From an uncultured Bacilli bacterium (lineage in GTDB: Bacteria > Bacillota_I > Bacilli_A > RF39 > UBA660): DNA of 40,866 nt. A program made the translations under genes and the position numbers. The notes under the pieces were generated by a model, which was not told the origin of the DNA, did not search any database, and saw only the letters and a list, made by a program, of their open reading frames with translations. The DNA lies in contig CANQYK010000005.1 of NCBI GenBank assembly GCA_947628065.1, positions 1-40,866 on the forward strand, read 5' to 3'. Positions 1 to 40,866 of this stretch are shown in pieces; position 1 is the stretch's first letter, and the number at the start of each line of letters is the position of its first letter.

Positions 1-688
1 TTTAGTCTTTTCTACATCCTTTTTCTTATCTTTTTTATCGTTCTTCTATGCTCAGATTATTTCCCGGGAAATAATTTTAATCTTTTCTACACCTTTTTTT
101 TATCTTTCTTATTGTTCTTCTATGCACCAATTATTTCCCGGGAAATAATTTTTAGTCTTTTCCACACTCCTTTTCTTATCTTTCTTATCGATCTTCTATC
201 TTCTATGCTTCGATTATTTCCCGGGAAATAATTTTAGTCTTTTCTACACCCTTTTTTTATCTTTCTTATTGTTCTTCTATGCACCAATTATTTCCCGGGA
301 AATAATTTTTAGTCTTTTCCACACTCCTTTTCTTATCTTTCTTATCGATCTTCTATCTTCTATGCTTCGATTATTTCCCGGGAAATAATTTTAGTCTTTT
401 CTACACCCTTTTTTTATCTTTCTTATTGTTCTTCTATGCACCAATTATTTCCCGGGAAATAATTTTTAGTCTTTTCCACACTTTTTTTCTTTTCTTTATT
501 ACTGTTCTTCCATGCCTCAATTATTTCCCGGGAAATAATTTTAGTCTTTTCTACACCTTTTTCTTATCTTTTTTATTGGTCTTTTATTCCTCAATTATTT
601 CCCGGGAAATAATTTTAGTCTTTTCTACACCCTTTTTTTTATCTTTATTACTATTCTTCTATGCTCAGATTATTTCCCGGGAAATAAT
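1..688. repeat. Array of nine perfect palindromic Noc-binding-site repeats
   Basis: Nine identical copies of the perfect palindrome ATTATTTCCCGGGAAATAAT start at 56, 130, 213, 287, 370, 444, 520, 594 and 669. Start-to-start distances are 74, 83, 74, 83, 74, 76, 74 and 75 bp. The spacers are related to each other, almost purely pyrimidine on the + strand, and carry recurring words such as TAGTCTTTTC and GTTCTTCTATGC. The core ATTTCCCGGGAAAT is the Noc-binding site described in Bacillus subtilis, and a Noc-type protein is encoded at 18,146-19,648. Bases 1-55 are a complete spacer, so at least one more copy should lie just left of the window. The block follows the gyrA terminator and has no credible coding content. 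That the sites are Noc sites rests on the consensus match; the role of the cluster is inference. Confidence 0.9.
130..443. repeat. Perfect 157-bp tandem duplication inside the array
   Basis: Positions 130-286 and 287-443 read identically by eye. Each unit holds two palindromes, one followed by a 63-bp spacer and one by a 54-bp spacer. The longer spacer differs by a short internal duplication of TCTTCTAT. Complete identity in non-coding DNA suggests recent unequal exchange or slippage, so copy number may vary between strains. Confidence 0.85.
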
Positions 689-706
689 TTCATTTGTAAT
701 ATCATA

Positions 707-734
707 AAAAGAGGAAAATTAACTTTCCTCTTTT
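707..734 (-). terminator. Rho-independent terminator of the recF-gyrB-gyrA operon
   Basis: An 11-bp stem (AAAAGAGGAAA with TTTCCTCTTTT) surrounds a 6-nt loop. Read on the minus strand it ends in a T run. The gyrA stop codon lies in the loop region, so the hairpin begins before translation ends. It separates the gyrase operon from the palindrome array. Confidence 0.8.
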
Positions 735-3187
735 ACTTCTGATTCCATTACAGATTCTTCTTCTGTTTCTTCTTTTTCTACTATCGCTACTGTCGCAACT
801 TTTTGCTCTTCTTTTAAATTAATTAATCTTGTTCCTTGTGTTGCTCTTTTTAAAGTAGATATCTGTGATAAAGGCATCCTCATTATAATACCACTATCTG
901 TAATAATCATAAGATCTAATTTTTCCACAAATTCTGGTTTAACATATTTTAAAGCTACCATATTTCCATTTTTCTCTGTTATATTTAATGCTTTTACGCC
1001 TTTACTTCCACGATGTGTTAAGCGATATTCATCAATTATTGTTTTTTTACCATATCCTTTTTCTGTAACAATTAAAATTTCTTCACCAGAATTAATTACT
1101 TCTGCACCAATAACCTTACTATCGCCTAAGTCAATTCCTTTCACTCCAGAAGTACCACGCCCCATAGAACGAATTTCTGTTTCTTGGAATCTTACCATAC
1201 GACCATTGCTTGCTCCGATTACGATTTCATCATTTCCTACTGTTTTACGAACGGCAATTAATTCATCATTTTCTTTTAATATAATTGCTATTTTTCCAGA
1301 TTTTCTAATATTTTCAAATTCTTCTATTGCTGTACGTTTTACTAATCCATTTCTTGTCGCAAACAATAAGAATTTACTTGGTTCATCTTCTGCATTTAGC
1401 TCTATCATCGAACTAATGTTTTCATCTTTTTCTAACGATAATAAATTAACAATTGGTAATCCTTTGGATTGTCTTCCAAATTCTGGTATTTCATATCCCT
1501 TTAAGCGATATACTTTACCTTTGTTCGAGAAGAATAGAATATAATCATGTGTTTTCATTGGTATTATGTGTTCTACAAAATCTTCTTCATTGGTTGCCAT
1601 TCCTTTGATACCAACACCACCACGATTTTGTGCACGATAGGTATCTGATTTTACACGTTTTATATATCCCTTATTTGTTAAGGTTATAATAATATCTTCT
1701 ACTGGAATTAGGGATTCATCTTCAATATACTCAATTGCTGTCATATCAATATTGGTACGACGTTCATCTGCATATTTTGCTTTAATCTCTAATAATTCCT
1801 TTTTGATGACTGCCAAAATATTTTCATCACTACTTAAAATTTCTTTTAATTCTTCTATTGTTTTTAATAAATCTTGTAACTCGTTTTCTATTTTTTCTCT
1901 TTCTAATCCAGTCAAACGACGTAATTTCATTTCCAAAATAGAATTAGCTTGAATCTCACTTAATCCGAATTGATTCATCAAACCATTTCTTGCTTCTTCA
2001 TCAGATTGACTACCACGAATTAACTTAATAACAGCATCAATATGATCAAGTGCTATCTTTAGCCCTTCTAAAATATGTACTCTTTTCTCTGCTACATCTA
2101 AATCATATTGTGTTCTTCTTATAATAACTTCTCTTTGATAATCAATGTATTTGGCAATGATATCTTTTAATCCCAGTGTTTTTGGAACACCTTGATCCAA
2201 CATTAAGAAGATAATTCCATAAGATGTTTGAAATGCTGTATGTTTGTATAACTTATTTAAAACAACTTGGGCATTCGCATCTTTTTTTAACGTAATCGTT
2301 ATTTTTATACCATCTTTCAAGTCCGTATGATAATCCGCAATTCCTTCGATTGTTTTATTATGAACAAGTTCTGCTACCTTATTTTTTAAATCTAATGTAT
2401 TAATACCATATGGTACTTCATCTACAATAATATATTGTCTTCCATTCTTTTCTTCAATGGTAGCTTTACTTCGAATGGTAATACTTCCTCTACCTGTTTC
2501 ATAAGCTTTTCTAATACCACTATTTCCTAAGATGTTCGCACCCGTTGGAAAATCAGGTCCTTTGATATATTTCATTAATTCATCTAATTCAATGTCGTGA
2601 TTATCAATGTACGCTACACAACCATCAATTACTTCCCCTAAATTATGTGGTGGAATATTGGTTGCCATACCAACGGCTATTCCTGTCGTACCATTTACTA
2701 AAATATTTGGAAAACGAGATGGTAAAATTTCTGGTTCTTTTGTTGTTTCATCAAAGTTTGGAATAAAGTTTACGGTATTTTTATTAATATTTCTTAATAA
2801 TTCTAAGGATATCTTTGATAATCTTGATTCTGTATAACGCATTGCTGCCGCACCATAACCTTCAATATTACCAAAATTTCCATGTCCATCAATTAACATA
2901 TAACGATAAGAAAAATCTTGTGCCATACGTACCATTGCTTCATAAATACTAGAATCTCCATGAGGATGGTAATTACCCATAACCTCTCCAACTGTTTTGG
3001 CACTTTTCTTATGTGGTTTATCTGGTGTATAACCAGACTCATACATGGAATATAAAATTCTTCTATGAACTGGTTTTAATCCATCTCGTAAATCAGGAAG
3101 TGCACGTGCCACGATAACACTCATTGAATATTCTAAGAAAGAATCTTGTACTTCTTTTACAATATTATTTTTTTCTAAGCGATCCAT
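719..3187 (-). CDS. gyrA: DNA gyrase subunit A
   Basis: This is the 822-residue breakage-reunion subunit of gyrase (A2B2), which introduces negative supercoils. The catalytic tyrosine is Y118 in AAAMRYTES. The quinolone-determining region reads [12 protein letters not shown], with S79 and E83 at the Escherichia coli 83 and 87 positions. The GyrA-box region is [10 protein letters not shown], with V where K or R is usual. The C-terminal beta-pinwheel is complete and ends in an acidic tail rich in E, typical of GyrA rather than ParC. The start is supported by an AGGAGGT ribosome site at 3194-3200 overlapping the gyrB stop. It is the last gene of recF-gyrB-gyrA. Length is normal for Firmicutes. 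Confidence 0.97.
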
Positions 3188-3198
3188 AACCTTACCTC

Positions 3199-5124
3199 CT
3201 ATACATCCAAGTTCTCAACATATGTTGCATTATTTTCAATAAATTCACGACGAGGCTCTACTTCTTCTCCCATTAATTTTGAGAAAATATCATCGGCTGC
3301 GACGGCATCTTCTACCGTAATTTGTCGTAATACTCTTTTATTGATATCCATTGTTGTTTCATTCAATTCTTCGGCATCCATTTCCCCTAACCCTTTCATT
3401 CTGGCAATATCATATTTGGTGTTTGGAGAAAGGGTTGCTAAATATTCATCTCGCTCTTGTTCATTTAAAACATACTTTATGGTTTTTCCATGTTTAATGA
3501 CAAACAAAGGTGGTTGGGCAGCATAGACGTGTCCTGCTTCTACAATCGGACGGAAGAAACGATAGAATAACGTTAACAGTAAGACTCTGATATGAGAGCC
3601 ATCTACATCTGCATCGGTCATGATAATAATTTTATGATATCTTAACTTTGATAAATCAAATTCTTCCCCTATTCCTGTACCAAAGGCTGTTATAATCGTT
3701 CTAATTTCTTCATTGGATAAAGCTCTATCAAGTCTTGCTTTTTCTACATTTAAGATCTTTCCACGAAGTGGTAAAATAGCTTGGGTCATACTATCTCTTC
3801 CTTTGATGGCAGAGCCTCCTGCAGAATCTCCTTCGACTAAGAATATTTCACTAACAGAAGCATCTTTGCTTTTACAGTCTGATAGTTTTCCATAAAAATT
3901 CGTAACATCAAGATCTCCTTTTCTTCTTGTTAATTCTCTAGCTTTTTTTGCGGCAACACGAGCACGAGAAGCAGTCATTGATTTTTCTACAATTAATTTT
4001 GCTTCTTCTGGATGTTCCATTAAAAAGCGTTCAAAATCTTTTGAGAAAATACGATTACAAACACCTCTTACTTCACTATTTCCAAGTTTTGTTTTTGTCT
4101 GTCCTTCAAACTGTGGATTGGGATGTTTTATTGATACAATCATCGTAAGTCCTTCTCTTACATCTTCTCCTGTTAATGGATCATCCTTTTCCTTCATAAT
4201 TCCACTACTTTGGGCATATTTATTTAATATTCGTGTTAGAGCAATACGAACGCCATCTTCATGGGTTCCACCTTCTGGTGTTGTAATATTATTAACAAAA
4301 GAATAGATACTTGCATTATAACTTTCATTATATTGAAGTGCAACCTCTACCATAATATCGTTTTCTTCTCCTGTAATATCAATGATTGTATCATGAATTG
4401 GTTGTTTCGTTTTATTAATCATTTGTACATATTCTCGAATTCCACCTTCATAACAGAAAGAATCTTTTTTATCGGCCTCTCTATCATCATATAGAGTGAT
4501 ACGAAGTCCACGATTCAAAAAGGCAAGTTCTCTTAAACGATTTTTTAAGATATCATAATCATAAACTGTTGTCTCTTCAAATATAGAAGCATCTGGTAGA
4601 AAGGTGACAGTTGTCCCTGTTCTATCTTCATCACAATCATCAATGATCTTTAATGGCTCTACTGCATGACCTCCATTAATATATTTTTGATAATAGATAT
4701 GTCCATTTTTATATACTTTTACCTCTAAACTTGTGGATAGCGCGTTTACAACGGATGCTCCTACACCATGAAGACCACCAGATACTTTGTATCCTCCTCC
4801 ACCAAATTTTCCTCCTGCATGAAGGACGGTATAAACGGTTTCTACGGTACTTTTTCCGGTTTTTGGATGGATATCTACAGGAATTCCTCTTCCGTCGTCT
4901 TTTACCGTAATACTGTTGTCTTTTCCTATGGTTACCTCAATATGCGTACAATAACCTGCTAAGGCTTCATCAATCGCATTATCAACGATTTCCCATACCA
5001 AATGATGAAGTCCCCTACTACTTGTACTACCAATATACATTCCAGGCCGTTTTCGAACTGCCTCTAATCCTTCCAATACTTGAATGGCAGATGAATCATA
5101 TTCTTGTTCTACTTTTTCTTTCAT
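3199..5124 (-). CDS. gyrB: DNA gyrase subunit B
   Basis: This is the 641-residue ATPase subunit of gyrase. The GHKL ATPase fold shows [10 protein letters not shown] near residue 45, DDGRGIP at 76-82 and [15 protein letters not shown] near 116-130. The TOPRIM domain shows EGDSAGGSA and the metal-binding [10 protein letters not shown]. The C-terminus ([16 protein letters not shown]) is the usual GyrB ending. Its start ATG overlaps the recF stop by 4 nt (ATGA), implying translational coupling, and gyrA follows after 11 nt. The [13 protein letters not shown] segment favours GyrB over ParE, as does the origin-proximal location. Confidence 0.97.
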
Positions 5125-6239
5125 TTCTTCTCACACCTTTCTACGTTTCCATTGCTTACTTGAAAGATTGCCACATTATCAAGCGCTTTCTTTGAAATAT
5201 TTTTTAAGTCGGTTGTTGTTATAATACTTTGAATATCTTTACTAATAAATTTTAAGAGCTTGTTTTTCTTTTTTAGATCCAGTTCACTAAAAATATCATC
5301 CAACAATAAGACAGGACTACTGCCACTATATTCTTCAAATATTTTAATGGTTGCAAGCTTATACGATAAGACTGCACTCTTTTGTTGTCCTTGGGATGCA
5401 TATACTTTCATATCTTTTCCTTTGTAAGAAAAAGTAAAATCATCACGATGTGGTCCATATAACGTCATTCCATAAGCAAGTTCTTTTTTATAATATTTAT
5501 GAAACTTATGTCGTAAGGCCCGTCTTATCGCATCCTCTTCATAGGCTTCTATTTCTATATTTGGTTTATAAAGGAGCTCTACACCACTACTATCTGTTAT
5601 ATTCTTAAAAATAACATCAATGTTGTTTCCAATTTTTTCCAAATATAGGTGTCGCATCTTATAAATAAAGACTGCTTTTTCTACTAGTTTTTCCGTTAAA
5701 ATATCAAGATATGTCTTATCAGCAATGTTGTTTGTGAATAATATTTTAAGATATTCATTGCGTGTTTTTAACAGTTTGTTATATTCATTGGAAATCTTTA
5801 AATACTCAAGTGATATTTGACTTAATTCCATATTTAAAAGATTTCTTCTGATGCTAGGGGAACCTGTCATAATTTCTAAATCATTTGGAGTAAAGATCAC
5901 TACATTTAAGTTTGCAATATAATCTGCAATTCTTTTTATTTGCTTATTATTTACCAAAACTTTTTTTTGTTTGTCCATAATTTCAATTGCTAAGTCTTTT
6001 TTTGTTCGTCCCTTTTTTACCGATCCTTTTATTTTGGCTTTTTGTTTGGTAAAGCGAATAAGATCCATATCGTTTCCAATTCTATAGGATTTCGTAAGTG
6101 CTAAAACGGAAGCAGCTTCCAAAATATTGGTTTTCCCTACCCCATTCTCACCAATAAAAATATTCATGTTCGGACTTAATTCTAAATTTAGCTTTTGATA
6201 ATTACGAAAATTCGTTAAATTTAATTTGGTTATTATCAT
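5121..6239 (-). CDS. recF: DNA replication and repair protein RecF
   Basis: This 372-residue SMC-like ATPase acts in recombinational gap repair with RecO and RecR, loading RecA at stalled forks. Walker A is GENGVGKT at residues 30-37. The ABC signature region is [17 protein letters not shown] and Walker B is [13 protein letters not shown]. The N-terminus [15 protein letters not shown] fits the family, so this ATG is the likely start. However, no good ribosome site sits 5-10 nt before it. A better site (AAAGGTGAT) serves an upstream ATG at 6261 that opens an overlapping 19-codon frame in another register. The usual yaaA (S4-domain) gene between dnaN and recF is absent; a comK-like gene occupies the interval. 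Confidence 0.95.
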
Positions 6240-6306
6240 TTTTGACCAATAAACCTCTCATTTTATCACCTTTACCCTGTTTTAGTACTCCTATACACGC
6301 ATAACT

Positions 6307-6315
6307 ATTATATCA
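6307..6315 (-). promoter_or_regulatory. Extended -10 promoter for recF-gyrB-gyrA
   Basis: On the minus strand the sequence reads TGATATAAT, an extended -10, about 65 nt before the recF start and downstream of the comK terminator. The -35 is poor. The position suggests the gyrase operon is transcribed separately from dnaA-dnaN-comK. Confidence 0.6.
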
Positions 6316-6335
6316 TAAAATATAGAATAAAACAG

Positions 6336-6363
6336 AAAAAAAGTGCTTTTTTCACACTTTTTT
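6336..6363 (-). terminator. Terminator after the comK-like gene
   Basis: A hairpin with stem AAAAAAGTG (6337-6345) and CACTTTTTT (6355-6363) has a 9-nt loop and a T tract on the minus strand. It overlaps the comK-like stop codon at 6362-6364. Confidence 0.65.
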
Positions 6364-6835
6364 AGAAATTTTTGTTTTGTTTTCGATTTCGCACTACAGA
6401 TTCTAATCGACTTGCTCTTAATATTTGGTTTTCCAAAGACTTATAAGAGATATTCGCTACCATGGTTTTTCCATTTATGAATTCAATCAAGCAACTATTT
6501 TTGTCCATGGTGGCTTTTGATATTTCTTTGATTTTATTAAGCGCGATCCATGCACAGTTTGCTTCTTCTGGAGAATTGGTTGGTAAAAATACCAAATTCT
6601 TACTATCTTCAATTAAAATTGGAAGTTTGTAAGCACTATTTAAGATATTTTTTGACCCCTCCCTTCTTCCAAGATAGGAACTACCAAAGTAACTACAACT
6701 ATAGCTTAATATTTCAAATGGTGTTCTTTCCACATCAATTTCATCCTCTTCCTCTAATACTAAGGAATCCAAAAAGTTCTCTCCTTCCAGTGGTAAAATT
6801 GCTAGTGTCGAATCATTAATTTCATAATCTTTCAT
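6362..6835 (-). CDS. comK: ComK-family competence transcription factor
   Basis: This is a 157-residue ComK-family protein. Segments that match ComK are YEINDSTLAILPL near the N-terminus, then SCSYFGSSYLGRREGS, KLPILIEDSKNLVFLPT, IEFINGKTMVANISYKSLEN and QILRASRLESVVRNR. In Bacillus, ComK is the master activator of DNA-uptake genes and binds paired AT-rich boxes. The ATG at 6833-6835 is chosen because a strong GGAGGGGG ribosome site lies just upstream; the longer frame begins at a TTG inside that site. The protein is shorter than B. subtilis ComK (192 residues) and lacks the C-terminal extension that MecA recognises there. It sits alone between dnaN and recF with its own promoter and terminator. 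Family assignment is from motif recall, and function in this organism is inferred. Confidence 0.85.
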   Translation of the reverse strand: MKDYEINDSTLAILPLEGENFLDSLVLEEEDEIDVERTPFEILSYSCSYFGSSYLGRREGSKNILNSAYKLPILIEDSKNLVFLPTNSPEEANCAWIALNKIKEISKATMDKNSCLIEFINGKTMVANISYKSLENQILRASRLESVVRNRKQNKNF

Positions 6836-6885
6836 ATTTTCCCCCTCCAAAACATGTTTTTCATGTTTGTTTGCTAGTCTACTAT

Positions 6886-6920
6886 ATTATAATGTCGAAA
6901 AAAGCAAAGTTTTGTCGAAA
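6886..6920 (-). promoter_or_regulatory. comK promoter with two TTTCGACA repeats
   Basis: On the minus strand a consensus TATAAT (6886-6891) lies about 50 nt before the comK ATG. Immediately upstream are two direct copies of TTTCGACA (6893-6900 and 6913-6920), exactly 20 bp apart, one between -10 and -35 and one over the -35 region. A near ComK-box (AAAA, 6 nt, TTTT) spans the space between them. No good -35 is present, consistent with an activator-dependent promoter, though that is inference. Confidence 0.5.
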
Positions 6921-6991
6921 ATGGAAAAAAATTGCAAAAAAAGAGAGGAATTTTGCATTTTCCCCTACTTTTTTCCGGAAATTTTTGATTT

Positions 6992-8119
6992 TTAGTATGT
7001 TCTTATCGGTAAAACAAGCTGTGTTAGAGTCTCATCCTCAGAACTTTTTAGTAAAATTGGTTTAATTTCACCCACAAAGGATAATTCCACTGTTTCTGTG
7101 GAAAAAGATTTTAGGGCTTCCATCATATAACGAGCACTGAAAGAAATCTTAATATCCATGTCATTATCTTTTGTTATCTGCATCTTCTCCTCTACTCTTC
7201 CAACTTCTACACTGGATGATTTCATCAATAGTTTATTTCCTTCTGTTTCAAGTGTTACAATGTTTTTATCTTTATCACTGGTTAAAATACTAACACGATC
7301 TACTACATCATAAAAGTCATTGATGTTTAAATGTAGTTTTACAAGAGAATCGCTTGGTAGTAAGTTTGAAGTATTGGGATATGTTCCATTGATTAATCTT
7401 GATTGGAACAATAGGTTTTGATATTTGAATAAAATCTTATTATTAAAGATGTGAATTTCTATCTTATCTTCACTATCGTTAATAATTCTTGTAAATTCAA
7501 CTAAGTTACGACTCGGAATTACAATATTTTGATTTTCACTAGATTCTTTTTCTAATTTTACGACTTTTCTTGCCAAACGATAAGAATCCGTAGCGTTACA
7601 TTCTAAGATATTACCACTTACATTAAAGTTAATTCCATTTAAAATTGCTTTGTTTTCATCAAAACTTGTTGCAAAAGCAGTTTGATTTACGATTTCTTTT
7701 AAAACCACTGGACTTAATTCAATGTGATTTTTACTTTCGTTTAATTCAATATTAGGATATTCTTTTTCACTGATCCCATTTAAATTAAATTCACTATTTT
7801 CTGTATAGATTAAGATTTTTAATTCATCCACAACCTCTATATTAATATAGTCATCGGGTAATTTTTTAACAATGTCTAAAATATACTTTCCTTGAATAAT
7901 AATACTACCCTCTTCTTTAACAGAAATAATTTCTTCATCCTCACAAGGAATAAAGGTTTGAATCGTAATATCGTTATCGCTTGCTGTTAATGTTAATTTC
8001 TTTTTGGTTAATAAGAATTTTATACCCGCAAGTACTGGTATTACATTTTTGGTAGATAAGGCCTTGGATACTTTATTTAAGGCTTCTAATAAGATTTCTT
8101 TTTTTACAGTAAATTTCAT
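6992..8119 (-). CDS. dnaN: DNA polymerase III sliding clamp (beta subunit)
   Basis: This 375-residue beta clamp encircles DNA and tethers the replicative polymerase. The N-terminus MKFTVKKEILLEALNKVSKA and the C-terminus LVLPIRTY are characteristic, and the length is typical. The ATG at 8117-8119 has an AGAAGGA ribosome site. The open frame extends upstream to 8248, but that part is a poly-Asn/Lys translation of the leader and promoter and is not expected to be coding. It lies downstream of dnaA in the same direction, with a separate promoter between them. Confidence 0.97.
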   Translation of the reverse strand: MKFTVKKEILLEALNKVSKALSTKNVIPVLAGIKFLLTKKKLTLTASDNDITIQTFIPCEDEEIISVKEEGSIIIQGKYILDIVKKLPDDYINIEVVDELKILIYTENSEFNLNGISEKEYPNIELNESKNHIELSPVVLKEIVNQTAFATSFDENKAILNGINFNVSGNILECNATDSYRLARKVVKLEKESSENQNIVIPSRNLVEFTRIINDSEDKIEIHIFNNKILFKYQNLLFQSRLINGTYPNTSNLLPSDSLVKLHLNINDFYDVVDRVSILTSDKDKNIVTLETEGNKLLMKSSSVEVGRVEEKMQITKDNDMDIKISFSARYMMEALKSFSTETVELSFVGEIKPILLKSSEDETLTQLVLPIRTY

Positions 8120-8195
8120 ATTTTTTTCCTTCTTTCTTTTATTATTATTGTTATTATTAGAGTGGAAATTGTTGAAAACTTTCCAATTCCCTTTT

Positions 8196-8224
8196 ATTAT
8201 AGCATCTTCCCCTTTTTTTGTCTT
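8196..8224 (-). promoter_or_regulatory. dnaN promoter in the dnaA-dnaN gap
   Basis: On the minus strand AAGACA (8219-8224), a 17-nt spacer and TATAAT (8196-8201) form a promoter with TGC extending the -10. A DnaA-box-like TTTTCCACA lies just upstream of the -35, so DnaA could influence it. Confidence 0.65.
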
Positions 8225-8266
8225 GTGGAAAAATCTTTTGATAACCAAAAGTTTTCCTCAATCTTG

Positions 8267-9628
8267 TTATTTTATGTCATTTTTTAGCTTTTCAATGATG
8301 TTTGCTAAGTCCTTATTATTCTTTCTTTCATTTTCAATTTTTTCCACAGAATACATAATGGTGGTATGGTCTTTTCCTCCAAATTCCGTTCCTATTTTCG
8401 GAAAAGATTCACTGGTTAGTTTCCTACAAAGATAAATCGCAATTTGTCTTGGGAAAGCAATGTTACTGCTTCGTTTCTTTGATTTTAAATCTTCCACAGA
8501 GATCTGGAAAAATTCGGATACAATCTTTTGAATTCGAGCAATATCATTTTTTTCACTCATTCCTGTATTAATGAAATCAGTTAAGCATTCAACGGCTAGA
8601 TTTAGACTAATATTCACCCCCCCCATCATCGTAGAATAAGCAATTAGTCTTGTAATACAACCTTCAAGACTTCTTACATCACTTCCCATATTAGAAGCAA
8701 TGTATTCAATAACATCTTCTGGAATATCCGTTTCAAAGTTACCAGCAATAATCTTTTTTCTTAATATTTCTTTTCTTAGTTCAAAGTCTGGTGGATGAAT
8801 ATTAACCGTTAAGCCCCAACAAAACCTTGTTTTAAGACGTTCTTCTAAGAGTTTTAAATCATTTGGGGATCGATCCGATGAAATGATAATTTGTTTGCTA
8901 TCATTATATAAGTTTGTAAAGGTGTGGAAAAACTCTTGTTGGGTTTGGGTCGCGCCTCCTAAAAACTGGATATCATCAATGATTAAAACATCAATATTAC
9001 GATATTTATTTTTAAAGAAATCCACAGAATTAAAGTTGGTACCATTCTCATCCTTTCGGTTAATACTAACAAAATCATCCCGAAATTGATCACTGGTAAC
9101 ATAAAGAACCCTTCGATTGGAATTTTCCACAATATAATTACCAATCGCGTGCATTAAGTGGGTCTTCCCTAGCCCACTATTTCCATAAAGGAATAAGGGA
9201 TTATACATTTTACCAGGGTTTTCTGCAACAGAAAGTGCTGCTGCTTGGGCAAATTTGTTACTATTACCGACGACAAAGTTTGAAAAATTATAGTTTGGAT
9301 TAAGATTTGATTTTTGTTTAAAGTTTTGACTTTCCTCTTCTACTTTTCCCTCTTTTGGTTTAACATCTTCCTCTTCTTCTAATTCTTCTTTTAATAGAAA
9401 TTTTAATTCAAAGTTCGTTCCTGTTACTTTATTAAGGGATGTTTGAATTAAGTCGGTATAATTATCCGATAAATGTTTTTTATGAATGGACATTGGAACT
9501 AAAAAGATCGCTACCCCATCCTTTAGACTATGTAAGGTAATATCTTGAAACCAAGTAGAAAAGGCAAGGGAAGATAGTTCGTCTTTTATTTCATTTCGTG
9601 CATTGGTCCATAAAATATCGACATTCAT
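8267..9628 (-). CDS. dnaA: Chromosomal replication initiator DnaA
   Basis: This 453-residue initiator binds DnaA boxes and melts oriC. Domain I (residues 1-75) is followed by an acidic linker, then the AAA+ domain with Walker A GNSGLGKTH at 149-157 and Walker B VLIIDDIQF. The C-terminal DNA-binding signature is GGKDHTTIMYSVEKI. The ATG at 9626-9628 is preferred: it gives the usual N-terminus (MNVDILWTNA) and has GGGGAG eight nt upstream. The longer frame to 9667 would run through the promoter. It is divergent from the sigma-like gene across oriC. Confidence 0.97.
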   Translation of the reverse strand: MNVDILWTNARNEIKDELSSLAFSTWFQDITLHSLKDGVAIFLVPMSIHKKHLSDNYTDLIQTSLNKVTGTNFELKFLLKEELEEEEDVKPKEGKVEEESQNFKQKSNLNPNYNFSNFVVGNSNKFAQAAALSVAENPGKMYNPLFLYGNSGLGKTHLMHAIGNYIVENSNRRVLYVTSDQFRDDFVSINRKDENGTNFNSVDFFKNKYRNIDVLIIDDIQFLGGATQTQQEFFHTFTNLYNDSKQIIISSDRSPNDLKLLEERLKTRFCWGLTVNIHPPDFELRKEILRKKIIAGNFETDIPEDVIEYIASNMGSDVRSLEGCITRLIAYSTMMGGVNISLNLAVECLTDFINTGMSEKNDIARIQKIVSEFFQISVEDLKSKKRSSNIAFPRQIAIYLCRKLTSESFPKIGTEFGGKDHTTIMYSVEKIENERKNNKDLANIIEKLKNDIK

Positions 9629-9667
9629 CTTACCATCTCCCCACTTCAATTGAATTAACATTATCAT

Positions 9668-9860
9668 ACTCTAAAAAGTGGAAAAAGAAAATAGAAAAAA
9701 AGAAAAAAATTTTCTCCACAATTTTTCGACAAATTTCTCCACAAGAAAAATGTCGAAATTTCAAAGAATATTTAAGTTTTCCACATTTTCCACAGATTTT
9801 AAATTAACAAGGGAAAAAATCCTTTCCACAGTAGTGTGGATTTTGTTGAAAAAACTTGCC
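9668..9860. other. oriC: Chromosomal replication origin (oriC)
   Basis: This AT-rich gap lies between dnaA and the divergent sigma-like gene. One-mismatch DnaA boxes are at 9712-9720 and 9735-9743 (TTCTCCACA) and at 9777-9785 and 9786-9794 (TTTTCCACA). Weaker matches are at 9822-9830 and, inverted, at 9835-9843. Purine-rich and AT-only stretches (9678-9711, 9795-9820) could be the unwinding element. An inverted TTTCGACA pair is at 9724-9731 and 9751-9758. Genes run away from this point on both sides, as expected of an origin. Confidence 0.85.
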
Positions 9861-9884
9861 TTTGGTAGTATCTTTTGATATAAT
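9856..9884 (+). promoter_or_regulatory. Promoter of the oriC-adjacent sigma-like gene
   Basis: TTGCCT (9856-9861), a 17-nt spacer and TATAAT (9879-9884) with TGA extending the -10 make a strong consensus promoter pointing right, out of oriC. Confidence 0.8.
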
Positions 9885-9912
9885 AGGAAACGTTTTTAAA
9901 GGGGGGACTCGT

Positions 9913-10710
9913 ATGTTAAAGAATATTGGTACCAAAGAAGAGGTAATTATAAAGAATATGGATTTGGTAAAAAATATTGCTAAGAGATATCATGAGATAA
10001 CAGGAGTAGAAGAGGAAGACTTAATTTCTTGTGGTTATGAAGCATTGGTAAGAGCCGTAAACAACAGAGAAAATGATTCTATAACTGTTTCAATTAGTAA
10101 ATATATTAATGGCTATATTCATTGTTATATTAGATATTTTATTGAAAGGGAATGTGATATTAAAAAAGGGACGTTGTATCAATCTTTTATGACGGAAAAG
10201 AAGATGGTAGAAGAAATTTATGGTTGTCAACTAGAAGAAAATTTCAATATGATTGATGATATTGTTTCTTTATTAGTAGAAGAAGGAAAAATAAAAAAAG
10301 AAGATGCAAATAGAGTAGGAGAAAAGATAAGAAAGCAATATGGAGAAAAATTAATTTCACTGGATCAAATAGTAGAGGAAGAAGAAGAGAGTACTTTTGG
10401 ATTAATAGACGATCATTTCCTTCCTTATCAAATTGCTTTCCTACTTACAAAAAATCTATTAGAACAAAAACTAGAATTATTTACAGAGAAACAAAAAGAT
10501 ATTCTTTTCTCTTATTATGGAGTAGATTGTGATCGTCCTTTTTCTTTACTAGAATTAAGTGAAAAATATCAATGTAGTGGTGAAAACATAAGACACATAA
10601 GAAATACGGTTCAACAAAAATTAAAAGGAAAGGCTTTAGAGGAATCCTTTGAAGCGTTAGAAGAATATTGTTATAAGGATGTTCCAATGAAGAAAGTCAA
10701 AAAACTTTAA
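9913..10710 (+). CDS. Sigma-70-family RNA polymerase sigma factor
   Basis: This 265-residue protein has a region-2-like N-terminal half: [28 protein letters not shown], then [17 protein letters not shown] in the -10 recognition position. Its C-terminal region 4 reads [20 protein letters not shown], then [20 protein letters not shown], like a primary-sigma -35-binding helix-turn-helix. The middle (residues 85-165) is acidic and does not resemble a standard region 3. The start is the ATG at 9913 after GGGGGGACTCGT. It lies between dnaA and rpmH, which are normally adjacent in Firmicutes. Target promoters are unknown; it could be an alternative sigma factor of the SigH/ComX kind, but nothing in the sequence proves that. 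Confidence 0.8.
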
Positions 10711-10718
10711 AAATTTCC

Positions 10719-10748
10719 TTGACAAAGTTTGGAACTTATTATTATAAT
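10719..10748 (+). promoter_or_regulatory. rpmH promoter
   Basis: A perfect TTGACA (10719-10724), an 18-nt spacer and a perfect TATAAT (10743-10748) lie 30 nt before the rpmH ATG. Confidence 0.85.
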
Positions 10749-10778
10749 AATGTAGATTTCATGTCTGGAGGTGGGAAG

Positions 10779-10907
10779 ATGAAAAGAACATATCAACCAA
10801 ACAAACGTAGAAGAGCAAAAAAACATGGATTTTTTGCACGTAAGAATTCTAACGGAAATATTTTGAATAATAGAAGAAGAAAAGGTCGTAAAGAATTAGT
10901 AAAATAA
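10779..10907 (+). CDS. rpmH: 50S ribosomal protein L34
   Basis: This is the 42-residue basic ribosomal protein L34. It begins [20 protein letters not shown] and ends [10 protein letters not shown], as in the family. The ATG at 10779 follows CTGGAGGTGGG; the open frame upstream is promoter sequence. It heads the conserved rpmH-rnpA-yidC-jag cluster and is followed by a hairpin that may reduce read-through. Confidence 0.96.
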
Positions 10908-10911
10908 ATTC

Positions 10912-10934
10912 CACTGTTTTTACAGTGTTTTTTT
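10912..10934 (+). terminator. Hairpin with T tract between rpmH and rnpA
   Basis: The stem is CACTGT (10912-10917) with ACAGTG (10922-10927), a TTTT loop and seven T residues. It probably acts as a partial terminator, giving more rpmH than rnpA transcript. Confidence 0.75.
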
Positions 10935-10959
10935 ATTCTAAAGTAGGGAAGTGAACCAT

Positions 10960-11292
10960 TTGAAAAAAGAGTATATTATTAAGGAAAGTCGTATTTTTGA
11001 TGAAATGATTCAAACTTGTCCATGCAAGAAAAATAAGAATTTCCTTATTTTTTATCGAAATAAAGAACAAGAAGAAGCAAAATATGGAATCTCTTCTCCA
11101 AAAAAGTTAGGAAAAGCAGTCATTCGTAATAAATTAAGAAGAAGAGTAAGAGCAATTTTACAAGAATACCAAAAAAGCTATTCAAATCCATATGATTGTA
11201 TTATAATAATAAGAAAGAACTGTTTAAATATTACATTTCAAGAAATGAAAGAAAGTCTATTTTATCTTTTAAAATTAGAAGGGAAGCGATAA
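10960..11292 (+). CDS. rnpA: Ribonuclease P protein component
   Basis: This basic protein of about 110 residues assists the RNase P RNA in maturing tRNA 5' ends. The family core is present as KYGISSPKKLGKAVIRNKLR followed by RRVRAIL. Two starts compete. GTG at 10951 lies too close to its ribosome site. TTG at 10960 (MKKEYIIKESRIF) has AGGGAAGTG at good spacing and matches the usual N-terminus, so it is chosen. The stop is 1 nt before yidC. Confidence 0.92.
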   Translation: MKKEYIIKESRIFDEMIQTCPCKKNKNFLIFYRNKEQEEAKYGISSPKKLGKAVIRNKLRRRVRAILQEYQKSYSNPYDCIIIIRKNCLNITFQEMKESLFYLLKLEGKR

Positions 11293-11293
11293 G

Positions 11294-12223
11294 ATGAAAA
11301 AAGTAAAGAAAATACTAATCATTTTTTTGATGGTATTTTTATTAACGGGATGTACCACAACATTAACAAATAGTAAAAAGGAAGCAGTTAAGAATCCAGA
11401 AACAGGACAGTCTTTAACTAAAAATATTTTATGTCAGCCAAAGAATAAGAAGACAAGAGAACTTTATGAAGAGAATAAAGTAAAGGTAGATAAACTACCA
11501 ACGTGTGAAAAGTTTACGCCAGCATCTGGTGGATATGAAGGACTTTGGACATCACTTTTCGTAAAGCCATTAGCGTTCATTATTTTATGGCTTGGAAAAT
11601 ATATTAAAAGTTTTGCGCTTAGTATTATTATAATAACGATTCTTTTAAGATTTATCCTTTATCCATTTACGAAGAAAATGGCATTGCAGTCAGAACTTAT
11701 GAAGAAAGCAAGTCCTGAACTTGAGAGAATAAGAAAGAAATATGAAGGAAAAACGGATGAACAATCTATGATGCGACAAAATCAAGAGATGTTAGCTGTT
11801 TATAAAAAATATAATTTTAATCCATTTAGTAGTTGTCTTGTATCTTTTCTTCAATTACCACTTTTCTTAGCGTTCTTTGAAGCGATTAACCGTGTACCTG
11901 CTATTTTTGAAGATAAGTTTTTAGGATTACAACTTGGAACAACACCAATGGTAGGATTTGGAACAAGTCATTTCTATGTTTATATCATTTTAATTCTTTT
12001 GATTGCTGTTACAACCATTTATAGTTTTAAGATGACGGGTGGAATGGATTCAGCAGATCCATCGATGAAAATGATGCCAATTATGATGAGTGTTATGATT
12101 ATCTTTACTGGTTTGTTTATGTCGAGTGCCCTAGGTATTTATTGGGTTACACAAAGTTTATTCATGATTATTCAAAATATGGTGGTAAAGAAAGGAGCAA
12201 AGAAGAAACATGGAAAAGCATAG
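11294..12223 (+). CDS. yidC: Membrane protein insertase YidC/SpoIIIJ
   Basis: This 309-residue YidC/Oxa1 insertase places membrane proteins into the bilayer with or without SecYEG. A lipoprotein signal ends in LLTGC (Cys20), as in Gram-positive YidC. The groove arginine is R119 in LLRFILYPF. Further membrane segments follow at FLQLPLFLAFFE, YIILILLIAVTTIY and MMPIMMSVMIIFTGLFM, then a basic tail (KKGAKKKHGKA). It overlaps jag by 14 nt, the usual partnership. Confidence 0.95.
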   Translation: MKKVKKILIIFLMVFLLTGCTTTLTNSKKEAVKNPETGQSLTKNILCQPKNKKTRELYEENKVKVDKLPTCEKFTPASGGYEGLWTSLFVKPLAFIILWLGKYIKSFALSIIIITILLRFILYPFTKKMALQSELMKKASPELERIRKKYEGKTDEQSMMRQNQEMLAVYKKYNFNPFSSCLVSFLQLPLFLAFFEAINRVPAIFEDKFLGLQLGTTPMVGFGTSHFYVYIILILLIAVTTIYSFKMTGGMDSADPSMKMMPIMMSVMIIFTGLFMSSALGIYWVTQSLFMIIQNMVVKKGAKKKHGKA

Positions 12224-12818
12224 ATTTGTAGGAAAAACATTAGAAGAAGCAAAAGAAAAAGCAAAAATAGAATTACAAGAGTTAGAAGAAGATTTGATCA
12301 TCAAAGTAGTGGATGAGAAAAAATCTTTATTGTCGAAAAAAGTCGAAATTGAGGTTATTGCAAGACGGGATATTAAAGGCTTTATTAAAGATAGATTACA
12401 AGACATATTAAGAAGTATGGGATTCAAAAGTGAAATTGAAATTCAAATGACCAATGATGTTCCAACTTACCGAATTTATTCGGATAAAGATGCTTTGTTA
12501 ATTGGAAAGAATGGTAAAAATTTAGATGCTCTTTTAACCATTATGCGACAAATTGTAAAAAATGAGACAGGAATTGTTTATCGCTTTTATTTAGATGTTA
12601 GTGATTACAAGGAAAAAAATGAAAAACATTTAGAGTTTTTGGCTCGTCGACTTGCAAGGGAAGTAAGAAATACGAAAATAGAGGTTAAGATGGATTCTAT
12701 GAATGCTTATGAACGTAGAATTGTTCATAATGCTCTTAACAATAATAAATATGTATATACAGAAAGTACAGGCGAAGAGCCAAACCGATGTGTTGTTATT
12801 AAGCCAAGAGAAGATTAA
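12210..12818 (+). CDS. jag: RNA-binding protein Jag/KhpB
   Basis: This 202-residue protein has Jag-N (1-50), KH (about 65-140, with GKNGKNLDALLTIMRQ) and R3H (MNAYERRIVHNALNNNKYVY near 155-190) domains. Jag/KhpB binds RNA, pairs with KhpA and influences cell elongation and division in Gram-positive bacteria. Its start lies inside the end of yidC, preceded by AAAGGAG about 13 nt upstream. Confidence 0.93.
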   Translation: MEKHRFVGKTLEEAKEKAKIELQELEEDLIIKVVDEKKSLLSKKVEIEVIARRDIKGFIKDRLQDILRSMGFKSEIEIQMTNDVPTYRIYSDKDALLIGKNGKNLDALLTIMRQIVKNETGIVYRFYLDVSDYKEKNEKHLEFLARRLAREVRNTKIEVKMDSMNAYERRIVHNALNNNKYVYTESTGEEPNRCVVIKPRED

Positions 12819-12830
12819 ATCTTCTTTTTC
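12809..12830 (+). terminator. Short terminator after jag
   Basis: AGAAGATT and AATCTTCT flank the jag stop codon and are followed by TTTTTC. About 6 bp can pair once a minimal loop is allowed, so it is modest in strength. Confidence 0.5.
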
Positions 12831-12859
12831 TTTACAAATTTTCTCTTTTTGCTTATAAT
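12831..12859 (+). promoter_or_regulatory. Promoter upstream of the paralogue pair and mnmE
   Basis: TTTACA (12831-12836), a 17-nt spacer and TATAAT (12854-12859) lie 25 nt before the next ATG. It probably drives the coupled genes through rsmG. Confidence 0.8.
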
Positions 12860-12883
12860 ATAGAAACGAAAGAAGTGAGGAAA

Positions 12884-13591
12884 ATGAAAAAAGAGCGTTT
12901 AATGCAAGAGATCTTTTTAAGTAACAATCTTTTAGAGAGTATAGAAAGAAGCAAAAAAGAGTTAGAACGACAACCTGTTGTGAAAAATTATTTACAAGAA
13001 ATTAAAAATTTAGAAGATGAAAAAAATAGAATTCAATTTTTAATGTCCTTAGAAGTAGGGGAAGATGGTAGTGTTTTTTCTCCTTATGAGAGATATCGTA
13101 TTCCTGCTTTTAGTAGAATGCATTATGGATTAACGGAAGTTTTAAGACATGCTTTTGCTCTAAAACTACAATCGTTAGAAGAAGAAGCCAAAACTTTTGC
13201 AGTTGGTATGGATCTTACTTATCAAGAAGTGGATGCTTACATTCGAAATGTTAATGAAAAGTTAAGAAGTTATCATTATATAGAAGGGGATTTAGAATAT
13301 GAAAATCCTTATGATTATACCATTTATCAAAATCCAAGAAACTATTCTGTTGTAAATCCACAAGTCCTTTGGACCGATGGAAAGAAGTATTCTTATCCTA
13401 TTGCTTCCTATGGAATAAGAGATAATTGGGAACAAGAACATTTTCATTTCGCAGGATTTCTAGATACTTTGGATGTTCCTTCTTCTCTAACACCAAGAGA
13501 GCATGAAGCTTTTTATGGAAAAGAGGCAAGAAAGATATTAGGAATTCCCCTAAAAAAAGAAAAAACAATGGTAAAGAAGGATGTAAAATGA
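12884..13591 (+). CDS. Uncharacterised protein, first of two tandem paralogues
   Basis: I do not recognise this 235-residue soluble protein. The N-terminal 60 residues are charged and probably helical or coiled coil (LLESIERSKKELERQ). The rest shares blocks with the next gene: LRHAFALKLQ, LTYQEVDAYIRNVNEK, YGIRDN and, near the C-terminus, EHEAFYGKEARKILGI. No signal peptide or membrane segment is visible. The ATG at 12884 is preferred to GTG 12875 because AAGTGAGG just before it is the ribosome site. The stop overlaps the next start (ATGA). Confidence 0.8.
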   Translation: MKKERLMQEIFLSNNLLESIERSKKELERQPVVKNYLQEIKNLEDEKNRIQFLMSLEVGEDGSVFSPYERYRIPAFSRMHYGLTEVLRHAFALKLQSLEEEAKTFAVGMDLTYQEVDAYIRNVNEKLRSYHYIEGDLEYENPYDYTIYQNPRNYSVVNPQVLWTDGKKYSYPIASYGIRDNWEQEHFHFAGFLDTLDVPSSLTPREHEAFYGKEARKILGIPLKKEKTMVKKDVK

Positions 13592-14007
13592 TATCCAAAA
13601 ATAAAAGTTATTTTCTTTTTGATGTTTTACAACAAGCTTTTACGCTAAAATATCAAGATGAAATAAAAGAGAATCATCCAATGACCATTTTAACATTATC
13701 GTATCAAGAAATGTTTGATTATATCCATCATTTTAATCAAAGTTTTCCCATTGTTGATTCTTGTAATCAAATCGTTACTTATGATACAATTTTATCAGAA
13801 TTGAAACATTTGAATGGAAGTCTTAATAGTCATATTTATGGAATACGTGCAAATGTGGAAAAAGAAATGTTATTATATATTGGCGATAAAAAGAAATTAC
13901 TTTTAAAAAGAGATATCAATGAGAAAGAATATGAAGCGTTTTATGGTGATGAAGCAAAAGATGCTTTAGGAATAAAGAAAGAAAAGGGAAAAGTGTATCG
14001 AAAATGA
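13588..14007 (+). CDS. Uncharacterised protein, second of two tandem paralogues
   Basis: This 139-residue protein is related to the C-terminal part of its upstream neighbour. Shared blocks are LQQAFTLKYQ, LSYQEMFDYIHHFNQ, YGIRAN and EYEAFYGDEAKDALGI. It lacks the long N-terminal helical region. Its start and stop each overlap a neighbour by 4 nt, so it is probably translated together with the upstream paralogue and mnmE. The function is unknown; conservation of both copies would suggest a heteromer or a duplicated binding module. Confidence 0.8.
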   Translation: MISKNKSYFLFDVLQQAFTLKYQDEIKENHPMTILTLSYQEMFDYIHHFNQSFPIVDSCNQIVTYDTILSELKHLNGSLNSHIYGIRANVEKEMLLYIGDKKKLLLKRDINEKEYEAFYGDEAKDALGIKKEKGKVYRK

Positions 14008-15359
14008 AAGAAGATATTATCGTCGCAATCGCGACAAAATTAGGAGTAGGAGCTATTTCTATTATCAGAGTAAGTGGAAAAGGTTCCATTGAACTTGTGA
14101 ATCAAGTGTTTCAAGGAAAAGATTTAACCAAGGTGGATAGTCATACAATTCATTATGGTTTTATCATGGACAAAAAGGATAAAATTGATGAAGTCTTAGT
14201 AACGGTTATGCGGTCCCCAAAAACCTTTACAAGAGAAGATGTCGTAGAGATTAATTGTCATGGTGGAATACAGACAACATTAAGAGTTTATGAATTATTA
14301 CAAGATATTGGTTGTCGTCCTGCTGATCGTGGAGAATTTACAAAACGTGCTTTTTTAAATGGTCGAATTGATTTAACGGAAGCAGAAGCTGTAATGGATT
14401 TGATTGATAGTAAGAGTGAAGAACAAAGAAAGATGGCAATGTCTTCTTTAAGTGGGCATTTATCAAACTATATTCATACCTTTCGAGAAGCATTAAAGAA
14501 AGTGCTTGCGAATATTGAGGTAAATATTGATTATCCAGAATATCAAGATATTGAAGAGGTAACCAAAGAAGATATAAAAAAAACAATAGAAGAATTAAAA
14601 CCAAAACTTGTAAAGTTAATTGAAGAAAGTAGAAATAGTGAACTTCTTCGACATGGAATAAAAACCGTTATTATTGGACGTCCGAATGTTGGAAAAAGTA
14701 GTCTTTTAAATACGTTATTAAAGAAAGAAAAAGCAATTGTTACGGATATTGAAGGAACTACAAGAGATGTAGTAGAAGGTAGTATTATATTAGATGGAAT
14801 TGAATTATCGTTAATTGATACTGCTGGAATTAGAGATACGGATAATGTAGTAGAGAAAATTGGGGTTTTAAAAAGTCTTCAATTAATGGATGATGCTGAT
14901 TTGGTTCTTGCTGTTTTTAATTGTGGTGAGGAACTTCAAGAAAATGACCGGTTGATTTTAGAGAAAATAAAGGATCAAAATACCATTCTTATTTTAAATA
15001 AAAATGATTTAAAACAAGTGTTAAAGAAAGAAGATTTTAAATTTTCTCATATTGTATCTACCAATACCAAAGAATTAGAAGGCATTGATAGTTTAAAGAA
15101 AGAAATTAAAAAGATGTTTTCGCTTGATGAGATCGAAGAGAGAAATAGTTACCTTTCAACAACCAGACAAATTACCCTTGCAAAGAAGGCGCTATCTAGT
15201 TTAGAGGAAGCAGAACAAGCATTAAATGATGATTTACCACTTGATATGGTAGAGATTGATTTACAAGAAGTTTTTGAAACATTGGGTGCAATTACTGGAA
15301 AAAGTTATGATGATGAACTTCTTGATACTTTATTTGAAAATTTTTGTGTTGGAAAATAG
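14004..15359 (+). CDS. mnmE: tRNA modification GTPase MnmE
   Basis: This 451-residue GTPase works with MnmG to install the cmnm5 group on U34 of certain tRNAs. The N-terminal folate-binding domain is followed by helical segments and a G domain with GRPNVGKSS (near 225), DTAGIRDT and NKND. The C-terminal FCVGK carries the catalytic cysteine of the FC[IV]GK motif. mnmG follows after 11 nt. Confidence 0.97.
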
Positions 15360-15370
15360 GAGGTGGAAAG

Positions 15371-17233
15371 ATGAACTATGAAGTTATAGTCGTAGGAGGC
15401 GGTCATGCTGGATGTGAAGCTGCCCTTGCTTCTAGTCGAATGGGACATACTACATTACTTGTTACAGGAAATATTAAAAATATTGCAGATATGCCATGTA
15501 ATCCTTCCATTGGAGGGCCTGCTAAGGGAGTTGTTGTTCGTGAAATTGATGCCTTAGGTGGGGAAATGGCTAGAAATACTGATAAGAGTTCTCTTCAAAT
15601 GAAGATGTTAAATACCAAAAAAGGACCTGCTGTATGGGCGATGCGGGCCCAAGCAGATAAAATAACATACAAAGAAGAAATGTTAAAAACACTAGAAAAA
15701 GAAGAAAAGCTAACGATTAAAGAATCTCTTGTTGAAGATTTAATCGTAGAAGAAAACAAAATAAAAGGGGTTATTTTAGAAGATCAAGAAGAAATTTTTA
15801 GTCGTGCGGTTATTCTTACAACGGGTACGTATTTAAAAAGTTCTATTTTAATAGGAAGTAGTAAGAAAAAGGAAGGACCCCATGGAGAACGTTCTAGTAA
15901 GTTTTTAAGTGATCGCTTAAAAGAATTAGGATTTACCATCAAACGATTAAAAACAGGGACACCACCTCGCCTTGAAAAGGATAGTATTGATTTTTCTAGG
16001 ATAGCAGTAGAAGAGGGAAGTAAGGAAGATTTAACGTTTTCCTATGATAGCAAAACCGCAACTGCTTACAAACATCAAGTTCCTTGTCATTTGGTTTATA
16101 CCAATCAAAAAACACATGATATTATAAAAGAACATTTAAAAGAATCTAGTATGTATGGTGGTTATGTAGAAGGGGTTGGACCAAGATACTGTCCATCGAT
16201 TGAAGATAAAGTCGTTCGTTTTTCAACAAAAGATCGGCATCAATTGTTTTTGGAACCAGAAAGTTTATTTTATGATGATATTTATTTACAAGGATTTTCT
16301 ACTAGTATGCCAGAATATGTGCAAGAAGAAATGGTTCATAGTATCAAAGGATTAGAACACGCTAAAATATTAAAGTATGCTTATGCCATTGAATATGATG
16401 CGATTGATTCAAAACAAGTAAAACCAACGCTTGAGACGAAATTAATTGAAGGACTTTATACGGCTGGTCAAATTAATGGTACCAGTGGTTATGAAGAAGC
16501 AGCAGGACAAGGGTTGCTTGCTAGTATTAATGCTTGTCTTAAATTAGAAGGAAAAGAGCCATTAATCTTAAAAAGAAATGAATCTTATATTGGTGTTTTA
16601 ATCGATGACTTAGTTACCAAAGGTGTAAGAGATCCTTATCGTCTATTAACATCAAGGGCAGAGTATCGTCTTCTTCTTCGAAATGATAATGCTGATTTAA
16701 GATTAAGAGAATATGGATACCAACTAGGACTAGTTGATGAAGAGCGTCATCAAAAATTGGAAAAGAAAAAAGAAGAGATTCATGAACTAATAACGTATCT
16801 TAAGAAAACCAAGCTAACACCAACAAAAGAGGTAAATTCTTATTTGGAGAAAATAGAAACCAGTCCTTTAAAAGATAGTATTACTTTATATGATTTATTA
16901 AAACGGCCTGAAGTTACAATGGATAAAATAGAGTGTTATTTGGATAAAAAATATCAAAAAGAAGTGATAGAAGAAGTAGAGATTAATATTAAATATGAAG
17001 GGTATATAAAGAAGCAAGAAATGGAAGCAGAAAAGATGTTATCACTTGAAAATAAAAAGATACCTTCTACCATTAACTATCAAGAAATTAAAAATATTGC
17101 GAGTGAAGCAAGACAAAAATTAGAAGAAATAAAACCACTTACGCTTGGTCAAGCAAGTAGAATTAGTGGCGTTAATCCAAGTGATATTGCAATACTATCT
17201 GTTTATTTAAAGAAAAGAGGAGAAGAAAAATGA
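15371..17233 (+). CDS. mnmG: tRNA uridine 5-carboxymethylaminomethyl modification enzyme MnmG
   Basis: This 620-residue FAD enzyme is the partner of MnmE. The dinucleotide fold is [15 protein letters not shown] at about residues 6-20. [12 protein letters not shown] and the later [16 protein letters not shown] are family signatures. The ATG at 15371 follows AGGAGGTGG; the frame upstream of it runs through the mnmE stop region. Its end overlaps rsmG by 4 nt. Confidence 0.97.
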
Positions 17234-17877
17234 ACTTTGCAGAATTTAAAGTAGAAGTAGAACGTCTTGGTTTTGATATTTCTACCAAGCAATTGGTTCA
17301 ATTAGAAGCATTTTATAAAATTTTAGTTGAGACCAATAAAACGATGAATTTGACAAGAATTATCAAAAAAGAAGATGTTTATTTAAAACATTTCTATGAT
17401 AGTTTAACGATTGCCAAAATTTATGATTTAAACGATGCTAGAACGTTATGTGACATTGGAACAGGAGCAGGATTTCCCGGAATTGTTTTAAAGATCTTTT
17501 ACCCTAATTTAAAAGTTGTTTTAATTGATGCCTTACAAAAGAGAATTACGTATCTTAATCGAGTAATAGATGAGTTAGGTCTTGAAAATATTGAAGCAAG
17601 ACATATTCGAGCAGAAGAATTAACAAGAGAAAATGTTGTTTTTGATGTTGTAACCGCAAGAGCAGTCGCTCCTCTTTCTAAATTACTTCCATGGGCTATG
17701 CCTTTGGTTTCGCCAACAGGTGTTTTTATCGCTATGAAAGCAAGTGTTGATGATGAGATCGTAGACGCAAAAAAGATAATAAAGAAAAAACATTATACCA
17801 TTGAAAAAAGAGTAAGTTTTTTACTTCCAAAGGAAGAGAGCAAAAGAAATTTATTGTTAATTACAAAAGAAAAATAG
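17230..17877 (+). CDS. rsmG: 16S rRNA (guanine527-N7)-methyltransferase RsmG
   Basis: This 215-residue SAM-dependent methyltransferase modifies G527 of 16S rRNA. The SAM-binding loop is [12 protein letters not shown], followed by [22 protein letters not shown] is also typical. It is slightly shorter than the B. subtilis protein (about 239). It closes the mnmE-mnmG-rsmG operon, and a strong terminator overlaps its stop. Confidence 0.95.
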
Positions 17878-17901
17878 TGATAACAAAAAATCACTATTTT
17901 T
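17870..17901. terminator. Strong bidirectional terminator between rsmG and a small convergent gene
   Basis: A perfect 12-bp stem (AAAAATAGTGAT with ATCACTATTTTT) and an 8-nt loop are flanked by A and T runs on both sides. It includes the end of rsmG on + and abuts the stop of the 34-codon gene on the minus strand. Confidence 0.85.
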
Positions 17902-18004
17902 AATAACGTTTTGCAATTTTATATAATTCTTTTAGTAATCCGTAAGTAACTACAATTGGGAAAACGACAACCCATAAAAAGATGCTAAATAATTTTTCTA
18001 ACAT
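17900..18004 (-). CDS. 34-residue single-span membrane peptide
   Basis: A short frame encodes MLEKLFSIFLWVVVFPIVVT followed by YGLLKELYKIAKRY. It has one hydrophobic helix (about residues 6-20) and a basic C-terminal tail. It is supported by an AGGAGGA ribosome site 6 nt before the ATG, a good promoter (TTGATT, 17 nt, TATAAT) and a terminator at its end. I do not recognise a family. It is antiparallel to rsmG and divergent from noc. Toxin-like or regulatory membrane peptides are possible, but nothing decides this. Confidence 0.65.
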   Translation of the reverse strand: MLEKLFSIFLWVVVFPIVVTYGLLKELYKIAKRY

Positions 18005-18032
18005 TTTTTTCCTCCTACTTTTTTGTGCTTTC

Positions 18033-18061
18033 ATTATATAATATTTTCTTTAAAAAATCAA
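18033..18061 (-). promoter_or_regulatory. Promoter of the 34-residue peptide gene
   Basis: On the minus strand TTGATT (18056-18061), a 17-nt spacer and TATAAT (18033-18038) lie about 30 nt upstream of the ATG. Confidence 0.7.
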
Positions 18062-18074
18062 GCAAAAAAAGGAC

Positions 18075-18103
18075 TAGCCTAACGAAGAAAAACATGTTAT
18101 AAT
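18075..18103 (+). promoter_or_regulatory. noc promoter
   Basis: TAGCCT (18075-18080), a 17-nt spacer and TATAAT (18098-18103) with TGT extending the -10 lie about 40 nt before noc. Confidence 0.65.
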
Positions 18104-18145
18104 GTCACTATAGGGGATAGGGAGAATAAAAAGTGAGGGATTGTT

Positions 18146-19648
18146 ATGCAAAATGAGAATGAAGTTGTATATTTATATTTGGATGATATTATTCCAAATC
18201 GTTTCCAACCAAGACAAGTGTTTGATGAAAGAGCTTTAAAAGAACTTGCTGTATCTATCAAAGAGCATGGAGTAATACAACCAATTATTGTAAGAAACAT
18301 TGGAAATAAATATGAGATTATAGCAGGTGAGAGACGTTATAAAGCGAGTGCATTAGCAGGTCTTACAAAGATACCTGCTATTGTTCGTGATTTGGATGAT
18401 AAAGAAAGTAGTAAAGTTGCCCTCTTAGAAAACTTACAAAGAAAAAACCTTAACCCAATGGAAGAAGCAAGAACCTATCAAAAAATACTAGAACTTGACC
18501 AAATGACCCAAGAAGAACTTGCTAAAACGATGGGAAAAAGTCAAAGTGCAATTGCGAATAAATTAAGATTGTTATCCTTAACGGATGAAGTACAAGATGC
18601 TTTGTTAAAAGAACAAATATCAGAACGTCATGCAAGAAGTTTACTTGCACTTGAAACACCAGAAGAACAAACAGAAATGTTAAAAAAAGTAATTAGTAAT
18701 AAAATGACCGTAAGAGAACTGGAAGAGACCATTAATCCAAAGAAAGAAGCAACCGTAGGTGAACTTGATGATTTATTAAAAAGTAATCCTGTTCCAATAG
18801 AAGAAAAAGAAGTAGCAGAGATGAATCCAAGCAATAATGTTAATAGTGAATTTAATCAAAGTGTTGGAATTGATTATAGTAGTCCACCAAAATTTATTGA
18901 TTATGGAACGGATGATAAAACTCCAAGTGTGGTTGATTCTAGTTTAGAAAGTACAGCTTCTAATCCAATCAATTTAGATGAATTAAGAGCAAATGCATCG
19001 GATATTAATTTGGATACTTCAAAGAATAGTTTTGATTTAAATAATATGTTGAAAACAGATAACAATAGTGATAATGAAGGAGATAATAATCATGATTCTA
19101 ATGCTGGAACAAGTGGTGGGATGTTCAAATTTTTTGAACCAGCAAAAGAGGAATCACAAGAAGATGTAGAAGTAAAACAGGATAACAAGATGGAATTACC
19201 ATCAACTTCTTCTTTTGATCTTCCTAATGTTATCAAAACAGAAGATAATACACCAAAACAAGAAGAACCATCTGCTTTTGATGCGTTACTTGCAACCAGT
19301 GATAAACAGGAAGATAGTAGTCTTGATAGTTTGTTACAGACAAATAATGAAGGACAAGAAGAAAAAAATGAGAACGAAACAAATAATATTCCTTATCTTG
19401 ATACTTATAACAATCCATTTGCTCGCAATCCAATTTTCCAAGACGATGTAGAAAAAATTGTTGGAAAAGGTCAAGCAGATGGAACTGTAAAGCCAACTTA
19501 TAACTTTAATGAATGTCTGGAACTTGTTCGAAATGCAGTTAAGGATATTGAAAGTTCTGGCTTTAAAGTAGATAGTGAAGAGATGAATTTTGAAAAGAAT
19601 TATCAAATTGTAATCAAAATAGAAAAGAAAGAGGAAGAAGGGAAGTAG
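18146..19648 (+). CDS. noc: Noc-type nucleoid occlusion protein with a long acidic linker
   Basis: This 500-residue ParB/Noc protein is far longer than B. subtilis Noc (about 283). The CTP-binding ParB fold occupies residues 10-105 (GERR at 61-64, ENLQRK at 95-100). The helix-turn-helix occupies 115-195. Specificity positions corresponding to Caulobacter ParB 173, 179, 184 and 201 are Q133, K139, S144 and R161; Q, K and R are Noc-type. Residues ~197-450 form an acidic, Asn/Ser-rich linker with repeated (F/L)D-x-L motifs. Residues 453-500 resemble the Noc dimerisation domain. The N-terminal amphipathic helix that binds the membrane in B. subtilis is missing. GTGAGGG precedes the ATG. Noc loads at ATTTCCCGGGAAAT and blocks division over the nucleoid; such sites are arrayed at 1-688. 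Confidence 0.9.
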   Translation: MQNENEVVYLYLDDIIPNRFQPRQVFDERALKELAVSIKEHGVIQPIIVRNIGNKYEIIAGERRYKASALAGLTKIPAIVRDLDDKESSKVALLENLQRKNLNPMEEARTYQKILELDQMTQEELAKTMGKSQSAIANKLRLLSLTDEVQDALLKEQISERHARSLLALETPEEQTEMLKKVISNKMTVRELEETINPKKEATVGELDDLLKSNPVPIEEKEVAEMNPSNNVNSEFNQSVGIDYSSPPKFIDYGTDDKTPSVVDSSLESTASNPINLDELRANASDINLDTSKNSFDLNNMLKTDNNSDNEGDNNHDSNAGTSGGMFKFFEPAKEESQEDVEVKQDNKMELPSTSSFDLPNVIKTEDNTPKQEEPSAFDALLATSDKQEDSSLDSLLQTNNEGQEEKNENETNNIPYLDTYNNPFARNPIFQDDVEKIVGKGQADGTVKPTYNFNECLELVRNAVKDIESSGFKVDSEEMNFEKNYQIVIKIEKKEEEGK

Positions 19649-19667
19649 AGAAATCTACTTTTTTTCC
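19643..19667 (+). terminator. noc terminator
   Basis: AAGTAGA (19643-19649) pairs with TCTACTT (19654-19660) across a GAAA tetraloop and is followed by a T run. The noc stop codon is in the 5' arm. Confidence 0.8.
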
Positions 19668-19675
19668 TAAAAATA

Positions 19676-19705
19676 TTTACGAACGGGTCCTCTTTTTGAT
19701 ACAAT
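19676..19705 (+). promoter_or_regulatory. parA-parB promoter
   Basis: TTTACG (19676-19681), an 18-nt spacer and TACAAT (19700-19705) with TGA extending the -10 lie about 34 nt before parA. parAB therefore appears to be transcribed separately from noc. Confidence 0.65.
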
Positions 19706-19738
19706 AAGATGTGAATTATGAAAAGAAGTGGTGATAAT

Positions 19739-20524
19739 ATGGGAAAAGTAATTGCACTCGTTAATCAAAAAGGTGGAGTAGGAAAGACAACAACGTCAAT
19801 TAATCTATCAGCCTCTTTAGCATACCTTGGAAAAAGAGTTTTATTAATTGATTTGGATCCGCAAGGAAATACAACAACGGGTGTTGGAATTAACAAAGGT
19901 GATATTGAGAAAAGTGTTTATGATGTATTAACAGGTAAAGCACCTATTATTGATACGATGATTAAAACAAAATACAAACAGTTATATGTATTACCTGCAA
20001 CCATTAATTTAGCAGGACTTGATATTGAATTGTTAGAAAAAAGTCAAACCGAGCCAGGTTTTGCCAAGGGTGCACAATTAAAACAACATTTAACCGATAT
20101 CAAGGATAGTTTTGATTTTATTATTATTGATTGTCCCCCTTCTTTAGGTCTTATTACGACCAATGCTTTAACGGCAAGTGATTCTGTTATTATTCCTGTT
20201 CAATGTGAGTTTTTTGCATTAGAAGGAATTATGCAGTTATTAAATACTATAAGACTTGCCCAAAAACAATTAAATCCAACCCTTGATATTGAAGGAGTCT
20301 TACTTACTATGTTAGATTCTAGAACCAATTTAGGGTTTGAAGTAGTAGAAGATATTAGAAAATTCTTTAAAGAAAAAGTATACAATACCATTATTCCAAG
20401 ATTAATAAGATTAACAGAAGCTCCAAGTCATGGAGAACCAATAATAGTGTATGATCCAAAAAGTAAAGGATCCGAAGCTTATTTAAATTTAGCAAAGGAA
20501 GTGATTGATCAAAATGGAAAATAA
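19739..20524 (+). CDS. parA: Chromosome partitioning ATPase ParA/Soj
   Basis: This 261-residue ParA/MinD ATPase has the deviant Walker A KGGVGKTT at residues 11-18, DLDPQGN in the A' motif and IIDCPPSLG in Walker B. ParA/Soj acts with ParB in origin segregation and modulates DnaA in Bacillus. The ATG at 19739 (MGKVIALVNQKGG) is preferred over the in-frame ATG at 19718, which encodes a non-conserved extension. Its end overlaps parB by 11 nt. Confidence 0.95.
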   Translation: MGKVIALVNQKGGVGKTTTSINLSASLAYLGKRVLLIDLDPQGNTTTGVGINKGDIEKSVYDVLTGKAPIIDTMIKTKYKQLYVLPATINLAGLDIELLEKSQTEPGFAKGAQLKQHLTDIKDSFDFIIIDCPPSLGLITTNALTASDSVIIPVQCEFFALEGIMQLLNTIRLAQKQLNPTLDIEGVLLTMLDSRTNLGFEVVEDIRKFFKEKVYNTIIPRLIRLTEAPSHGEPIIVYDPKSKGSEAYLNLAKEVIDQNGK

Positions 20525-21395
20525 AAGAAGAGCCTTAGGAAAAGGGTTAGAAGAACTTTTTAATAGTGAACAGTTAGATATTTCAAAAGTAGAAGAAAAA
20601 ATATTAGAAGCAACCCCAAAGAATGAAATTGTAGAATTAAATTTAGATGAGTTAAGAAGCAATCCCTATCAACCAAGAAAGAATTTTGATGAAGATTCTC
20701 TACAAGAACTTGCCAATTCTATTAAGGAACATGGTGTATTACAACCAATTATTGCTAAAAAAAGTATTAAAGGGTATGAGATCGTAGCAGGAGAACGTCG
20801 TGTAAAAGCAAGTCGCTTAGCAGGACTTACAACGATTCCTGCAATTGTAAAAGATTTTTCCGATGAAGCAATGATGGAAATTGCTCTTCTTGAAAATTTA
20901 CAAAGAGAAGATTTAAATGCAATTGAAGAAGCAATGGCCTATCAAAAATTACAACAAACACTTAATTTAACCCAAGAAGAACTAGCAAAAAAAGTAGGGA
21001 AAAGTAGAAGTCATATTACCAATATGTTAGGGCTTTTGAATCTTCCAGAGCATACAAAAGATGATATTGTAATTGGAAATATCAGTATGGGACATGCTAG
21101 AGTTTTAAGTAAGCTACAAGATAAAGAGCAAATAGAATCATTAACAGAGAGAGTAAAAGAAGAAAACTTAAGCGTTCGCGCTTTGGAAGAGTTAACATCA
21201 TCAAATAAAGAATTTGCGCGCAAAAAAGAAATTAAACGGAAAGAAAAGCCAGTAAGTGAATATAATTATGTAGAAGAAAATTTATGTGAAAAACTTGGAA
21301 CTAAGGTTAGAATCAAAAATAAAAAAATTGAAATACGTTTTGAAAATGCTGCAGATTTAACAAGAATACTAGAGATTATGCATTTAGAAAAATAA
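20514..21395 (+). CDS. parB: Chromosome partitioning protein ParB/Spo0J
   Basis: This 293-residue CTP-dependent DNA clamp loads at parS and recruits SMC. It starts MENKRRALGKGLEELF, a typical ParB N-terminus. GERR is at 93-96 and ENLQRE at 127-132. At the four specificity positions it has R165, M171, N176 and G193; R and G are ParB-type, unlike the noc product. I saw no full parS (TGTTTCACGTGAAACA) in this gene or elsewhere in the window. The start is the ATG at 20514 inside the end of parA. Confidence 0.95.
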   Translation: MENKRRALGKGLEELFNSEQLDISKVEEKILEATPKNEIVELNLDELRSNPYQPRKNFDEDSLQELANSIKEHGVLQPIIAKKSIKGYEIVAGERRVKASRLAGLTTIPAIVKDFSDEAMMEIALLENLQREDLNAIEEAMAYQKLQQTLNLTQEELAKKVGKSRSHITNMLGLLNLPEHTKDDIVIGNISMGHARVLSKLQDKEQIESLTERVKEENLSVRALEELTSSNKEFARKKEIKRKEKPVSEYNYVEENLCEKLGTKVRIKNKKIEIRFENAADLTRILEIMHLEK

Positions 21396-21407
21396 GGAGT
21401 TGGAAGA

Positions 21408-22235
21408 ATGAAAGAATTTTTAGAAACGGATACCTTCAATTATATTATAAAACCCTTTATTTATATTGCAGTAGCTTATATCTTATATAAGATAATTACA
21501 CTAGTTATTAATATGGCTTTGCGTCCTAAAAAAATGGGTAGAAGAAGAATTTCCAATCATCAAGCCAAAAGAATCGAGACTACAAGAAGTGTGATGAATA
21601 ATATTTTAAAATATATTATCATTGTTATTACTTTTCTATTAATTCTTTCTATTTATAATGTTAATGTATCAAGTATCTTTGCAGGACTAGGAATTGCCAC
21701 TGCGGTACTTTCTCTTGCTTTTCAAGATGTAGCAAAGGATTTTCTTGCAGGTCTATCCATTCTTTTAGAAGATCAATTTGAAGTAGGAGATAATATAGAG
21801 GTCAATGGTTTTCGGGGAACGGTGATTGCGCTTGGATTAAAGACAACACAAATACAACATTTGGATGGATCGGTTAAAATAATGGCAAACCATACGATTA
21901 ATGAAATTGTTAATTATAGTATGAAACCATCGCTTGCTATTGTTGATATTTCTGTTAGTTATGAAAGTGATTTAAACAAAGTAGAAAAAGTATTAGAAAA
22001 AACAATGAAGAAAATTGATGAAACGTATAAAGATTTAAAAGGAAAATGTGAGTTATGGGGAGTAGAAGCGTTATCGGAATCTTCTGTTGTATACCGTATT
22101 GTTGTATTAACAAAGCCCCTTGAAAATTTTATGGTACAAAGACAGATGCGAAAAGATTTTAAATTAGCGCTTGATAAAGCCGGTATTAAAATACCATATC
22201 AACAAATAGAGGTGCACAATGAACAAGGAGTATAA
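21408..22235 (+). CDS. mscS: Small-conductance mechanosensitive channel MscS
   Basis: This 275-residue channel relieves osmotic pressure. Membrane segments are at about 12-36 and 67-85. A TM3 region follows (SSIFAGLGIATAVLSLAFQD) with the Gly/Ala packing seen in MscS. The beta domain begins VGDNIEVNGFRGTVIALGLK, a hallmark of the family. It follows parB by 12 nt with a GGAG ribosome site and overlaps the next gene by 17 nt. Confidence 0.92.
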   Translation: MKEFLETDTFNYIIKPFIYIAVAYILYKIITLVINMALRPKKMGRRRISNHQAKRIETTRSVMNNILKYIIIVITFLLILSIYNVNVSSIFAGLGIATAVLSLAFQDVAKDFLAGLSILLEDQFEVGDNIEVNGFRGTVIALGLKTTQIQHLDGSVKIMANHTINEIVNYSMKPSLAIVDISVSYESDLNKVEKVLEKTMKKIDETYKDLKGKCELWGVEALSESSVVYRIVVLTKPLENFMVQRQMRKDFKLALDKAGIKIPYQQIEVHNEQGV

Positions 22236-22428
22236 AGTAGGAAGTTATCTAACATTAAAGAAAAAACATCCTTGTGGTAGTTTTCAATGGAAAGTGATTC
22301 GTGTAGGTGCCGATATAAAAATAGAGTGTTGTGGTTGTAAGAGAGTCGTCTTACTTCCTAGAGTAGAATTAAACAAAAGAATTAAGAAAGTAGAAGAGGT
22401 AGAAAATGAGAGAGAAGAAAAAGCTTAA
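22219..22428 (+). CDS. DUF951 family protein (YyzM-like)
   Basis: This 69-residue protein matches the DUF951 pattern: YKVGSYLTLKKKHPCGSFQW, then IKIECCGCKRVVLLPRVEL. The cysteines (CG, CCGC) could bind a metal. Genes of this family sit between parB/mscS and ychF in many Firmicutes. It overlaps both neighbours, so it is translationally coupled. The function is not known. Confidence 0.85.
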   Translation: MNKEYKVGSYLTLKKKHPCGSFQWKVIRVGADIKIECCGCKRVVLLPRVELNKRIKKVEEVENEREEKA

Positions 22429-24001
22429 ACTGAAAAAATTTTATTTTCATCCAATTACTGTGTTTATCTTATTAACAATTTTGACAATTGTTTTAAGTGC
22501 AATTTTAGAATTATTACAGATGCAAGCAACGTATAGTGAAATTAATACATCAACGTATGATTTAAATAGTACTTTGGTAACCGTTAAAAATATGTTAAAT
22601 TTTGATGGTATGAAATACATCTTTAGTAATGCAATGCGAAACTTTATATCGTTCGCACCCCTTGGAATGTTATTTGTTACGTTAATAGGCCTTAGTGTCG
22701 CAAAATCAACTGGTTTTATTGATGTATGTTGTGATAGAAAATTAAAAAAGATGAATAAGAAATTGCTTACTTTTATCATTATCTTTTTAGGTATTGTTTC
22801 TTCTTTGATTAATGATGTAGGGTATGTTTTATTAATTCCTCTTGCAGCCATTATCTTTGCTGCTAATAATCGAAATCCTTTTACTGGAATTGTTGCTGCT
22901 TTCTGTGGTGTTAGTTTTGGATCTGGTATTTCCTTATTTGTAGGATCTACCGAGGTTAATTTAATTCCTTATACATCCGCAGCAGCAAGATTAATTGATA
23001 AAAATGCACATATTAGTCTTACTTCTAATTTAATTATTATTATTGCTTTTTCTATTTTGTTATCGATTGTTGGTACGTTTATTGTTGAAAAAATATTAGT
23101 ACCACGTATGGGAAAATATAGAGAAAAAGACAAGGAAGAAAAAACAGAAGAGTTGGAGATCTTAAATGAAGAAGAACAAGAACAGTTAAGAATTGAGAAG
23201 GATAAAAAAGAAAAAAGAGGTCTACGTTTTGCACTTGTTACTGGAATTATTGTTATCTTCTTATTCATTTATATGATCATACCAAATTTACCTTATAGTG
23301 GAATGCTTCTTGATATGACAGAAGATACCTATTTAGGACAATTATTTGGAGCATCTTCTTATTTTCAAGATGGATTTACGTATATGGTTAGTTTATTCTT
23401 TGTATTAACGGGTGTTGCTTATGGAATCGGTGCCAAAACCATTAAAAATGATAAAGATATTATCAATGGTTGTAAAGAAAGTTTTATGCCACTTGGTGAG
23501 ATGATTCTATTACTTTTTGTTATTAGTCAGTTTATTTCTATTTTTAAAGAAACAAATATTGGAACCATTATTGTCGCATGGTGTACAAATGCGATTGGTA
23601 GTGTATCCTTTACAGGACTTCCTCTTATTGTCTTTTGTTTGTTGATGATAGCAGTATCAAACCTTTTTGTAACAACAGCGTTATCAAAATGGCAAATACT
23701 TGCACCTGTTATGGTACCCGCTATGATGCAAGCAAACATTTCACCACAATTTGCGCAGTTTTTACTTCGGGCAGGTCATTCTATGACAGCTGGTATTACT
23801 CCTCTTTTAGCAGGTTTTGCTATTTATATTGGTTATTTAAATATCTATAATCAAGATAAGCAAAAACCAATCACTATTCATAAAGCATTATCTTATGTTA
23901 TGCCTTATTTTGGAATTATCTCCATTGTTTGGATTTTACTTACCGTTGGTTGGTATGTTTTAGGAGTTCCAATTGGACCAAATGTTTCTCCAATATTATA
24001 G
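22406..24001 (+). CDS. AbgT-family transporter
   Basis: This 531-residue multi-span protein resembles AbgT-type exporters of p-aminobenzoyl-glutamate and sulfonamides. The segments PLGMLFVTLIGLSVAKSTGF and SSLINDVGYVLLIPLAAIIF, and the polar turn IPYTSAAARLIDKNAHISLT, correspond to conserved AbgT regions. About 11-13 hydrophobic helices are interrupted by a charged cytoplasmic loop (residues ~230-270). The ATG at 22406 follows GAGGTAGAAA within the DUF951 gene. Substrate is not determined by sequence. Confidence 0.8.
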   Translation: MREKKKLKLKKFYFHPITVFILLTILTIVLSAILELLQMQATYSEINTSTYDLNSTLVTVKNMLNFDGMKYIFSNAMRNFISFAPLGMLFVTLIGLSVAKSTGFIDVCCDRKLKKMNKKLLTFIIIFLGIVSSLINDVGYVLLIPLAAIIFAANNRNPFTGIVAAFCGVSFGSGISLFVGSTEVNLIPYTSAAARLIDKNAHISLTSNLIIIIAFSILLSIVGTFIVEKILVPRMGKYREKDKEEKTEELEILNEEEQEQLRIEKDKKEKRGLRFALVTGIIVIFLFIYMIIPNLPYSGMLLDMTEDTYLGQLFGASSYFQDGFTYMVSLFFVLTGVAYGIGAKTIKNDKDIINGCKESFMPLGEMILLLFVISQFISIFKETNIGTIIVAWCTNAIGSVSFTGLPLIVFCLLMIAVSNLFVTTALSKWQILAPVMVPAMMQANISPQFAQFLLRAGHSMTAGITPLLAGFAIYIGYLNIYNQDKQKPITIHKALSYVMPYFGIISIVWILLTVGWYVLGVPIGPNVSPIL

Positions 24002-24019
24002 AGCGTAAGCTCTTTTTTC
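24000..24019 (+). terminator. Terminator after the AbgT-family gene
   Basis: AGAGC (24000-24004) pairs with GCTCT (24009-24013) across a GTAA loop, followed by six T. The 5' arm overlaps the stop codon. Confidence 0.65.
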
Positions 24020-24032
24020 TTTGGAAAAAGAA

Positions 24033-24061
24033 TTGAAAAAAAAAGTTCCTTATGTTAAACT
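24033..24061 (+). promoter_or_regulatory. Promoter of the Ig-stalk/metallo-beta-lactamase gene
   Basis: TTGAAA (24033-24038), a 17-nt spacer and TAAACT (24056-24061) with TGT extending the -10 lie 33 nt before the ATG. Confidence 0.6.
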
Positions 24062-24094
24062 AGATATAGTTAAGAATAGGAGAGGTGTTATTGT

Positions 24095-27000
24095 ATGCGG
24101 AAACGGGTATTATTTAAAGTAGGTATTTTATTTATTGTTGTTGCTTTATCTTTGGGACTATATCAATTTTTTAAGGAATATCAAGCAGTTAATGAAGAAG
24201 TAAGATTAAGAACTGCTTATTATGTAAAGACAGGTCAAGTGTTAAATGTAGTTCAGAAAGATTTTTTAGAGGGTAGTACCGTTGAAAGTAGTGATACCAA
24301 TGTTGCAGAAATTACGAATGATGGAGGAATTGAAGCAAAGAATCCCGGTGTTGCAACGGTTACAGTAACAAAACCTCTTGAAGAGATGCAATCTACACTT
24401 CCCCAAATTGATCCTAATACATTACCACCGGAAGAAAGAGAAGAGTATGAAGAAAGAGCAGAAGAGGAAACCATTCCTCAAGAAGAATATGAAGTAAGTT
24501 ATAATTTTGATGTTGTTGTAAAACAACCAGTAACAGGAGTAAAATTAAATGTTGAAATTGCTCATTTGGAAGAAGGAAAAACATTACAATTAGAACCACT
24601 TTTTATACCAGATAATGCTTATAATAAAACAGTGTCTTATCAATCTTTTAATAATGATGTTGCGACAGTATCAGAAACAGGTTTGGTAACAGCGAAAAAA
24701 AGTGGAGAAACAACAGTTGAAATTGTAACACAAGATGGTGGTTTTAGAAGTACTTGTACGATAATGGTATATTCAAAGAAAGAGGATAATAAACTTTATG
24801 TAAAAGAAGAATCTTTCTCATTATTTACGGATGAAAAAGTTCAAATAAATGCAAGTGTAACACCAAATTCTGATGAAAACAAAAAAATTAAATATCAAAG
24901 TAGTGATACTAATATATTTACGGTAGATGAAAATGGAGTAATAACTGGTAAAGTTCATGGACAAGCAGAAGTAATTGTAACGTATGAAAATATGGAAAAA
25001 AGAATACCAGTTACAGTAAATGAAGTAGTAGCAACCAAACTACAAGTAAGTCCAAAAACAGTTCATTTAAAAGAAGGAGAAACTCAAAAAATTGAGGTTA
25101 TTGTAGAACCAGAAAATGCCTTAGATAAAAATGTTAATTATAGTAGTAGTAATTCTTCTGTGGCAGAAGTCCAAAATGATACAATTGTAGCGAAACAAGC
25201 AGGTACTGCAACGATAAGAGTTAGAACTAACAATGGATTAGAAGATACAATAGAAGTACAAGTAGAAGCCAAAGAAGCTCCGAAAAAGAAAGAAGTAGAA
25301 AGTATTAAATTAAATGAAAGTACACATTCTATGTATGTAGGAGAAACTTATCAAATAGGATATACCTTCTCACCAATGGATGCAGAGGTAACACCCCCTA
25401 CTTTTACCTCTTCTCGTAGTAGTGTAGCAGTTGTTGATCAAGCAGGTACAGTAACAGCAATGGGACCTGGAACAACGCAAATTACAGTTACAATGGGAAA
25501 AGCATCTGCAACGATGACTATGACGGTAAAACAAGTAACAATTCCAGCAACGAGTTTAACGGTATCTCCAACATCTATTTATGGAAAAGTAGGAGATGTA
25601 ATTCCTTTAGAAGTCTATATTACTCCAGAAAATGCAACAGAAAGAAATATTATATTTGGAACAAGTGATAACTCTGTCGCATCTGTTTCTGCATCAGGAG
25701 TTGTAACTTTAAGAAAAGAAGGAACTGCAGTTATATCTGCTCATATAAATTATGGACCTAATGTTAATATTAATGTTGTAGTAGAAGCACAACCTACCAT
25801 TACACTGAATAAACAAGCAATCAATTTGGTTCAAGATGCAACGGAAAAAATAACAGCAACGGTAAAAAATAGTAATGATAAAGAAATTGTTTGGTCTAGT
25901 GAAAATTCAAATATTGCAACTGTAGATAATAATGGAAATATAAGAGCAGTTGCGGATTCTGGAAGTACTACGATTGTTGCGTCTTTAAAAAGTAATCCTG
26001 CAATAAGAGCAACAGTAGTGGTTAATATAACTGCTAAGAAAATAGCAGCTACTGGTATTACGGTAACCAATCAAAATACAGGTGTTAATTTAATAAATCA
26101 TTTATTTTTAACAGTAAATACAACAACAAATTTGCAAATACAAGTAACTCCCGCTAATACTAGTGATAAACCAGTTGTTAGTTTTGTAAGTGGACAATCA
26201 ACATCGCTAGTTAATATGAGTCAAAATGGAAATACGGTTAGTCTTCAATCTTCTTCTAAAACGGGTACAACAAAAATTCAAATACAAGCAGGAAATGTTG
26301 TAAAAACGATTATTGTACAAGTTGAGGGTACCGGAGATAAAATGTACTTTCTGTGTAAAAATACATATACTCCCGGAGATACTGATACTTGGGTAACAGG
26401 AGATGCTATTATTGTTCGAAGTGATAATGAATTTGGAATGGTAGATACTGGACGAGTTAGTACGAATAAAGAGCCAAATGCAACCGAGGATGTTTTTTCG
26501 ATATTAAATGGTTTAGGAATAAAAACATTAGATTTTATTATTATTTCTCATTGGGATAGTGATCATTATGGTAATCTTTTACCAATTTTAAAAGAATATA
26601 ATGTTAAAAAAGTATATGCTAAAACATATTCTCATAATGGAACTCCTGTTTATACCTATGAATTTTCAAAGAGTAATAAATTATCAAAAGTAAAAGAAAT
26701 GGTAGAAGTAATTACTGGAAAACAGGTTTTAGAAGGTGCGAAGAACAGAATTGGAAATATTTTAAAAACACCATCTAATTTTACTTTTCATAATATGCAA
26801 TTTGAAGTATATAATAAAGATGATATTTATAAGTCATATTATGATAAATGTCATAAGAGTGGTATAACATGTGATGAAAATCCTCAAAGTTTAATTTATC
26901 TAGTTAAAGTAAATGGAAAGAAAATTCTTTTGGCAGGGGATAGTATAAATTTAAAGAAAACAATTACAAAAAATGGAAAAAAAGAAATTGTTATGCAAAG

Positions 27001-27313
27001 TAATGTTCAAACTAACACATATAAAAAAATTGGTAAAGTAGATGTATTTAAAGTCGCACATCATGGCTTTTCAAGTAATAATCCTAAAGCTTCTATTGAT
27101 TTAATTAAACCAAAATATGCAGTGTTTACAAATAAAGAATCTAGGTTTGGAAGTTGGAGTACTAATAGTTCATTAGGACATATTAATAATGCAGGATATA
27201 CAAATATTAAGACATATACAGGAAGTAATAATTATTTCACTTATGGAAAAGTAATTATATCAAGGTTTGCTCCTAGTAAGATTTATTTTGCAGAAGCACC
27301 TGCAACGTTATAG
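24095..27313 (+). CDS. Surface-anchored Ig-like (Big_2) repeat protein with a ComEC-like metallo-beta-lactamase domain
   Basis: This 1072-residue protein has an N-terminal membrane helix (residues 6-26) without a clear cleavage site. About eight tandem Ig-like Big_2 domains follow (residues ~35-745), with typical motifs such as SSDTNVAEI and GVVTLRKEGTAVISA. A C-terminal metallo-beta-lactamase fold (about 747-1072) carries HWDSDH at 819-824, AGD at 947-949 and VAHHGFSSN with HH at 989-990. These motifs match the hydrolase domain of ComEC/Rec2, which has HxDxDH rather than HxHxDH. The predicted arrangement is an extracellular enzyme on a stalk. The first Ig domain holds an acidic, proline-rich insert. 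The ATG at 24095 has AGGAGAGGTG upstream. Substrate is unknown; a nuclease or phosphodiesterase activity is inferred. Confidence 0.85.
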   Translation: MRKRVLFKVGILFIVVALSLGLYQFFKEYQAVNEEVRLRTAYYVKTGQVLNVVQKDFLEGSTVESSDTNVAEITNDGGIEAKNPGVATVTVTKPLEEMQSTLPQIDPNTLPPEEREEYEERAEEETIPQEEYEVSYNFDVVVKQPVTGVKLNVEIAHLEEGKTLQLEPLFIPDNAYNKTVSYQSFNNDVATVSETGLVTAKKSGETTVEIVTQDGGFRSTCTIMVYSKKEDNKLYVKEESFSLFTDEKVQINASVTPNSDENKKIKYQSSDTNIFTVDENGVITGKVHGQAEVIVTYENMEKRIPVTVNEVVATKLQVSPKTVHLKEGETQKIEVIVEPENALDKNVNYSSSNSSVAEVQNDTIVAKQAGTATIRVRTNNGLEDTIEVQVEAKEAPKKKEVESIKLNESTHSMYVGETYQIGYTFSPMDAEVTPPTFTSSRSSVAVVDQAGTVTAMGPGTTQITVTMGKASATMTMTVKQVTIPATSLTVSPTSIYGKVGDVIPLEVYITPENATERNIIFGTSDNSVASVSASGVVTLRKEGTAVISAHINYGPNVNINVVVEAQPTITLNKQAINLVQDATEKITATVKNSNDKEIVWSSENSNIATVDNNGNIRAVADSGSTTIVASLKSNPAIRATVVVNITAKKIAATGITVTNQNTGVNLINHLFLTVNTTTNLQIQVTPANTSDKPVVSFVSGQSTSLVNMSQNGNTVSLQSSSKTGTTKIQIQAGNVVKTIIVQVEGTGDKMYFLCKNTYTPGDTDTWVTGDAIIVRSDNEFGMVDTGRVSTNKEPNATEDVFSILNGLGIKTLDFIIISHWDSDHYGNLLPILKEYNVKKVYAKTYSHNGTPVYTYEFSKSNKLSKVKEMVEVITGKQVLEGAKNRIGNILKTPSNFTFHNMQFEVYNKDDIYKSYYDKCHKSGITCDENPQSLIYLVKVNGKKILLAGDSINLKKTITKNGKKEIVMQSNVQTNTYKKIGKVDVFKVAHHGFSSNNPKASIDLIKPKYAVFTNKESRFGSWSTNSSLGHINNAGYTNIKTYTGSNNYFTYGKVIISRFAPSKIYFAEAPATL

Positions 27314-27335
27314 AGTACAAATAAGTACTCTTTTT
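27312..27335 (+). terminator. Terminator after the Ig-stalk/MBL gene
   Basis: AGAGTAC (27312-27318) and GTACTCT (27325-27331) form a 7-bp stem with a 6-nt loop and a T run. The stop codon is partly in the stem. Confidence 0.75.
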
Positions 27336-27336
27336 C

Positions 27337-27365
27337 TTGTCATAAATTTTAGAGTTTGATATACT
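27337..27365 (+). promoter_or_regulatory. ychF promoter
   Basis: TTGTCA (27337-27342), a 17-nt spacer and TATACT (27360-27365) with TGA extending the -10. Confidence 0.75.
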
Positions 27366-27387
27366 ATAAACGGAAAAGAGGGATATT

Positions 27388-28485
27388 ATGTTAAAAGCTG
27401 GAATTGTAGGACTTCCGAATGTTGGAAAAAGTACGTTATTTAATGCAATTACCAATCAACATATATTAGCAGAAAATTATCCATTCGCAACGATTGATCC
27501 AAATGTTGGAATTGTTATGGTGCCAGATGATCGCATTGAAGTGTTAAATGAAATGTATCATCCACTAAAAAAAATACCAACAAGTTATGAATTTACGGAT
27601 ATTGCAGGGCTTGTAAAAGGTGCAAGCAAAGGAGAAGGATTAGGAAATAAGTTTTTATCTCATATTCGAGAAACCGATGCGATTGTAGAAGTGGTTCGTT
27701 GTTTTGATAATGATAATATTATTCATGTAGATGGTGATATTTCTCCTCTTCGTGATATTGAAACCATTAATTTAGAACTTATTATTGCCGATTTGGATGT
27801 CGTTAGTGCAAGACTTAATCGTATTAGTACTAAGGCTAGAATGACAAAAGATAAGAAAGAATTATTAGAGTATGAGGTGCTTGATAAGTTAAAAGATGCA
27901 CTAGAGAAAAATATACCCATTCGAAAAGTAGAATTAACAGAAGAAGAGGAAAAAATTATAAAGTCTTATAATTTCTTAACGAAAAAGCCAATTATTTATC
28001 TTGCAAATATCAAAGAAGAAGATATTGGAAAAGACGATAATCCTTATGTAGAAGAAGTTGTATCTTATGCTAAAAAAGAAGACGCTAGTGTTGTTCCTAT
28101 TTGTGCGAAAATAGAAGAAGAATTAAGTGAACTGGATAAGGAAGAAAAACAAGAAATGTTAGAGGCTTTGGGTTTACAACAAAGTGGACTGGATCATTTA
28201 ATTCAAGAAACGTATCGTCTTTTAGGACTTGCAACTTATTTTACCGTTGGACCGGATGAGGTCAGAGCGTGGACTTTTAAAAAAGGGATGAATGCAAAGA
28301 AATGTGCAGGTATTATTCATACGGATTTTGAAAAAGGTTTTATTAAAGCAGAAGTAATTTCTTATGAAGATTTAATAAAATATGGAAGTGAATTAAAAGT
28401 AAGAGAAAATGGAAGAGCAAGAATGGAAGGAAAAGATTATCTTATGCAAGATGGAGATATTTGTCATTTTCGTTTTGGAAGGTAA
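27388..28485 (+). CDS. ychF: Ribosome-associated ATPase YchF/OLA1
   Basis: This 365-residue Obg-family protein, known to prefer ATP, associates with ribosomes and stress responses. G1 is GLPNVGKST at residues 8-16, with FTDIAGLVKGASKGEGLGN downstream. The C-terminal TGS domain is FFTVGPDEVRAWTFKKG-like (here YFTVGPDEVRAWTFKKG), ending DGDICHFRFGR. Location between parB and rpsF follows common Firmicute order. Confidence 0.97.
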   Translation: MLKAGIVGLPNVGKSTLFNAITNQHILAENYPFATIDPNVGIVMVPDDRIEVLNEMYHPLKKIPTSYEFTDIAGLVKGASKGEGLGNKFLSHIRETDAIVEVVRCFDNDNIIHVDGDISPLRDIETINLELIIADLDVVSARLNRISTKARMTKDKKELLEYEVLDKLKDALEKNIPIRKVELTEEEEKIIKSYNFLTKKPIIYLANIKEEDIGKDDNPYVEEVVSYAKKEDASVVPICAKIEEELSELDKEEKQEMLEALGLQQSGLDHLIQETYRLLGLATYFTVGPDEVRAWTFKKGMNAKKCAGIIHTDFEKGFIKAEVISYEDLIKYGSELKVRENGRARMEGKDYLMQDGDICHFRFGR

Positions 28486-28511
28486 GATTTAAAAGTTAGG
28501 GGGAAATAAAA

Positions 28512-28940
28512 ATGAAGGTTAACAAATTAGCAATTTATCTAACAGCACTTACTATCGGTACTACAACACTTTCCGGTTGTGGAAAAGAATTTGAGTATGA
28601 AGTAACAAAAGATGGAGAAATAAAAGCGACCAATACAATTTCTTACAGTAATTTATCAGATGATGTCTTTTTAACATTAGAATACGATGATGATACTACG
28701 GTTACATACATTACAAATAAATGGTATACAAGTCGTTCTACTGATTCTACTGATTATTATGAATATGATGATGAAATGAGTGGAAAAGGAATCTTTTCTT
28801 TGGGATATGATAAAGATCATGAAGAATATAAAATTGCTGATCCTAGTATTGCGTCTTTTAATGAGAGTATGGTAGATTATTTTTTAACCAAATATGGTTA
28901 TAGGGAATTTCCAAAAAAAAATTTACCACTTATGGAGTAA
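28512..28940 (+). pseudogene. Lipoprotein gene, 5' part, interrupted by an insertion sequence
   Basis: The standing frame gives 142 residues with a lipoprotein signal ending LSGC (Cys23), then a Tyr/Asp-rich domain. The insertion sequence begins at 28,903, so the last 12 residues (after TKYGY) are encoded by the element. Joining 28,512-28,902 to 30,223-30,326, which removes the element and one copy of a TA target duplication, restores a single frame of 164 residues ending KLEKVKE. The family is not recognised. The truncated product may still be made and anchored. A GGGGG-type ribosome site precedes the ATG. Confidence 0.85.
28903..28928. repeat. Left terminal inverted repeat of the insertion sequence
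   Basis: It begins GGGAATTTCC and ends ATTTACCA, and is the reverse complement of 30,195-30,220 with one A/T difference in the central A run. Confidence 0.88.
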
Positions 28941-30126
28941 TAAGAACACTCCATTTTTTAATATGATCTTGTCTTGTAATATATTGATTTTCTAATTGTT
29001 TCATTTCTTTTTTATCAACTGTCATACCTTTTTCATATTTAACATCTTTTAATTTCGTTACCGATTTCTTTTCCTTCCATGTTAAATTTTTCATAAAATT
29101 CATACAAATATCAACACTTTCTAAAAGATACCCATTCCATATATTTTCAAGTCTTGCCCATAATCTTTCTACTGGATTATATTTACTATGATATGGTGGA
29201 TAATAAATTAATTCTATTGTAATGTTATATTTTTTTGCTACTTCTATTAACCCTTTTAAAAAAGCTGTTCTAACTCCACTATTATCAGGCCCATTATCTA
29301 AAAGTATAGAAAGTTTATTATATTTACTGTTTTCGTATTGTTCTTTCCAAAATTCTTCAATACAGTCTACTATATCCATTGATGTTGGCTTAGATGTAAA
29401 ATTATAAAAGTGTGGTATATTAGTTTTTATATCTAGTATTCCCAAAGGTATTAAGCAATTATTTGTTAATTCATGATCAACTGCCTTTACTTGTATTCTA
29501 TTTTTGCCTTCCCTTGAATAAGGACCAATCAATACTTTATCTTTTGTATCAATTGAAATAAGAACGGTTTTATCTTCTTTTATTGCTTCTTCTTTTTTTT
29601 CATGAACATTCGCAAATATATCATCTGTTTCTTTTATTTTTTTTAATGGCTTTGTTTTTTGGACTTTTTTTAAATTATAACCCATTTTATTTACTAAATT
29701 ATTTAAACTACTATCACTGAAACTATCCTCCTCATATTTACCATTTTTAATTAATTGTTTTTTTATTTCTTTAATACTCAGTCTCACATATTGTGTTTCA
29801 CTTTTAAAGTGTGGATCTACAGAGGAATTGTTTTCTATTATTTTTTTGATATCTTCTTGTAATTCAGGATACTTTGTAGTTAAACTTTTTCTTCCTCGTG
29901 TTTCAACTTTAGGTTTATAAGTTATTGTGCCTTTGAATATTTCTATTGCTTTTCTAATTGTAAACCGTGATAAATCAAATATTTTAGAAAGTGCAGAAAT
30001 ACAACGATTCCCTATATCTAGCGCTAATGACCCAATCATTTTCATTTTTTGTTCTTTGTTTGATATATTTTTTATCGTTTTTATTAAATTTTTATAACAT
30101 TTTTCTATTTTTTGTAGTATACTCAT
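28930..30126 (-). CDS. DDE transposase (ISAzo13-like)
   Basis: This 398-residue transposase has an N-terminal helix-turn-helix (ISALSKIFDLSRFTIRKAI) and a DDE core. The core includes LISIDTKDKVLIGPYSREGK, LLDNGPDNSGVRTAF and YPPYHSKYNPVERLWARLEN; candidate catalytic residues are the D of SIDTK, the D of LLDN and the E of PVERLW. These blocks resemble the ISAzo13 group (Rhodopirellula-type DDE transposases). The ATG at 30,126 has AAGGAAG upstream and a strong promoter in the right end. The stop is next to the left inverted repeat, and no internal frameshift is evident. Confidence 0.85.
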   Translation of the reverse strand: MSILQKIEKCYKNLIKTIKNISNKEQKMKMIGSLALDIGNRCISALSKIFDLSRFTIRKAIEIFKGTITYKPKVETRGRKSLTTKYPELQEDIKKIIENNSSVDPHFKSETQYVRLSIKEIKKQLIKNGKYEEDSFSDSSLNNLVNKMGYNLKKVQKTKPLKKIKETDDIFANVHEKKEEAIKEDKTVLISIDTKDKVLIGPYSREGKNRIQVKAVDHELTNNCLIPLGILDIKTNIPHFYNFTSKPTSMDIVDCIEEFWKEQYENSKYNKLSILLDNGPDNSGVRTAFLKGLIEVAKKYNITIELIYYPPYHSKYNPVERLWARLENIWNGYLLESVDICMNFMKNLTWKEKKSVTKLKDVKYEKGMTVDKKEMKQLENQYITRQDHIKKWSVLITP

Positions 30127-30163
30127 ATTAACAACTTCCTTACTATTGTGATTTTATAATAAT

Positions 30164-30192
30164 AGTTTACGAAGTTGTTTTCATTTTGTCAA
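30164..30192 (-). promoter_or_regulatory. Transposase promoter inside the right end of the element
   Basis: On the minus strand TTGACA (30,187-30,192), a 17-nt spacer and TAAACT (30,164-30,169). Confidence 0.7.
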
Positions 30193-30194
30193 AC

Positions 30195-30220
30195 TGGTAA
30201 ATTTATTTTTGGAAATTCCC
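30195..30220. repeat. Right terminal inverted repeat of the insertion sequence
   Basis: It starts TGGTAAAT, ends GGAAATTCCC and mirrors the left end at 28,903-28,928. Confidence 0.88.
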
Positions 30221-30222
30221 TA

Positions 30223-30326
30223 TAAAAGAAGAATATACAGTAGATGATGTTAGTAAATATTTAGAAGAATATAAGACGGAGTATGAGAAGCAAAAAAGTA
30301 AGAAATTAGAAAAAGTAAAGGAGTAG
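30223..30326 (+). pseudogene. Lipoprotein gene, severed 3' part
   Basis: This is the remaining 3' end of the gene at 28,512. Read in the restored register it encodes IKEEYTVDDVSKYLEEYKTE and then EKQKSKKLEKVKE, followed by TAG at 30,324-30,326. A weak hairpin with T tract follows at about 30,322-30,341 and was probably the gene's terminator. Confidence 0.8.
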
Positions 30327-30354
30327 TTTAACTGCTTTTTTCATTTAAAATAAA

Positions 30355-30383
30355 TTGACATGCCTTAATTCTTATGTTAATCT
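30355..30383 (+). promoter_or_regulatory. Promoter of the TasA-like surface protein gene
   Basis: TTGACA (30,355-30,360), a 17-nt spacer and TAATCT (30,378-30,383) with TGT extending the -10. A strong AAGGAGG ribosome site follows. Confidence 0.75.
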
Positions 30384-30404
30384 TAAGATAAGGAGGTAGA
30401 TAGA

Positions 30405-31403
30405 ATGCAAGGTGGAAAGCAAAAGACGCAACTTATTGTATCCATATTAGGAATATTCATTTTATTAATTGCAGTCGTAGGTATATCATTTGCAGCTTTT
30501 AATTATAGTAAAACCGGTGAGACCGTAAATACCATTACAACAAGTACGATTGTCATGAACTATAATGAAGCAACGAATGGAATTAATATTGTTAATGCAA
30601 CTCCTATTAGTGATGATATAGGAAAGACTCTAAATGGAGAAAATAACACCTTTGACTTTACCGTATCTGCAACATTTTCTGGAAAAGATGTTATTAACTA
30701 TGCCATTACTGCAACAGAAGCAGAAGGTTGTACGATACCAAACAATAAGGTAAAGGTCTATTTAACATCTGCAAATGATCAGATTGAAGAACTCAATCCA
30801 ACGCTTGTTAGTGCACTTTCTACAACTAGTAGTGATGCATCTGGCGCTCCAGATGGACAATATGTTTTAAAGTCTGGTACCATTGATGCTACTATGACAA
30901 CGAATTATCGTCTTAGAATGTGGCTAGATAGTGAAGCAAGTGATGTAGTTGATGAAACAAGTAAATCTTATCGCTTAAGAGTTAATGTTTATGGTAAGAT
31001 TCCAAGTGAGCAAGAAAAAGTAAACATTACCATTCCAGGAGGTGACCAACAATTACTTGGTATGCAAGTAAGTAATTTACAACAAGATATTCAAATTGGA
31101 GAAGATAATGTTGTAAAAGGAACCTTAAAATATGTATCTGATTTTACTCAATTTAGTCAGTCATTGAAAGATGGAAATTTCTTAGCACTTTATTTCCCAG
31201 AAGCCAAAGCAGGAAAAAATGTTTCTTGTGAGGTCAAAGGATCTGAAGCTGTATTAGGTCGCGCTGTTCAAGTTGATCCAAAAGATGGTACTATCATTAT
31301 TAAAGTTGCCAATCAACAACAGACCATTGATATTACAGTTGATGGAGACTTAAAAAGAACACTTACCTTAACTGGTTTAACATTAACACCAAAAGGACCT
31401 TAG
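30405..31403 (+). CDS. Secreted TasA/camelysin-like surface protein
   Basis: This 332-residue protein has a hydrophobic N-terminal segment (residues 10-31), then AAFNYSKTGETVNTITTSTI. That layout is typical of TasA/camelysin-like and related SipW-type precursors. The rest is beta-rich, Thr/Ser/Asn-rich and has only two cysteines. No LPXTG motif is present. It stands alone with its own promoter and terminator. The family link rests mainly on the N-terminal pattern, so a generic secreted beta-sandwich protein remains possible. Confidence 0.55.
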   Translation: MQGGKQKTQLIVSILGIFILLIAVVGISFAAFNYSKTGETVNTITTSTIVMNYNEATNGINIVNATPISDDIGKTLNGENNTFDFTVSATFSGKDVINYAITATEAEGCTIPNNKVKVYLTSANDQIEELNPTLVSALSTTSSDASGAPDGQYVLKSGTIDATMTTNYRLRMWLDSEASDVVDETSKSYRLRVNVYGKIPSEQEKVNITIPGGDQQLLGMQVSNLQQDIQIGEDNVVKGTLKYVSDFTQFSQSLKDGNFLALYFPEAKAGKNVSCEVKGSEAVLGRAVQVDPKDGTIIIKVANQQQTIDITVDGDLKRTLTLTGLTLTPKGP

Positions 31404-31430
31404 AAAAGAGCAAGAATTCTTGCTCTTTTT
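31404..31430 (+). terminator. Terminator after the TasA-like gene
   Basis: An 11-bp stem (AAAAGAGCAAG with CTTGCTCTTTT) has an AATT loop and ends in T, directly after the stop codon. Confidence 0.88.
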
Positions 31431-31433
31431 GTA

Positions 31434-31462
31434 TTTACATTTTTTCTTTTCTTTGTTATAAT
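31434..31462 (+). promoter_or_regulatory. rpsF-ssb-rpsR promoter
   Basis: TTTACA (31,434-31,439), a 17-nt spacer and TATAAT (31,457-31,462) with TGT extending the -10. Confidence 0.85.
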
Positions 31463-31468
31463 ACATTC

Positions 31469-31502
31469 GAGTATTTTAAATACTCCTTACCTAGCAATAG
31501 GT
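31469..31502 (+). promoter_or_regulatory. Structured rpsF leader (possible S6:S18 autoregulatory element)
   Basis: Two adjacent hairpins lie in the leader. GAGTATT pairs with AATACTC (31,469-31,485), and ACCTA pairs with TAGGT across a GCAA loop (31,489-31,502). Many bacteria have an S6:S18-binding leader before rpsF. I do not see its diagnostic CCG bulge, so the identification is tentative. Confidence 0.35.
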
Positions 31503-31527
31503 CTTATGTCCAAAAGGAGGTGGAAAG

Positions 31528-31815
31528 ATGAACAAGTATGAAATTATGTTTATCGTTAAACCAGATTTAGAAGAAGCTACCATTAAAAAAGAAGCAGAAA
31601 ATCTAAAGAAAGTTTTAACCGATAAAAAAGCAAAAATAACAGATGAAAAAGCAATGGGTCAAAAAGAGTTAGCTTATGAAATTAAAAAGTATAAGAATGG
31701 ATATTATTTCTTATATGTTGTAGAAGCAGAAAGTGCTGCAATTGATGAATTTGATCGTATTGCAAGAATTAATGAAAATATCTTACGTCATTTAATCATT
31801 CGTGTTGAAGACTAA
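31528..31815 (+). CDS. rpsF: 30S ribosomal protein S6
   Basis: This 95-residue protein of the small-subunit platform has the standard start MNKYEIMFIVKPDLEEA and the motif MGQKELAYEIKKYKNGYYFL. AAAGGAGGTGG precedes the ATG. It pairs with S18 from the third gene of the same operon. Confidence 0.97.
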   Translation: MNKYEIMFIVKPDLEEATIKKEAENLKKVLTDKKAKITDEKAMGQKELAYEIKKYKNGYYFLYVVEAESAAIDEFDRIARINENILRHLIIRVED

Positions 31816-31831
31816 GAGAAAAGAGGTAACT

Positions 31832-32383
31832 ATGAATAAAGTAATTTTAGTAGGTCGTCTAACAAGAGATCCAGAACTACGTTATACAGGAAGTAATACA
31901 CCTGTCGCAACATTTACATTGGCTATTAATCGTCCATTTAGTAATCAAAATGGAGAAAGAGAAGCAGATTTTATCAATTGTGTTGTTTGGAGAAAGCAAG
32001 CAGAAACAATAAAAAATTATGTATCACAAGGAAGTCAGTTAGCAGTAGAGGGAAGAATCCAAGTAAGAAACTATGAAGATCAAAATGGACAAAGAAGATA
32101 CGTAACAGAAGTTGTTGTTGAAAGTTTTGATTTTATTGGTTCAAGAAGAGATAGTGGTAATAGTAATGGCTATTCTAATAATTATAATAACAATAATTAT
32201 GGTAATAATAGCAATGATGTTACTTCTAATTATCAATCACCATTCCCAGATGTTCCAAGTGATAATAAAACACCTTATGACTTTAGTAGTGATACGGGAG
32301 TACAAGGTGCAGATCTTTCAAACGATGTTTATGCTGACTTTGGTTCTAGTATTGAAGTAAGTGATGATGACTTACCATTTTAA
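31832..32383 (+). CDS. ssb: Single-stranded DNA-binding protein
   Basis: This 183-residue SSB has an OB-fold (about 1-106, MNKVILVGRLTRDPELRYT, with FINCVVWRKQAE). A Gly/Asn/Ser-rich linker (107-150) follows. The acidic C-terminal tip SDDDLPF recruits replication and repair partners. The ATG at 31,832 follows AGAGGTAAC; the longer frame overlapping rpsF is not conserved. It lies in the rpsF-ssb-rpsR operon. Confidence 0.97.
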   Translation: MNKVILVGRLTRDPELRYTGSNTPVATFTLAINRPFSNQNGEREADFINCVVWRKQAETIKNYVSQGSQLAVEGRIQVRNYEDQNGQRRYVTEVVVESFDFIGSRRDSGNSNGYSNNYNNNNYGNNSNDVTSNYQSPFPDVPSDNKTPYDFSSDTGVQGADLSNDVYADFGSSIEVSDDDLPF

Positions 32384-32398
32384 GAAGGAGGGTAAACA

Positions 32399-32614
32399 AT
32401 GGCTGAATTTTATCGTAAAAAGAAAAAAGTATGCTTAATGTGTACTGGAAGAAACGTTGATTATAAAGATGTTGATACTTTAAAAAGATTTATTAACGAA
32501 AAAGGAAAAATCTTACCACGTCGTGTAACAGGAAACTGTGCTCGTCATCAACGTTATATTGCAAATCAAATTAAAAGAGCAAGAGCAATCGCTTTATTGC
32601 CATATACAAAGTAA
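32399..32614 (+). CDS. rpsR: 30S ribosomal protein S18
   Basis: This 71-residue protein contains [20 protein letters not shown] and [20 protein letters not shown], the S18 signature. Cysteines in CLMC and NCARH could bind zinc as in Cys-containing S18 forms. The start has a GAAGGAGGG ribosome site. Confidence 0.97.
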
Positions 32615-32633
32615 AGAGAAATCTTTGCTTTTT
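32611..32633 (+). terminator. Terminator after rpsR
   Basis: GTAAAGA (32,611-32,617) pairs with TCTTTGC (32,622-32,628) across a GAAA loop with one G-U pair, then a T run. It contains the rpsR stop codon. Confidence 0.65.
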
Positions 32634-32648
32634 CATTTTGGAGGATTT

Positions 32649-33332
32649 ATGAATCAAATAAGTTATGAAGAATTTAAGGAGAAAGAAAAAGAAAAGAGAG
32701 AAAAGCTTCGTTTGTTGTTTATGGAAATGTTAGATTATAAAAAAAGGAAATATAAAAAAGATAAAAGCTATGAAAAGTTACTGGACCAAGTTATTTCCTG
32801 CTATCATTATTATAATCATGAATTATTAGTATTAAAAGAGATTTCCACTACTTATCATTATCAATTCTATCCAGAAGATCCACCAGAAGCTTATTCTTAT
32901 AACGGAATCTTAAGAGTACTAGATGAATCTTATGAAAAATTAAAAGAAAATGATAATTATAAAAAGAATGATATTGAATTTAAACGAAAGAAAAATCAAA
33001 CTTGGGAAGAGCGAATCGATGAGGAAGATCAAAAATTTATTCCTTTGTTTCATGATATGCTTGATTATTTAAATGTATCGTATGATAAGAATTTATCTCT
33101 TTCCAAGTTAAGAGATTTGGTTGCTTCATATTATCCATATTTTATAGATCAAATTTATATTCGACCACTTTTCTTTTATGATAATTCTATTTCTACTCTT
33201 TTAATGATGTATTTTAATTATAACTATATGTTACACAATTATAAAGATCATGAAGAAAATTTAAAACGTTATAAGGAAGCAACCTATGATGTTGGTCTTG
33301 AAGATATGTATATAGAAGAGGAAGAATCTTAG
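32649..33332 (+). CDS. Uncharacterised protein with an internal duplication
   Basis: This 227-residue soluble protein is not recognised. Two copies of a helical unit are visible. The first, near residues 22-58, is LFMEMLDYKKRKYKKDKSYE then KLLDQVISCYHYY. The second, near 135-170, is LFHDMLDYLNVSYDKNLSLS then KLRDLVASYYPYF. It is rich in Tyr and Lys/Glu and ends in an acidic tail. The start is the ATG at 32,649 after GGAGGATTT; the longer frame overlaps rpsR and is rejected. It may be co-transcribed by read-through from rpsR. Confidence 0.75.
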   Translation: MNQISYEEFKEKEKEKREKLRLLFMEMLDYKKRKYKKDKSYEKLLDQVISCYHYYNHELLVLKEISTTYHYQFYPEDPPEAYSYNGILRVLDESYEKLKENDNYKKNDIEFKRKKNQTWEERIDEEDQKFIPLFHDMLDYLNVSYDKNLSLSKLRDLVASYYPYFIDQIYIRPLFFYDNSISTLLMMYFNYNYMLHNYKDHEENLKRYKEATYDVGLEDMYIEEEES

Positions 33333-33344
33333 TCCTCTTTTTTC
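33316..33344 (+). terminator. Terminator after the duplicated-domain gene
   Basis: AAGAGGA (33,316-33,322) pairs with TCCTCTT (33,333-33,339), followed by T residues. The stop codon lies in the loop. Confidence 0.75.
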
Positions 33345-33355
33345 TTTTTAAGGGT

Positions 33356-33384
33356 TTGCTTTTTCCCTATAAAAATGATATATT
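33356..33384 (+). promoter_or_regulatory. Promoter of the DHH-rplI-dnaB gene group
   Basis: TTGCTT (33,356-33,361), a 17-nt spacer and TATATT (33,379-33,384) with TGA extending the -10. Confidence 0.65.
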
Positions 33385-33420
33385 ATTTCTAGAGGAAAAA
33401 AGAGAAAGAGGGTGAAAAAT

Positions 33421-34416
33421 ATGAAGATAATCGAGAAAAAAAGAGAAATCAGAAGAGCCTTTCGAAAAGCAAAAAATATCTTTATAATGGCACATAAAAA
33501 CCTAGATTTGGATGCCTTAGGTAGTTCTTTAGGTCTTGCTTATGTATTAAACAAGCAACATAAAAATTGTTTTTTAATTATTAACGATAAAGAACATGAA
33601 TTAGGAGTTAAGAAAGTTTTACAAGAATTAGAAGGTTGTTTTCATATTATAACAGGAGAAGAAATTTCAAAAAATCTATATTTACGGGATAAAAAAAATT
33701 TATTATTAATACTAGATACAAGCAAACAAAAACTATTACAAGAAGAAAAAGCACTTGATTATTTTGATAAAGAACAAATTATTATTTTGGATCATCATGA
33801 AATTGGGGATGAGACCATTGATGTTCCATTAAGAGTGATTGATAATGAAATATCAAGTGCCTGTGAAATGGTTACCAATTTAATTGAAAGTTATCATATT
33901 GAACTTGATCCTTATTATGCGACTTTATTGCTTGCTGGGATGGTTCTTGATACGAATAACTTTACCTTAAAAACAGATAGCGAAACCTATTATAGTGCTT
34001 ATTTCTTATCGACAATGGGAGCAAGTCCAAAAAAAGTACAATATTTATTAAAACAAGATATTAAGGCTTATATGGAACGGCAAAAGTTAATGACCAATGT
34101 AGAGTTAATTGGAAATAATATTGCCATTGCAAAGGGCAGTAGTTATGCAATTTATCGAAGAGAAGATTTAGCAAAGATAGCGGATACTTTGTTATTCTTT
34201 AATGATATTGAACTATCTTTTGTTGTTGCCAAAACGAGTGAGAAAACAACATCTATTAGTGGAAGAAGTCTTGGAAAAATATCTGTTTCTTCTATCTTAG
34301 AACAACTAGATGGAGGAGGCGATAAGATGGGAGGTGCGACAAAGTTTCAAAATGTGCCCATTAGTAAAGCAGTAGAAAAATTAAAACAAGTCATTAAAAA
34401 GGAGGGGGAAGAATGA
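33421..34416 (+). CDS. DHH/DHHA1 phosphodiesterase, GdpP-like catalytic part only
   Basis: This 331-residue protein has DHH motifs [11 protein letters not shown] (H25, D29, D31), [13 protein letters not shown] and LDTNNF, then a DHHA1-like C-terminus. In Firmicutes the gene before rplI and dnaB is gdpP, a ~655-residue c-di-AMP phosphodiesterase with two membrane helices, PAS and degenerate GGDEF domains. Here those regions are absent and only the soluble catalytic part is present. The usual DHHA1 GGGH motif reads [11 protein letters not shown]. c-di-AMP or pApA/nanoRNA hydrolysis is plausible. The ATG at 33,421 is preferred to GTG 33,412, which lies in the ribosome site. It overlaps rplI by 4 nt. 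Confidence 0.85.
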
Positions 34417-34856
34417 AAGTAATTTTTCTAAAAGATGTAAAAGGACAAGGAAAAAAAGATGAAATCAAAGAAGTAAAAGATGGGTATGCCCAAAACTTTT
34501 TAATAAAGAATCATTATGCAGTGGTCGCAAGCGCTACAAACTTAGCAAAGTTAAAAGAAAAGACAAAAGAAGAAGAAGCAAAAAGAGAAGAAGATTTAAA
34601 AGATGCAGTTAAGTTGAGAGAAGCGTTAGAGAAAATTACGTTAACGTTTCAAGTAAAAACAGGGGAAAAAGATAAAGTTTTTGGAAGTGTTAGTGTTAAA
34701 CAAATTAAAAATGAGCTTGATAAATTAGGTTATAAAATTGATAAATCAAAAATAACCATACCACTTAGTTTATCTTCTTTGGGTTTTCATACGGTTACGA
34801 TAGAGTTATATAAAAATATTTATGCGAAAGTAAAAGTACATTTAATTAAGCAGTAG
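34413..34856 (+). CDS. rplI: 50S ribosomal protein L9
   Basis: This 147-residue protein starts [20 protein letters not shown], followed by [15 protein letters not shown], the L9 N-terminal signature. The long connecting helix and C-terminal domain are present. A GGAGGGGG ribosome site lies within the end of the DHH gene. Confidence 0.96.
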
Positions 34857-34866
34857 GAGGGATAAC

Positions 34867-36213
34867 ATGGCAGTAAGACAATTACCACATAATATTGAAG
34901 CAGAGATGAGTGTTTTAGGGGCTTGTCTTTTATCGCCAGTTGCCCTAACAACAGCAATTGAAAACTTAGAAGAAGCATCTTTCTATGATAGTAGGCACGC
35001 TAAGATTTTTAAGGCTTTAAAGAATTTAGCAGAAAAAAAAGAACCTATTGATACTACTACTTTAACAACAGAACTTACCAATTTAAATCTTCTGAATGAA
35101 GCAGGTGGTGTTAGTTATATTTCTGAAATTATTGAATTCGTACCAGTCGCATCCAATGTGGAATATTATATTAAAGAGGTAGAAAACAAGGCTTTGTTAC
35201 GAAGCTTGATTGATGTAGCAGGATCCATCGCAACGAGTGGTTATAATACGGATGAAGATGTAAATGATATCCTAGATCAAGCAGAAAAGCAAATTTTAAC
35301 CATTGCGAAAGGAAGAAAAAGTGGAGAATTTCGTAGTATTCAAGAAGTCTTAATTAAGACACAAGATGATTTGGAGAAATTAGCAGAAGCCAAAGGAGAG
35401 ATTACTGGTATTCCAACAGGATGGTATGATCTTGATAAAATAACTTCTGGTTTTCATGAGAATGAAATGATTATTATAGCGGCTCGTCCTGGTATGGGAA
35501 AAACTGCATTCGCCCTTAATCTTGCTACGTATGTTACAACGCATACCGATAAAACCGTTGCTGTTTTTAACTTAGAAATGGGAGCAGAACAACTTGCTAC
35601 TAGAATTCTTTCTTCTCTTGGACAAATTGAAGGATATAAACTTCGTACGGGACGTTTGTTAAATAACGATTGGAAGCGTTTTAACGAAGCTGCAAGCCAA
35701 CTTTCTAGTGCAAAACTCTATATTGATGATACACCGGGTGTTACGATTGGAGAAATAAGAGCAAAGTGTAGGCGTTTGGCATCTTCTAGTGATGGACTTG
35801 ACCTTGTTATTATTGATTACTTGCAATTAATTTCGGGTGGAAGAAACTATGGAAGCAATCGTCAACAAGAAGTTGCTGATATTTCTCGTAGTTTGAAGAC
35901 CCTTGCCATGGAGTTACATATTCCAATCATTGCCCTTGCACAACTTTCTCGTAGTGTAGAGGGAAGAGAAGATAAAAGACCAATGTTATCCGATTTAAGA
36001 GAGTCTGGTTCGATTGAACAAGATGCTGACCTTGTTGGATTCTTATATCGTGATGATTATTATAGTAAAGAAGCGAAGAAAGATCCTACTAGTATTAGTG
36101 AATTTATTATTGCAAAACATCGTAATGGACCACAAGCAACCATTCAATTATTATTTAAGAAAGATACATCTACTTTTGTAAATATGTCTAGACAAAATAG
36201 TGAGGAGGAATAA
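34867..36213 (+). CDS. dnaB: Replicative DNA helicase DnaB/DnaC
   Basis: This 448-residue hexameric helicase unwinds DNA at the fork. The N-terminal domain (LPHNIEAEMSVLGACL) is followed by the RecA-like domain with Walker A PGMGKTA at about 208-214. VIIDYLQLISG is Walker B and LSDLRESGSIEQDAD follows. It is called dnaC in Bacillus. It follows rplI, the usual order. AGGAGGG precedes the ATG. Confidence 0.97.
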   Translation: MAVRQLPHNIEAEMSVLGACLLSPVALTTAIENLEEASFYDSRHAKIFKALKNLAEKKEPIDTTTLTTELTNLNLLNEAGGVSYISEIIEFVPVASNVEYYIKEVENKALLRSLIDVAGSIATSGYNTDEDVNDILDQAEKQILTIAKGRKSGEFRSIQEVLIKTQDDLEKLAEAKGEITGIPTGWYDLDKITSGFHENEMIIIAARPGMGKTAFALNLATYVTTHTDKTVAVFNLEMGAEQLATRILSSLGQIEGYKLRTGRLLNNDWKRFNEAASQLSSAKLYIDDTPGVTIGEIRAKCRRLASSSDGLDLVIIDYLQLISGGRNYGSNRQQEVADISRSLKTLAMELHIPIIALAQLSRSVEGREDKRPMLSDLRESGSIEQDADLVGFLYRDDYYSKEAKKDPTSISEFIIAKHRNGPQATIQLLFKKDTSTFVNMSRQNSEEE

Positions 36214-36214
36214 T

Positions 36215-37729
36215 ATGAATTTAAAAACGATTGTACCAATTTGTATTTCCGTAGGCGTTAGTGCTCTTATATTGGTTGTTAGTCCAAATACAAGAGCAAA
36301 AGAACCAGAGAGTGTTTATCGTGTTTATTTAAAAGGAAAATCCATTGGATTGGTGGAAGAGCCAGATTCTTTGGAGGAATATATTGACAAAGAACAGGAA
36401 ACCTTAAAAAAGAAATACGATGTTGATCGTGTATATGCGCCAGAAGATTTAAAGATTGTAAAAGATATTACCTATGATGAGAAAATATCTACGACCAAAC
36501 AGATTTATGAAAAAATAAAAGATATTGAACCTTTTACAGTAAAAGGATATTCTATTTTTATCAAAGGAATCGATACGACTAATGAAGCAGGAGATAAAAT
36601 AAAGGGAAAAGATCAAACACTTTATGTTTTGGATAAAAAGGTATTTGAAGAGTCTATGGATAATACTATTCGTTCGTTTGTTGAAAGTGAAAACTATGAT
36701 AAGTATTTAGAAAATACCCAAAAAGAGATTAAAACAACGGGTACTATTATTGAAGATTTATCCATTGAAAATAAAGTAGTGGTCAAAGAGTATAACATTC
36801 CAACGGATAAAAAGATTTATGAAAATACAGAGGATTTGAGTAAGTATTTATTGTTTGGAACAACCGATGAAAATCAAAAATATACGGTAAAAGCAGGTGA
36901 CACTATTAGTGATGTAGCGTTTAATAATAAGCTATCCACAACCGAATTTTTGATTGCAAATCCTGAATTTCAAGATGAAAATAGTCTTCTTTTTGAAGGA
37001 CAAGAAGTAACCATTAATATTATCCAACCTCAGTTTCGTTTAGCAGAGGTGGATCATACGGTGTTTGATCAAGAGATCCCTTATGAGACAGAGGTAAAAT
37101 ATGATGAGAATAAATATGTTGGGGATGAAGAAGTCATTCAAAAGGGTGAGAATGGTTTACAACGAGTTACGAGTAAAGTACAAAAAATAAATGGACAAAC
37201 AGAAAATTCTGTTATTAATGATAGTGCAACCAAAGTATTAAAAGAACCGGTAAAAGAAATTGTTGTAAAAGGAAATAAACAAGCTTATCGTGGTGGTTCT
37301 AGTGGTGCAAATCCAAATTTACAAGGAAATACCAAAGTAGAAGGAAATTGGCGTTGGCCAACCATTACTCCATATACGATCAATAGTGGTTTTGGTTATC
37401 GTTGGGGTGTATTACATGATGGTGTTGATATTGGTGTTCCAGGTGGCTCTCCAATTTATGCTGCAAACAATGGTATTGTTGTAGAATCTGGTTATAAATG
37501 GCCAAATGGAAACTATGTACTTATCAATCATAACAATGGTTATTATACGATGTATGCGCATATGATGGAGCGTTATGCTTCTGTGGGTCAAAATGTATCC
37601 ATTGGTCAAAAGATTGGTGCCGTTGGAAAAACTGGTATGGCGACAGGATATCACTTACATTTTGGTCTTTATAAAGGATACCCAGGTATGAGAGGTTCTG
37701 GTGCCTTGTATCCACTTAGTTTGTTCTAA
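36215..37729 (+). CDS. Secreted LysM-G5-M23 peptidoglycan endopeptidase
   Basis: This 504-residue protein has an N-terminal signal or anchor (residues 4-24). An extracellular region of unknown fold (30-215) follows. A LysM domain occupies about 222-270 (KYTVKAGDTISDVAF), a G5-like domain 280-353, and a C-terminal M23 (LytM) domain about 380-500. Zinc ligands visible are H401 and D405 in HDGVDIG, and H482 in HLHFG, with H449 in YAHM. It probably cleaves peptidoglycan cross-bridges or stems. The ATG at 36,215 follows GAGGAGGAA. walJ begins on its last base, so the two are coupled. The WalKR kinase/regulator genes often found in this region are not in the window. Confidence 0.9.
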   Translation: MNLKTIVPICISVGVSALILVVSPNTRAKEPESVYRVYLKGKSIGLVEEPDSLEEYIDKEQETLKKKYDVDRVYAPEDLKIVKDITYDEKISTTKQIYEKIKDIEPFTVKGYSIFIKGIDTTNEAGDKIKGKDQTLYVLDKKVFEESMDNTIRSFVESENYDKYLENTQKEIKTTGTIIEDLSIENKVVVKEYNIPTDKKIYENTEDLSKYLLFGTTDENQKYTVKAGDTISDVAFNNKLSTTEFLIANPEFQDENSLLFEGQEVTINIIQPQFRLAEVDHTVFDQEIPYETEVKYDENKYVGDEEVIQKGENGLQRVTSKVQKINGQTENSVINDSATKVLKEPVKEIVVKGNKQAYRGGSSGANPNLQGNTKVEGNWRWPTITPYTINSGFGYRWGVLHDGVDIGVPGGSPIYAANNGIVVESGYKWPNGNYVLINHNNGYYTMYAHMMERYASVGQNVSIGQKIGAVGKTGMATGYHLHFGLYKGYPGMRGSGALYPLSLF

Positions 37730-38490
37730 TGAAATTTATCTCTTTAGCGTCTGGTTCGAAAGGGAATTCTTCTTATGTTGAATTAGGAGATATGAAATTT
37801 TTGATTGATATTGGTATTACATTAAAACGTTTAAAAAATAGTTTAGAACCTCTAAACGTCGTAGTAGATGATATTGATTTTCTTCTTCTTACCCATACGC
37901 ATAGTGATCATATTTTAGGACTTTCTGTTTTAGTAAAACATAGTCATTTTAAAATCTATATGAGTGAAGAGATGTATCCTATTTTAAAAGATATTGTACC
38001 AAAAGAGAGAATTGTTTTTTATCAAGATGAGATGCATATCAAAGATATGAAGATCAATTTAATTCATACCTCTCATGATGCGCCAGGTTCTGTTGGTTTC
38101 CTTTTTACGTATCAAGATCATAGTCTTGTCTATATTACGGATACGGGATATTTAAATCGAAAATATTTAAAAAATCTTGGAAACAAAGAATTGTATTATA
38201 TTGAGAGTAATCATGATGAGAAAATGTTAATGGATGGACCTTATCCATATCAGACAAAACAAAGAATTATTAGTGATGTTGGGCATTTATCCAATGAAAC
38301 AACAGCATCGTATTTAAAGACATTAATTGGAGAACAAACAAAATATATTGTTCTTTCTCATCTTAGTGAGACAAACAATACGAAAGAACTTGCCTTTTCT
38401 GCTTTGGAAAAAGTATTAGAAAACATTCCATATCAACCAGAAGTATTGATTGCAGAACAAGATGTAGTAGGGGATTTGATTGAAGTATGA
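37729..38490 (+). CDS. walJ: Metallo-hydrolase WalJ/YycJ
   Basis: This 253-residue metallo-beta-lactamase-fold protein has THTHSDH (HxHxDH), then HTSHDAPGS and YITDTGYL. WalJ/YycJ belongs to the walRK locus in Bacilli and has been linked to DNA metabolism and cell-wall stress. It overlaps the M23 gene by 1 nt and rlmH by 4 nt. The walJ-rlmH pairing supports the call. Confidence 0.9.
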   Translation: MKFISLASGSKGNSSYVELGDMKFLIDIGITLKRLKNSLEPLNVVVDDIDFLLLTHTHSDHILGLSVLVKHSHFKIYMSEEMYPILKDIVPKERIVFYQDEMHIKDMKINLIHTSHDAPGSVGFLFTYQDHSLVYITDTGYLNRKYLKNLGNKELYYIESNHDEKMLMDGPYPYQTKQRIISDVGHLSNETTASYLKTLIGEQTKYIVLSHLSETNNTKELAFSALEKVLENIPYQPEVLIAEQDVVGDLIEV

Positions 38491-38942
38491 TAAAAATTAT
38501 TTGTGTTGGGAAAATAAAAGAAAAGTATTTCGTGGATGCGATAAAAGAGTATGAGAAAAGATTATCAAAATATACAAAGTTAGAAATTATTGAGGTAATG
38601 GATTCTAATATTTCGGATATTAATAAGGCTCTTAAGATAGAACAGGATGCTATTATAAAACATATAAATGAAAAGGATTATCTTATTTTACTTGATTTAG
38701 ATGGAATAGAATTATCATCTATTGAATTATCAGAAGAATTAGAGAAAATAGAACAGATAAGTTCAAACCTTGTTTTTGTAATTGGTGGGAGTAATGGAGT
38801 AAGTGATGCATTAAAGCAAATGGCGAAAAAGAGAATTTCTTTTTCTCGACTTACATTTCCGCATCAATTGTTTCGGGTATTGTTATTAGAGCAGTTATAT
38901 CGTAGTTATAAGATAAGATATCATGAGAGTTATCACAAGTAG
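38487..38942 (+). CDS. rlmH: 23S rRNA (pseudouridine1915-N3)-methyltransferase RlmH
   Basis: This 151-residue SPOUT methyltransferase acts on the 70S ribosome. The signatures are MIKIICVGKIKEKYF, FVIGGSNGVSDAL, and FPHQLFRVLLLEQLYRSYKI. It is slightly shorter than B. subtilis RlmH (159). The start overlaps the walJ stop. Confidence 0.95.
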   Translation: MIKIICVGKIKEKYFVDAIKEYEKRLSKYTKLEIIEVMDSNISDINKALKIEQDAIIKHINEKDYLILLDLDGIELSSIELSEELEKIEQISSNLVFVIGGSNGVSDALKQMAKKRISFSRLTFPHQLFRVLLLEQLYRSYKIRYHESYHK

Positions 38943-38953
38943 TGGAGGTAGAA

Positions 38954-39616
38954 ATGATAGGAAATGATTGGGATACATATTTAAAAGAAGAATATGATAA
39001 ACCTTATTTTAAAGAATTAACAGGTTTTGTGGAAAAAGAATACAAAGAGAAAACAATTTATCCAAAAAAAAATGAGATCTTTAATGCTTTTCGTCATACG
39101 ACGTATAAAGATACAAAAGTCGTTATTTTAGGACAAGATCCATATCATGGAGAACATCAGGCACAAGGGCTATCTTTTTCTGTTCGTAATGGAATTCGAA
39201 AGCCACCTAGTTTGGTGAATATTTTTAAGGAATTAAATAGTGACTTAGGAATAAAAATACCAGTAACAAGTAGCTTATTACCATGGGCAGATCAAGGAGT
39301 GTTGCTTTTGAATAGTGTTTTAACCGTAGAAAAAGATAAGGCAGCATCTCACCGTGGTCGTGGTTGGGAAATCTTTACCGATAAAGTAATTGAGATATTG
39401 AATCAAAAAGAAACCCCTGTTGTATTTATTCTTTGGGGAAGTTATGCAAGAGCAAAGAAGGCATTAATTACAAATCCAATTCATGGTATTGTAGAATCTG
39501 CTCATCCATCCCCACTTTCTGCTCATAATGGTTTTTTTGGAAGTAGACCTTTTTCGAAAACAAATCAGTTTTTAACAGAAAAAGGATTAACACCAATTCG
39601 TTGGGAATTAGAATAA
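38954..39616 (+). CDS. ung: Uracil-DNA glycosylase, family 1
   Basis: This 220-residue enzyme removes uracil from DNA. The water-activating loop is GQDPYHGEHQAQGLSFSV and the minor-groove loop AHPSPLSAHNGFFGSRPFS. The ATG at 38,954 follows GTGGAGGTAGAA; the apparent GTG start at 38,942 belongs to that ribosome site. It is the last conserved housekeeping gene before the remnant-rich right end. Confidence 0.96.
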   Translation: MIGNDWDTYLKEEYDKPYFKELTGFVEKEYKEKTIYPKKNEIFNAFRHTTYKDTKVVILGQDPYHGEHQAQGLSFSVRNGIRKPPSLVNIFKELNSDLGIKIPVTSSLLPWADQGVLLLNSVLTVEKDKAASHRGRGWEIFTDKVIEILNQKETPVVFILWGSYARAKKALITNPIHGIVESAHPSPLSAHNGFFGSRPFSKTNQFLTEKGLTPIRWELE

Positions 39617-39625
39617 GATATGTAG

Positions 39626-39660
39626 AAGGAATCTCTATTTGTAGATATTCCTTTTATTAT
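39626..39660 (+). terminator. ung terminator
   Basis: AAGGAAT (39,626-39,632) pairs with ATTCCTT (39,647-39,653). A further TCTA/TAGA pairing surrounds a TTTG loop with one mismatch, then a T-rich tract follows. Confidence 0.75.
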
Positions 39661-39716
39661 CGGGTAAATTTTTCCAATTAATCAATATAATTGACATTAG
39701 ATTATTAGAATAATAG

Positions 39717-39750
39717 AAAAAGAATCTCTAATAAGATAGAAATTCTTTTT
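39717..39750. terminator. Bidirectional hairpin downstream of the Rpn-like remnant
   Basis: AAAAAGAAT (39,717-39,725) and ATTCTTTTT (39,742-39,750) form a 9-bp AT-rich stem with a 16-nt loop, just after the stop of the minus-strand remnant. Confidence 0.5.
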
Positions 39751-39754
39751 ATTA

Positions 39755-40129
39755 TTACTTTCTCATTTGTTTTGATTCTTGTTTGGTCTTTTCTAAGATA
39801 ACTTCATATGGAATATGAAATATTTTAGCCATTTCTTTATAGGCTTCTTCCCGACCAAGAGTACGTCCACGTTTTTCACCGCGCTTTTCACCCTCTTCAA
39901 GGCTTTCCCTCTGTACATCAATAAAAGATTGATAGTATTTGCCAGTACCGTTATCATAGCTCAAAGCAAAATTGTCTTGCATCATGTTCATTAAAATATC
40001 ACTCCCTTCTACTAATCTTAATGCTTCATCCGTATCTACTAAGCATCCAGCAACTAACATCTTTTCAAACTCTGTTAGTTTTTCTTCTTCTGTTGGCTGA
40101 TAAATAACATTATATTTTAGATATAGCAT
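39755..40129 (-). pseudogene. C-terminal remnant, probably of a PD-(D/E)XK-nuclease-family (Rpn/YhgA-like) transposase
   Basis: The frame gives 124 residues with the repetitive charged tail (EEGEKRGEKRGR) common at the C-termini of Rpn/YhgA-type proteins. The N-terminal nuclease domain is missing. The same frame stays open upstream to 40,204 (KIYEIYLTKVLEKYY in that stretch) without a start codon or ribosome site, so the 5' part appears to have been lost rather than never present. The family call rests mainly on the tail and is tentative. Confidence 0.5.
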
Positions 40130-40242
40130 CTGACTTTTACACTCAAGAGTATAATACTTTTCTAAAACTTTTGTAAGGTATATTTCATAAATTTTAATAT
40201 TTTGTTACTATTTACAGCCATTTAACATCTATACAAAAAGAA

Positions 40243-40313
40243 TAATCCACAATTAGAAAAAAAGGCATTGAAAAATAAGGGTTTGAGAAGCCCTTATTTT
40301 ATGTTTATCCACA
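40243..40313. other. Non-coding gap with two DnaA boxes and a terminator
   Basis: A perfect DnaA box TTATCCACA lies at 40,305-40,313 and a one-mismatch box TAATCCACA at 40,243-40,251. Between them a 10-bp hairpin (AAAATAAGGG with CCCTTATTTT, 40,272-40,300) can terminate in both directions. Nothing else is evident between 40,205 and 40,389. Confidence 0.55.
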
Positions 40314-40389
40314 GATTTAAAAAGTTGTTAAAAACCTATTGAAAAAAAGAAAAAAGTATGATTAAGTACTATTGAAAGATGGTAATAAT

Positions 40390-40806
40390 ATGAAAGATAT
40401 AACGGCAAAAGAATTAAAGGAAAGATTTACACTAAAACAACTTCAGGCATATAATAGTGAAATAAGAAGTAAATATAACGAAATGATATTCAACTATAGA
40501 AAATTAGAAAAACAATTCGAAGCAAGAGTAAAGACAGATGTGAAAAAAAGAACAAAAGAATTAGAAAAAAATTATAATAATCAATTAAAAGAAAAGGACA
40601 AAAAATTAAAAGAAAAAGATAAATTAATAGAAGAGAAAGATAAACAAATCGATGCATTAAAAGAAAAGATTGCTAGAATGGAATCAAAAATGAATAATGA
40701 TGCCAGTAATTCTGGTCTTCCAACATCAAAAACAGCAATAGGAAAAAAGAAGTATATTCCAAATAGTAGAGTAAAAACAGGAAAACCAAAAGGTTATGAA
40801 AACTAA
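40390..40806 (+). pseudogene. N-terminal fragment of an IS66-like transposase
   Basis: The frame from the ATG at 40,390 gives 138 residues. A long Lys/Glu coiled coil (about 15-100) is followed by NNDASNSGLPTSKTAIGKKK and later GKPKG. That resembles the N-terminal Asn/Ser-Pro-Ser region of IS66-type transposases, where the sequence would continue GGQKGH and a catalytic domain. Here it stops at YEN. The 60 bases after the stop show no obvious continuation before the window ends. A small stand-alone coiled-coil protein is an alternative. Confidence 0.45.
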
Positions 40807-40866
40807 TTTATTATGCAAAGTAAATATTTAATATATAGATATTAAAGAAAATATATTACTTTTACT

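Follow-up and report, generated by a model that had tools for sequence, protein, structure and literature searches.

A window of 40,866 nucleotides, the whole stretch of DNA that was analysed, begins with a tandem array of nine Noc-binding sites (NBS), and this array is probably the Noc-loading half of a composite parS/NBS centromere beside oriC. The map of the sites is itself strong. The initial annotation had described a free-standing Noc array; the array and Noc were recovered, but parS had been missed and the array is probably only half of a composite ParB/Noc locus. Its suggestion of a centromere-like role fits the data best, with parS immediately beside the array and alternating with NBS in relatives. 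The parts of this arrangement are known already. The composite parS/NBS arrangement with a Noc lacking its membrane helix was not found in the literature searched, mostly outside subscription journals, and no paper there described naturally occurring NBS arrays or parS interleaved with NBS.

ParB and Noc are textbook paralogues held to have diverged in both site and function, ParB serving origin segregation and Noc serving division control over most of the chromosome. If our reading is true, this division of labour is not universal, the exception being a large family of uncultured gut bacteria, and the role of Noc after its split from ParB becomes directly testable. A further question is how a single stretch of DNA can accommodate two sliding clamps, and natural interleaved parS/NBS units could be used for labelling and single-molecule work.

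The NBS array and the origin region

The array (1-690) lies in a non-coding block 3' of the end of gyrA (719-3187, minus strand). All nine exact NBS cores between 56 and 688 are embedded in ATTATTTCCCGGGAAATAAT, a perfect 20-bp palindrome, so that the identical copies first reported were confirmed. The palindromes, for which no strand was assigned, occupy 56-75, 130-149, 213-232, 287-306, 370-389, 444-463, 520-539, 594-613 and 669-688, with the core ATTTCCCGGGAAAT starting at 59, 133, 216, 290, 373, 447, 523, 597 and 672, respectively, and core-to-core distances of 74, 83, 74, 83, 74, 76, 74 and 75 bp. This core is identical to the known NBS of B. subtilis, as had been claimed. Allowing up to two mismatches, 0.29 copies of the 14-bp core were expected by chance per window, and none of 100 shuffled windows reached nine NBS.

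The array units could be aligned over their entire length, with variation mostly in the spacers: among ten aligned units, two of 22 columns were variable in the 22-bp palindrome versus 29 of 61 in the spacers (Fisher p=0.0016). A 157-bp super-unit (units 2-3 and units 4-5) is repeated at 97%, which explains the alternating 74/83-bp spacing and indicates array growth by tandem duplication, with the NBS remaining unchanged. The DnaA-box-like sequence TTTTCCACA was noted in alternate array units (158, 315 and 472, and 10571 and 10648 on a second contig, C45); it is carried by five of the ten aligned units and could reflect DnaA binding or an eroded parS. The spacer sequence TTTTCCACAC sits 25 bp from the NBS start, compared with 26 bp for parS in the 76-bp units of one relative (L017), and from this matching offset it was considered a candidate eroded parS.

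The source assembly is a 1.55-Mb MAG of 135 contigs (92.9% complete, 6.7% contamination). The window is all of contig C5, and position 1 of the array is the end of that contig, past which the array continues. It resumes on C45, where NBS were found at 10546 and 10623, with the contig ending at 10695; the array therefore has at least 11 units in all, nine on C5 and at least two on C45. The gene order on C45, with names assigned by eye and by synteny, is pth, rsmI, trmN, yaaT, holB, recR, ybaB, dnaX, tadA, followed by the array to the contig end. Since the array spacers of C45 are homologous to those of C5, and the gene orders of both are found on a single contig in relatives, the two contigs are neighbours, the assembly having broken in the repeat.

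A total of 13 exact NBS cores were found in the assembly, nine on C5 and four on C45, and none on the other contigs. All 13 thus lie on origin contigs, in agreement with the proposed proximity to the origin, and no comparable NBS density exists elsewhere in the genome. The two isolated NBS of C45 lie within dnaX (8654) and between rsmI and pth. Adjoining the array on C45 are the parS-like sequences TGTTTCACGTGAAACT at 10408 and TGTTCCACGTGGAACA at 10450, about 95-140 bp from the first array NBS; they are the sole parS-like sequences of the genome at up to two mismatches. As parS stands next to the array on C45, the parS pair and the Noc array of this chromosome form a single locus that lies some 9 kb away from the putative oriC. 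The combination of parS-like sites near oriC with parA and parB at 19718-21395 is that of a ParABS system, and the NBS, all on two origin contigs, do not follow the dispersed, terminus-depleted pattern of Noc systems.

The putative oriC is a cluster of the DnaA-box-like sequences TTTTCCACA and TTCTCCACA at 9668-9870 (no strand assigned), upstream of dnaA (8267-9667, minus strand), with TTTTCCACA at 9777 and 9786. A sigma-factor-like protein, judged by eye from its translation, is encoded beside it at 9856-10710, between dnaA and rpmH/rnpA.

Noc, ParA and ParB of the window

The gene order rsmG-noc-parA-parB was found in the window, with noc at 18146-19648, a soj-like ATPase gene parA at 19718-20524 and a spo0J-like parB at 20505-21395, all on the plus strand. 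The noc product contains ParB_N and HTH_ParB domains; its best NCBIfam match is nucleoid_noc TIGR04285 (292.8 bits against a cut-off of 315, residues 6-200) and its closest PDB matches are Noc structures. In a tree of N-terminal and HTH domains it grouped with Geobacillus/Bacillus-type Noc, apart from ParB (support 96/90), and judged from its sequence it is a true Noc-clade protein.

Its specificity residues are Q, K, S and R (GKSQS..NKLRLLS..SERHAR), versus R, M, N and G in the ParB of the window, which is of the R173/G201 type and carries the ParA-binding motif LGKGL. Q173 and R201 plus a single lysine, at either 179 or 184, are enough for a protein to prefer NBS in vitro (PMC7383237), and the window Noc is of the Q173/K179/R201 type. 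The earlier assignment of a Noc-type protein accordingly held for clade and for these three positions, but position 184 is serine, not lysine. The motifs GERR and ENLQR were recognized by eye, and CTP clamp activity is putative.

The window Noc starts 17 residues ahead of NRFQPR, and its start codon is preceded by an in-frame stop at a distance of three codons; for this reason an N-terminal amphipathic membrane helix is absent. No such helix was found in nearly all of about 34 Noc orthologues of the family that were inspected; in a few, the reading frame stays open further upstream and offers alternative starts. Adams et al. predicted an amphipathic helix in all Noc homologues that they examined, and in B. 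subtilis both occlusion and membrane attachment depend on the helix (PMC4331003). Noc proteins of the family also have a long acidic low-complexity linker, short conserved DLDSLLN-like stretches and a conserved C-terminal domain; a Pfam search of linker and C-terminus gave no significant match.

An SMC gene is present. No MinC was detected among 13 genomes from the window's genus, in a search that did match the B. subtilis control, and division-site selection must therefore differ from that of Bacillus. Elsewhere in the window, 24095-27313 encodes a protein of 1072 aa that by eye has Ig-like repeats followed by a metallo-beta-lactamase/ComEC-like hydrolase domain, and a DDE transposase (PF07592, ISAZ013-type) at 28930-30126 marks an insertion in the origin region.

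NBS and parS in related genomes

The family was surveyed for NBS, and at least one exact site was found in 118 of 145 genomes. Among 30 unselected genomes taken in listed order, 73 of 75 NBS fell in the pth-gyrA-dnaA-noc block (binomial p ~1e-89 under uniform placement), and NBS occurred in the gap between gyrA and tadA-dnaX in 18 of the 30. The array itself is therefore no requirement of the family, as many members contain just one to four NBS and in some of them the gap holds none. Single NBS recur inside dnaX, in or after rsmI, at mnmE/mnmG and in rsmG, and isolated NBS share the extended consensus AAAWT-ATTTCCCGGGAAAT-AWTTT. The site within the dnaX coding sequence was seen in 24 of 69 mapped genomes, the extended palindrome being kept within the gene. 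Some rsmI NBS overlap an apparently conserved RE motif of the RsmI protein, and their conservation may come partly from coding constraint. In a class-level sample the exact core was found in 35 of 38 family genomes versus 10 of 258 others. A small number of NBS surround the same genes of the origin region in two related families (f17 and f19), and the arrangement may thus extend beyond one family.

NBS were found in 114 of 135 Noc-encoding family genomes and in four of ten Noc-lacking ones (p=0.003, genomes counted as independent; Noc-class and ParB-class matches separated by E-value). The ten family genomes without a Noc-class match contained 0-2 NBS each, four of them keeping one or two, and none had an NBS array, whereas arrays do occur in Noc-encoding relatives; both observations agree with what the initial annotation would lead one to expect. 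Exact NBS were absent from 21 Noc-encoding family genomes, a count that may be affected by the ease with which array contigs are lost during assembly. At least one of these (G008) has a variant array, in which four copies of the one-base variant ATTTCCCAGGAAAT alternate with parS (L134, 9183-9509); this suggests that site and protein have coevolved.

When 84,980 species genomes were scanned for triplets of NBS with gaps of 45-75 bp, 16 contigs were returned, all from MAGs whose titles read Bacilli, Bacillales, Erysipelotrichaceae or plain bacterium, and on all 16 the array adjoins gyrA, dnaX or tadA. The array is next to gyrA and/or tadA-dnaX, and on most of these contigs its NBS alternate with parS. 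The composite parS/NBS cluster of relatives occupies the gap between gyrA and tadA-dnaX. The interleaved units are 75 bp long in L014 (nine parS and nine NBS, one-base variants included), 76 bp in L017, about 79 bp in L026 (about 12 parS and about 12 NBS) and 62 bp in L020. Segregated arrangements, as in the window's genome, were also found, with four NBS followed by thirteen parS in L011 and an NBS array followed by three parS in L018 and L019. Composite unit lengths range from 62 to 127 bp across relatives, and other relatives are irregularly spaced.

Within the genus of the window, 28 of 31 genomes contain NBS, and the congener arrays that were fetched are mostly composite, often with units of about 127 bp and with at least 14 units in G604. 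Most congeners examined thus combine both sites in units, whereas the array of the window's genome consists of NBS only, with two parS at its edge. Over 69 mapped genomes, some of them picked for high NBS counts, the median distance from a gap NBS to the nearest parS was 57 bp, and 133 of 159 gap NBS lay within 100 bp of one.

Proposed role of the array and competing explanations

In the reading that we favour, two paralogous CTP-dependent clamps would load side by side at a single locus in the gyrA/tadA-dnaX gap, with parS serving ParB and NBS serving Noc. In vitro, NBS act as nucleation sites for B. subtilis Noc, which then closes with CTP and slides (PMC8429893); by analogy, Noc of this organism would bind its NBS, shut with CTP and slide off, and tandem NBS would give a dense local Noc domain sharing DNA with the ParB/SMC partition complex. 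The helix-less Noc would then probably mark, organise or license the segregating origin through its linker and C-terminal domain. Because the N-terminal membrane helix is absent, the role of Noc here is probably not nucleoid-to-membrane tethering, and the membrane anchoring of the origin that had been proposed finds no support; the likeliest role is as part of the partition complex or in a control function linked to the origin. In a bolder form, which we hold tentatively as possible rather than probable, Noc, freed of its membrane role, would be an integral second centromere protein acting with ParB/SMC at interleaved NBS-parS units, and such a two-clamp centromere may preserve or re-create a stage of Noc's origin from ParB.

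Clustered clamp-loading sites near oriC are familiar from ParABS systems. Myxococcus xanthus has 22 parS, and Caulobacter also has an origin-proximal parS cluster. The present locus resembles these in having parA and parB close by, and differs in its additional site type for a second paralogous clamp. With the Noc/NBS systems of B. subtilis and S. aureus it shares the core site, an orthologous protein, the rsmG-noc-parA-parB neighbourhood and an origin bias. Those species have about 70 or 41 dispersed NBS (PMC5540599, PMC4331003), whereas here 13 surround one locus, mostly in tandem beside parS; the contrast with dispersed sites is taken from these papers, since the genomes sampled across the phylum all belonged to a single class and included no Bacillus. 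B. subtilis Noc moreover has the membrane helix, while here the helix is absent and MinC was not found. Several NBS were also brought together on an 8xNBS laboratory plasmid (PMC4331003), whereas the present array is natural and chromosomal.

It is fairly unlikely that the length of the array arose as a neutral side effect, through satellite-like tandem duplication of one or a few functional NBS. The repeated super-unit and the highly variable copy number within the genus are consistent with such growth, one or two NBS are enough in many relatives, and array length could drift by unequal recombination. However, the NBS are much better conserved than the spacers, and the arrays of other lineages differ in unit, length and spacer sequence, with those of G014, G609 and G110 being irregular, as if arrays had been built up independently more than once at this locus.

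Control of replication initiation by Noc at the array, by analogy with S. aureus, whose Noc acts on DnaA and limits initiation (PMC5540599), is unlikely. The distance of about 9 kb to oriC and the presence of the oriC form of the DnaA box, TTTTCCACA, in half of the aligned units would suit it, but DnaA-box-like motifs are no feature of the relatives' arrays inspected.

Classical nucleoid occlusion, with Noc tethering the NBS-rich origin to the membrane and blocking FtsZ there, is distinctly unlikely: the helix is absent from this Noc and from nearly all of the family orthologues inspected, and 13 NBS in one region would not cover the nucleoid, even though NBS are origin-biased in B. subtilis and S. 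aureus (PMC5540599, PMC4331003) and an extra division-site regulator would be useful where MinC was not found.

Finally, the perfect palindromes, one of them inside dnaX, might be mobile repeats or structural elements (cruciform, terminators) unrelated to Noc, a reading that is extremely improbable and was rejected, given that no exact copies lie off the origin contigs, the core is that of the known NBS, the sites are commoner in Noc-encoding genomes and the same loci are occupied across many genera.

Follow-up and report, generated by a model that had tools for sequence, protein, structure and literature searches.

Genes of the Locus and Architecture of the Protein

The window, by which we mean the whole stretch of 40,866 nucleotides that was analyzed, encodes, in order, the RNase P protein, mnmE, mnmG, gidB, noc, soj, parB, mscS, abgT, the stalked gene described here, ychF, ssb, rplI, and dnaB, with rpsF also present between ychF and ssb. 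We take the block from the RNase P protein to dnaB to be the housekeeping cluster near oriC. The ComK homolog mentioned in a preliminary description of this DNA is real and is encoded on the minus strand at 6380–6832 (E 3.9e-41). A complete-looking IS element (28898–30225) lies between ychF and rpsF; its 34-nt terminal inverted repeats are 94% complementary, and it contains a gene for an ISAZ013-type transposase on the minus strand (28930–30126).

The stalked gene (Table 1) encodes a protein with a single strongly hydrophobic segment, located at the N-terminus (Kyte-Doolittle windows starting at residues 3–9, maximum 2.39), and no LPxTG motif was found in its 1072 residues. Pfam assigns seven stretches to Big_2 (E 4.7e-66, 219.2 bits against a cut-off of 22.8), which places the protein among tandem Big_2 surface proteins, and a further, degenerate Ig-like repeat just before the metallo-beta-lactamase (MBL) domain can be read by eye in the translation. 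The C-terminal head matches Lactamase_B above the cut-off (E 9e-10, residues 765–961) and carries HWDSDH, AGD, and AHHG at the places first reported; for the motif III ligand, alignments offer two candidate Asn residues, one in SNFTF and one in ENPQS. Pfam detects Ig-like and MBL domains only, without the membrane channel (Competence) domain of ComEC, and this, together with the single hydrophobic segment, bears out the initial view of a metallo-hydrolase-type head joined to a membrane-anchored Ig-like stalk and not to a ComEC channel. The order of anchor, stalk, and head suggests that the head is located outside the cell.

Table 1. Features of the stalked gene and its flanks (positions are those of the window).
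Feature	Position	Strand	Basis or remark
Whole gene	24095..27313	+	Uninterrupted ORF, ATG start; 1072-residue protein with anchor, Ig-like stalk, and Pce-like MBL head
Promoter-like site, TTGAAA, 17 nt, TG-preceded TAAACT	24033..24061	+	Consensus match only, weak
Ribosome-binding site, AGGAGAGGTG	24078..24087	+	Precedes the ATG at 24095; by reading
Predicted N-terminal hydrophobic anchor, residues 3-27	24101..24175	+	Hydropathy
Membrane-proximal region, residues 37-97	24203..24385	+	Most conserved part; 70% / 62% identical to L043 / L045
Stalk of Big_2 Ig-like repeats	24203..26332	+	Seven Pfam stretches and one degenerate repeat by eye
Pce-like metallo-beta-lactamase-fold head, residues 747-1072	26333..27310	+	Pfam, sequence, profile, fold, tree
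Motif II, HWDSDH, residues 819-824	26549..26566	+	Asp codon GAT; His in 31/34 family members
Motif IV, AGD, ending at residue 949	26933..26941	+	Motif reading
Motif V, AHHG, residues 988-991	27056..27067	+	Motif reading
Terminator-like stem-loop with T tail	27312..27331	+	At the stop codon; weak

The promoter-like and terminator-like sites are weak evidence, as scans of the region returned about as many as shuffled sequence (17 promoter-like sites versus 21.0 expected, and two terminators versus 1.3 expected). The upstream neighbor, abgT, also ends in a T-tailed stem-loop.

An Insertion between abgT and ychF

The preliminary description had called the position of this gene within a housekeeping cluster unusual, and comparison with related genomes confirms it: abgT and ychF are directly adjacent, without a stalked gene, in four genomes of the same genus (L149, L150, L151, and L156). 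The same site is also empty in two genomes from other genera, G189 and G228 (L153 and L155), whose own homologs are located elsewhere. In G095, a homologous gene occupies the next gap along, on the other side of ychF and before rpsF. The stalked gene is therefore an insertion, and its neighbors say little about its function. It may best be regarded as an extra, self-contained unit in the housekeeping block, with no functional link to the genes on either side.

Because the genome (92.89% complete) has an estimated contamination of 6.74%, and no family-strength match was found among 24 genomes of the same genus, we considered whether the contig had been mis-binned. This is unlikely, as its gene order is that of the four same-genus genomes and its soj and abgT are 89–92% and 67–69% identical to theirs, respectively. 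The ychF gene is as similar to that of another genus (75%, G117) as to those of its own (73–77%), which indicates that this species is not close to the other members of the genus.

We also compared the head with mobile-element and defense collections. A phage origin was rejected, with no match in 50,697 phage records; weak matches occur in 7 of 72,556 plasmid records and at seven loci in viral contigs. A role in anti-phage defense was likewise discarded, since the head matches Pce far more strongly than any of its PADLOC hits (LmuA, a DRT-associated MBL, and Avs1a).

Kinship of the Head with Pce

The preliminary description had read the head as ComEC-like. In every comparison with solved structures, however, Pce is closer (Pce/CbpE: PDB 1wra, 2bib, and 12qj). 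A phmmer search of PDB sequences returns Pce/CbpE at E-values of 7.1e-18, 3.9e-17, and 3.6e-16, versus 0.0056 for the best ComEC, and a profile built from 12 relatives matches Pce at 7.3e-54 over positions 1–268 of 292, versus 4.1e-11 for ComEC. The predicted structure of the head, a model of moderate quality (16 sequences, mean pLDDT 75.2, pTM 0.82), gives the same ranking. Foldseek places Pce (2.6e-19) ahead of ComEC 9ic4 (1.2e-12), and in VIA-align Pce is first (Z 28.5, rmsd 2.8, 272 aligned residues, 29% identity), ComEC 9ic4 second (Z 25.5, rmsd 2.7, 254 aligned, 17% identity), and RNase J third (Z 18.0, rmsd 3.5, 249 aligned). The nearer match is thus to a teichoic acid phosphorylcholine esterase, an outcome that had been named in advance as counting against ComEC kinship. 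The best NCBIfam model for the head is ComEC_Rec2, at 37.6 bits, far under its cut-off of 190. As Pce has also been named the closest solved relative of ComEC itself (PMC5031224 and PMC12455585), it is the ranking, and not the bare match to Pce, that counts as evidence.

The 34 family rows and Pce separate from 19 ComEC-type or other rows, with a support of 100/98, in a 54-row tree whose bootstrap is not fully settled. Forcing the window protein among those 19 rows costs 14.2 log units, which an AU test does not reject (p-AU 0.102). With this reservation, the head is kin to Pce/CbpE, with ComEC second, by sequence, profile, predicted fold, and tree; membership in ComEC was rejected on these grounds as well as on Pfam and motifs.

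The Pce-Like Family and Its Motifs

Among the ORFs of the loci that were fetched, 34 distinct family members score 210–365 bits with the profile, which 12 of the 34 had been used to build, and 100 others score at most 120 bits. The class sample contains 19 genomes of 395, the window's own included, that match the profile at E ≤1e-30; one of these (G258, 112 bits) falls below the gap, leaving 18. The 193 genomes of the family sample include 11, the window's own again among them, that match the single sequence at E ≤1e-12, and removal of G081, whose match is of the ComEC type, leaves 10.

Thirty-one of the 34 members have HxHxDH as their motif II, and the exceptions are the window protein (HWDSDH), L043 (LQQADH), and L052 (HNRSDH), so the window protein is the sole member with HxDxDH. 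The resemblance of its motif II to that of ComEC, noted at the outset, holds for the motif itself, but HxDxDH does not identify ComEC, as the 100 ComEC-type and other MBL rows include both HxDxDH (63 rows) and HxHxDH (31 rows). Moreover, two further motifs, each found in 86 of those 100 rows, are missing from the head: HHGS is absent from the whole family, and GHP occurs in only one member (L060).

Twenty-two of the 34 members are short forms of 280–334 residues with little before the head and no stalk, and those that were read have no anchor. The contig with one short Pce-like gene (L061, 618–6843) also encodes a reverse transcriptase and an apparent serine recombinase. Another clade (L062, L063, L067, L068, and L069) has about 145–185 residues before the head, in which hydrophobic stretches can be seen by eye. 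Of L062 and L053, the two tested, L062 has a weak T4SS_pilin match (22.0 bits versus a cut-off of 26.6).

Stalked Relatives

Big_2 stalks were detected by Pfam in the window protein and in L043, L045, L048, L050, and L052. L043 (positions 672–5024 of that locus, on contig C76) is a paralog from the window's own genome; it shares the anchor and stalk and adds an asparagine-rich linker, an SH3_3 domain, and a Peptidase_M15 domain. Its motif II is damaged, although SNHNRGIAVD and SEWWHF, which we take to be the defining M15 motifs, are both present. A gene for a LysM protein adjoins that of L043. L052 adds a Peptidase_C39_2 domain, and L045, with motif II HYHVDH, has nothing after the head and is encoded near FtsW/RodA and a Mur ligase. 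L051, of at least 1583 residues, has its head at its end and no Big_2 match.

L043, L045, and L052 have the same parts as the window protein, from the N-terminal region through the Big_2 stalk to the Pce-like head. Among the 193 family and 395 class genomes, this N-terminal region occurs only in the window's own genome (twice), G189, and G228, always with a Pce-like head and with no other head type seen. Judged by titles and the beginnings of abstracts, no description of a Big_2-stalked Pce-like protein was found in the literature.

At L050 (3376–6571), a gene encoding a PAP2-DgkA fusion lies 55 bases before the stalked gene, on the same strand, which may indicate a part in the phosphate metabolism of lipids or polymers; PAP2 genes are also found near L053 and L062.

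Envelope Context and Possible Function

Surface phosphodiester polymers are plausible in this organism, since its genome contains a cluster with three genes for poly(glycerol phosphate) transferases (PF04464) as well as a gene for a sulfatase-family protein. In that cluster (L182, contig C46), one of the transferases is fused to a glycosyltransferase, and genes for MBOAT and PMT_2 proteins are present. The M15 and C39-like peptidases fused to stalked relatives, together with the FtsW/RodA and Mur ligase genes near L045, point to the envelope.

We found no match to LicD (PF04991) in this genome at its 92.89% completeness, where another route or an assembly gap is possible. In a survey of 26 genomes, LicD is not associated with the Pce-like family, being present in 2 of the 11 genomes that carry the family and in 3 of the 15 that lack it (G081, whose match scored as ComEC-type, is counted among the latter), and a choline route linked to LicD was set aside. 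Phosphorylcholine on the organism's own wall is thus an unlikely substrate.

Our leading explanation, to which we give a probability of about 0.45, is that the protein acts at the cell surface as a phosphodiesterase on phosphate polymers of the envelope, for example teichoic acids. With the stalk positioning it within the wall or past it, the head would use a dinuclear metal center to cut the phosphodiester bonds of envelope polymers, the candidates being teichoic-type chains of glycerol phosphate or the substituents of such chains. In ComEC, which depends on Mn2+, one His of motif II is replaced by Asp and the motif III His by Asn (PMC8579336); Pce has also been described as an Fe(II) enzyme (PMC5108564). 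Given the replacement of the second His of motif II by Asp in the window protein, and by analogy with ComEC, Mn2+ rather than Zn2+ or Fe2+ is a reasonable guess for the metal. Counting against a phosphodiesterase is the departure of this motif from the family HxHxDH, and the abundance of short forms without stalk or, in those read, anchor indicates that an envelope substrate is not a necessity for the family as a whole.

Alternatively, the head may be a binding module: stalked members in which metal site 1 is lost or altered would hold a polymer of the envelope or of a neighboring cell and in some cases target an attached peptidase. Motif II is altered in three of the seven large secreted members (the window protein, L043, and L052) versus none of the 27 others, a contrast whose Fisher p of 0.0058 is post hoc and uncorrected for descent. 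The preservation of the M15 motifs in L043, where motif II is lost, is consistent with such a role, as is the lower conservation of the head (36% and 30% identity to L043 and L045) relative to residues 37–97 (70% and 62%). However, the window protein retains all four fixed positions of HxDxDH, along with AGD and AHH; HxHxDH is kept in four of the seven large members; and ComEC, whose motif II is likewise HxDxDH, is catalytically active as an Mn2+ nuclease (PMC8579336). We regard a binding role as rather doubtful.

It is similarly improbable, and slightly more so, that the head is a scavenger that cuts head groups such as phosphocholine off phospholipids and polymers of a host or neighbor for nutrition, in the manner of a phospholipase C. 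The relationship to Pce, a long stalk reaching outwards, and the PAP2-DgkA and PAP2 genes near related heads would suit this function, and a foreign substrate would fit a genome in which LicD was not found, but the neighbors of the window gene, abgT included, are housekeeping genes that are present with or without it.

An extracellular ComEC-type nuclease acting on DNA or nucleotides, the idea originally put forward, is very unlikely: the motif order with HWDSDH, the ComEC_Rec2 and 9ic4 matches, the AU result, the basic head (43 K+R versus 30 D+E), and the ComK homolog speak for it, but Pce is closer in the structural comparisons and the tree, HHGS and GHP are missing, a regular ComEC is already encoded elsewhere in the genome (contig C1), and the motif II Asp codon is one base away from a His codon.

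Implications

Relatives of the Pce catalytic head are thus found in uncultured Bacilli on a different surface scaffold, some of them with a changed metal site, and in this case in a genome without detectable LicD. Confirmation of the envelope phosphodiesterase would mean that the role of the Pce fold extends past phosphorylcholine and that an HxDxDH motif by itself is no basis for annotating ComEC or a nuclease in genomes. More speculatively, and with only a slim chance in our estimation, the stalked lineage may keep its anchor and stalk while the head is repeatedly rewired as an exchangeable surface unit: a ComEC-type metal site in the window protein, loss of metal site 1 and gain of a peptidase in L043, and an altered site with a C39-like domain in L052. 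The fold would then shift between hydrolase, Mn2+ phosphodiesterase, and envelope-polymer binding module, and peptidoglycan hydrolases targeted to teichoic acids would be one outcome.

Comparison with Known Systems

In pneumococcus, Pce trims the phosphorylcholine of the wall. The C-terminal beta-lactamase-like domain of ComEC (9ic4, 9vcb, and 30bt) shares with the window protein the MBL fold, HxDxDH, and a position, predicted here, on the extracellular side of the membrane, but differs in the channel domain and in HHGS and GHP, and the similarity in sequence and fold is weaker than to Pce. Pce itself differs in the second His of motif II, and in module order: the catalytic module comes first and the choline-binding module follows (PMC4929436), whereas in the window protein the anchor and Big_2 stalk precede the head. 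None of the eight Pfam families that match the window protein at E ≤1 is a choline-binding repeat. Lacking a detectable choline-binding module and LicD, and with a differing motif II, the protein is related to Pce but is not filed as a phosphorylcholine esterase. What it has in common with Pce/CbpE is an MBL head that aligns over almost its whole length, a surface location, predicted in this case, and the joining of that head to an elongated module.
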